In this document: positions 1 through 64,000 of the stretch, in pieces | Numbering within the stretch: position 1 is the first letter of the stretch | Layout of the letters: each line of letters begins with the position of its first letter | From: Prescottella agglutinans | GTDB lineage: Bacteria > Actinomycetota > Actinomycetes > Mycobacteriales > Mycobacteriaceae | NCBI RefSeq assembly: GCF_004011865.1 | Contig: NZ_RKLP01000002.1 | Location: 124,001-188,000, forward strand | DNA length: 64,000 bases | Reading direction: 5' to 3' | The notes under the pieces: model-generated | Database searches by the model: none | What the model was told of the DNA's origin: nothing | The model's input: the letters and a program-made list of their open reading frames with translations, nothing else | Translations under genes and position numbers: made by a program

Positions 1-132
1 CTCCCCCGCGACGAAGCGCCGCACGATCGACTTGGTCACCGGGGCCCGCGTCACCGCGTCCTTGACCCGGGCCGACCGCGCGGCCGCGAGGATCGCCGGC
101 CGCAGCGGATTCGACAGGACGCTCGGCGTCAT
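1..132 (-). CDS. Proline dehydrogenase, N-terminal part (cut by window start)
   Basis: Only the first 44 codons are in the window. The minus-strand reading from the ATG at 132 gives MTPSVLSNPLRPAILAAARS and continues to RRFVAGE, which resembles the N-terminus of actinobacterial proline dehydrogenases (M. tuberculosis Rv1188 type). The enzyme oxidises proline to pyrroline-5-carboxylate with FAD. Its ATG overlaps the stop of the preceding pruA by four bases (ATGA), so the two are translationally coupled and cover both steps from proline to glutamate. The catalytic barrel lies outside the window, so the call rests on the N-terminus and the neighbour. Confidence 0.8.
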   Translation of the reverse strand, partial: MTPSVLSNPLRPAILAAARSARVKDAVTRAPVTKSIVRRFVAGE

Positions 133-1778
133 CGACCCCGCTCCGGTCCCATGTGCGGGTAGCGGTGATCGGTCGGCGGGACGAACGTCTCCTTGATCGT
201 GCGCGCCGACACCCACCGCAGCAGGTTCAGCGGCGAGCCGGCCTTGTCGTTGGTGCCCGACGCCCGCCCGCCCCCGAACGGCTGCTGGCCCACCACGGCG
301 CCGGTCGGCTTGTCGTTGACGTAGAAGTTGCCCGCCGTGAAACGCAGTGCGGCCGAGGCCTGTTCGACCGCGTCCCGGTCGTCCGCGACGACCGCACCGG
401 TCAGCGCGTACGGCGAGGCGGTGTCCACCGCCGCCAGAACGTCGGCGAACGCACCCGGGGCCGAGTCGTCGTACACGTGCACCGAGAGGATCGGACCGAA
501 GTACTCCTTCGCCAGCGCCTCGTCCCGGGGATCGTCCACGAGCAGCACGGTGGGCCGGACGAAGTACCCGACGCTGTCGTCGTACTTGCCGCCGACCGCC
601 ACCTCCACGCCGGCGGCACCCCGGGCACGCTCGATCGCCGCGACGCTCTTGTCGTAGGCGCGGCGGTCGATGAGCGCACCGCCGAAGTTCTCGAGATCGG
701 TGACGTCGCCGTACGTGAGGGCGTCGACCTCGGCGAGGAACTGCTCCTTCATCCCGGCCCACACCGACCGCGGCACGTACGCGCGCGAGGCCGCCGAACA
801 CTTCTGCCCCTGGTATTCGAATGCGCCGCGGATCAGTGCCGTCGACAGCACCGCCGGATCGGCCGACGCGTGCGCGACCACGAAGTCCTTGCCGCCGGTC
901 TCCCCCACCAGTCGCGGGTAGCCGTCGTAGCTCCCGATGTTCGCCCCCACCTCACGCCACAGGCGCTGGAACGTCGCCGTCGACCCGGTGAAATGGATCC
1001 CGGCCAGCCTCGGATCACGCAGCGCCACATCGGAAACCGCGAGACCGTCCCCCGTGAGCAGATTGATCACCCCCGGCGGCAGGCCCGCCGCCTCGAGCAG
1101 TCGCAGCGTCCAGTAGGCGGCCAGCGTCTGCGTCGGCGACGGCTTCCAGACCACGGTGTTCCCCATCAGCGCGGGAGCGGTCGGCAGGTTGCCGGCGATC
1201 GCGGTGAAGTTGAACGGGGTGATCGCGTAGACGAACCCCTCGAGCGGTCGGTACTCGAGCCGATTCCACACCCCCGGCGACGAGATCGGCTGCTCGGCGA
1301 GGATCTCCCGGGCGAAATGCACGTTGAACCGCCAGAAGTCCACCAGTTCGCACGGGGCGTCGATCTCCGCCTGCTGCACCGACTTGGACTGTCCCAGCAT
1401 CGTCGCGGCGGCCAACTTCTCGCGCCACGGCCCGGACAGCAGATCGGCCGCGCGCAGCAGCACCGCGGCGCGTTCGTCGAACAGCAGTCGCCGCCACGCG
1501 GGGGCGGCCGCGGTCGCCGCGTCGATCGCGGCGCTCGCGTCGTCGTACGTCGCATTGGTGAATGTCGCGAGGATCGACGAATGGCGGTGCGGCTGAACTA
1601 CTTCCAATTGCTCGCCGACACCGGAACGGTGACGGCCGCCGATGACGTGCGGGATCTCGAGCACCTCGGCGGAATGCTCCGCGAGAGCCTTCCGCAGACG
1701 GTCCCGCTCCGGACTGCCCGGCGCGTAGGAGTGGACCGGTTCGTTGTGCGGCGCCGGTACCTGTGTGACGGCATCCAT
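129..1778 (-). CDS. pruA: L-glutamate gamma-semialdehyde (pyrroline-5-carboxylate) dehydrogenase
   Basis: 549 aa, NAD-dependent aldehyde dehydrogenase that oxidises glutamate semialdehyde to glutamate, the second step of proline catabolism. Family residues are visible: the general-base glutamate in VGETGGKDF (E293), the nucleophilic cysteine in GQKCSAASR (C327), and a C-terminal PFGGGRASGTNDKAG segment typical of the P5CDH subgroup. The ATG at 1778 is chosen because AGGAGG lies just upstream and the longer open frame has no similarity-like sequence. The stop overlaps the start of proline dehydrogenase by four bases. It lies downstream of a 41-bp tandem repeat. Confidence 0.95.
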   Translation of the reverse strand: MDAVTQVPAPHNEPVHSYAPGSPERDRLRKALAEHSAEVLEIPHVIGGRHRSGVGEQLEVVQPHRHSSILATFTNATYDDASAAIDAATAAAPAWRRLLFDERAAVLLRAADLLSGPWREKLAAATMLGQSKSVQQAEIDAPCELVDFWRFNVHFAREILAEQPISSPGVWNRLEYRPLEGFVYAITPFNFTAIAGNLPTAPALMGNTVVWKPSPTQTLAAYWTLRLLEAAGLPPGVINLLTGDGLAVSDVALRDPRLAGIHFTGSTATFQRLWREVGANIGSYDGYPRLVGETGGKDFVVAHASADPAVLSTALIRGAFEYQGQKCSAASRAYVPRSVWAGMKEQFLAEVDALTYGDVTDLENFGGALIDRRAYDKSVAAIERARGAAGVEVAVGGKYDDSVGYFVRPTVLLVDDPRDEALAKEYFGPILSVHVYDDSAPGAFADVLAAVDTASPYALTGAVVADDRDAVEQASAALRFTAGNFYVNDKPTGAVVGQQPFGGGRASGTNDKAGSPLNLLRWVSARTIKETFVPPTDHRYPHMGPERGR

Positions 1779-1852
1779 GCTGCCCTCCTCAGCCTGAGCC
1801 CGAGAGACTGCGACCAAGCTCAGGCTACGCCCGACACCGCCTCCCGCGCCCC

Positions 1853-1975
1853 GCAACAAGTGCGCCGAGCGCCGGGACCCGCGCCCCGCTCCCGCGACAA
1901 GTGCGCAAAACGCGAGAACCCGGGCCCCGCGTGCGCGACAAGTGCGCAAAACGCGAGAACCCGGGTTCCCCGATG
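1853..1975. repeat. Three tandem copies of a 41-bp intergenic repeat
   Basis: Units begin at 1853, 1894 and 1935. The core GACAAGTGCGCAAAACGCGA and the next 11 bases are identical in copies 2 and 3; copy 1 is more diverged. The last copy ends in the 12-bp palindrome GAACCCGGGTTC (1957-1968), next to the aminotransferase stop at 1978. The array fills the gap between the aminotransferase 3' end and the pruA 5' end, so it could act in termination or be a dispersed intergenic element. Confidence 0.85.
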
Positions 1976-1977
1976 GG

Positions 1978-3078
1978 TCAGGACAGGCGGGCGGCCGCCG
2001 CTTCGATGCGCTCGTCCGACGCGGTGAGCGCGATCCGGACGTGCTTCCGGCCGCGCGGGCCGTAGAAGTCGCCCGGTGCGACCAGGATGCCGCGCTCGGC
2101 GAACCAGTCGACCGTGTCCCGGCAGTCCTCGCCGCGGGTGGCCCACAGATACAGGCCGGCCTCCGAGTCGTCGACCGTGAAGCCCGCGCCGCGGACCGCC
2201 GCCAACAGGATCTCGCGGCGCCGGCGGTACCGCTCGCGCTGCTCCTTCTCCTGGCCGTCGTCGGTCAGCGCGGCGGCCATCGCGGCCTGGATCGGGGTCG
2301 GCATCATCATGCCCGCGTGCTTGCGGACCTCGAGCAGTTCCGCGATCAGCGCGGGATCACCGGCGAGGAACCCGGCCCGGTAGCTCGCCAGATTCGACGT
2401 CTTGGACAGCGAATGGATCGCCAGCAGACCGGTGTGGTCGCCGCCGCACACGCGCGGATCCAGGATCGACACCGCCTCGGCCTCCCAGGTCAGACCCAGG
2501 TAGCACTCGTCGGACGCGACGATCGCGCCGCGCTCACGAGCGAACTCGACCACCTTGCGCAGGTGCTCGACCCCGAGCACCTTGCCGGTGGGGTTGGACG
2601 GCGAATTGACGAAGATCAGCGCCGGCTTCTCCGGACCCAACTGCGCGGTGCCGTCGGCGCGCAGCACCCGGGCACCGGCGAGCAGCGCACCCACCTCGTA
2701 CGTCGGGTACGCCACCTCCGGAATGACCACGAGGTCGTCCGCGCCGAGACCGAGCATGCTCGGCAGCCACGCGATGACCTCCTTGGTGCCGATCACGGGC
2801 AGGATCGCCGCGGGATCGATCCCGGTCATGCCGTAGCGCCGCGCCAGCGACGCCACCGTCGCCTCACGCAGTTCGTCGGTGCCGTGCGTCGTCGGATAGC
2901 CGGGCACCGCCGCGACCGACGACAACGCCTCCTGGATGACCGGAGCCACCGGATCGACGGGTGTCCCGACGGACAGGTTGACGATCCCGCCGGGATGCGA
3001 GTTCGCCTTCTCCTTCGCGGACGCGAGGGAGTCCCACGGGAAATCGGGCAGGGTCTTGGCTACAGAGATGCGCGGCAA
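1978..3078 (-). CDS. dapC: Succinyldiaminopimelate aminotransferase-type PLP enzyme (DapC-like)
   Basis: 366 aa, fold-type I aminotransferase. The PLP lysine is K226 in SLSKTSNLASYR, and SNPTG (161-165) is the usual substrate/PLP-binding turn. The sequence and the position directly after fdxC match M. tuberculosis Rv1178, a homologue of the DapC that transaminates N-succinyl-2-amino-6-ketopimelate in lysine and peptidoglycan synthesis. The start is a TTG at 3078 with GAGGA seven bases upstream; translation begins MPRISVAK. The exact substrate is inferred from the family. It probably shares a transcript with fdxC, 47 bp upstream. Confidence 0.85.
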   Translation of the reverse strand: MPRISVAKTLPDFPWDSLASAKEKANSHPGGIVNLSVGTPVDPVAPVIQEALSSVAAVPGYPTTHGTDELREATVASLARRYGMTGIDPAAILPVIGTKEVIAWLPSMLGLGADDLVVIPEVAYPTYEVGALLAGARVLRADGTAQLGPEKPALIFVNSPSNPTGKVLGVEHLRKVVEFARERGAIVASDECYLGLTWEAEAVSILDPRVCGGDHTGLLAIHSLSKTSNLASYRAGFLAGDPALIAELLEVRKHAGMMMPTPIQAAMAAALTDDGQEKEQRERYRRRREILLAAVRGAGFTVDDSEAGLYLWATRGEDCRDTVDWFAERGILVAPGDFYGPRGRKHVRIALTASDERIEAAAARLS

Positions 3079-3125
3079 CTGATCTTCCTCGAACCGTTCC
3101 TACTTGTTGTTCGACCGGTCGTCGA

Positions 3126-3449
3126 CTAGTCCTCGCTCATGGGTGGCAGCGCCTTGATCATCGGCGGGTCGTAGTCGACCTTCCCGAGCTTCGCGGCACC
3201 ACCCGGCGAACCGAGGTCGTCGAAGAAGTCGACGTTCGCGCTGACGTAGCCGGTCCACTGGTCCGGCACGTCGTCCTCGTAGAAGATGGCCTCGACGGGG
3301 CAGACCGGCTCACACGCACCGCAGTCCACGCACTCGTCCGGATGGATGTAGAGCATGCGACCGCCCTCGTAGATGCAGTCGACCGGACACTCCTCGATAC
3401 AGGCCTTGTCCATCACATCGACGCACGGTTCGGCAATCGTGTAGGTCAC
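3126..3449 (-). CDS. fdxC: 7Fe ferredoxin FdxC
   Basis: 107 aa, [3Fe-4S][4Fe-4S] ferredoxin of the FdxA/FdxC type. Cysteines sit at 9, 17, 21, 25 and at 40, 43, 46, 50, the last four in the classic [12 protein letters not shown] arrangement, followed by a long acidic C-terminal tail as in mycobacterial FdxC. It is a soluble one-electron carrier; the partner enzyme cannot be read from the sequence. The start is a GTG at 3449 preceded by AGGGAGAGC. It lies between fbiC and the DapC-like gene, as in M. tuberculosis (Rv1177). Confidence 0.95.
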
Positions 3450-3607
3450 TGCTGCTCTCCCTGCCTTTCTGACACGGGCGCCGGGGCGCCTCGGCGAGCC
3501 GGCCGCCGGGCTCCCGCCCGACGAACATCCGGAAGGTCCAGTATGAAGCGTTGCGGCCGCGACAGTTCGGTAAGGGTGTCCTCATATCGCGGTCCGTTAC
3601 GGCACCG

Positions 3608-6214
3608 TCAGGCCATCGGCAGGACGGTCGTGGGCTCCCGGAGGGCGTAGCTCGTCGTCCGCTCCCGGGCCGGACGACCGATCCCCTCCGCGATCGCCCG
3701 CAACTCCTCGACCGTCTTCTCCGAGCCGTGCTGCGAGCCCGCCATCCGCGAGATGGTCTCCTCCATCAGCGTGCCACCGAGATCGTTCGCGCCGCCCTGG
3801 AGCATCGCCTGCGTGCCCGCGATGCCCAGCTTCACCCAGCTGGTCTGGATGTTGTCGACGCGCCCGTGCAGCATGATCCGGGCCAGCGCGTGCGCGGCCC
3901 GGTTGTCGCGCTGCGTCGGCCCCGGACGGGACGCGCCCGCCAGGTACAGCGGCGCGCTCTGGTGCACGAACGGCAGCAGCACGAACTCGGTGAAGCCCCC
4001 GGTCCGGTCCTGGATGCCGCGGATCACCCGCAGGTGGCCCACCCAGTGCTTGGGGCTGTCGACGTGGCCGTACATCATCGTCGAACTGGATCGCAGGCCC
4101 ACCTCGTGCGCGGTGGTGATGACGTCGATCCACGCCGACGTCGGCAGCTTGCCCTTCGTCAGGACCCACCGCACCTCGTCGTCGAGGATCTCGGCGGCCG
4201 TGCCCGGGATGGTGTCGAGGCCGGCCTCGCGCAGCTCGGTGAGCCAGTCGCGGATGCTCTGGCCGCCGCGGGACGCACCGTTGACGATCTCCATCGGGCT
4301 GAACGCGTGCACGTGCATCGACGGCACCCGCCGCTTGACCGCCCGCACCAGGTCCGCGTAACCGGTGACCGGCAGCTCGGGGTCGATGCCGCCCTGCATG
4401 CACACCTCGGTGGCGCCCGCGACGTGCGCCTCCCACGCCCGGTCGGCCACCTCCTCCGCGGACAGCGTGAAGGCGTCGGCGTCGCCCTTGCGCTGCGCGA
4501 ACGCGCAGAACCGGCAGCCGGTGTAGCAGATGTTGGTGAAGTTGATGTTCCGGTTCACCACGTACGTGACGTTGTCGCCGACGGCCTCCCTGCGGAGCGC
4601 GTCCGCGAGCGCGACCACGGCCTCGAGACCGTCCCCGTCGGCGGTCGCGAGCGCCAGGTACTCGTCGTCGGACAGCGCGGCCGGATCCCGTTCGGCGCTG
4701 CGCAGCGCGGCCACCACGTCGGTGTCCACCCGGGCCGGGGCGGCGCGCCCCAGTTCCAGGACCTGCTCGCGGACGGTCTCCCAGTCACCGAACGCGCTGC
4801 CCAGGTCGGAGCGGGTCTCGGTGTTGCGGCCGTCTGTGTCGATCTCGGTGTTCAGGTCGACGCGGCCCGACGACACCCACTCCTCGTCCGGTTCCTGCCA
4901 CGGCAGCCCCGCCGGCTTCACGTCCGCGCGGGCCATACCCGTCTCCGGGTCGGCGAGCGCCCGCACGTGCGCACCGATCCGCGGGTCGATCCACGGATGT
5001 CCGGCCAGCACGTACTGCGGTTGCGCAGCGGTCCGTTCGACGAGGGTGTACCCGGCCCGGGCGGTGACCTCGGCGAGCGTGTCCAGATTCGGCCACGGCC
5101 GTTCGGGATTCACGTGATCCGGCGTCAGCGGCGACACACCGCCCCAGTCGTCGACACCGGCACCGATCAGCGCGAGGCACTCCGCCTCCGACACCAGGTT
5201 TGGCGGCGACTGGATCCGCATGCCCGGCCCCAACAGCAGGCGCGCGACTGCGATGGTCGCGAGGAACTCCTCGAGGTTCGCATCGGGGGCGTCGCGCATC
5301 GCGGTGTCCGGCTTGGCCAGGAAGTTCTGCACGATCACTTCCTGCACGTGCCCGAAGGCCTTGTGCAGCTTACGGATCGCCATGATGGAGTCGGCCCGCT
5401 CGGCGGCCGTCTCGCCGATCCCGACGAGGATGCCGGTCGTGAACGGAACCGACAGCCGGCCCGCATCGGTGAGCGTGCGCAGGCGCACCTCGGGATCCTT
5501 GTCGGGGCTGCCGTAGTGGCACTCCCCCTTCTCGGTGAACAGCCGCTTCGAGGTGGTCTCGAGCATCATGCCCATCGACGGCGCCACCGGCTTGAGACGT
5601 GAGATCTCCTCCCAGCTCATGACACCCGGATTGAGGTGCGGCAGCAGGCCGGTCTCCTCGAGCACCCGGATCGCCATCGCCCGCACGTAGTCGAGCGTGG
5701 AGTCGTAGCCGCGCTCGTCGAGCCACTGCTTCGCCTCGGGCCAGCGCTCCTCCGGCCGGTCGCCGAGCGTGAACAGGGCCTCCTTGCAGCCCAGTTCGGC
5801 GCCCTGGCGGGCGATCTCGAGAATCTCGTCCGGCTCCAGGTACATGCCGTGCCCGGCGGCGCGCAGCTTGCCGGGCACCGTCACGAACGTGCAGTAGTGG
5901 CACTTGTCGCGGCACAGGCGGGTCAGCGGGACGAACACCTTGCGCGAGTACGACACCGTCTTCGGGCGGCCCGCCGCGACCAGGCCGGCGTCGCGCACCT
6001 TGGCCGCCGACGCGCACAGGTCCTCGAGGTCGGCGCCCCGCGCCTGCAGCAGCGTCGCGGCCTCGTCCACGTTGAGTGTCGAACCGTCCCGCGCCCGCCG
6101 CAGCACGCGCCGCATCGCACTCGCGGACGGCGCTTCGACGTTCCCGGAACGCCCCGGAACCGACGGCATCGGCAGGATCGTGGACCGATCGGTGTCATCG
6201 CTCGAGTGACTCAC
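3608..6214 (-). CDS. fbiC: Bifunctional FO synthase FbiC (CofG-CofH fusion)
   Basis: About 868 aa; two radical-SAM domains in one chain. The N-terminal CofG half has CRDKCHYC (C101, C105, C108) and the C-terminal CofH half has CYTGCRFC near residue 562, each binding a 4Fe-4S cluster with SAM. Together they join a tyrosine-derived fragment to the flavin precursor to form FO, the chromophore of coenzyme F420. The M. tuberculosis protein is of similar length (856 aa). Start choice is uncertain: GTG codons at 6232 and 6214 are both possible and neither has a strong ribosome site. F420 supports nitroreductase and other deazaflavin enzymes in this group of bacteria. Confidence 0.95.
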
Positions 6215-6272
6215 CCGACGATCATGCGCCACCGACCGGTGCCCCTGCCACCGCGGGTGTCCCGAGTTCCGC

Positions 6273-6482
6273 CTATCCGTGCGGGTAATCCTCGTCGACG
6301 GGCACGCTGCGACGCTGTTCGGCGGCGTCGGCCGGGTCGACCTCCAGCGGCGTCGGCGGGGGCGTCGATTCGTCGCGGTCGTCCTCCGACTCGGCCGGCG
6401 TCAACTGCTCGACGAGGTCGGCCTCCGGGACGTCCGCAGATCCGGCATCGTTCCCGGTGTCCTCGGCTTCGATCGGAACCAT
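6273..6482 (-). CDS. Small acidic protein with [10 protein letters not shown] motif
   Basis: 69 aa, very acidic and probably disordered, with [10 protein letters not shown] near residue 19 and the C-terminus [10 protein letters not shown]. Short proteins with this DVPEAD-E/Q core and a terminal D-Y-x-x-G recur in Actinobacteria; I know of no function. The ATG at 6482 is preceded by GGGAGG at good spacing, and an in-frame GTG lies one codon upstream. It is divergent from the PH-domain genes. Confidence 0.75.
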
Positions 6483-6573
6483 CACGACCACCTCCCGTCT
6501 CGGCAGACCCGCACGGCCTGTGCGGCCACCTCCACCATAGGACGAGACACGCCGACTCGGGCAGGATGAGATC

Positions 6574-7098
6574 GTGAGCCTTCCTCCCGACCCCAGCCGT
6601 GCCGCACGGACGGTGACGATGGCCGACCCGCGGTGGCGTCCGAGCACGCGGGCGCCGCGGTTGTGGGCCACGACCGCCGCCCTGGTCTGGCTGCCGGTCT
6701 TCGTCGCGCAGATCGTGTGGGCCGTCGTCGTCGGGCGCTGGACGGTGTGGCCGCACGTCACGGTCTTCGCCGTGACACTGGTCGTCGCGCTGGCCGACGT
6801 CCTCGTCGTGCCGCGGTGGCGGTATCGCGTGCATCGGTGGGAGATCAGCGACGACGCGGTCTACACGCGCACCGGATGGTTCACCCAGGAGCGCCGCATC
6901 GCGCCGATCACCCGCATCCAGACCGTCGACACCGAGCGCGGGCCGCTCGACCGCCTGTTCGGTCTCGCGACGGTCACCGTCACCACGGCGTCGTCGGCCG
7001 GTGCCGTGAAGATCCCCGCGCTCGACCTCGACGTCGCCGACCGCGCCGTCGAGCACCTCACCGACATCGCCGCGCGCCATGCCGGGGACGCCACGTGA
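6574..7098 (+). CDS. PH-domain membrane protein (YdbS-like, bPH2)
   Basis: 174 aa. Two membrane segments (about residues 30-50 and 57-75) precede a bacterial PH-like domain with RVHRWEISDDAVYTRTGWF and the conserved IAPITRIQTVDTERG stretch. This is the YdbS half of the YdbS/YdbT membrane pair; in other bacteria such pairs have been linked to resistance to secreted peptides or to membrane stress, but the molecular role is unclear. The GTG start at 6574 is used. Its stop overlaps the next gene's GTG by four bases, so the two are coupled. Confidence 0.85.
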   Translation: MSLPPDPSRAARTVTMADPRWRPSTRAPRLWATTAALVWLPVFVAQIVWAVVVGRWTVWPHVTVFAVTLVVALADVLVVPRWRYRVHRWEISDDAVYTRTGWFTQERRIAPITRIQTVDTERGPLDRLFGLATVTVTTASSAGAVKIPALDLDVADRAVEHLTDIAARHAGDAT

Positions 7099-8636
7099 GC
7101 GTCCCCGTCGAAGCGTCCGGGGCGGCAGCCCTCGCGGCCGAGGAGGACCAGCCGTGGCTGCGCCTCGACAAACGGATGCTCCTGGTGCATCCCGTCAACG
7201 AAGTCCTCAAGCTGCTGCCGGTCATCGCGGTGTCGTGGATCGTCGGTAGCAACAGCGGCAACCACTACTGGGGGCTGATCGCGGTCGCCGCGCTCGTCAC
7301 GTACGGCGTGCTGCGCTGGTTCACCACGACCTACCGCATCGGTCCGGTGCACGTGCAACTGCGCCGCGGGGTGTTCCAGAAGAAGGTGCTCTCGGTCCCC
7401 CGCAGCCGCATCCGGTCCGTCGACGTGGAGGCCGGCGTCCTGCACCGTCTGCTCGGGCTGGCCGTGCTGCGGATCGGGACGGGACGGCAGAGCGCCCGCC
7501 ACGAGGACCGGTTCGAACTCAACGCCCTCGACGCGTCGCTGGTTCCGGACATGCGCGCCGCACTGCTGGCCGGGCACCGACACCCCGCCGAGGCGGCGAC
7601 CGACGCCGACTCACCCGCCGCACCCGTGGCCGTGCCCGCCCGCGAGATCGGGCACTGGTCCCCGTCCTGGGTCCGCTACGCCCCGTTCTCCGTGACCGGA
7701 CTGATCGCGATCGGCGCCTTCGTCGGCGTGATCTTCCAGTACGGCCTGGCCGACCGGATCGCGCACTCGCCCGCGCTCGAGAACGGTTTCGACTCCGCGG
7801 AGCGCGCCGGGGGGCTCGCCCTGGCCCTGCTCGGCCTGGTCGCCCTGATCGTCCTGTTCGTCGCCGCATCCGTCCTCGCGTGCGTGCGCTACCTGGTCGT
7901 CTACGGGCGAATGACGGTCACCGACAACGGGCGGACCCTGCACGTGAGCCACGGCCTGTTGCGGACCAGGCAGACGACGCTCGACCGCGCCCGACTGCGC
8001 GGGACGACGCTGAAGGAGCCGCTGCTGCTGCGCCTCGCGGGCGGCGCGGCGCTCGACGCGATCATGACCGGCGTCAGCGCCGAGCACCGCGAGTCGTCGC
8101 TGTTGCTGCCGCAGAGCCCGCGCGCCGAGACGACCCGGGTGATGGCGACCGTCCTCGGCGACGACCGGCAGGCCGACGTCCCGCTCCTCGCGCACGGGCC
8201 GGCCGCCCGTCGTCGCCGATACACCCGGGCCCTGTGGCCCGCGGCCCTCGCGGCCGTGATCGCCGCCGGGTTCGCCGTCGCCGGACGCCAGGTCCCGTGG
8301 CCCGTCTGGGCGGGTGTCGTGGTGCTGGCGCTGGCCGGGACCGGACTGGCGTGGGACCGGTACCGCGGGCTCGGCCATGCCGTGCTGCCGGGCTGGCTGA
8401 TCACCCGCAGCGGGTCGCTCGATCGCCGCCGCGACAGCGTCGAGGCGGCGGGGATCATCGGCTGGACGGTGCGGCAGACGTTCTTCCAGCGCCGCGCGGG
8501 CGTCGCCACCGTGATCGCCGCGACCCCGGCGGGCACCGGCAGGTACGCGGTGCACGATCTTCCGGTCGAGCAGGCGTGGGCGCTCGTGGACGCCGTCACC
8601 CCGGGAGCGGGCGGGATCTGGCGCCGCACCACCTAA
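7095..8636 (+). CDS. Large PH-domain membrane protein (YdbT-like, bPH2 repeats)
   Basis: 513 aa with repeated bPH2 units, each consisting of a hydrophobic hairpin and a PH-like domain. Domain signatures appear three times: YRIGPVHVQLRRGVFQKKVLSVP near 80-100, VTDNGRTLHVSHGLLRTRQTTLD near 275-297, and LITRSGSLDRRRDSVE near 435-450. It is the partner of the preceding gene. GTG at 7095 is taken as the start because it overlaps the upstream stop (GTGA). The last four bases overlap the convergent catC 3' end. Confidence 0.85.
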   Translation: MSVPVEASGAAALAAEEDQPWLRLDKRMLLVHPVNEVLKLLPVIAVSWIVGSNSGNHYWGLIAVAALVTYGVLRWFTTTYRIGPVHVQLRRGVFQKKVLSVPRSRIRSVDVEAGVLHRLLGLAVLRIGTGRQSARHEDRFELNALDASLVPDMRAALLAGHRHPAEAATDADSPAAPVAVPAREIGHWSPSWVRYAPFSVTGLIAIGAFVGVIFQYGLADRIAHSPALENGFDSAERAGGLALALLGLVALIVLFVAASVLACVRYLVVYGRMTVTDNGRTLHVSHGLLRTRQTTLDRARLRGTTLKEPLLLRLAGGAALDAIMTGVSAEHRESSLLLPQSPRAETTRVMATVLGDDRQADVPLLAHGPAARRRRYTRALWPAALAAVIAAGFAVAGRQVPWPVWAGVVVLALAGTGLAWDRYRGLGHAVLPGWLITRSGSLDRRRDSVEAAGIIGWTVRQTFFQRRAGVATVIAATPAGTGRYAVHDLPVEQAWALVDAVTPGAGGIWRRTT

Positions 8637-8914
8637 CGGATCGAGCTGCCGTGCCTCGTGAGCGGCACGACGTCGATCGTCATGTAGGGGAAGAGCGGAA
8701 GGTTCCACAGGATCTCGTGGAGTTCGTCGGCGGATTCGACATCGAAGATGCTGATGTTGCTGTACTGACCGACGATTCGCCAGATGTGCGCCCACTTGCC
8801 GGCACGCTGCAGATCCTGGGAGTACGCCTTCTCCCGGGCGATCGTCTCCTCGCGGAGAGCGGGGTCGAGGTCGCGGGGAATGTCGACGTCCATGCGGACG
8901 TGGAACAGTGCCAT
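8633..8914 (-). CDS. catC: Muconolactone delta-isomerase
   Basis: 93 aa, the usual family length. MALFHVRMDVDIPRDLDP at the N-terminus and YSNISIFDVESADELHEIL are characteristic of CatC. It isomerises muconolactone to beta-ketoadipate enol-lactone, the third step of catechol ortho-cleavage. It is the last gene of catABC, 30 bp after catB, in the same direction. The stop falls within the final codons of the convergent PH-domain gene. Confidence 0.95.
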   Translation of the reverse strand: MALFHVRMDVDIPRDLDPALREETIAREKAYSQDLQRAGKWAHIWRIVGQYSNISIFDVESADELHEILWNLPLFPYMTIDVVPLTRHGSSIR

Positions 8915-8944
8915 CGTGTGAATACTCCTGACTCGGTATCGGAT

Positions 8945-10072
8945 TCAGTCGCGCGCGACGTGTTTGACGACGTCCATGTCGAGTTCCACGCCCAGACCCG
9001 GCCCCGGCGGCAGGTGGACCTGCCCGTCCGAGTAGTCCAGCGGGGTCTGCAACAACTCCACCGCGAACAGCTGCGGACCGAACAACTCGGTGCCGTAGTC
9101 GATCCCGGGCTCGGCACACGCGAAATGCACGGACGCGGCGGTACCGATCGGCCCCTCGATGGACGTGGCCCCGTGACAACGCAACCCGGCCGCCGCCGCC
9201 ACGGCGACGACCTGCTTACTCCGTTGCAGACCACCACATTTGGTGGTCTTGACAGCGATCACGTCGGCGGCGCCGAGCTTCGCGATCTCGAGCACGTCGT
9301 GCGGCGTGTGCGCCGACTCGTCCGCCATGACGGGCGCGGACACCCGGCGGGCGATCTCGGCGAGCACCTCACGCTGCTCGCCCGGGGTCGGCTGTTCGAC
9401 GAGTTCCACTCCGCCGTCGACCAGTTCCGGAACCCAGCGCAGTGCGGTCAGACGGTCCCAGCGGGCGTTGACGTCGATGCTGACGCCCGCACGACCGTCC
9501 AGTGCCTGCGCGACCTTCACGACGCGAGCGGTGTCCACCGCCGGGTCGAGCGCCCCCATCTTGAGCTTGAATGCGAAGTTCAGTCTCGCGTCCATCTTCT
9601 CGGCGATCTCGTCGAGGACCTCCTCGACGGGGGCCGCGCCGAGCGCCCACCGGACGTCGACGCCGGTCCGGAAGGCGCCGCCGAGCAGCGTGTGCACACC
9701 CACCCCGAGACAGCGGGCATAGGCGTCGTGCAGCGCGACGTCGACGGCAGCCTTCGCGAACCGTGCGTTCGCCACGATCCGTTCGAGATCGATCATGATC
9801 CCGGTGATCTCGTCGACTCCGCGCCCGATGAGCGTCGGCGCGATGTGCCGATCGATGAGCACCTTCATCGTCTCGACGGATTCACCGCCCCACCACGGCC
9901 CGCCCGGCACGACGCCCTCGCCGTATCCGGTGACGCCGCCGGCCGTGGCGACCGCGACGAGCAGGATCGGCTGCGCCTCGCTCGTCGTGGTGGCGAACTT
10001 GTGCGGACGGACCAACGGTACGTCGAGGATCGTCGTCTCGATGGAGACGATCGCGAGATCGGGGTCGGACAT
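8945..10072 (-). CDS. catB: Muconate cycloisomerase
   Basis: 375 aa, enolase superfamily, muconate-lactonising subgroup. It converts cis,cis-muconate to muconolactone. The catalytic set is in place: the KxK pair K169/K171 in FKLKMG, and metal ligands D200 (VSIDVN), E226 (VELVEQP) and D251 (MADES). The ATG at 10072 is preferred over the GTG 12 bases upstream because AAGGTGAG sits seven bases before it. It lies between catA and catC. Confidence 0.95.
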   Translation of the reverse strand: MSDPDLAIVSIETTILDVPLVRPHKFATTTSEAQPILLVAVATAGGVTGYGEGVVPGGPWWGGESVETMKVLIDRHIAPTLIGRGVDEITGIMIDLERIVANARFAKAAVDVALHDAYARCLGVGVHTLLGGAFRTGVDVRWALGAAPVEEVLDEIAEKMDARLNFAFKLKMGALDPAVDTARVVKVAQALDGRAGVSIDVNARWDRLTALRWVPELVDGGVELVEQPTPGEQREVLAEIARRVSAPVMADESAHTPHDVLEIAKLGAADVIAVKTTKCGGLQRSKQVVAVAAAAGLRCHGATSIEGPIGTAASVHFACAEPGIDYGTELFGPQLFAVELLQTPLDYSDGQVHLPPGPGLGVELDMDVVKHVARD

Positions 10073-10115
10073 CGGGAAACTCACCTTCGCAGAACGGATT
10101 CGACGTGGTCGGGTA

Positions 10116-11090
<975 letters not shown>

Positions 11091-11179
11091 GCGGTGCGTG
11101 TAGATACTGTGCGTCGAGTCACAGACTTTGTCAACAGCCGGCGACGCCGCCGGAGACGAAAACCCAGCAAGGAGAGCCG

Positions 11180-11950
11180 ATGGCCAACGACGACCGCGAC
11201 TACATCCAGAGCATCGAACGCGGGTTCGCCGTGCTGCTCGCGTTCGACGAGCACGATCCCGAACCGTCGCTCGCGGAACTCGCGGCCAAGACCACGCTCT
11301 CGCGCCCCGCGGTCCGCCGCATCCTGTTGACCCTGCAGCGGCTGGGCTACGTCACCGCCAAGGGCAGCCGCTGGTCGCTCACCCCCCGGGTACTCAGCAT
11401 CGGCGGGCACTACTCCGCGTCGCACAGCCTGGTCGACGCCGCCATGCCGCGACTCGTCGAACTGTCCGAGCACACCGGGGAGTCGGCATCGCTCGGCGTC
11501 CTCGACGACACCGACGTGGTGTACGCGGCGCGCGTGCCGGTGCGGCGCATCATGAGCATCAACGTGTCGGTCGGTACCCGGGTGCCCGCCTACGCCACAT
11601 CGATGGGCCGGGCCCTGCTGGCGTGGGCGCCGCCCGAGACCGTCGATCGGGTGATCGAGGCGACCCGGTTCGACAAGCTGACCGCGGCGACGGTCGGCAC
11701 ACCCGACGATCTGCGCGCCGAACTGGCACGGGTGCGCGATCAGGGGTACGCGCTGACCGCGGCCGAACTCGAGGAGGGCCTGATCTCGCTCGCCGCACCC
11801 GTGCACGACGCCACCGGCGCCGTCGTCGCCGTGACCGCCTGCTCCACCTCGTCCGGCCGCAGCACGCCCGAGCAGTTCCGCGACGTGGCCGCGCCGCACG
11901 TCGTCGCGGCCGCCGACGCGCTCGGTGCCGACCTGGGTCACCGCGGATGA
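11180..11950 (+). CDS. catR: IclR-family regulator of the cat genes
   Basis: 256 aa. An N-terminal winged helix (about 8-70; SLAELAAKTTLSRPAVRRIL is the recognition helix region) is followed by an IclR effector domain with PAYATSMGRALLAW and a C-terminal TACSTSSGRSTPEQF. This matches the PcaR/CatR protocatechuate/catechol branch. The ATG at 11180 has AAGGAGAG upstream. It is divergent from catABC with palindromic operators between them, so it probably controls catABC in response to cis,cis-muconate or a related compound; activator or repressor cannot be told from sequence. Confidence 0.85.
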   Translation: MANDDRDYIQSIERGFAVLLAFDEHDPEPSLAELAAKTTLSRPAVRRILLTLQRLGYVTAKGSRWSLTPRVLSIGGHYSASHSLVDAAMPRLVELSEHTGESASLGVLDDTDVVYAARVPVRRIMSINVSVGTRVPAYATSMGRALLAWAPPETVDRVIEATRFDKLTAATVGTPDDLRAELARVRDQGYALTAAELEEGLISLAAPVHDATGAVVAVTACSTSSGRSTPEQFRDVAAPHVVAAADALGADLGHRG

Positions 11951-11960
11951 TCCGAGTACG

Positions 11961-12893
11961 TCAGGAACGCAACGTCGCAGACGGTGCGCACCCGTACTTG
12001 CGCCGATAGGCCGCCGCGAACCGCCCGGTATGGGTGATGCCCCAGTGGAGGGCGACGTCGGTCACCGAGGTGACCGACGGGTCGCCCGCCACCAGGTCGT
12101 CGTGGATCCGTGAGAGCCGGACGTCCAGCAGGTAGTCCCGCGGGCACACACCCAGGTACTCACGGAACCCCTCCTGCAACCGGCGCACACTCACGCCCGC
12201 GGCCGCGGCCATGTCGCCGGCGGTCCATGCGAGCGACGGATCCTCGTCGATCCGATCGAGCACCCGCTTGACGATCCGAGGTCGGGGCGCCGCGGTCGGA
12301 GCGTCGGGCATCACCGCCAGCACGAATGCGCCGGTGATGGCCCCCGACAGTTGCTCTGCGACGACCGGGGTCTGCCACAGCCCCTCGCCGCCGCGCACCT
12401 GCTGGACGATCGAGTTGAGCAGACCCATCCAGTTCCGGCCGGCATCGGTCGACAGATTCACCTGATCGGGCAGTCGGCGGTCCGGACGCCCGAGGACGCG
12501 GGTGACCTCGCGGCGCAGGTAGTCGCCGTCGAACCGGACACCGACGATCTCACAGTCCGCGGTCCACCGCGTGATGGCGGCCGGGGTGTCCGGCCGGAAC
12601 ACCGACGCGGTCCCCACGCCCGAGATCACGACGCTGCCGGCACTCTCGGATTCGATCCGACCCGACAGCGGAATATTGACCGCATACCCGCCGGGATGCT
12701 CCGTGTCGACGGAAACCTCTGCACCCCAACCGATCCGAGCCAGGCGCAACGGCCCGATCGTGGTCGCCCGCAGGTTCAGGCGCGGCTCCGAACCCGCCGA
12801 CAGGGGCGAGAGGTCGTGCGGGAAGTACGCATCGGAGACCACGTTCTCCGCCGTGCCCCAATCACCCGGATCGGCGGTCCCGTTCATCGCCAT
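11961..12893 (-). CDS. pheR: AraC-family regulator of the phenol hydroxylase genes (PheR-like)
   Basis: 310 aa. An N-terminal sensor domain of the AraC-binding-like type (FDGDYLRREVTRVLGRP near 120) precedes a C-terminal AraC double helix-turn-helix with AAAAGVSVRRLQEGFREYLG and the ending HWGITHTGRFAAAYRRKYG. It is divergent from the flavin reductase/monooxygenase pair. In Rhodococcus the order catA-catB-catC-catR-pheR-pheA2-pheA1 is, as I recall, the phenol cluster, and this window reproduces it. ATGs at 12893 and 12887 are both possible starts. The gene symbol is by context. Confidence 0.8.
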   Translation of the reverse strand: MAMNGTADPGDWGTAENVVSDAYFPHDLSPLSAGSEPRLNLRATTIGPLRLARIGWGAEVSVDTEHPGGYAVNIPLSGRIESESAGSVVISGVGTASVFRPDTPAAITRWTADCEIVGVRFDGDYLRREVTRVLGRPDRRLPDQVNLSTDAGRNWMGLLNSIVQQVRGGEGLWQTPVVAEQLSGAITGAFVLAVMPDAPTAAPRPRIVKRVLDRIDEDPSLAWTAGDMAAAAGVSVRRLQEGFREYLGVCPRDYLLDVRLSRIHDDLVAGDPSVTSVTDVALHWGITHTGRFAAAYRRKYGCAPSATLRS

Positions 12894-13087
12894 GCCCTCG
12901 CACCTTCCCGCCCCGTCCAATTCGGGACTTCGGCCCCAGTGTGATCGGGAACACGTCCTCTGGCAACAACGGGCGGTCGAACCGACCGCGCATTCCGGAT
13001 AGCGGCGCCGCTCAGCGGATCGCCGACCCGGATCCGATCGACCTATGGTCTCGGTCACAGCAAACGACCACCAGCAAGGAGCCCGAC

Positions 13088-13651
13088 ATGGATTCGCGTC
13101 GACTGCGAAACATATTCGGACAGTTCGCAAGTGGGGTCACCGTCATCACCTGCGCCAAGGAGGACGGCACGCCGCACGGTGCCACGGTGACGGCCTTCAC
13201 CGCGGTCTCGCTCGAGCCGCGATTGTGCCAGGTGACCCTGACCCGCACGTCCAAGGCCTGCTCATTCCTGTCCGGCGCACCGTTCGCCGTCAACATCCTC
13301 GCCGCGGACCAGACCGACGTCGCGCTCCACTTCGCCGGTCGCCCGCAGTCACCCGAACCGGTGTGGGACCAGGGGCCCACCGCGCCCGTCCTGGCCGGCA
13401 GCGCCGCCACCCTGTCGTGCGTCCCCTGGCGCGAGTACGACGGCGGCGACCACGTGATCTTCATCGGCGAGATCGTCGACGCTCAGTGCCGCGAGACCGA
13501 TCCACTGCTGTTCTACCGCAGCACGTTTCACGATCTCGGCGCCCCGAGCGGGAGCGCCGCTTGGAACGGATCGATGGACGATCCGCACCGAGGCTGGTTC
13601 GACGCCTCCGCCACGTTCACGCCCATGCACCTGTCCGGTGCGACCAACTGA
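13088..13651 (+). CDS. pheA2: Flavin reductase component of phenol hydroxylase
   Basis: 187 aa, HpaC/PheA2 flavin:NAD(P)H reductase family. The core [27 protein letters not shown] and [12 protein letters not shown] is diagnostic. It supplies reduced flavin to the oxygenase encoded 26 bp downstream. The start at 13088 ([10 protein letters not shown]) has AAGGAG upstream. The phenol assignment, rather than 4-hydroxyphenylacetate or nitrophenol, rests on catABC next door and the recalled rhodococcal cluster order. Confidence 0.85.
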
Positions 13652-13677
13652 CCCATCCCCCCGACGCAGGAGACACG

Positions 13678-15297
13678 ATGACCACCACCGAACCCCGCCC
13701 CACCGTCGAAGAAGTCGACCGTTCCCGGGTGAACGTCGCCGCGGACTGCGAGGCGAACCGGACCGCGAACTTCGCCTCCCGCCCGATGACCGGCGACGAG
13801 TACATCGAGTCCATCAAGGACGGGCGGGAGATCTACCTGCACGGCGAGAAGGTGAAGGAATTCTGGAACCATCCGGCGTTCCGCAACCCCATCCGGATGA
13901 CAGCGCGCCTGTACGACGCACTGCACACCGGCGAGCACGTCGACACCCTCACCTGCCCCACCGACACCGGCAACGGTGGCGTGACGATGCCGTTCTTCCG
14001 CACCCCCCACTCGGCCGACGACCTGCTGAAGGAGCGGGACGCGATCGCCACCTGGGCGCGCATGACGTACGGCTGGATGGGCCGCTCACCCGACTACAAG
14101 GCCTCGTTCCTCGGCACCCTCGCCGCCAACAGCGAGTTGTACTCGCCGTTCCAGGACAACGCCAAGCGCTGGTACCGGGAGTCGCAGGAGAAGGTCCTGT
14201 ACTGGAACCACGCGATCATCAACCCGCCGGTGGATCGGCAGCTCCCGCCCGATCAGGTCGGGGACGTGTTCATGAAGGTCGAGAAGGAGACCGACGCCGG
14301 CCTGATCGTGTCCGGCGCGAAGGTCGTGGCGACCGGATCGGCGATCACCAACTACAACTTCATCGCGCACTACGGCCTGCCCATCAAGAAGAAGGAGTAC
14401 GCGCTGATCTGCACGGTGCCGATGGACGCACCGGGCATCAAGCTCATCTCCCGCGCCTCGTACTCGCAGAACGCCGCGGTCGTCGGGTCGCCGTTCGACT
14501 ACCCGCTCTCGAGCCGGATGGACGAGAACGACGCCATCTTCATCTTCGACAAGGTGCTGGTGCCGTGGGAGAACGTCTTCATGTACGGCGACGTCGAGAA
14601 GATCAACGCGTTCTTCCCGCAGTCCGGCTTCCTGCCGCGGTTCACCTTCCAGGGCTGCACCCGCCTCGCGGTCAAGCTCGACTTCATCGCCGGGCTGCTG
14701 ATGAAGGCCCTCGACTGCACCGGCGCCGGCGGCTTCCGCGGCGTGCAGACGCGGGTCGGCGAGGTGATCGGCTGGCGCAACCTGTTCTGGTCCCTGAGCG
14801 AATCCATGGCGCGTGATCCGGAGCCCTGGGTCGGTGACACCGTCATCCCGAAGCTCGAGTACGGCCTCACCTACCGGATGTTCATGATCCAGGGCTACCC
14901 GCGGATCAAGGAGATCATCGAGCAGGACGTCGCGTCCGGGCTCATCTATCTCCCCTCGAGCGCGGCCGACTTCAAGAATCCCGACGTGCGCCCCTACCTC
15001 GACAAGTACGTGCGCGGCAGCGACGGGATCACCGCCGTCGAGCGCGTGAAGGTCATGAAGGCGCTGTGGGATTCGATCGGCTCCGAGTTCGGTGGCCGCC
15101 ACGAACTCTACGAACGCAACTACTCCGGCAACCACGAGAACGTGAAGGCCGAACTGCTGTTCGCGGCGGAGAATCGCGGCGGCGTCTCGGCGATGAAGGG
15201 TCTCGCCGAGCAGTTCATGAGCGAGTACGACCTCGACGGTTGGACCGTTCCGGACCTGATCGGGAACGACGACGTGACCGCGTTCTACAACAAGTAG
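13678..15297 (+). CDS. pheA1: Flavin-dependent phenol hydroxylase, oxygenase component (HpaB family)
   Basis: 539 aa, HpaB/PheA1 two-component aromatic monooxygenase with an acyl-CoA-dehydrogenase-like fold. Recognisable segments are [20 protein letters not shown] at the start, [24 protein letters not shown] in the middle, and [20 protein letters not shown] near the end. It ortho-hydroxylates a phenol with reduced flavin and O2. The ATG at 13678 follows the reductase stop after 26 bp with GCAGGAGA as ribosome site. Phenol to catechol is the likely reaction, feeding the adjacent catABC; related phenols cannot be excluded. A strong hairpin follows. Confidence 0.87.
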
Positions 15298-15307
15298 CGT
15301 CGCCGGG

Positions 15308-15340
15308 CCGTGCGCGGGTGGGGCACCCACCCGCGCACGG
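15308..15340. terminator. 15-bp perfect hairpin between convergent genes
   Basis: The left arm CCGTGCGCGGGTGGG (15308-15322), loop GCA and right arm CCCACCCGCGCACGG (15326-15340) lie between the convergent pheA1 and the membrane protein at 15343, so it can serve both strands. No U-tract is evident, as is common in high-GC actinobacteria. Confidence 0.8.
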
Positions 15341-15342
15341 TT

Positions 15343-15750
15343 CTAGCCCTGAGCCTTCGCGACCAACGACTCGAGACGCACGCGGAACAGGTACAGGCCC
15401 GCCGGCAGCAGTGCCGCGACGAACAGCAGCAGGGTCCGCCAGTCCTCGAAGACCAGCAGGTCGCCGCCCGGCCCGCCGATCATGCACACCCCGAACCCGA
15501 ACAGCCAGCCGAACAGCGGCAACGCGGCGCCCAGCGCCCGATCCGTGAACTTGCGGGCCCCCAGCACCAGCAGCAGGTTCACCACCGCGGCCACCAGGAT
15601 CGACAGCGGGAACGGCGTCGTGCCGATGTACGCGGGCAGGAACAGCACCGACAGGACCGCACACAGGAACCCGTCGAACGTGAGCAGCGCCAGAGTCGTG
15701 CGGGACTCGGCAGTGGTCGGGATGTCGGCGGCGAGGCTCGGGGCGGTCAT
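15343..15750 (-). CDS. Four-helix membrane protein (Rv1171-like position)
   Basis: 135 aa with four predicted membrane helices (about 20-40, 47-63, 75-92, 103-123). It has no catalytic motif. Its place between mshB and fbiC matches M. tuberculosis Rv1171, a conserved membrane protein of unknown function, and length and topology agree. The ATG at 15750 is the first in frame. The phenol/catechol cluster now separates it from fbiC. Confidence 0.75.
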   Translation of the reverse strand: MTAPSLAADIPTTAESRTTLALLTFDGFLCAVLSVLFLPAYIGTTPFPLSILVAAVVNLLLVLGARKFTDRALGAALPLFGWLFGFGVCMIGGPGGDLLVFEDWRTLLLFVAALLPAGLYLFRVRLESLVAKAQG

Positions 15751-15799
15751 GCGTCGATCGTCCCCCGCGCCCGCACGCGCGACGACAGTGGGGTCGCCA

Positions 15800-15958
15800 T
15801 CACGGCACCGGCGGATAGCCGAGCATCGTCAACAATTCGCTCTGATGATCCGCGAACGAGTACAGCGAGCCGTAGTACAGATCGCGGTAGAACTGCGACA
15901 TCGGCCGCAGGCTGTCCACGAACGCGACGATCGCATTCTGCACGTCCCAGTTGTACAT
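15800..15958 (-). CDS. 52-aa hypothetical protein, possible
   Basis: The frame reads MYNWDVQNAIVAFVDSLRPM and ends LLTMLGYPPVP. GGGAGGG at good spacing before the ATG at 15958 supports translation. The peptide is rich in Tyr, Phe and Leu, amphipathic, with no signal peptide or known domain. It lies between mshB and the membrane protein gene. I do not recognise the family. Confidence 0.55.
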   Translation of the reverse strand: MYNWDVQNAIVAFVDSLRPMSQFYRDLYYGSLYSFADHQSELLTMLGYPPVP

Positions 15959-16044
15959 GCGTCGGCCCTCCCGCTCGACATCCCGAGACGCCGACGATCG
16001 GACCCCCACGACGCGTGGCGTAGGTCACAGCATACTGGGGCCGG

Positions 16045-16923
16045 TCAGGAAATCCCGCCGAAGAGACCACGCTCGCGCCCACGGTCGTCGACCGGGCCGG
16101 CCTGGCCCCGGACCAGCACGAAGTGCTCCTCGGCGAGGAGCGGCTGGACGACGTCGTTCGACAGGGCGAACTCCGTGGCCGACGGCGCCACCGTCACCTG
16201 CGTCTCGTGGGCGCGCAGCGCGGCGAGCTTGGCGTCCATCACGCCCGAGACGTCCACCGCGGCGGTCACCGAGGCGTCCGGCACGCTCGGCAGCTCGTCC
16301 GGTTCCGGCAGCCGCCACCCCGCGGGGACGTCGTCGATCGCCGCGACACCCGCCTCGAGCGCACCGCGCTCGGTCACGGTCCAGTAGAACTTCGCGACCT
16401 CCCACGGCGCACCCGCGCCCGGGAACGCGTCGGTGCCGGCCGCCTCGACCGCCGCCGTCGTGAACCGGTGCACCTGAACGTGATCCGGGTGTCCGTACCC
16501 CCCGACCGGGTCGTACGTCACGACGACGTCGGGGCGCAGTTCGCGGATCACCGCCACCAGGGCGCCCACCGCCTCGTCCGGGTCGGCGTTGACGAACGCG
16601 CGGGGATTGCGCGCCGACGGCGTCCCTGCCATGCCGGAATCGCGCCAGCGGCCGGCACCGCCGAGGAACCGGGGCGCCGCCGCACCCAGGGCCCGCAGCG
16701 CCCGGGTCAGCTCGAGGATCCGGTAGCCGCCCAACTGGTCGGCGAGGCCGGCGACCAGACCGGCCCACCGGTCTCCGATCACCTCACCCTCCTCGCCGAG
16801 AGTGCAGGTGAGCACCGTGACCTCGGCGCCGTCCGCCGCACACCGGGCGATGGTGCCGCCGGTGGTCAGCGTCTCGTCGTCGGGATGCGCGTGCACGAAC
16901 AGGATCCGTCGACCGCTCAGCAC
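16045..16923 (-). CDS. mshB: GlcNAc-Ins deacetylase, mycothiol biosynthesis
   Basis: 292 aa, LmbE/PIG-L-type zinc deacetylase that removes acetate from GlcNAc-inositol in mycothiol synthesis. The zinc site HAHPDDE is at the N-terminus (H13, D15, D16), and GGYGHPDH (ending H148) gives the third ligand. [17 protein letters not shown] and [13 protein letters not shown] are mycobacterial MshB hallmarks. GTG at 16923 is preferred because AGAGGTGA lies seven bases upstream; a GTG at 16944 overlapping the lpqW stop is the alternative. Confidence 0.95.
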
Positions 16924-16940
16924 GGCTGGTTCACCTCTAC

Positions 16941-18743
16941 TCACTTCGACGTCCGGGTCCACTGGGCGGCATCCGCGAAGATCCCGACCTGCACCGGACC
17001 GGTCAATGCGACACCCTCCACCCCGGGTCCCGCCGCGACGACGGTGTTGTCCTGCAGCACCGGCAGATTCACCGCCAGATCCCACAGCCGCGGCTCGGCG
17101 TCCGCGATCACCCGGGCCGTGTCGGCCCGACCGCGCAGCGCCTCGTCGATCATCGGCTGCAGCGTCGGATCGCACAGCCCCGACAGGTTGCTCGGGGCAC
17201 GTCGCGTAGGCGCGGCGTCGGGGGCCGACGACGGGTCGGACGACGGCTCGGGGGTCGCGACCGGCAGCGTCGACGGCAGGCACCCGAAGCGGGACGCGAG
17301 CGCTGTCGCCGGATCCGAGCCGGCACGCTCCCAGCCGACCAGCGCGTCGACCTGCCCGGACGCGAGCGCGTCACCGTAGAGATCCTCGGCGCGCACCGCC
17401 CGGACCGACGCCGCGATCCCGGCGCCGCGCCACTGATCCGCCACCGTGTTCGCGACGGCGATCGCGGTGTCGTCGTTCTCCGGAGCGCCGATCACCATCG
17501 TCAACTGCTCGTCACCGCGCATCATCCGGCCCCGCGTCAGGGTCTCCGGGTCGACGTTCTCGGTGGCGTTCGGAACGAGCTGGTAGCCGGCGGCGGCCAG
17601 CAGCCCGGACGCCTGCTCGCGGGTCGGCTGCGGCGGGGCCGTCGGCGCGTATCCCGGATCGGACGGGGCGAGCACCTGTGCCCGCGCCGGTGCCGCCGAC
17701 GATTCGCTACCCGCGCCCACGGTGGCGAGCAGCTGCGGGTCGAGAAGCCCGAGCAGACCCTTGCGGACCTGCACGTCGGCCAGCTCGGGGACGCGACCGT
17801 TGAGGGTCATCGACAGCACACGCGGCTGCAGCTCGGTGCCCGTGCGCACGTCGGGGATCACCGACAGCTGTGCGAGCGTCGCGGCGCTGCCGTGGACGCG
17901 CGCGACCTGCGCGTCGCCCGACCGCATGGAGTCGGCCAGCTGAGCGGGCGACCCGCCGCGGCGCATCAGGATCTGGTCGGGCTTGGCCGGGGTGTCCCAG
18001 AACCGGTCGTTGCGCTCGAGCAGGATCTCGTCCCGGCCGCGATCGACCGACTTGATGTGGAACAGTCCGCCCGACACCGGGATGTTGTCGGCGAGGCCTC
18101 GCGCGAACCCGCCCGGCGAGTCCTTCACCAGGTGCGACGGCAGCAGATCGGTGAACAGTTCACGCCACGCCGGATACGGCGCGGACAGCTTGACGGTGAC
18201 GGTCTTGCCGCCGCCGGACGATTCGACGTCCTCGATCAACCCGTATCCCGCCGGGTCGACGACCCCGGGCTGGCTGATCATCTGCTGCCACAGGTACCGG
18301 AAGTCCTCGGCGGCGATCGGGGCACCGTCCGACCACTGTGCCTCGTTGCGCAACTGGTAGGTGATCGACGACGGCGCCTCGGGCGCTGGCGGGTTGACCG
18401 TCGCCGACACCAGCACCGACGGATCGAGCACCCAGTCGGTGACGCCCGGCCGCGCCGGGTCGAGCACCGGACGGAACGGGCTGGGCAGCACCAGGGCACT
18501 CACCGCGGAGTTCACGGGCGACTGATCGGCGAGCAGGTGCGGGTTGAACCCGACACCCACGTCGTCGATCGCGACGGAGACGGTGTTCTTGGTGGGCACC
18601 GCCGTCGTGGGCTTGGGGCTGTCCGTGCTCTCGACGGGCGGCGGCGGGTTGGCGGTGCAGGCGGCGGCGGTCAACACCACCCCGACCGCGACGGCGCCGA
18701 CGACGCGTCGGCCCATCACCCCCGCGCTCCAGTGCAGCGCCAC
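16941..18743 (-). CDS. lpqW: LpqW-family lipoprotein (oligopeptide-binding-like)
   Basis: 600 aa, extracellular solute-binding family 5 fold. The GTG at 18743, with GGAGG seven bases upstream, gives a signal peptide ending in the lipobox [25 protein letters not shown] is the family signature. Its position between typA and mshB matches M. tuberculosis Rv1166 (lpqW). In mycobacteria LpqW influences the balance between PIMs and lipomannan/lipoarabinomannan at the membrane; it is not known to be a transporter component. The C-terminal quarter carries a Pro/Ser-rich insert near residues 505-525. Confidence 0.9.
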
Positions 18744-18780
18744 TACCGGTCCTCCCCTCCGCGAGCGGCATTCACCGCCG

Positions 18781-18818
18781 TGCGCGTTGCGCGAGGGTTC
18801 AGCCTCGCACAACGCGCA
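18781..18818 (-). terminator. Hairpin downstream of typA
   Basis: The left arm TGCGCGTTGCGCGAGG (18781-18796), loop GTTCAG and right arm 18803-18818 pair at 15 of 16 positions. It lies just past the typA stop (18836) and before the lpqW start. Confidence 0.65.
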
Positions 18819-18835
18819 CGTAAAGCGTCACGCAC

Positions 18836-20731
18836 TTACAGTGCGGCCTTGTCACGCGACTTCGCGCGCGAACGCTCGCGGGCGCGGTCGGTCTGCGACA
18901 GGTGCAGCTTGCGCACGCGGACGACCTCGGGAGTGACCTCGACGCACTCGTCGGCGGCACAGAACTCCATCGCGGCCTCGAGCGTCAGCTCGATCGGCTT
19001 GGCAAGGGTCTCCGTGGCGTCGGCGGTCGCCGACCGCATGTTGGTGAGCTTCTTCTCCTTGGTGACGTTGATGTCGAGGTCCTCGGCGCGCGGGTTGATG
19101 CCCACGACCATGCCCTCGTAGGTGTCCGAGCCCGGCTCCACGAAGAACGTGCCGCGGTCGGCGAGCTGGATCATCGCGAACGGGGTCACCGAGCCGGTGC
19201 GGTCGGAGACCAGCGAGCCGGTGTGGCGGGCGCGGATCTCGCCGGCCCACGGGGCGTAGCCGTGCGAGACGGCGTTGGCGATACCGGTGCCGCGGGTCTC
19301 GGTGAGGAAGTCGGTGCGGAAACCGATCAGGCCACGCGACGGGACGATGAACTCCATCCGCACCCAGCCGGTGCCGTGGTTCGTCATCTGGACCATCTTG
19401 CCCTTGCGGTTGGCCAGCAGCTGGGTGATCGCGCCGAGGTGCTCCTCGGGGGTGTCGATCGTCAGCTCCTCGAAGGGCTCGTGCAGCTTGCCGTCGACCT
19501 GCTTGGTGACCACCTGCGGCTTGCCGACCGTGAGCTCGAAGCCCTCACGACGCATCTGCTCGACGAGGATGGCCAGCGCCAGCTCGCCACGGCCCTGCAC
19601 CTCCCACGCGTCCGGGCGACCGATGTCGAGCACGCGCAGCGACACGTTACCGATCAGCTCGGAGTCCAGGCGGGTCTTGACCATGCGAGCGGTCAGCTTG
19701 TGGCCCTTGACGCGGCCCACGAGCGGCGACGTGTTGGTGCCGATGACCACGGAGATCGCGGGCTCGTCGACGGTGATCGTCGGCAATGCGACCGGGTTCT
19801 CGATGTCCGCGAGGGTGTCACCGATCATGATCTCGGGGATACCGGCGACGGCGACGATGTCACCGGCGACGGCGACCTCGCCGGGCTCACGGTTGACGCC
19901 GACGGTCTTCAGCAGCTCGGTGATCTTGACGTTCTTGACGCCGTCGGCGTGCATCCACGCGACGTTCTGGCCCTTGCGCAGCTCGCCGTTGTGGATGCGG
20001 ACCAGCGCGAGGCGACCGAGGAAGTCGGAGGCGTCGAGGTTGGTGACGTGCGCCTGCAGCGGCGCGGCGGAATCACCCTTGGGGGCCGGCACGTGCTCCA
20101 TGAGGACGTCGAACAGGACGTCGAGGTTCTCGGTGTCGGGCGCCTGGCCGTCCTCGGGACGGTTCATCGACGCCTTGCCCTCGCGGCCCGACGCGTACAG
20201 GACCGGCAGGTCGAGCAGCGCCTCGGCGGCCGCGGCGGCCTCGTCGTCGAGGTCGGACGCCAGGTCCAGGAGCAGGTCCTGCGCCTCGGTGACGACCTCC
20301 TCGATGCGGGCGTCGGGACGGTCCGTCTTGTTGACGACGATGATGACCGGCAGCGACGCGGCGAGCGCCTTGCGCAGCACGAAACGGGTCTGCGGCAGCG
20401 GACCCTCGGACGCGTCGACGAGCAGGACGACGCCGTCGACCATCGACAGACCGCGCTCGACCTCGCCACCGAAGTCGGCGTGACCCGGGGTGTCGATCAC
20501 GTTGATGACGGTGACGGTGCCGTCCTGGTTGTGACGGTGAACAGCGGTGTTCTTCGCGAGGATGGTGATGCCCTTCTCGCGTTCGAGGTCACCGGAGTCC
20601 ATGACGCGGTCGACCAGCTCGGCGCGCTCGGCGAAGGCGCCGGACTGGCGCAGCATGGCGTCGACGAGGGTGGTCTTGCCATGGTCGACGTGCGCGACGA
20701 TGGCGACGTTACGGAAGTTGGTGGTGCTCAC
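18836..20731 (-). CDS. typA: Ribosome-associated GTPase TypA/BipA
   Basis: 631 aa, translation-factor GTPase. The N-terminal G domain shows AHVDHGKTT (G1, residues 13-21), DTPGHADF (G3) and VNKTD (G4). Then come the EF-Tu-like domain 2, the EF-G-like domain and the BipA-specific C-terminal domain, with [18 protein letters not shown]. It binds the ribosome and aids assembly or translation under stress. The GTG start at 20731 has AGGAGA nine bases upstream; the longer frame adds only 11 residues without a better signal. Synteny with Rv1165 agrees. Confidence 0.96.
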
Positions 20732-20985
20732 GCGGGGCGTTCTCCTGGCTGCTGACGGGGCCACACGAAGGTGCTGTCGTACGGCTTCTGGCTGCCGCTA
20801 CGCGCATGCGTGATTCCCATTCGCGACCCCCAGGGCACCGAACGCCGATCGGGAGTCTCCGACATTTGCGCCGATGCAGGGATTGCGGCCAGCGAATACC
20901 CTACCCGCCCGCGCCGCAACTTCTCGCATCGCGGGCCGAGATCACAGCCCCTGACCTGCGGATAGTGATCTGCGCCACTACCCCG

Positions 20986-22110
20986 TCAGGCGTCCTGCAC
21001 GAACCACCCGGACGGCCCGAGCCGACAGTCCTTCCGGGGCGCGTAGTGGTCGAAGTACACCCGCGCCGTCAGCTCCCGGCGGCTCGAGACGCCGGCCTTG
21101 TCGAAGACGGTCTTGAGATGGTCCTGCACGGTGTACGGCGACAGGTGCAGGCCCTTCGCGATCTCCGCCGTGGTGGCCCCCCGCAGGACACCGTCGACGA
21201 CGTCGCGCTCGCGGGGCGTCAGGCCGAACGCCGCAACCACGAGCGGCACCACCTCGGGTGCACCGGCACGTTCGATGGTGACGACGATCTGCGACGGGCA
21301 GCCGTCGCGGCCGGCGAGCGGCGCACCGTGCACGGCCAGCCACTCGCCGGTCCGGGACCGGACCCGCATGCGCGGCACGGTCCCCGTCCGTCCGGCAATG
21401 AGCGCGCGCGTCGCGGACACCGTCGCGAGTACCGACTGCGGCAGCTCACCCCACATGCTGCCGCCCAGTTCGTCGACCCGTACCTGCGCGGCCAGAGTGG
21501 CCTGGGACAGGGCGTTGTCGTGATCGAACGTGAGGACCGCCGGACCGGACTCCGTGTCCGCGATCTCGTGGCCCGGCAGCGCGTCGGCGATGAGTCCCGC
21601 CCGAATGCCCAGCGCCAACTGGCCGGACAGCCCACCGAGGAAGTCCGCCTCGGCCGGGCTGAACCCACTCGCGCCGGCGCGGCGATAGATCGCCAGCGCA
21701 CCCCAGACGGCGCCACCGGTCCGGAGCATCACGCGCATCTCGTGCCCCAACCCGAACGTCGGCTCGAACAGTTCCCGGAACCGGGAACTTCGCCTCGGGT
21801 CACCGCCTGTCTCCTCGTGCAGGACGCTCACGTCGACGCTGCGCCGCGCAAGATCCGCGAAGAGGCTGACGTCGTCCTCGATGTACTCGTGGCGAGCGAA
21901 CTCCGCTTCGCACGGCTCGGGCAGCCCGGCCTTGACGGACCCGGTGACCAGCGTCGTCGTCGGATCGATGGTCCCGAAGCACGCCGAGTCGAACGGCACC
22001 GCCTTGGTCAATACCTCCAGTGCCTGCTCACCGAACTCCGTCCACGGCAACCCCGCGCGGGCCAGTGAGCTCACCCGATCCCGGGCAGATCCTGCCTGGT
22101 AGGTAGTCAT
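20986..22110 (-). CDS. LuxR-family regulator with GAF-like sensor region
   Basis: 374 aa. The N-terminal two thirds resembles a GAF/PAS-type sensor (WGALAIYRRAGASGFSPAE near 165-183). The C-terminus is a LuxR/FixJ helix-turn-helix with GLTPRERDVVDGVLRGATTA and LSPYTVQDHLKTVFDKAGV. The ATG at 22110 is first after a non-coding-looking upstream frame. It is divergent from the FAD oxidase at 22224, with two palindromes between them, so it probably regulates that gene. The ligand is unknown. It is absent from the mycobacterial gene order and so part of an insertion. Confidence 0.85.
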   Translation of the reverse strand: MTTYQAGSARDRVSSLARAGLPWTEFGEQALEVLTKAVPFDSACFGTIDPTTTLVTGSVKAGLPEPCEAEFARHEYIEDDVSLFADLARRSVDVSVLHEETGGDPRRSSRFRELFEPTFGLGHEMRVMLRTGGAVWGALAIYRRAGASGFSPAEADFLGGLSGQLALGIRAGLIADALPGHEIADTESGPAVLTFDHDNALSQATLAAQVRVDELGGSMWGELPQSVLATVSATRALIAGRTGTVPRMRVRSRTGEWLAVHGAPLAGRDGCPSQIVVTIERAGAPEVVPLVVAAFGLTPRERDVVDGVLRGATTAEIAKGLHLSPYTVQDHLKTVFDKAGVSSRRELTARVYFDHYAPRKDCRLGPSGWFVQDA

Positions 22111-22123
22111 TCCAGAAGTGTGA

Positions 22124-22162
22124 CCGACCGGTCGGAACTTGTGAACCCCCAGAAGTCTGGGG
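22124..22162. promoter_or_regulatory. Two palindromes between LuxR gene and FAD oxidase
   Basis: CCGACCGGTCGG (22124-22135) is a perfect 12-bp palindrome, and CCCCAGA-AG-TCTGGGG (22147-22162) has 7-bp arms. Both lie in the 113-bp divergent intergenic region and are candidate LuxR-regulator or promoter elements. Confidence 0.6.
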
Positions 22163-22223
22163 TCCGAAGAACCCGGCGCCGAGGGATACCGGCCACCGCT
22201 GCACCCGGGCGACGCTTCCGGCC

Positions 22224-23636
22224 ATGACATCCACACCGATCCACCCCGACACCGCCCGCCGCACCGTCCGGCTCGACGACGCAACCTGGAACGGTCTCGC
22301 CGCCGACCTCGACGGCCGGCTCGACCTGCCCGACACCGCCGACTGGCCCACCGTCGCGCAGGCCTGGAACCTGAGCATCGTCCAGCGCCCGGCCGCGGTG
22401 GTGACCGCCGCGAACACCGCCGATGTCGTCAAGGCGGTGCGTTTCGCGGCCGCCCACCGCATCCGGGTGTCCGCGCAGCCGAGCGGCCACGGCGCGACCC
22501 GGGCCCTCGACGACACGATCCTGGTCCGGACCACGGCGCTCGACGACATCTGGATCGACACCGCCGCACGAACGGCCCGCGTCGGGGCGGGCGTCAAGTG
22601 GGGTGCGCTGCAGGCGGCGCTGGACGGCACCGGGCTGACCGGGCTCGTCGGCTCCAACCCGGACGTCTCCGTCGTCGGCTTCTGCCTGGGCGGTGGCCTG
22701 TCGTGGCTCACGCGCCCCTACGGGCCGGGCTCGGGATCGCTGTCGGCGGTCGAACTCGTCGACGCGCAGGGCGTGCACCGCTGGGTGAGCGACGACGAGT
22801 CGCCCGAGCTGATGTGGGCGCTGCGCGGTGGCGGCGGCGAGTTCGGCATCGTCACCGCCGTCGAGATCGACCTGTTCCCGGCGCCCGAGATCACCGGCGG
22901 ACGGCTCGCCTTCCCCGCGGCCGAGGCACGATCGGTGCTGCGTGCGGTCGCCGCGCTGACCGCGGCCGCGCCGGCGGAGCTGACGGTGTGGGCGTCGATC
23001 ATGCACTTCCCGCCGATCCCGGACCTGCCCGAGGAGATCCGGGGACAGTCGTTCTGCTTCGTCGACGCGTTGCTGCTCGGTCCGGCCGATGCCCTCGCGG
23101 CGCACCTGGCCCCGATCCGCGCGGCCGGCGCCGTCCTGCGCGACACGGTCCGGCCGCTGCAGCCGAGCGAACTCGGCGGCGTGTGCGAGGAGCCCGTCGA
23201 CCCGTCCCCCGGCGTCCACTCGTCGATGATGCTCGAGGCACTCGACGACGCCGTCGTCGACCTCGTGTTGGATCGCGCGGGAACGCCCGGCGCGACGCCG
23301 CTGACGCAGGTCCAGTTCCGGCACCTGGGCGGCCCCGCCCGAACGGGCCGGACCGGCGCCGTGGATCTGCGTCGAGACGGCGCGGAGTTCGCGGTGATGA
23401 CGTTGACGCTCGCTCCCGTCCCCGAACTGCTCGACGCCGGCGCCGCAGCCATGGCGGACCTGTTCGACGAGCTCTCCCCCTGGTCCGCCGGTCCGACCGT
23501 CCCGACGATGCTCGGTCCCGGCGAGTCGCCCGAGCGCGCGTACGACGAGCGGACCCTGGCGGCGCTGCGCCGGCTCAAGCAGGCCGTCGACCCGGCGTAC
23601 GTGGTGCGCGGCAACTACCCGCTGCACGGACGCTGA
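22224..23636 (+). CDS. FAD-linked oxidase (PCMH/berberine-bridge-like)
   Basis: 470 aa. A PCMH-type FAD-binding domain (about 45-215) contains RVSAQPSGHGATR, whose histidine is a candidate for 8-alpha-linked FAD, and VGFCLGGGLSWLTRPYG. The C-terminus ends RRLKQAVDPAYVVRGNYPL, close to the BBE motif (NxxRLxxVKxxxDPxNxFR) but degenerate. Such enzymes oxidise alcohols, sugars or alkaloid/polyketide intermediates with O2; the substrate is not predictable here. The ATG at 22224 is used. It stands alone, divergent from the LuxR regulator, and is closed by a strong hairpin. Confidence 0.85.
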   Translation: MTSTPIHPDTARRTVRLDDATWNGLAADLDGRLDLPDTADWPTVAQAWNLSIVQRPAAVVTAANTADVVKAVRFAAAHRIRVSAQPSGHGATRALDDTILVRTTALDDIWIDTAARTARVGAGVKWGALQAALDGTGLTGLVGSNPDVSVVGFCLGGGLSWLTRPYGPGSGSLSAVELVDAQGVHRWVSDDESPELMWALRGGGGEFGIVTAVEIDLFPAPEITGGRLAFPAAEARSVLRAVAALTAAAPAELTVWASIMHFPPIPDLPEEIRGQSFCFVDALLLGPADALAAHLAPIRAAGAVLRDTVRPLQPSELGGVCEEPVDPSPGVHSSMMLEALDDAVVDLVLDRAGTPGATPLTQVQFRHLGGPARTGRTGAVDLRRDGAEFAVMTLTLAPVPELLDAGAAAMADLFDELSPWSAGPTVPTMLGPGESPERAYDERTLAALRRLKQAVDPAYVVRGNYPLHGR

Positions 23637-23653
23637 CGAACGTCCGACCGACT

Positions 23654-23681
23654 GGTGGCCCGGCATCGATGCCGGGCCACC
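23654..23681. terminator. Palindromic hairpin after the FAD oxidase
   Basis: The 28 bp at 23654-23681 are a perfect palindrome (arms GGTGGCCCGGCATC and GATGCCGGGCCACC) 18 bp past the oxidase stop. Confidence 0.75.
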
Positions 23682-23766
23682 TGGGCGTCGGCGCCGAATG
23701 AGGGTACGCTAACTCCGTGCGGCAGCGATCCGGGCGCCGCACTCGGGAGGAAGGCCGGTCGCGCAC

Positions 23767-23949
23767 ATGGGCAAGGGAAAGGTGAAGGCCAGCAAGGTCT
23801 CTGGCCTCAAGCCCAAGAAGAAGTGCTGCCGGAAGAAGACGCGTTGCCTCAAGTGCCCGGTCGTGATCATGCGCATGAAGAAGCTCGAGAACGAGGGCGC
23901 CACCAAGAAGGAACTCAAGAAGGGCCTCAAGAAGGCGCGTGCGGCCTGA
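23767..23949 (+). CDS. 60-aa Lys/Cys-rich protein
   Basis: 60 aa with about 22 lysine or arginine residues. Four cysteines at 20, 21, 27 and 30 form CC-x5-C-x2-C, suggesting a metal or redox site or a minimal zinc-binding, nucleic-acid-contacting fold. The C-terminal half (MKKLENEGATKKELKKGLKK) is a charged amphipathic helix. The ATG at 23767 follows GGGAGGAAGGCCGG. Similar short proteins next to mutT2/phhB occur in related actinobacteria to my recollection; function unknown. Confidence 0.75.
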   Translation: MGKGKVKASKVSGLKPKKKCCRKKTRCLKCPVVIMRMKKLENEGATKKELKKGLKKARAA

Positions 23950-23958
23950 GGTCTGCCG

Positions 23959-24351
23959 TCACTCGGCGAGCAGCGCCACGAGTTGCGGCAGCCAGCCGCG
24001 GTCGTTGTCGACGAGGTCGATCTCGAGCAGTTCCCGTGCGTCGACCCAGCACAGCGCCGAGTGGTCCAGCGCGCGGGGCGTTCCGCTGACGAGTTCGGCA
24101 CGGTACGCACGCAGCACCAGTCCGTCGCGCAGCGGCACGTCGGCCCCGATGCGCTCGCCCGCGATCGCCTCGACGCCCAGTTCCTCGCGCAGTTCGCGGC
24201 GAACCGCGTCGGCCGGCGACTCGTCGGGCTCGACCTTGCCGCCGGGCAGTTCCCAAAGACCGGCCAATTCCACCGGCCGGGTGCGCTGGGCGAGCAGCAG
24301 TCGCCCGTCCCGGATCACCGCGGCCGCGACGACCTCGCGCTCCCGGATCAT
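23959..24351 (-). CDS. mutT2: Nudix hydrolase MutT2
   Basis: 130 aa. The Nudix box begins GGKVEPDESPADAVRRELRE and continues ELGV, matching GX5EX7REUXEEXGU with its metal-binding glutamates. Family members sanitise oxidised or modified nucleotides; mycobacterial MutT2 (Rv1160) hydrolyses dCTP-type and oxidised nucleotides. It is divergent from phhB by 33 bp, the arrangement seen beside pimE in M. tuberculosis. The ATG at 24351 is the only sensible start. Confidence 0.9.
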   Translation of the reverse strand: MIREREVVAAAVIRDGRLLLAQRTRPVELAGLWELPGGKVEPDESPADAVRRELREELGVEAIAGERIGADVPLRDGLVLRAYRAELVSGTPRALDHSALCWVDARELLEIDLVDNDRGWLPQLVALLAE

Positions 24352-24384
24352 TGCGGTCCCTTCGCCGTCGCACCATCATGAGGT

Positions 24385-24675
24385 ATGGCCGAGTTGCTGT
24401 CCGACACCGAGATCGACACCGCACTCACGGATCTTCCGCACTGGAGCCGCGACGGCGCCGCACTGACACGGACCGTCAAGTCGGCGACGTTCCCGGACGC
24501 GATCGCCCTGGTCGACCGGGTCGCGGAGGTCGCCGAGTCGATGAACCACCACCCCGACATCGACATCCGCTGGCGCAAGGTCACGTACTCGCTCTCGACG
24601 CACTCCCTGGGCGGGATCACGAAATTCGATCTGGAGCTGGCTCGACGGATCGACGAACTGGCTGCGTCGGAGTAG
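24385..24675 (+). CDS. phhB: Pterin-4a-carbinolamine dehydratase
   Basis: 96 aa, the normal family length. The catalytic signature is MNHHPDIDIRWRKVTYSLST, including the H-H-P-D core. It dehydrates 4a-hydroxytetrahydropterin; in actinobacteria lacking phenylalanine hydroxylase the physiological role is unclear. Start ATG at 24385. Its last 59 bp overlap the 3' end of the convergent pimE gene. Matches M. tuberculosis Rv1159A. Confidence 0.92.
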   Translation: MAELLSDTEIDTALTDLPHWSRDGAALTRTVKSATFPDAIALVDRVAEVAESMNHHPDIDIRWRKVTYSLSTHSLGGITKFDLELARRIDELAASE

Positions 24676-25885
24676 CCGCGTACCGGCGGCCCGCGTACCC
24701 GACCCACAGGAAGACGACGAGCGCGCCGGTCACGTTGACCGTCCCGGCCCACGCGAGCGCGCCGGCGCGGGAGATGGACTCACCCTCGAACTGCTCGAGG
24801 ACCCACGGCACGCCGATCACCGTGACGGCGAGCCAGCACGCCGCGACCACGCGGGTGCCGACGAGCTGCCGGTACGGGCCGTAGAACAGCCAGATCAGCA
24901 TCGGCAGCACCCACACCCAGTGGTGGACCCACGAGATCGGCGAGACCAGCAGCCCGAACAGCTGCACCAGCACGAGCGTGCCCAGCCGGTCGTCGCGGGC
25001 GAGCGCGCTCCACGCGAACAGGGCGAGCGCGGCCGAGACCACGACCCCCGCGATCCACACGGGGCCGGAGCCCACGTCGTGGCCCGCGAGACGGCTCAGC
25101 GCCCCACGCAGCGACTGGTTCCACGCGGACCCGACGGGGCCGATCCGATCGGCGTCGCCGAACTTGGAGGAGAAGTAGTCGCGCGCCTGGGAGCTGATCA
25201 CGAGGTAGCTCACGCCGACGGTTGCCGCGAAGGCCACGGCCGAGAACACCGCTGCGCGCCACCGACGTTGTGCCAGGAGGTACAGCCCCGTGACCGCGGG
25301 TGTGAGCTTGATGCCGGCCAGGATCCCGACGATCCCGCCGGACACCCACCAGCGGGTGCTGCGGACCGCGAGCATCGCGCCGAGCACCAGGAACACGTTG
25401 ACCTGGCCGTAGTCGAGGGTCGTGCGGACCGGTTCGGTCCACACCCCGACGGCGGTCCACAGCATCGCGACGTACTGCCAGTGGCGGTCGCGGGCGGTCT
25501 CGCCGAGCAGTAACTCCAGGCTGATCCGGATCACCCAGAACAGCGCCAGGACGGTACCCAGCTGCCAGCAGAGGCCCACCAGCCCGAACGGCAGGTAGTG
25601 CAGCGGCAGGAACACCAGCGCCGCGAACGGCGGGTAGGTGAACGGAAGCGGGAACTCGGGTGTCTCCTCCGAGTAGGTGAATCCGTAGAGATCGCCGCGG
25701 AGCAGCGCCGCCGAACCGTCGACGTAGACGTGGAGGTCGACGAAGTTGGTGCCGTTCGGCGTGAGAACGGTCCACAGCAGCCTCGCCAACACCGACACGG
25801 CGAGCGCGAGCGGCGCCCAACGGACGAGCCCGCGATACACCGCGAGGGCACGCGATCCCCGCTCGGCGCGTGGAAGCTGAGTCAC
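24617..25885 (-). CDS. pimE: Polyprenol-phosphate-mannose-dependent mannosyltransferase PimE
   Basis: 422 aa, GT-C/DUF2029 integral membrane mannosyltransferase with about ten helices. The first periplasmic loop carries NFVDLHVYVDGSAALLRG, whose aspartate corresponds to the catalytic Asp of mycobacterial PimE. It adds the fifth, alpha-1,2-linked mannose to PIM4 on the outer face of the membrane. The neighbours phhB and mutT2 match Rv1159/Rv1159A/Rv1160. The start is a GTG at 25885 (MTQLPRAERG). The C-terminal 19 codons overlap phhB in antisense. Confidence 0.9.
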   Translation of the reverse strand: MTQLPRAERGSRALAVYRGLVRWAPLALAVSVLARLLWTVLTPNGTNFVDLHVYVDGSAALLRGDLYGFTYSEETPEFPLPFTYPPFAALVFLPLHYLPFGLVGLCWQLGTVLALFWVIRISLELLLGETARDRHWQYVAMLWTAVGVWTEPVRTTLDYGQVNVFLVLGAMLAVRSTRWWVSGGIVGILAGIKLTPAVTGLYLLAQRRWRAAVFSAVAFAATVGVSYLVISSQARDYFSSKFGDADRIGPVGSAWNQSLRGALSRLAGHDVGSGPVWIAGVVVSAALALFAWSALARDDRLGTLVLVQLFGLLVSPISWVHHWVWVLPMLIWLFYGPYRQLVGTRVVAACWLAVTVIGVPWVLEQFEGESISRAGALAWAGTVNVTGALVVFLWVGYAGRRYAATPTQPVRRSVEPAPDRIS

Positions 25886-26258
25886 TGGTCGGTGCTCTCC
25901 CTGATCTCTGTGCTGACTGGAGGCACCCAGTGTGGCGCGGCGGCGGGAAGGACCAGGTGTCGCGTCAGCCTAACCCGATGGGAACGGCGTCCGAAAATAC
26001 CTTGCTCATCCGTAACAGTTGCATCAAGGATCACTTTTTCCCCATATGCCACGCGATATTGTCACCAGGCAATGGCAGTCACGTCACAGCTTGCATAGAC
26101 TTCTCCGCGACGCAGGTCACGAATGGGTCGTACGGACAAGTCTGTACACATCGGGGGTCGGTCCCTAGAGTGACCCGCGACCGGGACGGACCGCAGCTTC
26201 CGACCCGGTAGGCCGACGCTGCACCGCCGGCGTCTGTAACGACAAGGATGGGGAAACC
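25886..26258. other. Intergenic region between divergent pimE and secreted protein gene
   Basis: 373 bp with lower GC than the flanks, especially 26000-26160. It must hold both divergent promoters. TAGAGT at 26165-26170 could be a -10 box for the plus-strand gene, but no convincing -35 box was found. No ORF or repeat is supportable. Confidence 0.4.
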
Positions 26259-27014
26259 GTGATTCGTAACCGAGGAATGCGACGAGCGATCACCGCGTGT
26301 GCAGTTGCGGCCGCCGCAGCGCTCGCTGTCCCGGCCAATGCGGCCGCGCAGCCGACGCCTCCCGGGCTCCCCGAGGGTGTCTCGATCGACGCGCTGGCGT
26401 CCCTCGCCCCGGCCATCCTCGGCGCGGCCGCGGCCCCGGCGGAGCTCCACGACGTCGACGCCAAAGCCGATCTGCTGGCCCAGGCGCGCGCCCTGCTCGA
26501 GGGGGCGAACCTGCCGCCGGAGCTCAAGTCCACGCTCGAGCGCGTCATCACCTTCCTCGACGGCAGCGGCGGCGGCGGACCGGAGATCCCGCAGGACGGC
26601 CCCGTCATCGCGCAGTTCCTCTACCCGACCGTCGGCAAGGGCTGCATCGCGCCGTCGAGCGATTCCGTCGGCACCGCACTCGCGGTTCCCGGCCCGGCTC
26701 ACCTGCCCCCGCCGGGACCGGCCGCCGGCCAAGCCGGTTTCGTCTTCACCGCGCTCGGCACCGCGAAGGCGGCCCCGAACCAGGGCATGACGGTCACCTG
26801 GATCAACGTCGACAACGGTCGTCGCGAGACGCAGAACCTCACCACCGAGGCGCGGATCAACCCGGACGGTCCGGCCACGCTGTCGGCGATCGCGAACACC
26901 GGCCCCGGCCGCGTCCTCGCGGTCATCTCGGGCGATCTGACCACCGAACCCGAGGGTGCTGCACCGATCACGTGCAACTTCCTGCCGACGGTCGGAATGT
27001 TCACGGTCGCGTAA
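26259..27014 (+). CDS. Secreted Ala/Pro-rich protein (Rv1157c-like)
   Basis: 251 aa. A Sec signal peptide covers residues 1-30 (AVAAAAALAVPANAAA, cleavage near ANA-AA). A low-complexity Ala/Leu region follows, then a folded domain with FLYPTVGKGCIAPSSDSVGT, AGQAGFVFTALGTAK and ITCNFLPTVGMFTVA; the two cysteines (in GKGCI and ITCNF) probably form a disulfide. This domain is common as an exported protein of Corynebacteriales and sits next to pimE as in M. tuberculosis. GTG at 26259 is the start. Function unknown; probably in the cell envelope. Confidence 0.75.
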   Translation: MIRNRGMRRAITACAVAAAAALAVPANAAAQPTPPGLPEGVSIDALASLAPAILGAAAAPAELHDVDAKADLLAQARALLEGANLPPELKSTLERVITFLDGSGGGGPEIPQDGPVIAQFLYPTVGKGCIAPSSDSVGTALAVPGPAHLPPPGPAAGQAGFVFTALGTAKAAPNQGMTVTWINVDNGRRETQNLTTEARINPDGPATLSAIANTGPGRVLAVISGDLTTEPEGAAPITCNFLPTVGMFTVA

Positions 27015-27033
27015 CTCCCCCCGCTCGCACACC

Positions 27034-27072
27034 GCCCTGCCTCGACCGGCCCGCCCGGTCCAGGCAGGGCGT
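27034..27072 (+). terminator. Hairpin after the secreted protein gene
   Basis: Left arm 27034-27050 (CGCCCTGCCTCGACCGG), loop CCCGC, right arm 27056-27072; 16 of 17 positions pair. It lies 20 bp past the stop at 27014. Confidence 0.7.
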
Positions 27073-27150
27073 TCGTGTTCGTGCGGAGGCCGCCGGTAGG
27101 CCGTCACCCCTTCCGCTTTCACGGTCCGGTCGTTCGTGGTAGACCGAGGA

Positions 27151-27489
27151 ATGGCCGACTACAAGCAGTCCATTCGTTCCCGGAATTCGCGGCGGTCCAT
27201 CCTGTCGATTCGCTCGGAGGGGTCGATCCTGTCCATCGGCAGCGTCGGGTCCATCCTCTCGATCGGCAGCGTCGGATCGATCCTGTCCATCGGGTCGATC
27301 GGCTCGGCCGGATCGGCCCTGTCGTCGCTGTCGTTCGCGAGCGTCGGATCGGCACTGTCGGGGCTGTCGCGGTGGTCGCTGCTGTCGTGGCGCGCGGTCG
27401 GCCACTCCCCCGAGGAGCGGCCCCTGCTCGTGGTCGTGCCCGACGAACCCGACCTCGTCGAGTCACCGACCCGGCACGTGCAGTCCTAG
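27151..27489 (+). CDS. 112-aa protein with SILSIGSVG nonapeptide repeats
   Basis: After a basic N-terminus (MADYKQSIRSRNSRRS) the chain runs through near-perfect nine-residue repeats SILSIGSVG/SILSIGSIG (residues 25-51), degenerating into SAGSALSSL and SVGSALSGL units up to about 75. An acidic tail then ends DEPDLVESPTRHVQS. The alternating small and hydrophobic residues suggest a beta-rich stack or a glycine-zipper-like membrane or fibre element. There is no signal peptide. ATG at 27151 is chosen, but an in-frame GTG at 27136 is possible and neither has a good ribosome site. I recall similar short repeat proteins in Rhodococcus and Nocardia, unannotated. The stop overlaps the convergent MarR gene by 4 bp. 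Confidence 0.7.
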   Translation: MADYKQSIRSRNSRRSILSIRSEGSILSIGSVGSILSIGSVGSILSIGSIGSAGSALSSLSFASVGSALSGLSRWSLLSWRAVGHSPEERPLLVVVPDEPDLVESPTRHVQS

Positions 27490-27974
27490 TTCTCGTTCTC
27501 GTTCGGACGCCGGTCCTCGGACGGCCGCGGCCAGGGCTGACCCTCGAGTTGCTCGACGTCGCTGTTGAACCGGGTGAGGATGTCCCGCAGGTAGTGCACG
27601 TCCCGATCGGACCAGCCGTCGAGGACGCTGCCGATCCCGCGGAGGTTGAGGTCCCGGTCCTCACGTAATCGGTCGAGGCCCTTCGCCGTCGGCCGGATCT
27701 TGCGCGCCATCCCACCCGCTGGATCGGCGAGACGCTCGACGAGGCCGTTGCGCAGCAGCGCGCCCACCTGCCGGTTGATCGTCGAGATGTCCAAGCGGAA
27801 TGCCTCCGACAATTCCTTGAGGCTCAGCGGCGGCTCCAGTTCGAGCCGGGCCAGGATCAGATACGCCGACCGATCGAGCTGCTGGCCACCGCGTTGACAC
27901 GCGAGCGCGTGGTACCGCGACAGCAGAGTCAGTTCGTATTCGATCTCGCTCAACACCCGGTCCGCGTCGGACAC
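27486..27974 (-). CDS. MarR-family transcriptional regulator
   Basis: 162 aa, winged-helix MarR fold. LSLKELSEAFRLDISTINRQ is the recognition-helix region, and GLVERLADPAGGMARKIRPT forms the beta-wing. The GTG at 27974 follows GGGGAGAAC. It is divergent from an MFS exporter with two palindromic sites between the genes, the usual arrangement for an autoregulated efflux repressor that releases DNA on binding a toxic aromatic ligand. Confidence 0.88.
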   Translation of the reverse strand: MSDADRVLSEIEYELTLLSRYHALACQRGGQQLDRSAYLILARLELEPPLSLKELSEAFRLDISTINRQVGALLRNGLVERLADPAGGMARKIRPTAKGLDRLREDRDLNLRGIGSVLDGWSDRDVHYLRDILTRFNSDVEQLEGQPWPRPSEDRRPNENEN

Positions 27975-28014
27975 GTGTTCTCCCCTTCTCGACTGTCGCC
28001 AGAATTGTCCGCTT

Positions 28015-28047
28015 TGTGCATCGTGCACACGCTGTGTACCGTACACA
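28015..28047. promoter_or_regulatory. Paired palindromic MarR operators
   Basis: TGTGCA-TCG-TGCACA (28015-28029) and TGTGTAC-C-GTACACA (28033-28047) are perfect 15-bp palindromes whose centres are 18 bp apart. They lie in the divergent gap between the MarR gene (start 27974) and the MFS gene (start 28093). Confidence 0.75.
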
Positions 28048-28092
28048 CTCTTGTGACTTCGGTCTTCTAGCCATTTTTTCGAGGAGAACCCC

Positions 28093-29538
28093 TTGACCTC
28101 ATCCGTCGCGTCTGCGTCGACGGCCTCTGCAGACTCCCGATCCGGCGGCAACGGGATCGTCGCGATCCTGGGATTCTGCGGCATCGTCGTCTCCCTGATG
28201 CAGACCCTCGTGGTGCCGATCATTCCGCAGCTGCCACACCTGATCTCCGCCTCGCCCGCCGACGCCTCGTGGGCCGTCACCGCGACGCTGCTCGCGGCCG
28301 CCGTCGTCACGCCGATCAGCGGCCGCCTCGGCGACATGTACGGAAAGAAGCGCATCCTCGTCGCGAGCCTGCTGCTCGTGGTCCTGGGATCGGTGGTCTG
28401 CGCCTTCGCGAACTCCCTGATCCCGCTGATCGTCGGACGCGCGCTCCAGGGCGCCTCCGTGGGCGTCATCCCCCTCGGCATCAGCATCCTGCGCGACGAA
28501 CTGCCGCCGCGGAAGGTGGCCGGCGCGATGGCCATCGTCAGCGCGACGCTCGGTGTGGGCGGCGCGGTCGGCCTGCCGGTTGCGGCAGCGATCGCGCAGG
28601 TCGCGGACTGGCATGTGCTCTTCTGGGTCTCCGCGGGACTGGGCCTGCTGTGCATGGCGCTCGCGATCTTCATGATCCCGGAGTCACCGGTCCGCACGCC
28701 GGGACGCTTCGACTTCGTCGGCGCGGTCGGGCTCAGCGCGGCCCTGATCCTGTTCCTGCTGCCGATCACGAAGGGCGGCACGTGGGGCTGGGGCGATCCC
28801 CTCACCCTGGGCCTGCTCGCCGCGTCGGCCGCGGTGTTCGTCGTGTGGGGCTTCATCCAGTTGCGGACCGCGCGCCCGCTGGTGGACCTGCGGGTGTCCG
28901 CGCGACCGAACGTGCTGTTCACGAATCTGGCGTCGATCGCCATCGGATTCAGCATGTACGGGAACTCGCTCACGCTCCCCCAGTTGCTCATGGCCCCGGA
29001 GTCGACCGGCTACGGCCTGGGATTGTCGATGATCACGGCCGGTATCGCACTGGCACCCGGCGGCCTCGTGATGATGGCGCTGTCGCCGGTCTCCGCGAAG
29101 ATCTCCGCGTGGCGCGGGCCGCGGTTCACCCTCATGGTGGGCTCGGTCGTGGTCGGTCTGGGCTACCTGTTCGTCTTCTTCCTGTCCTCGTCGGTGTGGA
29201 TGATCGTGGTCGGCGGCATGATCATCGGCGCGGGAGTGGGCCTGAGCTACTCCTCGATGCCCGCACTCATCATCGGCGCCGTCCCGGTGTCCGAGACCGC
29301 GGCGGCCAACGGCCTGAACTCGCTGATGCGCTCGATCGGTACGTCCAGCGCGGCAGCGGTGATCAGCGTTGTGCTGGCCAGCATGACGGTCACCCTCGGC
29401 ACGGCCACGATCCCCTCGTTCGACGCGTTCCGCGCCACGTTCGTCATCGCCATCGTGGCGGCGGTCGTCGCACTCGCCTTCGCGTCCCTGATCCCCAAGG
29501 CGAAGCGGCCCGCGGCCGCCGGCGGCCAGCACGCCTGA
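28093..29538 (+). CDS. MFS drug exporter (DHA2-type, about 14 helices)
   Basis: 481 aa with about 14 hydrophobic segments. Motif A appears as GRLGDMYGKKRILVAS between helices 2 and 3, and the antiporter-type motif C region is LGVGGAVGLPVAAAIA in helix 5. It should expel a drug or hydrophobic compound with proton exchange. The start is a TTG at 28093 preceded by GAGGAG at six bases; no ATG or GTG is better placed. It is divergent from the MarR regulator, which probably represses it. A 20-bp hairpin follows. Confidence 0.88.
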   Translation: MTSSVASASTASADSRSGGNGIVAILGFCGIVVSLMQTLVVPIIPQLPHLISASPADASWAVTATLLAAAVVTPISGRLGDMYGKKRILVASLLLVVLGSVVCAFANSLIPLIVGRALQGASVGVIPLGISILRDELPPRKVAGAMAIVSATLGVGGAVGLPVAAAIAQVADWHVLFWVSAGLGLLCMALAIFMIPESPVRTPGRFDFVGAVGLSAALILFLLPITKGGTWGWGDPLTLGLLAASAAVFVVWGFIQLRTARPLVDLRVSARPNVLFTNLASIAIGFSMYGNSLTLPQLLMAPESTGYGLGLSMITAGIALAPGGLVMMALSPVSAKISAWRGPRFTLMVGSVVVGLGYLFVFFLSSSVWMIVVGGMIIGAGVGLSYSSMPALIIGAVPVSETAAANGLNSLMRSIGTSSAAAVISVVLASMTVTLGTATIPSFDAFRATFVIAIVAAVVALAFASLIPKAKRPAAAGGQHA

Positions 29539-29565
29539 CGGAGACGCCGGCGCACGGCGCCACAC

Positions 29566-29611
29566 GACGCGGAAGGCCCGCACCGACGATTCGGTGCGGG
29601 CCTTCCGCGTC
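29566..29611. terminator. 20-bp perfect terminator hairpin after the MFS gene
   Basis: Left arm 29566-29585 (GACGCGGAAGGCCCGCACCG), loop ACGATT, right arm 29592-29611. The stem is perfect. It lies between the MFS stop and the small convergent ORF at 29621. Confidence 0.88.
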
Positions 29612-29620
29612 GTACAGGCG

Positions 29621-29725
29621 TTACGGGTTCGGAGTCGGGGCCTGACCGCCGCCGGACGATCCGCCGGACGAACCCACCCACAGGTTTGCGGCCATCGCAT
29701 ACAGCAGGTTGATGAGGAAATCCAC
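29621..29725 (-). CDS. 34-aa hydrophobic peptide with Gly/Ser-rich tail, possible
   Basis: From the GTG at 29725, preceded by GGAGGG, the frame reads MDFLINLLYAMAANLWVG followed by a GSSGGSSGGG linker and PTPNP. One short membrane helix with a flexible tail fits a small membrane peptide. It is too short for firm support; evidence is the ribosome site, the hydrophobic segment and the facing terminator. The remainder of 29726-29895 shows nothing recognisable. Confidence 0.45.
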   Translation of the reverse strand: MDFLINLLYAMAANLWVGSSGGSSGGGQAPTPNP

Positions 29726-29895
29726 GAGACCCTCCACGTAGTAGCAGCATTCGGACCGTCCACGGTATCCGAACCGGTCCGTCGGTCGGACCCGCACCGG
29801 GCATATCGCGGGTCTGCGCGACTCCGTTTCACCACCCACCGGTGCGGTAGCGTTGAAAACGCATCGTGTAGTCACTCCAGACGGGAGTCACGACC

Positions 29896-30138
29896 ATGAG
29901 CAAAGAGAAGTGGTGGGTGCTGGCGGGGCCCGACAGTGGGTGGTCCCTCGAGCAGCGACCCAACGGCGACCACGTGGTCGTCAACCGGTCCACATCGGAG
30001 GAGCATGTACTGGCCGGATACCAGTGGATGCACGTCAAGCACGACGACGCCGAAACCGGTACTCCTGCACATGCGCTCAAGGTGCTCGGCGAGGGCCCGC
30101 CGCCGTTCGGTAAGTGGACGGAACTTCACGGAACCTGA
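29896..30138 (+). CDS. 80-aa hypothetical cytoplasmic protein
   Basis: 80 aa, rich in Trp, His and Gly (MSKEKWWVLAGPDSGWSLEQ at the start, GKWTELHGT at the end). No membrane segment, signal peptide or familiar motif. The ATG at 29896 follows GGGAGTC. It precedes the KstR-type box and the NTF2-like gene but need not be cotranscribed. Family not recognised. Confidence 0.6.
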   Translation: MSKEKWWVLAGPDSGWSLEQRPNGDHVVVNRSTSEEHVLAGYQWMHVKHDDAETGTPAHALKVLGEGPPPFGKWTELHGT

Positions 30139-30165
30139 CGATTCATCCCATTCCGGGCAAAAAAC

Positions 30166-30179
30166 TGAAACACGTTCCA
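30166..30179. promoter_or_regulatory. KstR-type box upstream of the NTF2-like gene
   Basis: TGAAACACGTTCCA fits the mycobacterial KstR consensus TNNAACNNGTTNNA exactly. It lies 72 bp before the ATG at 30251 and resembles the box at 55716. KstR is the TetR repressor of cholesterol catabolism; control of this gene by it is inference. Confidence 0.6.
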
Positions 30180-30250
30180 GCCGTGCGTTAGGTTGCAGGA
30201 GAGCCCGCCCACGTGGCGAGCGACCGCAACCGAGCAGGAGGAGCGCAGCG

Positions 30251-30751
30251 ATGGCGTGGACCCGCGACGAACTCGAGGCCGCATTCGCGAACTACCAGAA
30301 GACCGTGGTCGAGGCGACGCAGACCAGAGACTGGAACATCTTTGCCGACCAGTTCACCGAGGACGCGACCTACCTGGAGCATGCGTTCGGGAGCTTCGCC
30401 GGTCGGGAGGAGATCCGCCGCTGGGTGACGCGCACCATGACTGCGTTCCCCGGCAACAGGATGCCCGAGTTCCCGGTCTCGTGGTATGTGATCGATGAGG
30501 AGCGCGGCTGGGTGATCTGCGAGGTGCAGAATCCGATGGAGGATCCGGGTGACGGCACCGAGCACGGCGCCGCGAACATCACGATCCTGCACTACGCGGG
30601 CGACAACCTGTGGTCCCACGAAGAGGACGCCTACAACCCGATGAACTTCCTGGCGATGGCGAAGAAGTGGTGCCGGCACGCCGAGAAGTCGGGGAACCTG
30701 CCCGACGACGCCCGGGCCTGGCTCGACAAGATGGCCAACGTCCCGGGCTGA
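30251..30751 (+). CDS. NTF2/SnoaL-like protein, probable steroid-related
   Basis: 166 aa, cone-shaped NTF2-like fold of the SnoaL/ketosteroid-isomerase superfamily. YQKTVVEATQTRDWNIFADQ and FTEDATYLEHAFGSFAGREE are the usual N-terminal helix and first strand region; VSWYVIDEERGWVICEVQN is the central sheet. AGGAGGAGC precedes the ATG at 30251. The KstR-type box 72 bp upstream suggests a role in sterol metabolism, but the family covers isomerases, dehydratases and non-catalytic binders. It resembles the NTF2-like protein at 47085 in the CYP51 cluster. Confidence 0.78.
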   Translation: MAWTRDELEAAFANYQKTVVEATQTRDWNIFADQFTEDATYLEHAFGSFAGREEIRRWVTRTMTAFPGNRMPEFPVSWYVIDEERGWVICEVQNPMEDPGDGTEHGAANITILHYAGDNLWSHEEDAYNPMNFLAMAKKWCRHAEKSGNLPDDARAWLDKMANVPG

Positions 30752-30758
30752 CCGCGAT

Positions 30759-30810
30759 GCGCAGACGAAACGGGCGCCCTCCGAAGGGAGGGCGCCCGTT
30801 TCGTCTGCGC
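30759..30810. terminator. 24-bp perfect bidirectional terminator hairpin
   Basis: Left arm 30759-30782, loop GAAG, right arm 30787-30810. The stem is perfect and its outer half is less GC-rich (CGAAAC/GTTTCG). It lies between the convergent NTF2-like gene and the membrane protein at 30822. Confidence 0.9.
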
Positions 30811-30821
30811 GGAGGCGGATG

Positions 30822-31184
30822 TCAGTAGCTCGTCCAGAGCACCGCGATGAGCGCGTTGACGATTCCCAGGATGCCCACGATGTGCGCGAAGTTGGGGTTG
30901 CCCTCGCCGCGCTTCTGGCGCGCCCGGCCGATCTCGGCGACGGCGACGATGACCAGCGTGATCAGCAGCTTCACGCCGATCTTGGACATGTTGTAGTCCT
31001 TGCCGAGCGAGTCGACCGCCTCGCCCAGGCCGACGATCACGACACCGGACAGCAACTGCACGCGGGCGCCCCAGACCATCACCTCGCTGATCCGGGGAGC
31101 CTTCAGGACCGAGAGGTAACCGCCGACGATCGCGGCCATGCCCAGCAGGTGCACGGCGACGAGGATGTTGTAGAGGACAGACAT
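30822..31184 (-). CDS. Four-helix membrane protein
   Basis: 120 aa with four helices (about 5-25, 34-53, 67-85, 99-117). Small helical residues and a cytoplasmic basic loop (GRARQKRGEGN) are the only landmarks; it resembles small integral membrane proteins of the DUF2269/CopD-like size class but I cannot assign it. ATG at 31184; the downstream side is closed by the bidirectional hairpin. Confidence 0.75.
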   Translation of the reverse strand: MSVLYNILVAVHLLGMAAIVGGYLSVLKAPRISEVMVWGARVQLLSGVVIVGLGEAVDSLGKDYNMSKIGVKLLITLVIVAVAEIGRARQKRGEGNPNFAHIVGILGIVNALIAVLWTSY

Positions 31185-31263
31185 ACCGTTACCTTAGCTT
31201 TACGTTTGTGGTGGACCTGCGCGCCGACCGGAAATTCAATCCTTGGTTGGATGTTTCGTCAGG

Positions 31264-31998
31264 CTACGACAGGAAGAAGGGCTTGCGCATCGACCACTGC
31301 CCGTAGTCGGGCTTGAGGATCGAGTTGACGTCGACCCCGATTCCGTCGATCTTGCGCTTGTCGATCTCGAACTGGTGCAGGTGTGCCGCGGGATGCACGT
31401 AGCCGGCCGGGGTGCCCCAGTTGTGCTGCCAGAACCAGGAACCGACGCCCGCCCGCAGGCAGCGGTCGATCGTCGGAGAGTTCGCGTAGACACCCACGCT
31501 CCAGTGGCCGAGCACGCTCTCCCAGCCGCGCAGGTACGGCGCGATGAGGTTGTCGAACTCCCACGCGGACGGGTTGTCGTCGATGGAGGCGTAGATGGGG
31601 CTGTCCTCCGGCCCGCCGGCGGCCAGGTGCAGTTCGCGACCGCGCCGCGCATGCCGGACACCGGCGTCGTAACCGCCGCGCCAGTCCGACGTCGCGCCCT
31701 TGCCGAACTGGTAGCACGAGACGATCTGCAGCCCGACGGCCGCCATCGCGGCGGCCTCGCCGAACTGCATCGGCTTGCCGAGCATCCACTCCGCGCCCGG
31801 GCGCCGGTCGGACACGTACCGGACGGCGCCGACGTGCCCGGCGAGCCGGATGCCCAGCGGCGACGGGACGCCCGCGGCGTAATCGACCAGCGTCGCGGGT
31901 CCGGCGTTCGCCATCGCGGGAGCCGCCACGGCGGCCAACCCGGCGGCCGCGGTGCCGGCCGCGGCGAACTTGAACAGTTGTCGTCTGGAGACCTGCAC
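31264..31998 (-). CDS. Tat-exported DUF1906 protein (Rv2525c-like glycoside-hydrolase-like)
   Basis: 244 aa. The twin-arginine signal VSRRQLFKFAAAGTAAAG is clear, with cleavage near AMANAGP. The mature part is a DUF1906 TIM-barrel-like domain (LVDYAAGVPSPLGIRLAGHV, IVSCYQFGKG, NWGTPAGYVHPAAHLHQFEI). M. tuberculosis Rv2525c, the best-known relative, is Tat-exported, looks like a glycoside hydrolase and affects the cell wall. The GTG at 31998 is chosen for GAGG at eight bases; a TTG two codons upstream is the alternative. Confidence 0.82.
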   Translation of the reverse strand: MQVSRRQLFKFAAAGTAAAGLAAVAAPAMANAGPATLVDYAAGVPSPLGIRLAGHVGAVRYVSDRRPGAEWMLGKPMQFGEAAAMAAVGLQIVSCYQFGKGATSDWRGGYDAGVRHARRGRELHLAAGGPEDSPIYASIDDNPSAWEFDNLIAPYLRGWESVLGHWSVGVYANSPTIDRCLRAGVGSWFWQHNWGTPAGYVHPAAHLHQFEIDKRKIDGIGVDVNSILKPDYGQWSMRKPFFLS

Positions 31999-32139
31999 TG
32001 GCAAAACCTCGCATCACCGGCGGATTCCGGCATCGCTTCGACTGGGCGCCCACGACCGATCGGTCTCGGACCGTGTGGATTCGAGGGCTATTTCACCACA
32101 GTCACTCTGGTTCCGTCAGTCACATGAGTGACTTCGGGT

Positions 32140-33141
32140 TCAGTCGGATTCGAGTCCCGCGAAGAAGTCGGTCTGCAGCGTCACGTCCTCGACGACGCGG
32201 GTCGTCGTGCGCACACCGAGTGCGTGTTCCTTGAGGAGTTCGCACAGGCGGTCGCCGTCGATGAGGTCGACGGGCGGGGCGCCGTCGCGGCGCGATTCGG
32301 CCCGCGCCTCGCTCGTGAACGTGCCGGTCGTGATCAGCAGGCCCTTCTCGCCACGTCCGGCCATCGCACCGCGCAGATCCCGCACGGCCCCCGCCCCGAC
32401 GCTCCCGCTGACCCGCTTGCACTGGAACGCGACCGGGAAGCTGAGCAGCGAGATCTGACACATGCCGATGCCGTCGATCCCGCCGTCCGACCCCCGACCG
32501 GTGATCGTGGCGGTCGAGAATCCGGCCTCGCGCAGCAACCGTTGGGTGAGTCGCTCGAAACCGGTGGACGACATTCGCAGGATCGCCTCGAGCAGCGCGG
32601 CCTTCCACTCGACGGAGTCCCCCGATTCGCCGTACGATGCGTCGGATTCGGCGGCGGTATTGGCCGCCGAGAGCGGAAGAACCTGCGGGCCAGGAGTGTT
32701 GGCCTTGCGGCTCAGACGTTGGCGACGCTTGTCGGCCGTGAACGTTGCCAGCAGCGGACGGATGTCGTCCTCGGTCACTGCGCGTCCGCGCTTGGTCACG
32801 CTCCACACCGCACGGCGACTGTTGGCGAGCAGGCCCATTCCCTTGAGATACGTACGCGCCCAAGCCAATCGGTACTCGACCTCGGTACCCGGACCGTCAC
32901 CGTGCAGGATGCCCTGCAATTCGGGCGACCAACCTTCCCGCTCGACGACCGCGCCGTCGAGTTCGTTGTTGGACGCCGAGCCACCGAGAGCGATCAGCGC
33001 CTGGAGCGTGGGCCACAGCAGTTCGGTGTACGGCGGAAGCTGGGCGATCAGATTCACCTGACCGGCGACGTCCCCACGCCGTGGCTCCTGCACCTGCACA
33101 CCCGCTCCCATCGCACCGTCGGTCGGCGGCCGGTTCGACAC
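32140..33141 (-). CDS. Mrr-family restriction endonuclease
   Basis: 333 aa. An N-terminal Mrr_N winged helix (about 30-125, ending VWSVTKRGRAVTEDD) precedes a PD-(D/E)XK catalytic domain (190-320). The active site is GGIDG (D223) and the Q-x-K motif FQCKR (Q240, K242). Mrr enzymes cut modified (methylated) DNA and need no methylase, and none is encoded nearby. Start uncertain: GTG 33141, ATG 33111 or a nearby GTG; ribosome sites are weak. Probably monocistronic defence gene. Confidence 0.85.
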   Translation of the reverse strand: MSNRPPTDGAMGAGVQVQEPRRGDVAGQVNLIAQLPPYTELLWPTLQALIALGGSASNNELDGAVVEREGWSPELQGILHGDGPGTEVEYRLAWARTYLKGMGLLANSRRAVWSVTKRGRAVTEDDIRPLLATFTADKRRQRLSRKANTPGPQVLPLSAANTAAESDASYGESGDSVEWKAALLEAILRMSSTGFERLTQRLLREAGFSTATITGRGSDGGIDGIGMCQISLLSFPVAFQCKRVSGSVGAGAVRDLRGAMAGRGEKGLLITTGTFTSEARAESRRDGAPPVDLIDGDRLCELLKEHALGVRTTTRVVEDVTLQTDFFAGLESD

Positions 33142-33193
33142 CGGATCGGCCAGCCGACCTGGATGTTATCGGGAAACGGGTCCGGCCCCGAAT

Positions 33194-33226
33194 CCGGTGG
33201 CCCCGCCGGAGCGGCGGAGCCACCGG
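33194..33226 (-). terminator. Interrupted hairpin after the FAD oxidoreductase
   Basis: CCGGTGGC (33194-33201) pairs with GCCACCGG (33219-33226), and CGCCG (33204-33208) with CGGCG (33212-33216), leaving a small internal loop. It lies 7 bp past the stop of the gene at 33233. Confidence 0.5.
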
Positions 33227-33232
33227 GGCGGG

Positions 33233-34669
33233 TCAGGCCCGGGCGGCCGCGTCGCGTCCGGCCACACGCCCGAACGCGAGGGCGTCGCCGACGTGGAATC
33301 CGCCGTCCTTGGCCCAGCTGTAGGTCGAGCTGACCTCGCCGGCGGCGTACAGACCGTCGATCACGGAACCGCGGGCGTCGAGCACCCGGGATCGCCCGTC
33401 GCGGCGCGGGCCGCCGTTGCTCCAGCCGAGCAGCGGGGTGACCTCGAGGACGTAGAACGGCGCCTGGGCCACCGCACCCAGCTTCTCCGGGTCGCGGCCG
33501 AAGTGGTCGTCGCGACCGGCCGCGCAGGCGTCGTTGTACTGCTCGACGGTGCGCTCGAGGGTGGCCGGATCGGCCCCGATGATCGCCGCGAGTTCGGCGA
33601 TCGAGTCGGCGCGCCTGATCCAGCCCTTCTCGATCTCGTCGCTGTTGTCGACGCTCCAGCGGGTCCCGCGCATCAGTAGGTTCCACCCGACCGGCAGGAC
33701 GTCGGGTGTGGGGCTCAGCGGACCGGCCGTGCGCATCTGCTCGTCGAAGATCAGATGGAAGGGGCGGAGCGGGAACAGCTCGTACGACCCACTGCGGAGG
33801 ACGTGGCCGTGGTTGGGGTCGGCGGCCTCGTCCATGAAACGACGCCCGTCGCCGCCCACCCACAGGTAGTTGTGGGCGTTCCACAGCGCCAGGTAGTGAC
33901 CGCAGTCGTCGTCGCCGCGCACTCCGGTGATCGTCATCATGTTGCCCATGTGCCACAGGTCGGCGCCCACCGCCTGCGCCATGCGGTGCCCGTCGCCGGT
34001 CGAGGCGGGCGAACCCCACAACACGTGGTCCTCGACGCGGAGGTAGTCGCGCACCATCCGGCTGTCAGCCTGGAAGCCGCCAGTGGCCAGCACGACGCCG
34101 CCGCGCGCGCCGATCCGGCGCCGACCGTCCGGCCCTTCGACCTCGACGCCCACCACGGTGCCGGCGTCGGTGATCAACTCGACCGCCGGTGTCCCGAAAC
34201 GGGTCTCGATGCCGCGCTCGGCGAGTGCCCGGCACAGGAAGTCGTAGAGCAGGGCGTGGCCCATGCGTCCCGAGATGGTGTCCATCCCGGCGTAGCAGTC
34301 ACTGCCCTCGAACTCCAGATACTCGGGCTCCGTGTGGTATTCGGCGCTCATGGCGACGTCGGCACCGAGTTCCTTCAGCCACCGCGAGTTCTCCGCGGTC
34401 TCGGTCGCCCACGCCTCGACGACGTCGTCAGCCACCGGAAACGCCCCGTTGAGCGACCGCAGGAAGACCTGCGCACGCTCGGGGTCGCGATTGACCCACC
34501 AGCCGCCACCGCTGACACGGGTGTTGCCGCCGGCCGTGGCCTCGTCGCACTTCTCGACGACCAACACATCCACACCGGCCTGGTGCGCACCGAGCGCGGC
34601 GGCCGCGCCGGCCGCCCCCGACCCGATCACCACCACGTCGAATTCCTCGTCGAAGCCCGCAACGCCCAC
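33233..34669 (-). CDS. FAD-dependent oxidoreductase (KstD/fumarate-reductase family)
   Basis: 478 aa. The Rossmann dinucleotide motif VVVIGSGAAGAAAALGA is near the N-terminus, the ADP-ribose acidic end is VVEKCDEATAGGNTRVSGGG, and the C-terminal LYAAGEVSSTYSWAKDGGFH closes the FAD site. The family includes 3-ketosteroid dehydrogenases and fumarate/urocanate reductases; substrate is not assignable. GTG at 34669 has a strong GAGAGGGG site five bases upstream, better than the ATG at 34696. It faces the TetR gene in the same orientation. Confidence 0.82.
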   Translation of the reverse strand: MGVAGFDEEFDVVVIGSGAAGAAAALGAHQAGVDVLVVEKCDEATAGGNTRVSGGGWWVNRDPERAQVFLRSLNGAFPVADDVVEAWATETAENSRWLKELGADVAMSAEYHTEPEYLEFEGSDCYAGMDTISGRMGHALLYDFLCRALAERGIETRFGTPAVELITDAGTVVGVEVEGPDGRRRIGARGGVVLATGGFQADSRMVRDYLRVEDHVLWGSPASTGDGHRMAQAVGADLWHMGNMMTITGVRGDDDCGHYLALWNAHNYLWVGGDGRRFMDEAADPNHGHVLRSGSYELFPLRPFHLIFDEQMRTAGPLSPTPDVLPVGWNLLMRGTRWSVDNSDEIEKGWIRRADSIAELAAIIGADPATLERTVEQYNDACAAGRDDHFGRDPEKLGAVAQAPFYVLEVTPLLGWSNGGPRRDGRSRVLDARGSVIDGLYAAGEVSSTYSWAKDGGFHVGDALAFGRVAGRDAAARA

Positions 34670-34790
34670 GTTCGCCCCTCTCGATTGATATGACATGGAT
34701 CGCCATCGTCACCCGATGTGATCCACGACATCCTTCAATCGGGGCGAGGTCGGGCGCGCGGCGCTTCCCACCCAACGGAACACTTCCGCG

Positions 34791-35375
34791 TCAGTTGTCG
34801 ACGAGCACCTGGATAGCGGCGCCGTAGCGCTCGACGATGTCGTCGATCGGGGCGTCGCGCAGCCACGGGCTCTCCATGACGTACAACGCGGCCATCAGCC
34901 CGGACAACTGCGCCGCGAGCAGGTGCGCGCGCAACTCCGCGTCGTCTCCACGCAGGCGCGGGGCGAGGGGCGCGACGATCATCTGGTCGATCGCCTCCTG
35001 AAGATGCTCGCGCACGACGGGACGATCGGACGCCCGCACAAGCGCCGCGTAGACGGCCGTCGCCTTGTCCGCCTGCCGGCGACGCGTCCTGCGGGCGACG
35101 AAATCCACCAGCGCCCTTCCCAATCCGTCCAACGGACCCTCCACGACCTCGACGAAGGCGTTGGACATGGTCATGGTCCGGACGAACAACTTCTCCTTGG
35201 ACCCGAAGTAGCGGATGACCAGCGCCGGGTCCACCCCGGCGTGCCGCGCGATGTCCCGCACCCCGGTCGCGGCGAATCCCTGCTCGGCGAACAGTTCGGC
35301 AGCGGCCTCCTGCACCGCTTCGCGGTTGTGCGCGCTCCCGGCACGCGAGTGGGGTTCAGGTGTCTCGACGGTCAT
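34791..35375 (-). CDS. TetR-family regulator
   Basis: 194 aa. The N-terminal helix-turn-helix is FAATGVRDIARHAGVDPALV followed by IRYFGSKEKLF, typical of TetR; the C-terminal helical ligand domain ends DIVERYGAAIQVLV. ATG at 35375 follows GAAGGACG. It is divergent from the permease at 35518 with three 15-bp operators between them, so autoregulation and repression of the permease are likely. Confidence 0.9.
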   Translation of the reverse strand: MTVETPEPHSRAGSAHNREAVQEAAAELFAEQGFAATGVRDIARHAGVDPALVIRYFGSKEKLFVRTMTMSNAFVEVVEGPLDGLGRALVDFVARRTRRRQADKATAVYAALVRASDRPVVREHLQEAIDQMIVAPLAPRLRGDDAELRAHLLAAQLSGLMAALYVMESPWLRDAPIDDIVERYGAAIQVLVDN

Positions 35376-35426
35376 CGATCGTCCTTCGTTCGCAGTGGTT
35401 GCCGCCAACCTTGCCGCACAGCCTAC

Positions 35427-35488
35427 GTCAACAATGTTGACAAGCGGGTGTCAACACTGTTGACTAACGTCTCGTCAACAGTGTTGAC
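35427..35488. promoter_or_regulatory. Triple TetR operator GTCAACA-N-TGTTGAC
   Basis: Three 15-bp palindromes with identical arms lie at 35427-35441 (centre A), 35450-35464 (centre C) and 35474-35488 (centre G). Start spacings are 23 and 24 bp. The last site ends 30 bp before the permease ATG at 35518. Confidence 0.9.
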
Positions 35489-35517
35489 ATTTCGACGATT
35501 CAGAAAGGGCGATGCGG

Positions 35518-36624
35518 ATGCCCAACACCACCGATCAGCGACAGCAGGAGTGGACCCAGGCCATCGAGGCCGATACGGAGGCGGTCGCTCCCGCGCTCCA
35601 TCTCGATCACGGACCGGCACCGCAGCCGGCCGGTCCCGGTCGCCCGCCGTGGCGCATGATCGTGGAGTCGATGGTGTTTCCGCTGTTCTTCGCGGTGATG
35701 TTCGCCCTCTGCTACGTCAGCGCCTTCCACAACCCGGCGCCCCGCGGCGTCGAGGTCGTCCTGGTCGGGCCGGAGTCCGCCGCGACCACCCTGGTCGAGC
35801 GGCTCGCACCGACCGTCGGCGACAAGTTCGATCTGAGCACCGCCACCGATGCCGCGGGCGCACTCGATCGCCTGCAGAACCGCGAGATCGCGGGTGTCAT
35901 CGAACTGGGCTCGACGATGAACGTGCACATCGCGTCCGCCGAGGGCACGATGCGGGTGCAGGCGGTGGAGGGCCTCGCCGGGCCGCTCGCCGCAGCCCAG
36001 GGCGTCGAGATGAACACCGTCGACCATGCGCCGCTGGCCGCGGACGACCCGACCGGCACCGGCCTCTTCTACCTCGTGATGGTGAGCACGATCGTCGGGT
36101 ACCTCACGATCACCGTGCTCTCCCAGGTGGCGCCGCGACTGAAGCTGCGCCAGCAAGTCGGCGTCCTCGGTGTGATGTCCGTGATCGGTGTCGTTGCGGC
36201 CTATCTCGTTTCGGCGATCTTCGTCGGCTTCTACGGCGCCTCGTTCGCGACGAGCCTGGCGTTGCTCGCGGTGGTGATTGCCTACACGATCGTCGTGGGG
36301 CTGGTCAGCATCCTGGTGAACCGAGTGTTCGGCAAGGCCGCGATCATGGTGGTGATGATCCTCATGATCTTCGTGAACTTCCCCAGTGCGGGCGGCGCGT
36401 TCCCGGCCGACTTCCTGCCGGGGTTCTGGTCGGGGCTGAGCCACTTCTGGATCGGCGCCGGCGCGGTCGACGCGACCCGCTCGATCGTCTACTTCGGCGG
36501 CACGGGCGTGGGCCACGGCCTGCTGGTGATCGCGGGATGGTTGGTGGTCACGGCTGCGCTGCTGGGGCTCACCCAGCTCCGCAAGCCCTCGGCCGCAGAG
36601 GCTCCGAAGCACCTGGCCGGCTGA
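35518..36624 (+). CDS. ABC-2/DUF3533-like membrane permease
   Basis: 368 aa. One membrane helix (about 52-70) anchors a roughly 130-residue external domain (VEVVLVGPESAATTLVERLA, then IAGVIELGSTMNVHIASAEG), followed by five helices from residue 180 to 355. This is the layout of YhgE/Pip and SNG1-like (DUF3533) proteins, linked to export or drug tolerance. No ATPase gene is adjacent. ATG at 35518 has AAAGG nine bases upstream, better placed than the ATG at 35512. Under the triple TetR operator, it is probably induced by a toxic compound or lipid. Confidence 0.78.
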   Translation: MPNTTDQRQQEWTQAIEADTEAVAPALHLDHGPAPQPAGPGRPPWRMIVESMVFPLFFAVMFALCYVSAFHNPAPRGVEVVLVGPESAATTLVERLAPTVGDKFDLSTATDAAGALDRLQNREIAGVIELGSTMNVHIASAEGTMRVQAVEGLAGPLAAAQGVEMNTVDHAPLAADDPTGTGLFYLVMVSTIVGYLTITVLSQVAPRLKLRQQVGVLGVMSVIGVVAAYLVSAIFVGFYGASFATSLALLAVVIAYTIVVGLVSILVNRVFGKAAIMVVMILMIFVNFPSAGGAFPADFLPGFWSGLSHFWIGAGAVDATRSIVYFGGTGVGHGLLVIAGWLVVTAALLGLTQLRKPSAAEAPKHLAG

Positions 36625-36660
36625 CGAATCTCGTTGGGCGGCAGATCCACCCGCACACGC

Positions 36661-36695
36661 AGCGCCGCCCGGGACGAGATGTCCCGGGCGGCGCT
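36661..36695. terminator. 15-bp hairpin between convergent permease and amidohydrolase
   Basis: AGCGCCGCCCGGGAC (36661-36675), loop GAGAT, GTCCCGGGCGGCGCT (36681-36695); perfect stem between the stops at 36624 and 36704. Confidence 0.85.
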
Positions 36696-36703
36696 GGTCT
36701 GCG

Positions 36704-38314
36704 TCAGCTCAGCGAGCCGTGCACCGTCTCCCCGGCGAACACCGTGGCCCTCACCTCGATGTCGGCGAGTACCTCCGGATCGACGGTGAGCGGATTCGCC
36801 GACAGCACAACCATGTCCGCGTGCAGGCCCGGCTTCAGCGACCCGATCGCGTCGTCGCTGAACAGGTGCCACGCGGCGTCGACGGTCTGGGCACGCAGCG
36901 CCGCCTCGACGGGGATGCGCTCGTCGGGCGCGAGCACCCGCCCGCTGCGCGAACGACGGTTGACCGCGTCGGCGATGTTGCGCAGCGGATTGGTGGGGGT
37001 CACCGGTCCGTCGTTGTGGAACGAGATGCGGTGGCCCGCGGCGAGCGCCGAACCCGCCGCGGCCCAGTGCCCGCCGTGATCGGATCCGAAGAGGTCGCCG
37101 ACTAGGACGTCGCCCCAGTAGTAGAGATGGTCGACGAACAGGCTGCAGGTGACCCCGAGGTCGGCGGCACGGCGGAACTGGTCGGGCCGCATCGCGCCGA
37201 CATGCTCGAGCCGCAACCGGTGGTCCGGGCGCGGATCGGCGGCCAGCATCTTCTCCCACGCATCGAGCACCATCGTGATCGCCTCGTCGCCGTGTGCGTG
37301 ACACGCGATCTGCCAACCCCGCTCGTAGTACGGGGTGCTGATGTCGAGGATCTGTTCGCCCGTGTAGTTCGCGTGGCCGTGGCTGCACGCCATGCCCAGC
37401 GCCCGGGTCACCGGCGTGTCGAGGTAGGGGAAGCTGAGCGCGATGTTTCCGATCCAGGGCGATCCGTCCGACCAGATCTTGATGCCCACCTGCCGGACCA
37501 GGTCGTCGCCGGCCCCCGGGTCGACGTCGGACGCCCGCTGCGGGCCCGACATCTCGTACAGGCGCAGTCGCGTGGTGAGCGCCCCCGCGTCGGCCGCCGC
37601 GGCCAGCGGTGCGCGCATCTTCGGGTCGAAGGCCATCTCGCTCACCGTGGTGACGCCGACGGCGTTCATCCGGGCGCATTCGGCGGCGATCAGTTCGCCG
37701 AATCGCCCCGCCGCCGCGAGCAGCGGGCCGGCGATCGCGATGACTGCCGCCGACTCGTACGCGGCGCCGTCGAGGTCGCCGGACTCGTCACGACCGAAGC
37801 GGGCACCCTCCGGGTCGGGGGTGTCGCGGGTGACGCCGGCGGCCGCGGCCGCGTGCGCGTTGAAGTAGGCCGCATGACCCGAGTTGTGCAGGATGATCAA
37901 CGGCTTGTCGGGCGACAACTCGTTCATCCACTTCATCGTCGGATCGGCGAGTCCCTTCTGTAGCAGGGGATCCCACCCGTTGAGCACGGCGCCCTCGGAA
38001 CCCGCGTCGGCGACCGCCCTCTCGATCGCGGCGAGGACACCGTCGACGTCGGGGATCGTGACGGGGCGGATGTCGACGACCGGATCGCCCAGCAGAACCG
38101 CCTCGTTCATCGGGTGGCCGTGCGCCTCGACGAACCCGGGCATGATGCAGGCCGCGCCGACGTCGTGGACGACCGTCGCCGGACCGATGAGCGGCGCGAC
38201 GTCCGCGTCCGAGCCCACCGCCACGATGCGCCCGTCTTCCACGGCCACGGCGGTCGCGCGAGGGTTGGCCTCGTCCATGGTCAGCACGTCCCCGAACAAC
38301 ACCAGGTCAGCCAT
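36704..38314 (-). CDS. YtcJ-like metal-dependent amidohydrolase
   Basis: 536 aa, amidohydrolase superfamily (amidohydro_3). Metal-site landmarks are MPGFVEAHGHPMNE (the H-x-H of strand 1), IACHAHGDEA and RLEHVGAM; a C-terminal beta-sandwich ends LKPGLHADMVVLSANPLTVD. The usual missing-Lys arrangement of this subgroup is compatible. Members hydrolyse exocyclic amides or related bonds; substrate unknown. ATG at 38314 (MADLVLFGDV) follows GGGAGGG. Convergent with the permease; no obvious operon partner. Confidence 0.85.
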   Translation of the reverse strand: MADLVLFGDVLTMDEANPRATAVAVEDGRIVAVGSDADVAPLIGPATVVHDVGAACIMPGFVEAHGHPMNEAVLLGDPVVDIRPVTIPDVDGVLAAIERAVADAGSEGAVLNGWDPLLQKGLADPTMKWMNELSPDKPLIILHNSGHAAYFNAHAAAAAGVTRDTPDPEGARFGRDESGDLDGAAYESAAVIAIAGPLLAAAGRFGELIAAECARMNAVGVTTVSEMAFDPKMRAPLAAAADAGALTTRLRLYEMSGPQRASDVDPGAGDDLVRQVGIKIWSDGSPWIGNIALSFPYLDTPVTRALGMACSHGHANYTGEQILDISTPYYERGWQIACHAHGDEAITMVLDAWEKMLAADPRPDHRLRLEHVGAMRPDQFRRAADLGVTCSLFVDHLYYWGDVLVGDLFGSDHGGHWAAAGSALAAGHRISFHNDGPVTPTNPLRNIADAVNRRSRSGRVLAPDERIPVEAALRAQTVDAAWHLFSDDAIGSLKPGLHADMVVLSANPLTVDPEVLADIEVRATVFAGETVHGSLS

Positions 38315-38486
38315 TGACCCTCCCTGTTCCGCCCCGGCCGCCTGAGGGCCGGCTCCTCGCACGAAACAGGCTACAGACCGACCGTTCACTCCGCGCGCCC
38401 GCAAGACCACGACGACACGATCGTGTCGGCTTCGGGTAGGAAGGACGAAGGCACCCGAGCAACCGTGGACCCGGAAGGAAGGCACC

Positions 38487-38708
38487 ATGGAGAAGTCGAA
38501 GTGGGCGGACATGAGCCCGGCCAAGCGTGCATCGATCATCGCCCTGGCCTCGGTTCAGCTGAGCCTGGCCGTCAGTGCGTGGGCAGACCTCGCGACGCGG
38601 CGTCGCGACCAGGTGAACGGCAGCAAGGGGAAGTGGGCCGCGATCATCGCGGTGAACTTCATCGGCCCGCTGTCCTACTTCCGTTGGGGCCGAAAGAAGT
38701 CCGCCTGA
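38487..38708 (+). CDS. Small two-helix membrane protein (PLDc_N-like)
   Basis: 73 aa. A first helix (about 16-33), a basic loop (ATRRRDQVNGSKGKW) and a second helix ending FIGPLSYFRWGRKKS match the phospholipase-D N-terminal-type domain found in small actinobacterial membrane proteins. GGAAGGAAGG precedes the ATG at 38487. Function unknown. Confidence 0.8.
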   Translation: MEKSKWADMSPAKRASIIALASVQLSLAVSAWADLATRRRDQVNGSKGKWAAIIAVNFIGPLSYFRWGRKKSA

Positions 38709-38731
38709 CTCGGACCGAAAACGGTCGGGTG

Positions 38732-39403
38732 TCAGTTCACGCCGTCGCCCGACCGGTTCGGTGTCCCGACAAGGTCTGCGAACACGACGGTGTTGTCGCG
38801 GTAGCTGCGCGCTTGGGTGTCGAACTCCCCTCCACAGGTGATCAGCCTCAGCCCGGGGTGGTCGATGTCGCCGTAGACCCTCGCGGTCGGGAAGGCATCT
38901 TTCGCATAGCGTTCCACGCTCGCCACACGGAACACCGCGGTGACACCGTCGGCCCGGTCTGCGCGGATCTCGTCCCCCGGCGCCAGTTCGTGCAGTCGGA
39001 AGAAGACTCCGGGCTCGCCGTCCCAATCGACGTGTCCGGCGATGATCGCAGGTCCGAGTTCACCTGGAGTCGGTGAACCGGAATACCATCCGGCCGGGAA
39101 CCCGCCCGGCGGCACCTCCAGCGCCCCGTTCGGCTCGAGTCCGAGATTCATCAGGTCGGAATCGACTCCGATGGCCGGAATCGCAAGTCGGACCGGTCGC
39201 GCAGCCGCGACCGACGCAGACTCGGTGCCCGTGTCGACAGCCGGCCCGGGCGCCGCTTGTACGACGGGCGGCGGTGGCGGTCCGCCGGTTTCGTTTGCGG
39301 TGCAACCGCTCAACGCCAGAACGAACACCGTGCACGCGGCCAGCACCGTCGACAGGCCGTTACCGAACGATCGTCGGCCACGGCCTGTCGAAGTGTTGCT
39401 CAT
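38732..39403 (-). CDS. Class F-like sortase with lipoprotein signal
   Basis: 223 aa. Catalytic residues fit a sortase: H124 in IIAGHVDW, C190 in LRLITCGGEF, and R199 or R202 in QARSYRDNTV. The compact domain (68-212) and the ITCGG-FD form agree with class F of actinobacteria. The N-terminus is a signal peptide ending in a lipobox LSGC (C34), so the enzyme should be a lipid-anchored exoenzyme rather than the common single-helix form. ATG at 39403 has GGAG seven bases upstream. It lies just after the anchor remnant of the 369-aa repeat protein, and the original gene order repeat protein-sortase is inferred from both copies. Confidence 0.85.
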   Translation of the reverse strand: MSNTSTGRGRRSFGNGLSTVLAACTVFVLALSGCTANETGGPPPPPVVQAAPGPAVDTGTESASVAAARPVRLAIPAIGVDSDLMNLGLEPNGALEVPPGGFPAGWYSGSPTPGELGPAIIAGHVDWDGEPGVFFRLHELAPGDEIRADRADGVTAVFRVASVERYAKDAFPTARVYGDIDHPGLRLITCGGEFDTQARSYRDNTVVFADLVGTPNRSGDGVN

Positions 39404-39418
39404 GGGAACGCTCCGCTC

Positions 39419-39617
39419 CTAGGACTCGCGACGATTTCGATTTCGTCCGGCGACCGCCGCCCCACCAGCGGCAGCAGCCGCGAGCAGGAACGCCGTCCCG
39501 AGAAGCATGCCACGGTTCGAGGAGCCGTCGGTGAGATTCTTACCCGCCGGCCTCGACACCCCCGACCGGCACCGCGGAGATCTGACCGCCGGTGCGGGCG
39601 ACACTCGTCGCGGCGGT
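39419..39617 (-). pseudogene. Detached C-terminal anchor of the short repeat protein
   Basis: Downstream of the stop at 39618 the DNA still matches the 3' end of the 797-aa paralogue. It encodes GKNLTDGSSNRGMLLGTAFL, an Ala-rich helix and the tail GRNRNRRES, but only in another frame. Relative to 41211-41420 it has one extra C in the run at 39543-39545, and upstream a deletion of about 80 bp whose junction creates the stop. A stop at 39419-39421 ends the anchor frame 16 bp before the sortase ATG. Sequencing error could explain the 1-nt change but not the deletion. Confidence 0.85.
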
Positions 39618-40727
39618 CTACGTGGCGCTGTCACCGGCCTGGCTGCCGAGCACCGCGCTGCCGAGGTCACCGGTCTGGCTGCCGAGCGCCGCGCTGCCGA
39701 GATCGACATGGGCCCCGCCGCCACCGGTGCTGCCGGCCAAGCTACCTAGGGCGGTCGCGGTGCCGGTCATGAGGTCCCCGAGGCTGCCGAGGCCGCCCTC
39801 ACTGCCCGCCGCGAGACTGCCGGCCACGAGGTCCCCGAGGCCGCCGAGGCCGCCCTCACTGCCCGCCGCGAGGCTGCCGAACGGAAGCGCGAGGCTACCG
39901 ACGGCCAACTCGCCGAGGCTCCCCAGATCCAGACCCGCGTCACCCGCGCTACCCGCACCGAGGGCGACGGCGGCACTACCCGCGTTCACGATGTCACCGG
40001 CACTGCCCGGATCGGCGCTGCCCGAGGCGAGCCCGACGCTTCCGAGCGCCAGTTCCGACAGGCTCCCGAGGTCGAGACCACCGAGATCGATTTCTGCGCT
40101 GCCACTTTCGGCACTGCCACTTTCGGCGCTACCGCTTCCGATCTCGCCGATGCTGCCCGTATCGACCTGGCCGGCGCTGCCCGCGAGCCCGCCGAGCAAG
40201 TCGAGTCCCAGTTCCAGGCTGCCCAAGCTGCCGGAGCTGCCGGTGTCGGCACCGCTGCCCGTCCCTCCGGCGCTGCCGCCACCCACATTCCCGACGCTGC
40301 CGAGCGCGAAATCTGCAGCGGCCTCCTCGATGCTTCCGGCGTTCAGCCCGTCGCCGGCGAGGCTGCCGGCGACGATGTTTCCGAGGCTGTCGAGGGCGAC
40401 CTGCGCGAGGTACGCCAGGTCGAGGTTGCCCGCGCTGCCCACGTTGATGCCGGGTCCCACCGCGCTTCCGAGACCGACCTCGCCGTTACCTCCGATAACG
40501 CTACCCGAGAGACCTCCGTCGCCGTTACCTCCGATAGTGCTCCCGAGACCCGAGGGCCCGCCTTCGGCACCACCGTTCACACTGCTCCCGATTCCATCCC
40601 CCTGAGCCGACGCAGCGTGACCGATGGCGGGAGTGGCAATCGCCAGGGAAACCACCGCTGTGGCGGCAACCATGATGCGACTCTGCATCTTTCGTGTTCG
40701 TAACTTCCCTGACCCGTGGGTAGACAT
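39618..40727 (-). CDS. Gly/Ser/Leu-rich repeat surface protein, short paralogue (anchor lost)
   Basis: 369 aa. A Sec signal peptide (MQSRIMVAATAVVSLAIATP then AIGHAA) precedes about 330 residues of low-complexity repeats built on GS-x-G-x-LGSL and LDLGSLGELALGSL units; AAGSEGGLG-LGDL is present twice near the C-terminus. No catalytic motif; almost no aromatic, Cys or basic residues after the signal. ATG at 40727 has GAGGAGGT nine bases upstream. It is a paralogue of the 797-aa protein. Without its C-terminal hydrophobic anchor the product should be released rather than retained. Confidence 0.8.
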   Translation of the reverse strand: MSTHGSGKLRTRKMQSRIMVAATAVVSLAIATPAIGHAASAQGDGIGSSVNGGAEGGPSGLGSTIGGNGDGGLSGSVIGGNGEVGLGSAVGPGINVGSAGNLDLAYLAQVALDSLGNIVAGSLAGDGLNAGSIEEAAADFALGSVGNVGGGSAGGTGSGADTGSSGSLGSLELGLDLLGGLAGSAGQVDTGSIGEIGSGSAESGSAESGSAEIDLGGLDLGSLSELALGSVGLASGSADPGSAGDIVNAGSAAVALGAGSAGDAGLDLGSLGELAVGSLALPFGSLAAGSEGGLGGLGDLVAGSLAAGSEGGLGSLGDLMTGTATALGSLAGSTGGGGAHVDLGSAALGSQTGDLGSAVLGSQAGDSAT

Positions 40728-41069
40728 CGTTCTTGGACCTCCTCGATCGGCGTTTCCAGATACAAAGACAGGCAACCCAGTCGCATGAGAACAGAAATGA
40801 CGAAAAACGCCCCCGAAAACCCGTCAGCCCCCACTGAAACGGATAGCAAATCCCCCGGCCACATGCGTACAAGCGCGATCAAGATAGCACCTCGGATCGA
40901 TAACGATCATCGATCCCGCGATTTCCGCGAAATCCGTTCGTATAATTGACCGCTCCGACCGCGCAGACCGGGATGACCTGCGTATTTCTTTCCACAACGA
41001 ACGTTCTGACGACGCGACCCCCACCCGGTGCCCGCCCCGCGGGCGGTGCAGCGCGTCAGCGGATGCGAT
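40728..41069. other. Duplicated 5' region of the short repeat protein gene
   Basis: 342 bp without a gene. It is closely similar to 43605-43965: both contain the leader near the start codon, an A-rich stretch (AAATGACGAAAAACGCCCCC) and a GATCGATA-ACGATC palindrome-like box (40895-40908; perfect form at 43772-43785). It probably carries the promoter; homology to the sortase stub begins about 41083. Confidence 0.7.
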
Positions 41070-41195
41070 TCACAGTCGGTTTCGTTTTGCGGTGCAACCG
41101 CTCAACGCCAGAACGAACACCGTGCACGCGATCAGTGCCGTCGACAGGCCGTTGCGGAACGATCGTCGGCAACGACCTGTCGACGTGTGGCTCAT
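41070..41195 (-). pseudogene. Truncated sortase copy (41 codons)
   Basis: From the ATG at 41195 the frame reads MSHTSTGRCRRSFRNGLSTA and on through FVLALSGCTA, nearly identical to the first 36 residues of the intact sortase at 38732-39403. It then differs by one inserted A (GCAAAACG against GCAAACG) and ends KRNRL-stop. Nothing of the sortase domain follows; the DNA beyond about 41083 matches the upstream region of the duplication. The stub keeps the ribosome site and the same distance from the repeat-protein stop, so it may still make a tiny lipopeptide. Confidence 0.9.
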
Positions 41196-41210
41196 CGGAA
41201 CGCTCCGATC

Positions 41211-43604
41211 CTAGGACTCGCGACGATTTCGATTTCGTCCGGTGACCACCGCCCCACCAGCGGCAGCAGCCGCGAGCAGGAACGCCGTCCCGAGAAGCAT
41301 GCCACGGTTCGAGGATTCGTCGGCGAGATTCTTACCGCCGGCCTCGACACCCCCGACCGGCACCGCGGAGATCTGACCGCCGGTGCGGGCGACACTCGTC
41401 GCGGCGGTGTGGACCGGAGCACTGATGTTGTGCGCAGCAACGGCATCGACCGCGACGGGAAGACCGACGTTCGCGGCGCCGTGCACGCCGCCACCGGCCT
41501 GGCTACCAAGCGCCGCGCCCCCGGCGATCGCGCTGCCGAGTGCGGCACTACCGAGCACCGCGCTGCCGAGATCGACACCGGTCTCGCCACCACCGGCACT
41601 GCCGCTGGCCCCCGAGCTACCGGGGACGGTCGCGCTGCCGGAACTTCCCGCCCCGGCGTCGCCGATGCTGCCGGTGTCGGTTCCGCCGGCGCTGCCCGCG
41701 TCACCGGTGCTGCCCAGCGCGGCAGCACTTCCCAGCACCGGAAGCGCCAGGCTGCCGAACGGAAGCGCCAGGCTACCCAGCGCCACCTCGCCCAGGCTGC
41801 CCAGATCCCCCGCGCTGCCCGTATCCCCGGCGCTACCGGTGTCCCCAGCACTACCGCTCATCAGGTCACCGAGACTGCCCGTGTCCCCGGCACTACCGCT
41901 CGTCAGGTCACCGAGACTGCCGGCGTCCACGCCGCCCGCGCTGCCCAGGCCCAGGCTGCCGAGCGCCAGGTCGGTCAGGCTGCCCAGATCCAGATCGGCG
42001 CTGCCGGCGGAACCGGCGCCCAGGTCGCCGTTGCCGCTGCTGCCAGCACCGAGATCCGCGAGGCTGCCCAGGTCGACTCCCGCGCTACCCGTGTCGACGC
42101 CACCGGCGCTGCCCGCGTCACCGGTGCTGCCCAGCGCGGCAGCACTTCCCAGCACCGGAAGCGCCAGGCTGCCGAACGGAAGCGCCAGGCTACCCAGCGC
42201 CACCTCGCCCAGGCTGCCCAGATCCCCCGCGCTGCCCGTATCCCCGGCGCTACCGGTGTCCCCAGCACTACCGCTCATCAGGTCACCGAGACTGCCCGTG
42301 TCCCCGGCACTACCGCTCGTCAGGTCACCGAGACTGCCGAACGGGAGCGCGAGGCTACCGACGGCCAACTCACCCAGGCTCCCCAGATCCAGACCCGCGT
42401 CACCGGTGCTGCCCGCGCCCAGATCGCCGCTGCCGGTACTGCCCGATCCGAGGTCCGCCAGACTTCCGAGGTCGATGGCGGCACTACCCGCGTTCACCAT
42501 GTCGCCGACGCTGCCCGTATCGCCGGTGCTGCCAAGGGCGGCAGCGCTTCCCGGCGCCGGAAGCACGAGGCTGCCGAAGGGCAGCGCGAGACTGCCCAGC
42601 GCCGCCTCCCCCAGGCTGCCCAGATCCACACCCGCACCACCGGCGCTGCCGGTGTCCCCCGAGCTACCCGCCACGAGGTCGGTCAGACTCCCCGCCCCCA
42701 GGTCGGCAAGACTGCCGAGATCGATCCCGGCGCTACTGCTGTCACTACCGGTGCCGCTGCCCGAGTCGAGGCTTCCGGAGCCGAGCCCGAGACTCCCGAG
42801 CGCCAGTTCCGCGAGGCTCCCCAGGTCGAGACCGGCATTGCCGGTGCTGCCCAGTGCAAGTTCGACGAGCCCGTCCAGGCTGCCGCCTGCCGCACTCCCG
42901 GTGCCGCCGACGCTGCCGGCATCGCTGCCGGAGCCGAGATCGGCGAGACTTCCGAGATCGAGTTCTGCGCTGCCACTTTCTACACTGCCGCCGTCGACAC
43001 TGCCACTGTCGGCGCTGCCGCTGCCGATCTCTCCGATGCTGCCCGAATCGACCTGTCCGGCGCTGCCCGCCGCGAGCCCGCCGAGGACGTCGAGGCCCAG
43101 CTCCAGGCTGCCGGTGTCGGCACCGCTGCCCGTCCCTCCGGTGCTGGCGGCACCCGCATTCCCGAGGCTGCCGAGCGCGAGATCCGCGGCGGCCTCCTCG
43201 ATGCTTCCGGTGTCCAGTCCACCGCCACCGGCGCTACCGGTGTCCAGCCCGCCGCCGGCGAGGCTGCCGGCGCCGATGTTTCCGAGGCTCCCGAGGGCGA
43301 CCTGCGCAAGGTTCGCCAGGTCGAGGTTGCCGGCGCTGCCGGCGTTGATGCCGCCGTTCGCACCACCGGGTCCCGCCGCGCTTCCGAGGCCGGCGTCGCC
43401 GTTGCCTCCGATACTGCTCCCGAGACCCGAGAGTCCGCCGCCGGCACCACCGTTCGCACTGCTACCGATTCCACCTCCCGGCGCCGGCGCAGCGTGACCG
43501 ATGGCAGGGGTGGCAATCGTCAAGGCCCCCACCGCGGTGGCGGCAACCATGATGCGACTCTTCATCTTTCGCGTTCGAATGTTCTCGGCTCTGTGGGTAG
43601 ACAT
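41211..43604 (-). CDS. Gly/Ser/Leu-rich repeat surface protein, long paralogue with C-terminal anchor
   Basis: 797 aa. The signal peptide (MKSRIMVAATAVGALTIATP, cleavage after GHA) is followed by about 640 residues of repeats (LDLGSLADLGSGS, LGSLALPFGSLALP, GSAGDTGSLGDLM). A non-repetitive stretch VGLPVAVDAVAAHNISAPVH then leads to GGKNLADESSNRG, a hydrophobic helix (about 768-788) and the basic tail GRNRNRRES, a cell-wall sorting-signal layout without an LPXTG motif. ATG at 43604 has a GAGGAGGT site. Gly, Ser, Leu, Ala and Asp make up nearly the whole chain. It is probably displayed on the envelope; PE_PGRS-like proteins are only loosely comparable. Confidence 0.85.
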   Translation of the reverse strand: MSTHRAENIRTRKMKSRIMVAATAVGALTIATPAIGHAAPAPGGGIGSSANGGAGGGLSGLGSSIGGNGDAGLGSAAGPGGANGGINAGSAGNLDLANLAQVALGSLGNIGAGSLAGGGLDTGSAGGGGLDTGSIEEAAADLALGSLGNAGAASTGGTGSGADTGSLELGLDVLGGLAAGSAGQVDSGSIGEIGSGSADSGSVDGGSVESGSAELDLGSLADLGSGSDAGSVGGTGSAAGGSLDGLVELALGSTGNAGLDLGSLAELALGSLGLGSGSLDSGSGTGSDSSSAGIDLGSLADLGAGSLTDLVAGSSGDTGSAGGAGVDLGSLGEAALGSLALPFGSLVLPAPGSAAALGSTGDTGSVGDMVNAGSAAIDLGSLADLGSGSTGSGDLGAGSTGDAGLDLGSLGELAVGSLALPFGSLGDLTSGSAGDTGSLGDLMSGSAGDTGSAGDTGSAGDLGSLGEVALGSLALPFGSLALPVLGSAAALGSTGDAGSAGGVDTGSAGVDLGSLADLGAGSSGNGDLGAGSAGSADLDLGSLTDLALGSLGLGSAGGVDAGSLGDLTSGSAGDTGSLGDLMSGSAGDTGSAGDTGSAGDLGSLGEVALGSLALPFGSLALPVLGSAAALGSTGDAGSAGGTDTGSIGDAGAGSSGSATVPGSSGASGSAGGGETGVDLGSAVLGSAALGSAIAGGAALGSQAGGGVHGAANVGLPVAVDAVAAHNISAPVHTAATSVARTGGQISAVPVGGVEAGGKNLADESSNRGMLLGTAFLLAAAAAGGAVVTGRNRNRRES
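41686..41922. repeat. 237-bp direct repeat within the long repeat gene, copy 1
   Basis: Appears identical to 42103-42339, at an offset of 417 bp; it encodes 79 identical residues including LGSLALPFGSLALPVLGSAA and GSLGDLMSGSAGDTGSAGDT. In-frame multiples of three mean that recombination between copies would lengthen or shorten the protein by 139 residues without a frameshift. Confidence 0.9.
42103..42339. repeat. 237-bp direct repeat within the long repeat gene, copy 2
   Basis: Second copy of the block at 41686-41922. The 180 bp separating the copies encode non-identical repeats of the same family, so the duplication unit was 417 bp with one half conserved. Confidence 0.9.
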
Positions 43605-44175
43605 CGTTCTTCGACCTCCTCGATCGGCGTGTCCAGATGCAAGACAGACAGCCCAGTCGCATGAAGACAGAAATGACGAAAAACGCCCCCCGAAAACCCG
43701 CCAGCCCCCGCTGAAACGGATAGCAATCCCCCCGGCCACATGCATACAGGCGCGATCAAGATAGCACCTCGGATCGATATCGATCACCGATCCCGCTCGG
43801 CGGTTTCCGCGAAATCCGTTCGCATCGTTGATCGCTCCGGCAGTGCAGACCATGCTGACCTGTGTCTTTCGTTCTACAACGAACGTTCGAACGAAACGGC
43901 CTCACAGCCGATACGCACCCCGCGAGCGGTGGGGCGCGTCGGCGGATGCGACTGGCCGACGTATCCATCGACTGCGCGTGTAACGCCCGCCGCCGCGGCT
44001 CCGATTCGTCATGCAAACCGAGATGTCCGAACCCACGAAGGAGGATCCACCCGAGCCCGTCCCGTACCTCTGCCTACGTCGCGCGCCGATTTCCGACCGC
44101 CCAAGCGGAATCCGCTGTGCGCCGACAACGTCCGTCACTGTCGACCGACATGTCCGCCCGATCGTGCGCCGTGGT
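43605..44175. other. Intergenic region upstream of the long repeat protein
   Basis: 571 bp without a supportable gene. 43605-43965 matches 40728-41069 and includes the perfect palindrome GATCGATATCGATC (43772-43785). 43966-44175, between the duplication edge and the fadD 3' end, shows no repeat, hairpin or ORF I can support. Confidence 0.6.
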
Positions 44176-45801
44176 CTAGTCGATCCGGTGGGCGTGCTCG
44201 TTGGCTGCCGCGTGGTCCTTCGCCCAACCGAAATCGGGCTTGCCGCTCGGCGTCCGCATCACCTCGTCGACGATCCAGAACGTCCGCGGGATCTTGTAGC
44301 CGGCGAGCTGGCTGCGAGCGTGCTTCTCGATGGATCCGAAGTCCGGCTCGACGCCGTCGCGAACCCGCATCACCGTGGCCACCCGGGACCCCCAGCGCTC
44401 GTCGGGGACGCCGATCACGATCGCGTCGTAGATGTCGGGGTGGGCCTTCACGACCGCCTCGACCTCCTCGGCGAAGACCTTCTCGCCACCGGTGTTGATC
44501 ACCATGTTGCCGCGGCCGAGCAGCGTGATCGATCCGTCGTCTTCGATCCGGGCCCGATCGCCGGTGACCACCGCGCGCTGCCCGTCGACGAGGCGGAAGA
44601 TCTCGGCGGACCTGGCGGGGTCGTTGTGGTAGCCGACCGGCACGTTGCCGAGCTTGGCCAGCCACCCCTCGCCGCCGGATCCGGGCGGCAGGACGCGATT
44701 CTCGTCGTCCACGACGACCGAGTATCTGTTGGCGCCGACCCTGGGTCCGCCGTGCTGCTCGAATCCCTTGGTCGCGAATCCGATTCCACCGAATCCCGTT
44801 TCGGAGGACCCGACCGAGTCGGAGATCATCAGGTTCGGCATCGCCTCGAAGAAGGCGTCCTTGACCGCGGCGGAGAACAGCGCCGCACCGGACGCGACGA
44901 CGCCGAGACTGGAGGTGTCCCGGTGTTGTTCCCCGTACGCCTCGACGAGTGGCCGTCCCATCGCGTCACCGGTGATGACCATGACCTGTGGTCGGTAGTC
45001 CGCGACGACCTCCCAGACGCGGGCGGCGTCGAACTTCGGCTCCATGATCACGGTGTTGCCGGTGAAGAACGCCGTGAAGGTGGGCATCATCGCGGACGTG
45101 TGGATCAGTGGCGGCAGCATCATCCAGCGCATCGCCTCGCCCGCGGCCACGCCGCCGCGCGACTGCTGGAACTCGTCGGTGACGGGTTCGCCGGTGTAGA
45201 AGTCCAGCCCGCCGCCGAGCACGCGCCAGATGTCCTCGTGCCGCCAGACCACGCCCTTCGGCCGGCCGGTGGTGCCGCCGGTGTAGAAGATGTAGTGGTC
45301 GTCGGGGCTGCGCTCGCCGAATCCCCTCTCCGGGCTGCCCCCGGCGAGCGCGTCCTCGTACGCCAGCGCACCCGGCACCTCGCCCTCGGCCCCGGTCGTC
45401 AGCACGTCCGGAACAGCGATCACGTGTCGGATCCGCGGCGCCTCGGGCAGGACCTCGGCGACCCGGTCCGCGAAACCCTGATGGAACACCAGGGCCTCGA
45501 GTTCGGCGTTGTCGTAGAGGTAGTGCAGTTCGTCGGAGGTGTAGCGGAAGTTCACGGTGAGCGGGACAGCGCGAATCTTGAACGCCGCGATGATCGCGAC
45601 CATCGTCTCGATCGAGTTGTGCATGTGGATTCCGACGTGGGTACCCACACCGAAGCCGGCATTCTCGAGGTGGTGTGCGAGCCGGTTGGCCCGCTCGTCG
45701 AGCCCGCGGTAGGTCACTTCCTCGCCGGACACGATCATGGCGAGACGGTCGGGCATCGCGTCCACTGAGTGCTCGAACAGATCGGCGAACGTGTAGGCCA
45801 T
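44176..45801 (-). CDS. Acyl-CoA synthetase, FadD19-like
   Basis: 541 aa, ANL superfamily. The AMP-binding P-loop is YTGGTTGRPKGV (173-184), the adenylate motif region is SDSVGSSETGFGG, and the C-terminal domain has TGDRARIEDDGSITLLGRG and the acyl-adenylate lysine in RTPSGKPDFGW. It activates a carboxylic acid to the CoA thioester. The closest type in memory is the steroid side-chain ligase group (FadD19/FadD17), which suits the CYP51 cluster upstream; substrate is inference. ATG at 45801; 27 bp separate it from the 419-aa gene. Confidence 0.85.
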   Translation of the reverse strand: MAYTFADLFEHSVDAMPDRLAMIVSGEEVTYRGLDERANRLAHHLENAGFGVGTHVGIHMHNSIETMVAIIAAFKIRAVPLTVNFRYTSDELHYLYDNAELEALVFHQGFADRVAEVLPEAPRIRHVIAVPDVLTTGAEGEVPGALAYEDALAGGSPERGFGERSPDDHYIFYTGGTTGRPKGVVWRHEDIWRVLGGGLDFYTGEPVTDEFQQSRGGVAAGEAMRWMMLPPLIHTSAMMPTFTAFFTGNTVIMEPKFDAARVWEVVADYRPQVMVITGDAMGRPLVEAYGEQHRDTSSLGVVASGAALFSAAVKDAFFEAMPNLMISDSVGSSETGFGGIGFATKGFEQHGGPRVGANRYSVVVDDENRVLPPGSGGEGWLAKLGNVPVGYHNDPARSAEIFRLVDGQRAVVTGDRARIEDDGSITLLGRGNMVINTGGEKVFAEEVEAVVKAHPDIYDAIVIGVPDERWGSRVATVMRVRDGVEPDFGSIEKHARSQLAGYKIPRTFWIVDEVMRTPSGKPDFGWAKDHAAANEHAHRID

Positions 45802-45828
45802 CGAATGTCCTTGTCGAGGGTCGGCCGC

Positions 45829-47088
45829 TCAGACTACGTAGAGCGGCAACGGGATTCCGCGGTCTTCGAATACGAACGCTGCGCCGGTGCTGACCTTGGT
45901 GATCGCGACCTCGACGCATTCGGGCGCGGGCTCGTCCGCGACATCGATCGCGACGAGCAGTCCCGCGTCCCCCTCGCTGACGACGCGGACGGCGAAGCGC
46001 GGGTTCACACCGCGCACCAGCGCCTGCAAGGCCTCGACGTGCGCACCGTCGATCAGCGTGGGCCAGCCGCCGTCGGTGTCCACCAGGCCGCTGCGACCGA
46101 GCCACAGCTCGAGACGGTCACCGTCGAACCGAATTTCACTGTCCACGTATTGTTTCGGATTCAGGAGCGGGTGCAGCGACAGCACCGTTGCCAGGCCCTC
46201 GAGATCGTCGGGCAGGCCGAGCGCGTCCCGGATCCGCTGTGCGGCCACACCGGCGATGCCGGTCAACTGTTTGCGGGTGATCTCCCTGGCCTTGTCCTCG
46301 TCCACCCGCTTGCGGACCGCGATCAGGAAGCCGAGCGCGAGCAGATGGTGCTGCAGGCAGACCTCCTCGGCGATGCGCACCAACGCCGATCGGGAGAAGT
46401 CCTGGAACCGCAGGTTCGACAGCAACGGTCCGGAATAGTCGTGGCTGCCGTCGCCGCTGCTCTCGACCGGACTGAGGTCGACCGTGTAGGCGGCGCTTCG
46501 GCCGATCTGCTCGGTGTGGGGCTGCATCGTCGGTGGGACGTGCGCCTCGTCGATGATCACCGTCCAGGCGCAGTGCGGATGGCGGTCCGCTGGTCGACGC
46601 GGCGGCCGGTGGATCGGCCGTACCTGCGCATGCGGGTTGGTGGCGAGCGCAGTCGCGTCGAAGGTGGGGTCCTCGATGTCGTGACACATCGTGGTCACGT
46701 ACTCGTCGCCGAGCGGTTCGACGTCCATCAACGCGCCACAGTGGTCGAGCCAGAACTCGCCGTGGCGCGGGCCGTCCACCCTGTAGCGGAAGTCCATGAA
46801 CTGCGGTGGCGCACCGATGTCGAGTTGCAGGCCCTTGAAGATGGTCACCACGTCGTCGCCCTCGTAGCGCAGGGCCCGCTGCATCCGGCGGGTGTACCAG
46901 GGGCTCGACGCCTCCCACTCCTCGATCGCGACCTGCGCCATCCCCTCCCGCCCGAACTCGACGATCAGGTGGGCCATGCCGGAACGGTCGATGAGTTGTC
47001 CGCACAGCAGCAGTTCCGGGACGAGGGTGGCGAGGTCCGCTCGTGACAGTGCCGCGAACGATCGCGACGGATGCGCCTCGGTGCTCAC
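45829..47088 (-). CDS. Uncharacterised 419-aa protein of the CYP51 cluster
   Basis: 419 aa, no signal peptide or membrane segment. Conserved-looking blocks are IEEWEASSPWYTRRMQRALR, IFKGLQLDIGAPPQFMDFRY, HCGALMDVEPLGDEYVTTMC and CHDIEDPTFDATALATNPHA. The many His, Cys and Asp residues in the first half could form a metal site, but I recognise no known fold. The GTG at 47088 overlaps the stop of the NTF2-like gene by 4 bp, so the pair is coupled. Its place between sterol-type genes and a FadD suggests a step in steroid or isoprenoid metabolism. Confidence 0.85.
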   Translation of the reverse strand: MSTEAHPSRSFAALSRADLATLVPELLLCGQLIDRSGMAHLIVEFGREGMAQVAIEEWEASSPWYTRRMQRALRYEGDDVVTIFKGLQLDIGAPPQFMDFRYRVDGPRHGEFWLDHCGALMDVEPLGDEYVTTMCHDIEDPTFDATALATNPHAQVRPIHRPPRRPADRHPHCAWTVIIDEAHVPPTMQPHTEQIGRSAAYTVDLSPVESSGDGSHDYSGPLLSNLRFQDFSRSALVRIAEEVCLQHHLLALGFLIAVRKRVDEDKAREITRKQLTGIAGVAAQRIRDALGLPDDLEGLATVLSLHPLLNPKQYVDSEIRFDGDRLELWLGRSGLVDTDGGWPTLIDGAHVEALQALVRGVNPRFAVRVVSEGDAGLLVAIDVADEPAPECVEVAITKVSTGAAFVFEDRGIPLPLYVV

Positions 47089-47636
47089 CACAGCGGCACC
47101 GGGGCCTGGCCGGCCGGGTACCAGCCCGGCAGCTTCTCGCCCGAGATCGAGCGCTGGATGCGCGCCTGCATGCCCTGTGACAGGGCGTTGTTCTGGATCA
47201 TCTCCATGAACAGCGCGGAGACGTTGCCGAAGTCGAAGAAGTCTCGCTGCCACGACCATTGGAAGTTGCCGCCGTAGCGGAACCAGCTTCCGCCGAGACC
47301 GTAGACCGAGTATTTGGTGCCGTCGGGGCGTGCGGTGTCGGAGATCTGCTTCCACAGCCCGATCACGTTGCCGCCGCGCTCGTCGATCACGAAATCCTGG
47401 TAGGGGTACTCCCAACCCTCGAGCCCCTGCATCTCCAGTCCGAGTGCGACATCGCGGATCTCGTCCCGTCCCACCGCCATGAAGTCCTGCTTGGGTCCGT
47501 AGTTCCAACCGTAGGTGGCGTCCTCGGTGTAGAAGTCCGCCAACGGCTTCCAGTCCCCGGCGGCTTCAGCCTTCTTGTTCGCGTCCACCCAGCGCTGCAC
47601 CATCTCGTCCAGCTCGCCGCGATCGAATCCGCTCAT
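47085..47636 (-). CDS. NTF2/SnoaL-like protein of the CYP51 cluster
   Basis: 183 aa, NTF2-like fold: VQRWVDANKKAEAAGDWKPL, then FYTEDATYGWNYGPKQDF and FVIDERGGNVIGLWKQISDT. The C-terminal third (FEMIQNNALSQG-type, ending GWYPAGQAPVPLW) extends beyond the minimal fold. It may isomerise, dehydrate or bind a steroid-like substrate. ATG at 47636 follows GAAGGAGACG. It lies between the ferredoxin gene and the 419-aa gene, overlapping the latter. Confidence 0.8.
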   Translation of the reverse strand: MSGFDRGELDEMVQRWVDANKKAEAAGDWKPLADFYTEDATYGWNYGPKQDFMAVGRDEIRDVALGLEMQGLEGWEYPYQDFVIDERGGNVIGLWKQISDTARPDGTKYSVYGLGGSWFRYGGNFQWSWQRDFFDFGNVSALFMEMIQNNALSQGMQARIQRSISGEKLPGWYPAGQAPVPLW

Positions 47637-47685
47637 CCTCACGTCTCCTTCGAAGGTCCTCGTGTGTGGGTGTTCTGAAATCTCT

Positions 47686-49318
<1,633 letters not shown>

Positions 49319-49322
<4 letters not shown>

Positions 49323-50119
49323 CTCGTCTCCTCGGAATTCGGAAGGGGTGCGAGCGGCGCCTCGGGCTGGACCTCGATGAGGACGAGATGGACACCCCGC
49401 GGCGCACCGACCACCGCGACGACGGCGTTGGCCATGTCGGAGGCGCGCAGCAGGTAGCCGTGCCGGGCAAAGCCCCACTTGGCCCACATCTCCGCGACCG
49501 GCGCGAGGATCTCCGGTGTGGAGTTCATGCCCATTCCCGTGAAGGTGGGCCCCGGTCGAACGATGGATGCGCGAATCCCGGTTCCCTCGAGCTCCATTCG
49601 CATCTGCCGACCCATCGCCTCGAGGCCTGCCTTGGCGGCGTCGTACGCACCCATCAGCGGACGTTGGCGGTCGGCGCAGTCCGACCCGATCAGGACGAAG
49701 TCGCCCCGGCGGCGTTCCCGCATCCCCGGCAGCACCCGGTGCGCGAGGCGGTGCGCACCGACGAGGTGCACGTCGATCTGCTTGGCGAAGCGGACCGTGT
49801 CCATCTCGTCCGCGGCACCGAACTCGAGGTCGCCGGCACCGGAGACCACGATCTCCGCCGGGCCGAGCGCCTTCTCGGCGGCGGTGACGAAGGCGTCCAC
49901 CGAGTCGTCGTCGGTGACGTCGAGGACGTGGGCGAACGCCTCTCCACCGTTGCTGCGGATCTTCTCCGCGATCGCCTCGGTCTCCGCCACCCGACGGGCA
50001 CCGAGCGCGACCGGGTGGCCGAGCTCCGCGAGCGCGTACGCGGTGGCCTCGCCGATCCCGGACGAGGCGCCGCTGATCAGCGTCGGTCGGCGGGTGGGGT
50101 TGGGTTCGAAACGGGGCAT
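49319..50119 (-). CDS. Short-chain dehydrogenase of the CYP51 cluster (Rv0765c-like)
   Basis: 266 aa, classical SDR. The nucleotide motif is SGASSGIGEATAYAL; the active site is S near 145 with Y159 and K163 in YDAAKAG. GARR after strand 2 suggests NADP preference. It probably oxidises or reduces a hydroxyl made by one of the flanking P450s. Its ATG overlaps the CYP123 stop by one base (TGATG) and its stop overlaps the CYP51 start, forming a tightly coupled three-gene unit as in M. tuberculosis. Confidence 0.9.
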
Positions 50120-51324
50120 CAGCGCACCTGCACCTTCATCGGCAGGGCCGCGAAGCCCCGCACGTTCGTGGAATGGACACGTTCGATTCCGGACTCGTCG
50201 ACCTCGTACTGCGTTACCCGCTGGGCGAACTCGGTGAGCGCGATCTTCGCCTCGAGGCGGGCGAGGTGCGCACCCAGGCAGAAGTGCACGCCGCCGCCGA
50301 AGCTGACGAGCTTGTTGGTGGAGTCCCGGCCGATCCGGTACTGGTCGCCGCCGTCGAACACCGCCTCGTCCCGGTTGGCGGAGCCGATCAGCAGCAGCAC
50401 CTTCTCGCCGGCGGGGACCGTCCGCCCGTAGTACTCGAGGTCGACCGCGGTGGTCCGGGCCACGATCTGGCTGGAGGTGTCGAACCGCAGCGTCTCCTCG
50501 ACCCAGTCCGACACCCGATCCGGATCGTTCAGAACCCGAGCGACCTGATCGGGATTGCGTGCCCCCCAGTACGCGGCGTTGCCGAGAAGCTTGGTGGTGG
50601 TCTCGTTGCCCGCGACCACCATCAGGAACAGGAACCCGAGGATCTCCTGGTCGGAGAGTCTGTCGCCGTCGATCTCGGCGTCGAGCAGCGCGGAGGTGAG
50701 GTCCTCGGTGCGCGCACGGCGCCGCTGCTCGATCATGTCCTTGTAGTAGGTCATCAGGCTGATCGACGCCTCGACGGACGCCTGCGGCACGTCGAGCACG
50801 CCGTCCTCGCGGTGCACCACCAGGTCCGCCAGCCGACGCAGTTCGGCCCGGTCCGCCGCGGGCACCCCGATGAGTTCGGAGATCACGTCCATCGGCAGCT
50901 TGCCGGCGACCTCGGCGATCCAGTCGAACTCGCCGGCCTCCAGCGCCGGTTCCAGGTACTGCTGGGTGAGTTCGAGGATCCGGCCGTCGAGTTCGGCGAC
51001 GCGGCGCGGGGTGAATCCGCGCGAGACCAACTGCCGCAACCGCGCGTGCCGCGGATCGTCCATCGCGAGGAACGACATCACCAGGTGCGCGTGCGGTCCG
51101 TACGCCGCCGGATCCAGCGAGACCCCGTTCGCGCTCGACAATCGCGTGTGGTCGCGGAACGCCCGCAGGACGTCGGAGTGGCGCGACAACGCCCAGAACC
51201 CGATCTCCGGATTGTGGTATAGCGGAGCCTCTTCGCGCAGACGCGCGTAGGTCGGGTACGGGTCCTCGTGGAATCCGTAGTCGTACGGATTGAAGACCAC
51301 GGGGTCGATCAGCGCTTCGGTCAT
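50119..51324 (-). CDS. Cytochrome P450, CYP123-like
   Basis: 401 aa soluble P450. The I-helix oxygen motif is VVAGNETTTKLL, the ExxR is EETLR, and the haem cysteine is C349 in FGGGVHFCLGAHLAR. Position and size match CYP123 (Rv0766c), whose substrate is unknown. ATG at 51324 lies 4 bp after the TetR stop, so the regulator and the P450 share a transcript. First catalytic gene of the minus-strand operon. Confidence 0.9.
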   Translation of the reverse strand: MTEALIDPVVFNPYDYGFHEDPYPTYARLREEAPLYHNPEIGFWALSRHSDVLRAFRDHTRLSSANGVSLDPAAYGPHAHLVMSFLAMDDPRHARLRQLVSRGFTPRRVAELDGRILELTQQYLEPALEAGEFDWIAEVAGKLPMDVISELIGVPAADRAELRRLADLVVHREDGVLDVPQASVEASISLMTYYKDMIEQRRRARTEDLTSALLDAEIDGDRLSDQEILGFLFLMVVAGNETTTKLLGNAAYWGARNPDQVARVLNDPDRVSDWVEETLRFDTSSQIVARTTAVDLEYYGRTVPAGEKVLLLIGSANRDEAVFDGGDQYRIGRDSTNKLVSFGGGVHFCLGAHLARLEAKIALTEFAQRVTQYEVDESGIERVHSTNVRGFAALPMKVQVR

Positions 51325-51328
51325 GTGA

Positions 51329-51889
51329 TCACTCCAGAATCTTTGTGGCGGAACGCTCCAGGCTGCCGGCCAGGTCTTCGTAGGAGCCGTACCCGATGCC
51401 GGCCCGGAGCAGCGCTCCGGCGTAGAGGAGGTCGAGGGTCTCGAGAGCTTCGGGATCCGCGGGCTCACCCAGCGCCTCCTCGAGTCGACCCCGGATCTCG
51501 ATGCCGATCCGCACCCGCAGGTGCTCGACGTCGGGGTCGCTCCCGAGGAGCGCGTTGGTAACGGCACTCGACAGTCCCGGCTCGTCGGCGAGCAGGAGGG
51601 CGATGCCGCGCAACACCGCGACGACGCGACCGGTCCGGTCGAGCCCGTCGGGCTCGGGCCGAGTCGACCGCGAGAGCCGGCGCCAGAAGACCTCGGCGAC
51701 GAGGTGCTCCTTGGACGAGAAGTAGGTGTAGGCGGTGGCCGGGCCGACCCCGGCGCGCGAGGCGACCGCCCGAACCGTCAGCCCGGCGAAGTCCTCCGCG
51801 CGCAGGACCTGTACCGCCGCCTCGCACAGCCTGTCGACGGTGTCCGCCTGCTTCGGTGTCAGGCGCCGACGTGTGGACTCGAAACTCAT
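51329..51889 (-). CDS. TetR-family regulator of the CYP51/aldehyde dehydrogenase cluster (Rv0767c-like)
   Basis: 186 aa. The helix-turn-helix is LTVRAVASRAGVGPATAYTY, followed by FSSKEHLVAEVFWRRL. ATG at 51889 is chosen; an ATG at 51910 would place coding sequence inside the operator-like palindrome. It heads the minus-strand operon (TetR-CYP123-SDR-CYP51-ferredoxin) and is divergent from the aldehyde dehydrogenase operon; related palindromes near both promoters suggest it controls both. Confidence 0.88.
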   Translation of the reverse strand: MSFESTRRRLTPKQADTVDRLCEAAVQVLRAEDFAGLTVRAVASRAGVGPATAYTYFSSKEHLVAEVFWRRLSRSTRPEPDGLDRTGRVVAVLRGIALLLADEPGLSSAVTNALLGSDPDVEHLRVRIGIEIRGRLEEALGEPADPEALETLDLLYAGALLRAGIGYGSYEDLAGSLERSATKILE

Positions 51890-51893
51890 ACTA

Positions 51894-51926
51894 GACACGT
51901 GTCCGGACATTACTACAGATATCTGT
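51894..51926. promoter_or_regulatory. Palindromes upstream of the TetR gene
   Basis: GACACGTGTC (51894-51903) and ACAGATATCTGT (51915-51926) are perfect palindromes immediately before the TetR start. AGACACGTGTCC here differs at one position from AGACACCTGTCC near 52069 in the aldehyde dehydrogenase promoter, a candidate shared TetR site. Confidence 0.65.
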
Positions 51927-52036
51927 CCAGCGGCACCCATTGAACACCTACCCCAGCTCCGATCGTCGAGCGTTCAGCCTGGTCAACCCGCCGACGCGAC
52001 CGATTCGAATCCGAAATTCGTTCCGCCGGAACAACA

Positions 52037-52080
52037 TTGCCATCGACATACGCTCGTACTATAGTCCAGACACCTGTCCA
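52037..52080 (+). promoter_or_regulatory. Promoter and operator of the aldehyde dehydrogenase operon
   Basis: TTGCCA (52037-52042) and TATAGT (52060-52065) are separated by 17 bp, a close match to a sigma-70-type promoter, rare in this GC-rich window. CCAGACACCTGTCCA (52066-52080), related to the site at 51893-51904, overlaps the expected transcript start, fitting repression by the TetR protein. Confidence 0.7.
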
Positions 52081-52099
52081 GCCAGAAAGGCTCCGCGCA

Positions 52100-53572
52100 A
52101 TGACGCTTCGACCGACCGACAGCTCCGCGCTCCTGATCGACGGCAAGCTCTCCCCCGGCTCGGGCGGCGTGTTCGAGGTGACCGATCCCGCGACCGAGGA
52201 GGTCATCGGCTACGCGGCCGAGGGGACCGCCGCCGACATGGACGCGGCGATCGCCGCCGCGCGCCGCGCGTTCGACAACACCTCGTGGTCACGCGATCAT
52301 GCCTTCCGCGCGCGGTGCCTGCGGCAACTGCGCGACGCCCTGCAGTCACACATCGACGAACTGCGCGAGATCACGATCGCCGAGGCGGGCGCGCCCGCGA
52401 TGCTCACCGCGGGCCCGCAACTCGAGGGGCCGATCGCCGACCTCGGCTACTTCGCCGCTCTGGCCGAAACCTACTCGTGGGAAACCGATCTCGGTGTCGC
52501 CTCCCCGATGGGGATCAGGACCCGGCGACGCGCCCTCAAGGAGGCGGTCGGCGTGGTCGGTGCGATCACACCGTGGAACTTCCCGCACCAGATCAACTTC
52601 GCGAAGATCGGCCCGGCGCTGGCCGCGGGCAACACGGTCGTCCTCAAGCCCGCCCCCGACACCCCGTGGTGCGCGGCCCTGGTGGGCAGGGTCATCGCCG
52701 AGGAGACCGACATCCCGGCCGGCGTGGTCAACATCGTGACCTCCACCGACCATCAGCTGGGCGCCCAACTGTCCCGGGACCCGCGCGTCGACCTGATCTC
52801 CTTCACCGGCTCCACCGCGACCGGCAAGGCGGTGATGGCCGCGGCATCCGAGTCGCTCAAGAAAGTGTTCCTGGAACTCGGCGGCAAGTCGGCGTTCATC
52901 GTCCTCGACGACGCCGACCTCGTGGCCGGGTGCGCGGTTGCCGCCTTCACGGTCTGTACGCATGCCGGGCAGGGCTGCGCGATCACGACGCGCCTGCTGG
53001 TACCCCGTGCGCGGTACGAGGAGGCCGTCGAGGCCACCGCGCGCACCATGGCCGGGATCCGGCCGGGCAACCCGGCCGAGCGTGGAACCGTGTGCGGCCC
53101 ACTGATCTCCGCACGCCAGCGGGCCCGGGTCGAGAGCTACCTGAAGCTCGCCGTCGAGGAGGGCGGCACCATCGTCGTCGGCGGCGGTCGACCGGCCGAG
53201 CACGAGCGTGGCTTCTTCGTCGAGCCCACCCTGATCACCGGCCTCGACAACTCGTCGCGCGTCGCGCAGGAGGAGATCTTCGGCCCGGTGCTGGTGATCC
53301 TCCCCCACGACGGCGACGAGGACGCGATCCGCATCGCGAACGACTCGCCGTACGGACTCTCCGGGTCGGTGTGGGGCACCGATCCCGACCGGGTCCGGAA
53401 GGTGGTCGACGGGGTCCGCACCGGCACGCTCGCCGTCAACGGCGGCGTCTGGTACGCCGCGGACGCCCCGTTCGGCGGCTACAAGCAGTCCGGCATCGGG
53501 CGCGAGATGGGCGTCGCCGGCTTCGAGGAGTACCTGGAGACCAAGCTCGTCGCGGAACCGGCGCAGGCCTGA
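52100..53572 (+). CDS. Aldehyde dehydrogenase (Rv0768 AldA-like)
   Basis: 490 aa NAD(P)-dependent aldehyde dehydrogenase. E259 (FLELGGKS) and C293 (HAGQGCAITT) are the catalytic base and nucleophile; ITPWNFPHQI and SFTGSTATGK are the cofactor and hinge motifs. It oxidises an aldehyde to an acid, possibly an alcohol product of the P450/SDR pathway. ATG at 52100 lies 35 bp from the -10 box. First gene of a plus-strand operon whose order matches Rv0768-Rv0771. Confidence 0.92.
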   Translation: MTLRPTDSSALLIDGKLSPGSGGVFEVTDPATEEVIGYAAEGTAADMDAAIAAARRAFDNTSWSRDHAFRARCLRQLRDALQSHIDELREITIAEAGAPAMLTAGPQLEGPIADLGYFAALAETYSWETDLGVASPMGIRTRRRALKEAVGVVGAITPWNFPHQINFAKIGPALAAGNTVVLKPAPDTPWCAALVGRVIAEETDIPAGVVNIVTSTDHQLGAQLSRDPRVDLISFTGSTATGKAVMAAASESLKKVFLELGGKSAFIVLDDADLVAGCAVAAFTVCTHAGQGCAITTRLLVPRARYEEAVEATARTMAGIRPGNPAERGTVCGPLISARQRARVESYLKLAVEEGGTIVVGGGRPAEHERGFFVEPTLITGLDNSSRVAQEEIFGPVLVILPHDGDEDAIRIANDSPYGLSGSVWGTDPDRVRKVVDGVRTGTLAVNGGVWYAADAPFGGYKQSGIGREMGVAGFEEYLETKLVAEPAQA

Positions 53573-53598
53573 CGGACCGATCGAGAAGGAGAAGGTAG

Positions 53599-54348
53599 AT
53601 GGGACGTTTCGACGGACGCACCGCCATCGTCACCGGCGCGGCGCAGGGCATCGGGGAGGCGTACGCGCGGGCGCTGGCAGCGGAGGGCGCCCACGTCGTG
53701 GTGGCCGACCTCAACCGCGAACTCGGCGAGACGGTCGCCAAGCAGATCGTCTCCGACGGCGGTTCCGCGGCCTTCAAGGAGGTCGACGTGGCCGAACCGG
53801 AGTCGGCGCTCGAGTTGGCGGCGTTCACGATCGACCGGTTCGGTAGCGTCGAGCATCTGGTGAACAACGCCGCGATCTACGGCGGCATGAAGCTGGACTC
53901 GCTGCTCACGGTGCCGTGGGACTACTACAAGAAGTTCATGAGCGTGAACATGGACGGCGCGCTCAACGTGTGCCGGGCGGTGGTGCCGCACATGCGCGCG
54001 AACGGCGGGTCGATCGTCAACCAGTCCTCGACGGCCGCGTGGGTGTACTCGAACTTCTACGGTCTGGCGAAGGTCGGGATCAACGGTCTCACACAGCAAC
54101 TCGCGTTCGAGCTCGGTTGGTCCAAGATTCGGATCAACGCCATCGCGCCGGGACCGATCGACACCGAGGCCACCCGCACCGTCACCCCCGGCAACATCGT
54201 CTCGGACATGGTGAAACGAATCCCACTGCAGCGCATGGGCACTCCCGAGGATCTGGTGGGCATGTGCCTGTTCCTGCTGTCCGACGAGGCGAGCTGGATC
54301 ACCGGGCAGATCTTCAACGTGGACGGCGGGCAGGTGATCCGGTCGTGA
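53599..54348 (+). CDS. Short-chain dehydrogenase (Rv0769-like)
   Basis: 249 aa SDR. TGAAQGIGEAYARAL binds the nucleotide, NNAAIYGG is the structural NNAG motif, and S143, Y154 and K158 (in FYGLAKVG) form the active site. D37 after strand 2 suggests NAD. ATG at 53599 follows GAAGGAGAAGG. Its stop overlaps the next gene's GTG by 4 bp, indicating translational coupling. Confidence 0.92.
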   Translation: MGRFDGRTAIVTGAAQGIGEAYARALAAEGAHVVVADLNRELGETVAKQIVSDGGSAAFKEVDVAEPESALELAAFTIDRFGSVEHLVNNAAIYGGMKLDSLLTVPWDYYKKFMSVNMDGALNVCRAVVPHMRANGGSIVNQSSTAAWVYSNFYGLAKVGINGLTQQLAFELGWSKIRINAIAPGPIDTEATRTVTPGNIVSDMVKRIPLQRMGTPEDLVGMCLFLLSDEASWITGQIFNVDGGQVIRS

Positions 54349-55253
54349 GTGACGACACCGCAGCGGCATCCACGGTCGGCTACATCGGGCTGGGCAACAT
54401 GGGCGCGCCGATGGCCACCCGACTGCTCGAGCGTCCCGGCCACCTGGTCGTGTGCGACGCCCGGGCCGAGGCCACCGAACCGTTCACGAAGGCGGGCGCG
54501 ACCGCGGTCGCGACGCCGGCCGAGGTGGCCGCGCGAGCGACGGTGATTTCGGTGACGGTGCTCGACGACGCCCAGGTCCGCGACGTCGTCGCCGGGCCGG
54601 ACGGCATCCTGTCGACCGCCCGGCCCGGGACGGTGATCGCGGTGCACTCGACGATCAGCGATCTCACGGCCACCGAACTGGCCGAGACGTGCCGGGCGCG
54701 GGGCGTCGACCTCGTCGACGCCCCCGTCAGCGGCGGCGCGCCCGGCGCGCAGCAGGGGCGTTTGGCCGTGATGGTCGGCGGCAGCGACGAGGCGTTCGAG
54801 GCGGTCCGTAAGCCGTTCGGCCACTTCGCGGACCTGGTCGTCCACGCCGGGCCGGTCGGTTCCGGCACCCGGATGAAGCTGGCGCGCAACCTGCTCCACT
54901 TCGTCTCGTTCACCGCGGCGGCCGAGGCGCAGCGGCTCGCCGAGGCCGCCGGCATCGATATCCGAAAGCTCGGCAAGGTCGTCCGGCACACCGACGCGAT
55001 CACCGGCGGTGCGGGGGCGATCATGCTGCGCGACACGACCGCGCCGGTCGCGGAGGACGATCCGTGGTTCTCGATCCTCTCCCACGTCCGCAACCTCGGG
55101 GAGAAGGATCTCGCGCTGGCGCTGGGCCTGGGCGACCGGTTCGAGGTCGATTTACCGCTCGCCACCCGGGCCCTCACCGGTCTCGGCCCCGGACTCGGGG
55201 TCGGCACCGGATCCGTCGCCGACCAGTCCGCCCACACGAAGGAGACCGCATGA
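54345..55253 (+). CDS. 3-hydroxyisobutyrate dehydrogenase-like oxidoreductase (Rv0770-like)
   Basis: 302 aa beta-hydroxyacid dehydrogenase. VGYIGLGNMGAPMATRL is the N-terminal Rossmann motif, DAPVSGGAPGAQQGRL the substrate-binding signature, and KLARNLL carries the catalytic lysine. The substrate is a beta-hydroxy acid or semialdehyde, not determinable here. GTG at 54345 overlaps the SDR stop and its own stop overlaps the CMD-like gene start. Confidence 0.9.
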   Translation: MSDDTAAASTVGYIGLGNMGAPMATRLLERPGHLVVCDARAEATEPFTKAGATAVATPAEVAARATVISVTVLDDAQVRDVVAGPDGILSTARPGTVIAVHSTISDLTATELAETCRARGVDLVDAPVSGGAPGAQQGRLAVMVGGSDEAFEAVRKPFGHFADLVVHAGPVGSGTRMKLARNLLHFVSFTAAAEAQRLAEAAGIDIRKLGKVVRHTDAITGGAGAIMLRDTTAPVAEDDPWFSILSHVRNLGEKDLALALGLGDRFEVDLPLATRALTGLGPGLGVGTGSVADQSAHTKETA

Positions 55254-55666
55254 GCGACCACAACGGCGACGCCGCGACGTCGGAGCGACGCAAGCGCGGA
55301 GTCGCGATGATGAACCAGGTGTACGGCTGGGAGATGCCGGCGGACGTGCCGGGCGACTTCTTCGCCGTCACCGCCGACCACCTGTTCGCGGACATCTGGA
55401 CCCGCCCCGGCCTGAGCCTGCGCGACCGCCGCCTGCTGCTGCTCGGGGCGATCGCCGCCCAAGGCCAGACCGACGTCGCGAAGATCCAGATCAACGCCGC
55501 CCTGCACAACGAGGAGTTGACCGAACAGCAGATCGAGGAGGCCGCGATCTTCCTCTGCCATTACGTCGGCTGGCCGCTCGGCACCGGGCTGAACAACGCG
55601 CTGATCTCGGTCAAGGCCGATCGCCGCAAGGCCGCACGCGCGGCGGAGAAGCAGCGATCCGAATAG
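55250..55666 (+). CDS. Carboxymuconolactone decarboxylase-family protein (Rv0771-like)
   Basis: 138 aa, CMD/AhpD superfamily all-helical protein (SLRDRRLLLLGAIAAQGQTD, LHNEELTEQQIEEAAIFLCH). The AhpD-type CxxC pair is absent, so decarboxylase-like rather than peroxidase-reducing activity is more likely. ATG at 55250 overlaps the upstream stop (ATGA). Last gene of the coupled aldehyde dehydrogenase operon. Confidence 0.88.
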   Translation: MSDHNGDAATSERRKRGVAMMNQVYGWEMPADVPGDFFAVTADHLFADIWTRPGLSLRDRRLLLLGAIAAQGQTDVAKIQINAALHNEELTEQQIEEAAIFLCHYVGWPLGTGLNNALISVKADRRKAARAAEKQRSE

Positions 55667-55715
55667 TCCGCCCGATTCGGGCGCGGCGCCGGCCCGATGG
55701 GCGGATACTGATTAA

Positions 55716-55729
55716 TAGAACACGTTCTA
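55716..55729. promoter_or_regulatory. KstR-type box upstream of the KstD-like flavoprotein
   Basis: TAGAACACGTTCTA matches TNNAACNNGTTNNA and is symmetric (TAGAAC-AC-GTTCTA). It lies 24 bp before the ATG at 55753 and overlaps the likely promoter, as expected for repression by the cholesterol regulator KstR. Confidence 0.75.
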
Positions 55730-55752
55730 CCCAGTCGAAAGGATCCACCTCC

Positions 55753-57234
55753 ATGTCGCAGTCGGTGTCCGGGGCATCCCCGGTCCGTCCCCTGTCCGCC
55801 GAGAGCATCGACACCTGGAACTACGAGGCCGACGTCGTGATCGCCGGCTACGGTGTCGCCGGGGCGAGCGCCGCGATCGAGGCGGCCCGCGCCGGTGCGG
55901 AGGTCCTGGTGCTCGAGCGGACCGGCGGCTGGGGTGGCGCGGCCTCGCTGGCCGGCGGCTTCATCTACATGGGCGGCGGCACCCCGCTGCAGAAGGCGCT
56001 CGGATTCGACGACACCCCCGCAAACATGAAGGCGTTCATGATGGCCGCCCTCGGACCGGGCGCCGACGAGGCCAAGATCACCGAGTACTGCGAGGGCAGC
56101 GTCGACCACTACAACTGGCTCGTCGACTGCGGGGTCCCGTTCAAGGAGAGGTTCTACGGCCAGCCCGGCTGGGAGACGCCGTTCGACGACGGCCTCATGT
56201 ACTCGGGCGGCGAGAACTCGGCCCCGTTCAACACGATCGCCACCCCGGCCCCCCGCGGGCACATCCCGCAGATGGCCGACAAGAAGGTGGGCGAGAAGGG
56301 CGGCGGCTACATGCTCATGAAGCCGCTCGTCGATACCGCCACCGCCCTGGGCGTGCAGGCGCAGTACGACATACGTGTGCAGACGCTGATCACCGATGCC
56401 ACCGGGCGCGTGGTGGGCGTGCAGGCCAAGCAGTACGGCAAGGACGTCACCGTCCGGGCGCGCAAGGGCGTGGTGCTGGCGACCGGTAGCTTCGCGTACA
56501 ACAAGGAGATGGTCGAGGCGTTCGCGCCGCGGCTCATCGGCCGCCCCGGCGCCGCGATCGAGGAACACGACGGCCGCTCGATCCGCATGGCGCAGGCGCT
56601 CGGCGCGGACCTCGCGCACATGGACGCCACCGAGGTCGCGTTCTTCGGCGATCCGCAGATGATGGTCCGCGGCATCCTGGTCAACGGGCGCGGCCAGCGT
56701 TACGTCAACGAGGACACCTACCCCGGCCGCATCGGTCAGCTCACGTTGCTGCACAACGACAATCAGGCGTACCTGATCATCGACGAGGAGGCCTACGAGG
56801 AGGCGAAGACGACGCCGACGTCCACGCCGTTCTTCCGGTTCCAGCCGAAGTGGGTGGCCGAGACCGTCGAGGAACTCGAGTCCGAGATGGGGCTGCCCGA
56901 GGGCACGCTGCAGGCCACGGTCGAGGTCTACAACAAGCACGCCGCGAACGGGCAGGACCCGGTACTCGGGAAGAAGCCGGAGTGGGTCAAGCCGATCGGC
57001 TCCCCGATCGCGGCACTCGATCTGCGGAACTTCACCGCCGGCTTCACGCTCGGCGGCCTGCGCACCAACATCGCCTCCGAGGTGCTGCACGTCTCGGGTG
57101 ACCCGATTCCCGGCCTGTTCGCCGCCGGCCGCTGCACCGCCGGCGTGTGTGCGTGGGGATACGCCAGCGGCACCTCGCTCGGCGACGGCAGCTTCTTCGG
57201 TCGCCGCGCCGGCGTCAGCGCCGCGCGGGGCTGA
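55753..57234 (+). CDS. FAD-dependent oxidoreductase (KstD/fumarate-reductase family)
   Basis: 493 aa. VVIAGYGVAGASAAIEAARA is the FAD motif (near 28-47), VLERTGGWGGAASLAGGF the ADP-ribose end, and GLFAAGRCTAGVCAWGYASG the C-terminal FAD contact. It resembles M. tuberculosis Rv0785 and 3-ketosteroid delta-1/delta-4-dehydrogenases. ATG at 55753 follows AAAGGATCC. The KstR-type box upstream supports a steroid substrate; monocistronic, closed by a hairpin at 57243. Confidence 0.87.
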   Translation: MSQSVSGASPVRPLSAESIDTWNYEADVVIAGYGVAGASAAIEAARAGAEVLVLERTGGWGGAASLAGGFIYMGGGTPLQKALGFDDTPANMKAFMMAALGPGADEAKITEYCEGSVDHYNWLVDCGVPFKERFYGQPGWETPFDDGLMYSGGENSAPFNTIATPAPRGHIPQMADKKVGEKGGGYMLMKPLVDTATALGVQAQYDIRVQTLITDATGRVVGVQAKQYGKDVTVRARKGVVLATGSFAYNKEMVEAFAPRLIGRPGAAIEEHDGRSIRMAQALGADLAHMDATEVAFFGDPQMMVRGILVNGRGQRYVNEDTYPGRIGQLTLLHNDNQAYLIIDEEAYEEAKTTPTSTPFFRFQPKWVAETVEELESEMGLPEGTLQATVEVYNKHAANGQDPVLGKKPEWVKPIGSPIAALDLRNFTAGFTLGGLRTNIASEVLHVSGDPIPGLFAAGRCTAGVCAWGYASGTSLGDGSFFGRRAGVSAARG

Positions 57235-57242
57235 CACCGGAC

Positions 57243-57283
57243 GATGGGGAACGCCGGGCCGGTCAGGCCGGGCGTTCCCCATC
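57243..57283. terminator. Hairpin between convergent FAD oxidoreductase and TetR
   Basis: Arms 57243-57260 and 57266-57283 (outer part GATGGGGAACGCC/GGCGTTCCCCATC) with loop GGTCA; 17 of 18 positions pair. Right arm extends into the last TetR codons. Confidence 0.8.
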
Positions 57284-57862
57284 GCCGTGAATCAGCGTCA
57301 CCGCGGTCCGCACCAACTCCAGGTCACCCGCCTTCGAACGTCGCAGCCCGATGTCGGATCGAACGACGGACGAGCCCTCGAGGAGACTGACCACGGCCTC
57401 CGCCAACGCGATTCGCCGGGTCTCGGTCACGTCCGGCCGAACACATGCGATCCGCTGCGCGACGTGCCCGACGTACGCGCGATAGAAGGCGCGCACCACC
57501 GCGGCGGTCTCCTCGTCGCCCCCGGCAATGGCCCAGATCTCCCGGAACAGTCGCACGCAGGCCGGATCGTCCTGCTCGGACAGGAGGACGTCGAGCATCC
57601 GCTCGGTGGCCTCGCGCGTGACCGCGATGTCCTGTCCCGACACCGCCGACAGACGCCCGAGCGAGCGTTGCAGAGTACGGTCGAGCACCGCCCTGATCAG
57701 GTCGGCGCGGGTGGGAAAGTAGTGCTGCAGGTGGCCGATCCGCACTCCGGCCTCCGCTGCGAAGTCGCGGAGCGCGGCATTCGCATTGCCTCGCGTGGCG
57801 AGCACACGTTCGGCGGCGTCGAGCAAGTCGGCCTGTCGCTGCGCTCCCTTGGACGACGTCAT
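57263..57862 (-). CDS. TetR-family regulator
   Basis: 199 aa. The helix-turn-helix is ANAALRDFAAEAGVRIGHLQ followed by HYFPTRADLIRAVL; the helical ligand-binding domain has LFREIWAIAGGDEETAAVVR, close to the BetI/AcrR-like branch. ATG at 57862 overlaps the stop of the saccharopine-reductase-like gene (ATGA), so the enzyme and regulator are coupled. Confidence 0.88.
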   Translation of the reverse strand: MTSSKGAQRQADLLDAAERVLATRGNANAALRDFAAEAGVRIGHLQHYFPTRADLIRAVLDRTLQRSLGRLSAVSGQDIAVTREATERMLDVLLSEQDDPACVRLFREIWAIAGGDEETAAVVRAFYRAYVGHVAQRIACVRPDVTETRRIALAEAVVSLLEGSSVVRSDIGLRRSKAGDLELVRTAVTLIHGDGERPA

Positions 57863-58911
57863 GACCGCAATACTGCCACCCCGCGTTCGGCGAGTTCCCG
57901 CAGCGCGGAGTCGAGGCGCGGATGCAGTTCGGGGAAGCTGACTCCGGCGACCGCGTCGACCGCCAACACCCGGCGCAGCCCCAGAAGCCCGCCGAGCGCA
58001 GTGAGATGCGCCTGCCCTCGGGGATCGACGACCGTCGCGGACGTCGCTCCGGCATCACCTGAGACGTCGATGCGGATCTGCGCGCTGCCGCCGTCGCCCG
58101 GCGAATACAGCAGGGATCGGCGCACCGAGGTCCAGCGGTCCCCGCGCCCCCACCGGAACAGTCCCACCTTCTTCGCTGCGAGGAGCGCGGCGGTGGCCGA
58201 GTTCGAGCTGAACCCTATCCGCGTTGTCGCGGTGTCCACCCCCAGCGTCATCGGCAGGGTGAACTGTTCCGGGGTGTCCAACCGGGCGACCTTCGTCCGC
58301 GAACCGGCGATGTCCACCCACCGAGCGTCGGAGAGCGGCGCCACCGTCACCGGCACACCGGCGCGCCGGACCTCGTAGTCGTAGCCGAGACGGTCGATGA
58401 AGTCGACCGAGTCGACGCCGGCCGAATCCTCCATGTCGTAGCGGATCGCGATGTCGACCGATGTCGCGGCGCCTCCCTGCTCGGCGACGAGCGCCGCCGC
58501 CACCAGACTGGTGACGCCACCCATCCATGCCGACGAAAAGAGCACCGGCGCAGTCGGTTCGGCCAGTGCCGCAGCCGTGACGGCGCGTGCGAGGCGACTG
58601 GTCCAGCGGGTGATGTCCACGTAGGGCACCCCACCGCGAACCGCCGCACGGAGCACTCGATCGGCCGGGTCGTTGACCGCGCCGACCACGGCACGCACAC
58701 CTGCCACGAACGGATCCGGGTCGGACAGATCCCAGCGACGCACCGTCGCACCGTGCCGCTCGGCCAGGGCTGCACCCCGGTCCGGGTGGCGCCCGGTCAG
58801 CAGCAGCGGCCACTCGGGTCCGGCGAGGTCGGCCAGCGCGGCACCCACTGTGCCGTACCCGCCGACGATCAGGACCGGTCCGGCGGGGTCGTACTCGAGT
58901 TCGTCATACAT
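57859..58911 (-). CDS. Saccharopine dehydrogenase-like reductase
   Basis: 350 aa. VLIVGGYGTVGAALADLAG is the N-terminal NAD(P) motif and GAVNDPADRVLRAAVRGGVP, followed by YVDITRW, is typical of saccharopine dehydrogenase-like reductases; the lysine-pathway residues cannot be confirmed, so an unrelated substrate such as a lipid intermediate is likely. The ATG at 58911 is preferred; an ATG at 58929 lies inside the palindrome GGTCATATGACC. No clear ribosome site, so leaderless translation is possible. Confidence 0.75.
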   Translation of the reverse strand: MYDELEYDPAGPVLIVGGYGTVGAALADLAGPEWPLLLTGRHPDRGAALAERHGATVRRWDLSDPDPFVAGVRAVVGAVNDPADRVLRAAVRGGVPYVDITRWTSRLARAVTAAALAEPTAPVLFSSAWMGGVTSLVAAALVAEQGGAATSVDIAIRYDMEDSAGVDSVDFIDRLGYDYEVRRAGVPVTVAPLSDARWVDIAGSRTKVARLDTPEQFTLPMTLGVDTATTRIGFSSNSATAALLAAKKVGLFRWGRGDRWTSVRRSLLYSPGDGGSAQIRIDVSGDAGATSATVVDPRGQAHLTALGGLLGLRRVLAVDAVAGVSFPELHPRLDSALRELAERGVAVLRS

Positions 58912-58923
58912 GACACGAAAATA

Positions 58924-58935
58924 GGTCATATGACC
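58924..58935. promoter_or_regulatory. Palindrome GGTCATATGACC near the reductase start
   Basis: Perfect 12-bp palindrome, centred 18 bp upstream of the start at 58911. Candidate binding site for the coupled TetR regulator. The rest of the gap to oxc (58936-59096) shows no obvious element. Confidence 0.6.
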
Positions 58936-59096
58936 AATTCTGTCGAGCCGTGTCGGCCACCGGCCGGCAGCCGGCGCGGACATGTCGGACGATCCGGGCG
59001 GGTCGGTCCGGGCGGGCTGACCTGCGCCCTCGCCGGGTGGATACTCGGAGAAGACCGCCGCCCGCGGGGCGGAGTCCAGCCGTCCGGGGTGCGCAC

Positions 59097-60779
59097 ATGA
59101 CCGAGCCCGAATCCGCCGACGGGAACGATCTCGTCGTGGATGCACTCGCGGCCAACGGCGTCCGCACGATCTACGGGGTGGTCGGGATCCCGGTGACCGA
59201 TCTCGCGCGCACCGCCCAGGCACGCGGCATCCGCTACCTGGGCTTCCGCAACGAGCAGGCCGCCGGGCACGCCGCCGCGGCCGCCGGCTACCTCACCGGC
59301 CGGCCCGGCATCTGCCTGACGGTGTCGGCGCCGGGCTTCCTCAACGGGCTCGTCGCGCTCGCCAACGCCACCACCGACTGCTTCCCGATGATCCAGGTCA
59401 GCGGGTCCAGCGAGCGCTCCGTCGTCGACCTCGGTCAGGGCGACTACGAGGAACTGGATCAGCTCGCGGCGGCCCGCCCGTTCGCCAAGGCCGGGTACCG
59501 GGTCGACTCCCCCGAACTGATCGGTGTCGGTGTGAGCCGGGCGATCCGGGCGGCGGTCTCCGGCCGCCCCGGCGGGGTCTACCTAGATCTCCCGGCCCGC
59601 GTGCTGACCGGGTCCGCGCCGCGCGTGCCGCATCCGCCGGTCGTCGATCCCGCGCCGCGCCAGATCCCGGCACCCGAGGCCGTCGACCGCGCCATGGCGC
59701 TGCTCGAGCGGGCCGAGCGCCCGCTGATCCTGCTCGGGAAGGGGGCCGCCTATGCCCGCGCCGACGCCGAGATCCGCGCCTTCGTCGAGGCCACCGGCGC
59801 TCCGTTCCTGCCGATGTCGATGGCGAAAGGGCTTCTGCCCGACGACCACCCGCAGTCGGCGGCGGCCGCCCGTTCGCTGGCGCTCGGCGGCGCCGACGTG
59901 GTGGTGCTCGTCGGTGCGCGGCTCAACTGGTTGCTCGAGCACGGCCGCCCGCCACGGTGGTCCCCCGACGCGCGGTTCGTCCAACTCGACGTCTGTCCGA
60001 CCGAGTTCGACAGCAACCGCCCGATCGACGCCCCGGTAGCCGGCGACATCGCGTCCTCGATCACGGCACTGCTCGCGTCGCTGTCGCCCGGCGTGATCGC
60101 ACCGTCGTCCGCGTGGCTGGACGAGATCGCCGCGAAGAAGCGGGCGAACGCCGCGAGGATGGAGGCGAGGCTGCGCGCCGACGCGCATCCGATGAACTTC
60201 GCCGTCGCGCTGCGCGCGGTGCGGGACGTCCTCGCCGCGCATCCCGACGTGATCGTCGTCAGCGAGGGCGCGAACACACTCGACAACGCGCGCAACATCA
60301 TTCCGATCCACCGGCCCCGGCACCGACTGGACACCGGAACGTGGGGCGTGATGGGCGTCGGACTCGGCTACGCGATCGCGGCGGCCGTCGAGACCGGGTC
60401 GCCGGTGGTCGCGATCGAGGGTGACAGCGCGTTCGGGTTCAGCGGCATGGAAATCGAGACGATCTGCCGGTACCGCCTGCCCGTCGTCGTCCTCGTGTTC
60501 AACAACGGCGGCGTGTACCGGGGCGACGAGGTCAACGCGCATTCGGCGGATCCGGCGCCGACGGTGCTGCTGCACTCGAGTCGGTACGACACCCTGATCG
60601 AGGCGTTCGGCGGCGTCGGCTACCACGCGGAGACGCCCGACGAGGTGACCGCGGCGGTGCGGTCCGCGCTGGCGTCGGGTGAGCCCGCGCTGATCGACTG
60701 CGTGATCGATCCGGCCGTCGGCACCGAGAGCGGCCACCTGCAGAAGCTCAACCGCCCGGCGCACGAGGAGGAACCATGA
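59097..60779 (+). CDS. oxc: Oxalyl-CoA decarboxylase
   Basis: 560 aa, thiamine-diphosphate enzyme. FRNEQAAGHAAAAAGYL holds the TPP glutamate; CLTVSAPGFLNGLVALANAT, SSERSVVDLGQGDYEELDQL and GTWGVMGVGLGYAIAAAVET are near-identical to bacterial Oxc, and GDSAFGFSGMEIETICRY to FNNGGVYRGDE is the magnesium/TPP motif. It decarboxylates oxalyl-CoA to formyl-CoA. ATG at 59097 (MTEPESADGN). Stop overlaps the frc start by 4 bp, so the pair is coupled. Confidence 0.95.
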   Translation: MTEPESADGNDLVVDALAANGVRTIYGVVGIPVTDLARTAQARGIRYLGFRNEQAAGHAAAAAGYLTGRPGICLTVSAPGFLNGLVALANATTDCFPMIQVSGSSERSVVDLGQGDYEELDQLAAARPFAKAGYRVDSPELIGVGVSRAIRAAVSGRPGGVYLDLPARVLTGSAPRVPHPPVVDPAPRQIPAPEAVDRAMALLERAERPLILLGKGAAYARADAEIRAFVEATGAPFLPMSMAKGLLPDDHPQSAAAARSLALGGADVVVLVGARLNWLLEHGRPPRWSPDARFVQLDVCPTEFDSNRPIDAPVAGDIASSITALLASLSPGVIAPSSAWLDEIAAKKRANAARMEARLRADAHPMNFAVALRAVRDVLAAHPDVIVVSEGANTLDNARNIIPIHRPRHRLDTGTWGVMGVGLGYAIAAAVETGSPVVAIEGDSAFGFSGMEIETICRYRLPVVVLVFNNGGVYRGDEVNAHSADPAPTVLLHSSRYDTLIEAFGGVGYHAETPDEVTAAVRSALASGEPALIDCVIDPAVGTESGHLQKLNRPAHEEEP

Positions 60780-61960
60780 CCGAGCACGATCCCGGCGGGC
60801 ATCTCGATCCCACCAAACCGCAGGCGCTCGAGGGCATCACGGTCGTCGACTTCACGCACGTGCTCGCCGGACCGACCTGCACGCGAATGCTCGCCGACTC
60901 GGGCGCCCGCGTCATCAAGATCGAACGTCCCGGCGTCGGCGACGACACCCGTCGGATGGGGCCGTTCGCCGACGACGGCAGTTCCGAGTACTACCGGCTG
61001 GCGAACATCGGCAAGGAGAGCATCGCGCTGGATCTGAAGGACCCGGACGACATGGCACTGGTCCGCTCGATGATCAAGCACGCGGACGTGGTGGTGGAGA
61101 ACTTCCGACCGGGGGTGATGGCGCATCTGGGCCTCGCACCGGACGACCTCGTCGCCGAACATCCGCGGCTGATCGTCTGCTCGATCTCGGGGTTCGGCCA
61201 GTACGGGCCGATGCACCAGGAATCGGCCTACGACACGGTGATCCAGGCGCTGTCGGGGATCATGGACGCCACCGGGTGGCCCGACGGTCCCGCGACCCGG
61301 GTGGGCACGTCGATCTCGGACATCACCGCCGGCATCATGGGGTACTGCGGGATCCTCACCGCCCTGGTCGCCCGCGATCGCACCGGCCGCGGCACCACCG
61401 TGGACATCGCGATGCTCGACAGCACGTTCGCGTTGATGGAACACGGACTGATGGACGCGCTCGGTCCGCGGGTGCGGCCGACCCGACTCGGCAACCGGCA
61501 CCCCTTCATGTATCCGTTCGACACGTTCGAGTGCAGCGACCACCCGATCGCGATCGCCGTCGGCAACGACCACCTGTTCGAACTCATGTGCGGCGCACTG
61601 GGCCTCACCCACCTCCCCGCGGACGAGCGATTCGCCACCAACGTCGACCGGTGCGCCCACCACACCGATCTCAAGACCGCGATGGAGGACGTGCTGCGCA
61701 CCGACACCGGCGAGGCGTGGCGCGGCCGGCTCACCGAGGCCGGCGTGCCGGTCGGCATCGTCCTCAACGTCGACGACACCCGCGCACTCGACCAGATCGC
61801 AGTGCGCGGAATGATCAAGGACGTGGGCGGGTTCGACGTCCCGGGAACGCCACTCAAGTTCGGGACCTGGGATTCGCTCGGTGCGACGATCCCCTCCCCC
61901 GAACTCGACGACTGCGGCGACATGCTGCGCCGGGAGTTCGCTCCGCGCCCCGATGCCTGA
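60776..61960 (+). CDS. frc: Formyl-CoA:oxalate CoA-transferase-type (family III) enzyme
   Basis: 394 aa, family III CoA-transferase. VVDFTHVLAGPTCTRMLAD and YYRLANIGKESIALDLKDP open the fold; D182 in TSISDITAG is the catalytic aspartate that forms the CoA-thioester intermediate. With Oxc it cycles CoA between formate and oxalate. It is shorter than E. coli Frc (416 aa); other family III members exist, so the oxalate call leans on the coupled oxc. Confidence 0.9.
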   Translation: MTEHDPGGHLDPTKPQALEGITVVDFTHVLAGPTCTRMLADSGARVIKIERPGVGDDTRRMGPFADDGSSEYYRLANIGKESIALDLKDPDDMALVRSMIKHADVVVENFRPGVMAHLGLAPDDLVAEHPRLIVCSISGFGQYGPMHQESAYDTVIQALSGIMDATGWPDGPATRVGTSISDITAGIMGYCGILTALVARDRTGRGTTVDIAMLDSTFALMEHGLMDALGPRVRPTRLGNRHPFMYPFDTFECSDHPIAIAVGNDHLFELMCGALGLTHLPADERFATNVDRCAHHTDLKTAMEDVLRTDTGEAWRGRLTEAGVPVGIVLNVDDTRALDQIAVRGMIKDVGGFDVPGTPLKFGTWDSLGATIPSPELDDCGDMLRREFAPRPDA

Positions 61961-61963
61961 CGG

Positions 61964-63382
61964 TCAACGGCGGGGCGTCACGGTGACCGTGGCCTCCTGC
62001 CGGGTGTCCGGCGCCCGCAGCGTCAGGATGCGGGTGTCGGGATTCCAGTTCGTGACGTGCGCGCCGTCGACGTCGGCGCCGTGTGGGAACGTCCGTGCGG
62101 GCAGGTATACCTCGGTGGGTGCGGTGATCGACAGGTTCGGTACGTAGGAGAACTCGAGCCGGTCCGCGTCCGCCGACCACGCCCGCGGCGCACCGGCGAT
62201 CGCCCGCGGGTACGGCTCGTCCAACGCCGCAACCAGATTGCGTTCGGCGCCGTCCGACTCGTACGGCCCCCACGGGCCGGGGTCGCGCGACCAGTAGGAG
62301 ACGCCCGCTCCCATCTCACGAGCGGTGTCGTAGATCCGGTCGACGTAGTCCATGGCTCCCGGCAGCGTGGTGTCGAGGCCGAACTCCCCCAGGATGATCG
62401 GTACGTTCCCGAGGTCGGCGGCGGTGCGCAGGACGTTGCCGCGCCACGCGTCGATCGTCGCGTCCACCTGCGTCCGCGAACTGCCGGTGTACCCGCCACC
62501 GAGATCCATCGGGAGTGGGTAGATGTGCGGGCAGTACGCGATGCGCTGCTCGCCGTCGCGGGCGTCGTCGATCGGCCGCAGCCCGCTGGGCGTGCCCCAG
62601 TTGGTGCCCATCGCCTGCGGGGCCACGCATACCCAGGTGTCCTGGTCGACGGTGCGGATGGCGTCGGACGTCTTCTGGTACAGCGCGGTCAGCGGCCCGG
62701 CCTCGAACGCGGGGCCCTGCAGCGTGCCGCCGTACGGTTCGTTCATCAGGTCGTACGCGACCACCGCGGGGTTGCCCGCGAACCGTTCGGCGACCGCGCG
62801 CCACGCGTTCGCGTAGTGGTCGGTCAACTCGGGATGGGCGCCGGTGGTGTTCCAGAAGTTGTCGAACGCCCGCATCACGCCCGGCTCGAGGTAGTACATC
62901 TCCCACATGTCGTTGTCGCCCACGGGAAGCCCGTCGAGGTACGTCGCCCACCCGGGCGCCCCGTTACCGTTCCGCCCACCCGGGGTGACGGCGCTCGAGT
63001 ACACGTCCTGGTGCATGTCGAGCATGACGCTGTAGCCGCGGTCGGCGAACCACCCGACCCGTTCGGCGACCCGGTTCAGATACTCCTGGCTGTAGACACC
63101 GGGTTCGGGCTCCACCGACCGCCACGAGATGAGGAACCGCACGAAGTTGGTGCCCATGTCGGTGTGCTCGCGGTCGAGGTCGGCCTCGGTGAACGTCGGC
63201 ATGCCGTCCGGTGTGCTCTTGGCGCTCGACGCGGTGTTGAACCCGTTGAGGATCAGTGCCCGTCCGGCATCGTCGGTGAGATAGGCGGTGGACGGCGCCG
63301 GGTCCGCCCGCAACGCGGCGCCGACACCGCCGACGAGAACCAGCGCTCCGACGACAGCCGCCAGCACCTTCGAACGCCTCAC
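61964..63382 (-). CDS. Secreted endoglycosylceramidase (GH5)
   Basis: 472 aa. A signal peptide (VRRSKVLAAVVGALVLVGGV) is followed by a GH5 barrel. The acid/base is E215 in YDLMNEPYGG and the nucleophile E333 in ILGEFGLDT; LNGFNTASSAKS, VRFLISWRSVEPEPG and LDMHQDVYS are typical of rhodococcal endoglycosylceramidases, which release the whole glycan from glycosphingolipids. A C-terminal beta-sandwich (about 375-472) ends ATVTVTPRR. GTG at 63382 is used; a GTG at 63406 is an alternative. It ends 4 bp from frc. Confidence 0.9.
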   Translation of the reverse strand: MRRSKVLAAVVGALVLVGGVGAALRADPAPSTAYLTDDAGRALILNGFNTASSAKSTPDGMPTFTEADLDREHTDMGTNFVRFLISWRSVEPEPGVYSQEYLNRVAERVGWFADRGYSVMLDMHQDVYSSAVTPGGRNGNGAPGWATYLDGLPVGDNDMWEMYYLEPGVMRAFDNFWNTTGAHPELTDHYANAWRAVAERFAGNPAVVAYDLMNEPYGGTLQGPAFEAGPLTALYQKTSDAIRTVDQDTWVCVAPQAMGTNWGTPSGLRPIDDARDGEQRIAYCPHIYPLPMDLGGGYTGSSRTQVDATIDAWRGNVLRTAADLGNVPIILGEFGLDTTLPGAMDYVDRIYDTAREMGAGVSYWSRDPGPWGPYESDGAERNLVAALDEPYPRAIAGAPRAWSADADRLEFSYVPNLSITAPTEVYLPARTFPHGADVDGAHVTNWNPDTRILTLRAPDTRQEATVTVTPRR

Positions 63383-63451
63383 CGCTCCACCAACTCTCGC
63401 ATCCACGCCAAACCTGGACGATTGTCCTGTTCGGTGCGTTAATGTTGCGTC

Positions 63452-64000
63452 ATGTCTGACGAGCACGGGGCGTTTTCGGCAACGGCGCTGGTCCGCCGGA
63501 TCCAGGCGGGTCCGTGGCCCGCGACGGTCACCGTCCTGCTCGCGTCGGTGCTCTTCGGCATGTGGTCGCTCACCGGCCGGATCCTCACGTTCAACCCGGA
63601 ACTGCTGATTCCCAGCGCCATCGGCCTGCCGTTCGGAATCCCGCCGCTGCGACTGTTCCCGCTCGGCGACACCACATGGTCGTTCTGGTTCGTCGACGTC
63701 GTCGCTGCCCTCGTGATGATCGCGGTGGTGTGGACCCGCCTGGCGAGGAGTCGGCAACGCCCGTTCCTCGCCGGCCTGCTCGCCACGATGCTCGGCGTCG
63801 TGGTCGGCAACCTCGTGCGCATCGTGTATATCAGCTTCGAGACCCATCAGGGCCTCGGAACGTACGCGGCCGCGCTGGTGCTGGGCCTCGTGGTGTCGGT
63901 GCTGTGGGGACTCGTCGTCGGCCTCGTCGTCGGACTGGTACACCTGCTCGATCGGCGACTCCGACGGCCCGCGGAAGCGGAGACGAAGGCCGGGGCGGCC
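63452..64000 (+). CDS. Polytopic membrane protein, C-terminus outside the window
   Basis: From the ATG at 63452 (MSDEHGAFSATALVRRIQAG) the frame stays open to the window end, 183 codons. It has four helices (about 23-43, 79-95, 105-125, 135-160), ending in a basic stretch (LLDRRLRRPAEAE). No family recognised. It is divergent from the endoglycosylceramidase, 69 bp apart. Confidence 0.75.
   Translation, partial: MSDEHGAFSATALVRRIQAGPWPATVTVLLASVLFGMWSLTGRILTFNPELLIPSAIGLPFGIPPLRLFPLGDTTWSFWFVDVVAALVMIAVVWTRLARSRQRPFLAGLLATMLGVVVGNLVRIVYISFETHQGLGTYAAALVLGLVVSVLWGLVVGLVVGLVHLLDRRLRRPAEAETKAGAA

What the first reader, a model, noticed from the sequence alone, without database searches (positions are those of the whole stretch)
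35427..35488. Three identical-arm 15-bp TetR operators in 62 bp
GTCAACA-N-TGTTGAC occurs three times with only the centre base varying and 23/24-bp spacing. Such strict triplication suggests cooperative, tight repression of the DUF3533-like permease.
Basis: seen in the sequence. Interest (0 to 1): 0.5.

Follow-up and report, generated by a model that had tools for sequence, protein, structure and literature searches.

The report
Conserved triple operator of TetR repressor
Three near-identical 15-base palindromes between a repressor gene and a membrane-transporter gene are almost certainly the landing sites of that repressor; they are kept at the same close spacing in related bacteria, and a very similar three-site arrangement was already known in Streptomyces.

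Summary
The sites lie between a divergent TetR gene (34791-35375, -) and a permease gene (35512 or 35518-36624, +). The operator reading is strongly supported by comparison; binding was not tested. Among 34 relatives of this TetR in its clade that were found by protein search, 29 have an array; 0 of 21 outside the clade have a site. In 37 distinct arrays, 66 of 66 pitches are 22-25 bp, and 25 of 27 beside the permease have three sites. In the genus, 9 of 9 genomes with the TetR have a tandem pair, 0 of 5 without. The array stays when the divergent gene is an MFS transporter or an enzyme. Cooperativity is plausible from the fixed pitch, but neighbouring sites are out of helical phase, so it is inferred. 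'DUF3533-like' is not supported. The closest precedent is SCO7222 of Streptomyces, with three perfect TGGAACGNCGTTCCA operators, bound and repressing. New member of a known kind, with unusually strict geometry.

The parts
34791..35375 (-). TetR-family regulator gene (194 aa from ATG at 35375; a TTG at 35408 would lengthen it)
   Evidence: Pfam TetR_N 1.5e-17 and TetR_C_16 5.9e-21. By eye a GAAGGA-like ribosome site precedes the ATG.
35420..35425 (-). possible -10 element (TAGGCT, reverse strand) of the tetR promoter, 1 bp from operator 1
   Evidence: A TANNNT stands beside operator 1 in 8 of 9 genus loci, not in L013. The promoter scan found no consensus promoter in 35340-35560. Inference.
35427..35441 (.). 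operator 1, GTCAACAATGTTGAC
   Evidence: conserved in relatives
35450..35464 (.). operator 2, GTCAACACTGTTGAC
   Evidence: conserved in relatives
35474..35488 (.). operator 3, GTCAACAGTGTTGAC
   Evidence: in some relatives the permease-proximal copy has one change against the R/Y core (GTCATC..., L013, L015-L019)
35512..36624 (+). ABC-2-type/YhgE-Pip-like membrane protein (370 aa from ATG 35512; ATG 35518 may be the true start)
   Evidence: ABC2_membrane_3 6.5e-05, below its cut-off; pip_yhgE_Cterm 5.7e-09, below its cut-off; AlphaFold2 model, mean pLDDT 71. Start: by eye, several relatives align best at 35518.

Best explanation
The three palindromes are operators for dimers of the divergently encoded TetR (TetR_N + TetR_C_16). 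Each 15-bp site holds one dimer (inferred from established TetR biology). Three dimers packed at 23-24 bp pitch cover about 62 bp between the two start codons, block RNA polymerase on both sides, and so repress the permease gene and the tetR gene itself (inferred). An unidentified small ligand, probably something the permease handles, would release the repressor (inferred). Because the pitch is kept while spacer sequence is not, neighbouring dimers probably touch or bind cooperatively (inferred, about 50-60%). In two relatives the same regulator probably also controls a short-chain dehydrogenase gene, which has a tandem pair upstream.
For: Exact sites. In 37 distinct TetR-linked arrays (103 sites counted at one mismatch or fewer against the R/Y core, sites up to 40 bp apart joined), 66 of 66 pitches are 22-25 bp (22:5, 23:33, 24:18, 25:10); spacers differ in sequence. 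A scan of the 84,980-species genome collection with gaps of 3-20 allowed found 17 tandem stretches; 16 of 17 have gaps of 7-10 and 14 of 17 have this TetR at E 1e-8. Of 34 clade members found by TetR protein search alone, 29 have an array; of 21 TetRs outside the clade, 0 have a site at one mismatch or fewer. Genus: 9 of 9 genomes with the TetR have a pair, 0 of 5 without. Order sample: 6 of 397 genomes have a pair; besides the own genome, 4 of 5 have the TetR homologue beside it, and the fifth has pitch 33. Class sample: 1 of 394, the own genome. Array-bearers share the helix D[PA]ALV[IM]R[YHW][FY]GSKE. The array stays when the partner is an MFS transporter (6 arrays), a hydrolase, a DapB_N-like or an AMP-binding protein. 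Tandem pairs upstream of the SDR gene in G003 and G009. Experimental precedent: SCO7222.
Against: No binding or expression data. The counts are not phylogenetically independent. Site counts used a mismatch limit, which inflates apparent conservation. Eight of the 37 arrays were found by the motif itself, so only the 29-of-34 figure is free of that bias. In the clade, L029 and L073 have no site within 350 bp upstream of the TetR, and L024-L026 have a single one-mismatch site. Outside the clade, L074 and L075 have a similar helix but no site. No consensus promoter was found. SDR homologues in the own genome and five other genus genomes, and the second G009 copy, have no site.
Confidence: 0.88

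Rival explanations
1. The sites are TetR operators but each dimer binds independently; three copies merely raise local occupancy and cover two promoters.
For: At 10.5 bp per turn, neighbouring sites at 22-25 bp are rotated about 34-137 degrees (69 and 103 in the window), and sites 1 and 3 (47-48 bp) about 171-206 degrees, so simple same-face contact is not expected. All arms are identical in the window, so there is no sign of an affinity order.
Against: Independent binding does not by itself explain 66 of 66 pitches within 22-25 bp, unless close packing or promoter geometry sets it.
Confidence: 0.4
2. Another regulator, encoded elsewhere, binds the sites.
For: Three of 17 tandem stretches have no hit to this TetR in the fetched DNA (L035, L047, L049); L061, at pitch 33, has none either.
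Against: Genus co-occurrence 9 of 9 versus 0 of 5; the array follows the TetR clade through changes of partner gene; L047 lies in a genome that has the TetR elsewhere.
Confidence: 0.06
3. The palindromes are repeat debris or repeated -35-like TTGAC boxes rather than operators.
For: TTGAC inside each arm resembles a -35 hexamer (by eye).
Against: No other copy at zero or one mismatch of the original pattern in the genome; arms conserved while spacers diverge; no promoter match.
Confidence: 0.03

Closest known systems
SCO7222/SCO7223 of Streptomyces coelicolor (PMC3511530; passages read)
   Same: TetR-family regulator divergent from its target across 146 bp; three perfect 15-bp repeats of TGGAACGNCGTTCCA with only the centre base changing; three EMSA complexes, three protected regions, and a negative effect on the neighbour's reporter.
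   Different: Different arm sequence; target annotated as a monooxygenase; two sites lie closer to the regulator gene and one closer to the target, so not described as one compact array; nothing on conserved pitch in the passages read.
tetR/tetA control region (described in PMC3511530, passages)
   Same: Divergent genes; more than one 15-bp palindromic operator in the gap; the repressor controls both genes.
   Different: Two operators, not three; tetracycline efflux pump; different operator sequence (recalled).
EthR of Mycobacterium tuberculosis (mentioned in PMC5660060, passages)
   Same: Mycobacterial TetR-family repressor on a long 55-bp operator; a cited title says it octamerizes cooperatively.
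   Different: Imperfect direct repeats rather than separate perfect palindromes.
DarR and MAB_4384 (PMC10636190 and PMC5895659, passages)
   Same: TetR-family proteins of mycobacteria and Rhodococcus for which two dimers on one operator were reported.
   Different: Two dimers on one short palindromic operator, not three spaced sites.
Phage lambda right operator (spacing recalled, from no call; sets of three operators and pairwise contact of adjacent dimers: PMC5880393 passages)
   Same: Three operators between divergent promoters, with a recalled centre spacing of 23 and 24 bp.
   Different: Unrelated protein fold; operators of unequal strength.

Membership tests
TetR-family regulator | N-terminal TetR helix-turn-helix and TetR-type C-terminal domain | tested here: met
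   TetR_N 63.5 bits (cut-off 24) and TetR_C_16 75.1 bits (cut-off 26.2)
TetR-type self- and neighbour-regulated divergent pair | divergent target gene less than 200 bp away | tested here: met
   136 bp between ATG 35375 and ATG 35512 (142 bp if the start is 35518); 200-bp rule from PMC3511530
TetR-type self- and neighbour-regulated divergent pair | palindromic operator in the gap, conserved with the regulator | tested here: met
TetR-type self- and neighbour-regulated divergent pair | regulator binds the palindromes and represses | not testable with these tools
   needs EMSA, footprint and reporter
Cooperative multi-operator array | binding at one site raises affinity for the next | not testable with these tools
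   only the fixed pitch of 22-25 bp bears on it
DUF3533 (Pfam) | match to the Pfam family | tested here: not met
   no DUF3533 entry among Pfam matches up to E = 1 for any of 18 permease sequences
ABC-2-type membrane protein (ABC2_membrane_3) | Pfam match above the curated cut-off | tested here: inconclusive
   window protein 22.6 bits against cut-off 31.6; homologue L030 35.6 bits, above it; 12 of 18 match at E 1 or better; fold search weak, best E 4.7e-3
YhgE/Pip (NCBIfam) | match above the curated cut-off | tested here: not met
   35.9 bits against cut-off 102.2

The most novel reading that the evidence does not exclude
A TetR clade uses a lambda-operator-like array: three dimers at a fixed 23-24 bp pitch, each turned about a quarter helix turn from the next, bind cooperatively as a spiral chain. 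Cooperativity would come from contacts between dimers that are not on the same face of the DNA, with three sites specially selected where the target is the permease (25 of 27 arrays).
Probability: 0.25. Interest if true: 0.5.

Novelty: new member of a known kind. Interest (0 to 1): 0.3.

Why it matters
It gives a well-supported operator sequence and a likely target for a TetR clade on which I found no paper, present in three families of the same order (group codes f1, f2, f16) and in one Microlunatus, so the regulator, its ligand and its permease can be tested directly. The strict spacing across many species is a natural data set on how repeated TetR sites are packed.

Tried and rejected
DUF3533 identity of the permease: no Pfam support. 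A conserved forward -10 (TAACGT after operator 2): not kept in relatives (by eye). The SDR gene as a regulon member in the own genome: its homologue there has no site. A second array in G006 as a new target: it is a decayed duplicate of the same cassette, with fragments of permease and TetR around it. Other near-matches in the own genome: few, and not much above the reversed control (5 against 2; 4 against 1). The divergent partner of L048 was not identified: two ORFs tried, no Pfam match. Permease fold: PDB matches weak; a profile search of PDB sequences gave one match at E 0.42.

Papers. All ten searches: I saw listings, and passages of six papers (PMC5660060, PMC4482099, PMC5895659, PMC10636190, PMC3511530, PMC5880393); none of what I saw describes this operator or regulator. 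That is weak evidence of absence: other listed TetR papers were not opened, sequence strings are searched poorly, and the motif logos of PMC4482099 are not in the held text.

Rows dropped. One search counted 38 arrays; L037 proved a duplicate of L018 by exact match of 110 bp, and recounts 37. L038, L039, L040, L043, L044, L045 and L051 are also duplicates and were not counted; L070 and L071 duplicate L042 and L041. L024-L026, L029, L035, L047, L049, L061, L073 and L096 are not in the 37. L072's permease was confirmed. That L074 and L075 are not divergent from their upstream gene was judged by eye. One search printed only distinct helix-and-site combinations; one search lists all 21 outside rows.

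Full report
Observation. The window holds GTCAACANTGTTGAC exactly three times, at 35427, 35450 and 35474, with centre bases A, C and G. Shuffles give a mean of 1.28 matches at up to three mismatches; the window has four, three of them perfect and adjacent. In the 5.4-Mb genome they are the only exact copies.

Setting. Left of the sites, on the minus strand, is a 194-aa TetR-family regulator with TetR_N and TetR_C_16 domains; its best matches among solved sequences are putative TetR regulators 2np3 and 2guh. Right of them is a 370-aa membrane protein. It hits ABC2_membrane_3 and YhgE/Pip, both below cut-off; of 18 sequences in the alignment 12 hit ABC2_membrane_3 and none showed DUF3533. A medium-confidence model (mean pLDDT 71) has a first long helix, an alpha/beta domain and further long helices; PDB matches are weak (none at E 0.001) and include ABC transporters.

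Phylogenetic footprint. The TetR was found in 9 of 14 genus genomes and, at E 1e-20, in 52 of 301 family genomes. Reading the gaps shows arms that stay fixed and spacers that change. Counting 37 distinct arrays: 25 have three sites, 10 two, 2 four; 66 of 66 pitches are 22-25 bp. Of 27 arrays beside the permease, 25 have three sites, one four, one two; of 6 beside MFS genes, 5 have two and one four; the 4 others have two. The site is GTCAAC-[A/G]N[T/C]-GTTGAC; the count allowed one mismatch, so its purity is partly built in.

Independent scans. Tandem pairs with gaps of 3-20 in the 84,980-species collection: 17 stretches, 16 with gaps of 7-10, 14 with this TetR. If gaps were evenly spread over the 18 allowed values this would have a probability near 5e-10, ignoring relatedness. 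Order sample: 6 of 397 genomes, of which five others than the own; four of those have the TetR homologue and the fifth, at pitch 33, does not. Class sample: 1 of 394, the own. In the genus, all 9 genomes with the TetR have a tandem pair and none of the 5 without it. These counts are not independent of descent.

The array follows the regulator, not the target. In a TetR tree of 63 rows (quick method), one clade of 42 (SH-aLRT 99) holds all 37 array-bearers and five others: L024-L026 with a single one-mismatch site, and L029 and L073 without a site within 350 bp upstream. Eight of the 37 came in by the motif; of the 34 clade members found by protein search alone, 29 have an array. Of the 21 TetRs outside the clade none has a site at one mismatch or fewer in the fetched stretch. 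Partners include MFS transporters, an alpha/beta hydrolase, a DapB_N/DAP_DH protein and an AMP-binding enzyme; that of L048 is unknown. Array-bearers share the helix D[PA]ALV[IM]R[YHW][FY]GSKE; L029 has it too, and L073, L074 and L075 have a close form, without an array.

Other targets. In two genus genomes (G003, G009) a tandem pair lies upstream of a short-chain dehydrogenase gene; homologues in six other genus genomes, the own one included, and the second G009 copy have none. In L021 a similar dehydrogenase follows the permease on the same strand (by eye).

Mechanism. Shown: sequence, position, conservation, co-occurrence. Inferred: one dimer per site, repression of both genes, ligand release, cooperativity. 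The pitch rotates neighbours by about 34-137 degrees at 10.5 bp per turn, so contact on one face is not the simple answer; lambda repressor is recalled to cooperate at 23-24 bp, which would show that such spacing is no bar. No consensus promoter was found; a TANNNT beside operator 1 on the tetR side is kept in 8 of 9 genus loci.

Comparison. SCO7222 of Streptomyces coelicolor has three perfect TGGAACGNCGTTCCA repeats, three EMSA complexes, three protected regions and a negative effect on its neighbour (passages of PMC3511530). The present locus is the same kind of thing with different arms, a transporter target and a tighter, conserved array. Verdict: real, well supported, ordinary in kind.

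Noticed in passing
L096:2472-3012: Genome G006 holds a second, decayed copy of the cassette: operator-like sites with fragments of permease and TetR around them.
   Followed up: partly
L047:896-933 and L053:1331-1368: Tandem operator pairs (pitch 23) upstream of a short-chain dehydrogenase gene in two genus genomes.
   Followed up: partly
L035:283-319: Tandem pair (pitch 22) just before an acyl-CoA dehydrogenase gene in an Actinomycetota MAG, with no hit to this TetR in the fetched DNA.
   Followed up: partly
L049:7907-7964: Archangium MAG with three GTCAAC palindromes at other spacing (12 and 31 bp) and no hit to this TetR.
   Followed up: no
window 32140-33141: Mrr-type restriction endonuclease gene (Mrr_cat, Mrr_N).
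   Followed up: no
window 31264-32004: Rv2525c-like glycoside-hydrolase domain protein with a weak Tat signal match.
   Followed up: no
window 39618-40775: ORF with a strongly repetitive Gly/Ser/Ala/Leu translation, near the sortase-domain gene at 38732-39403.
   Followed up: no
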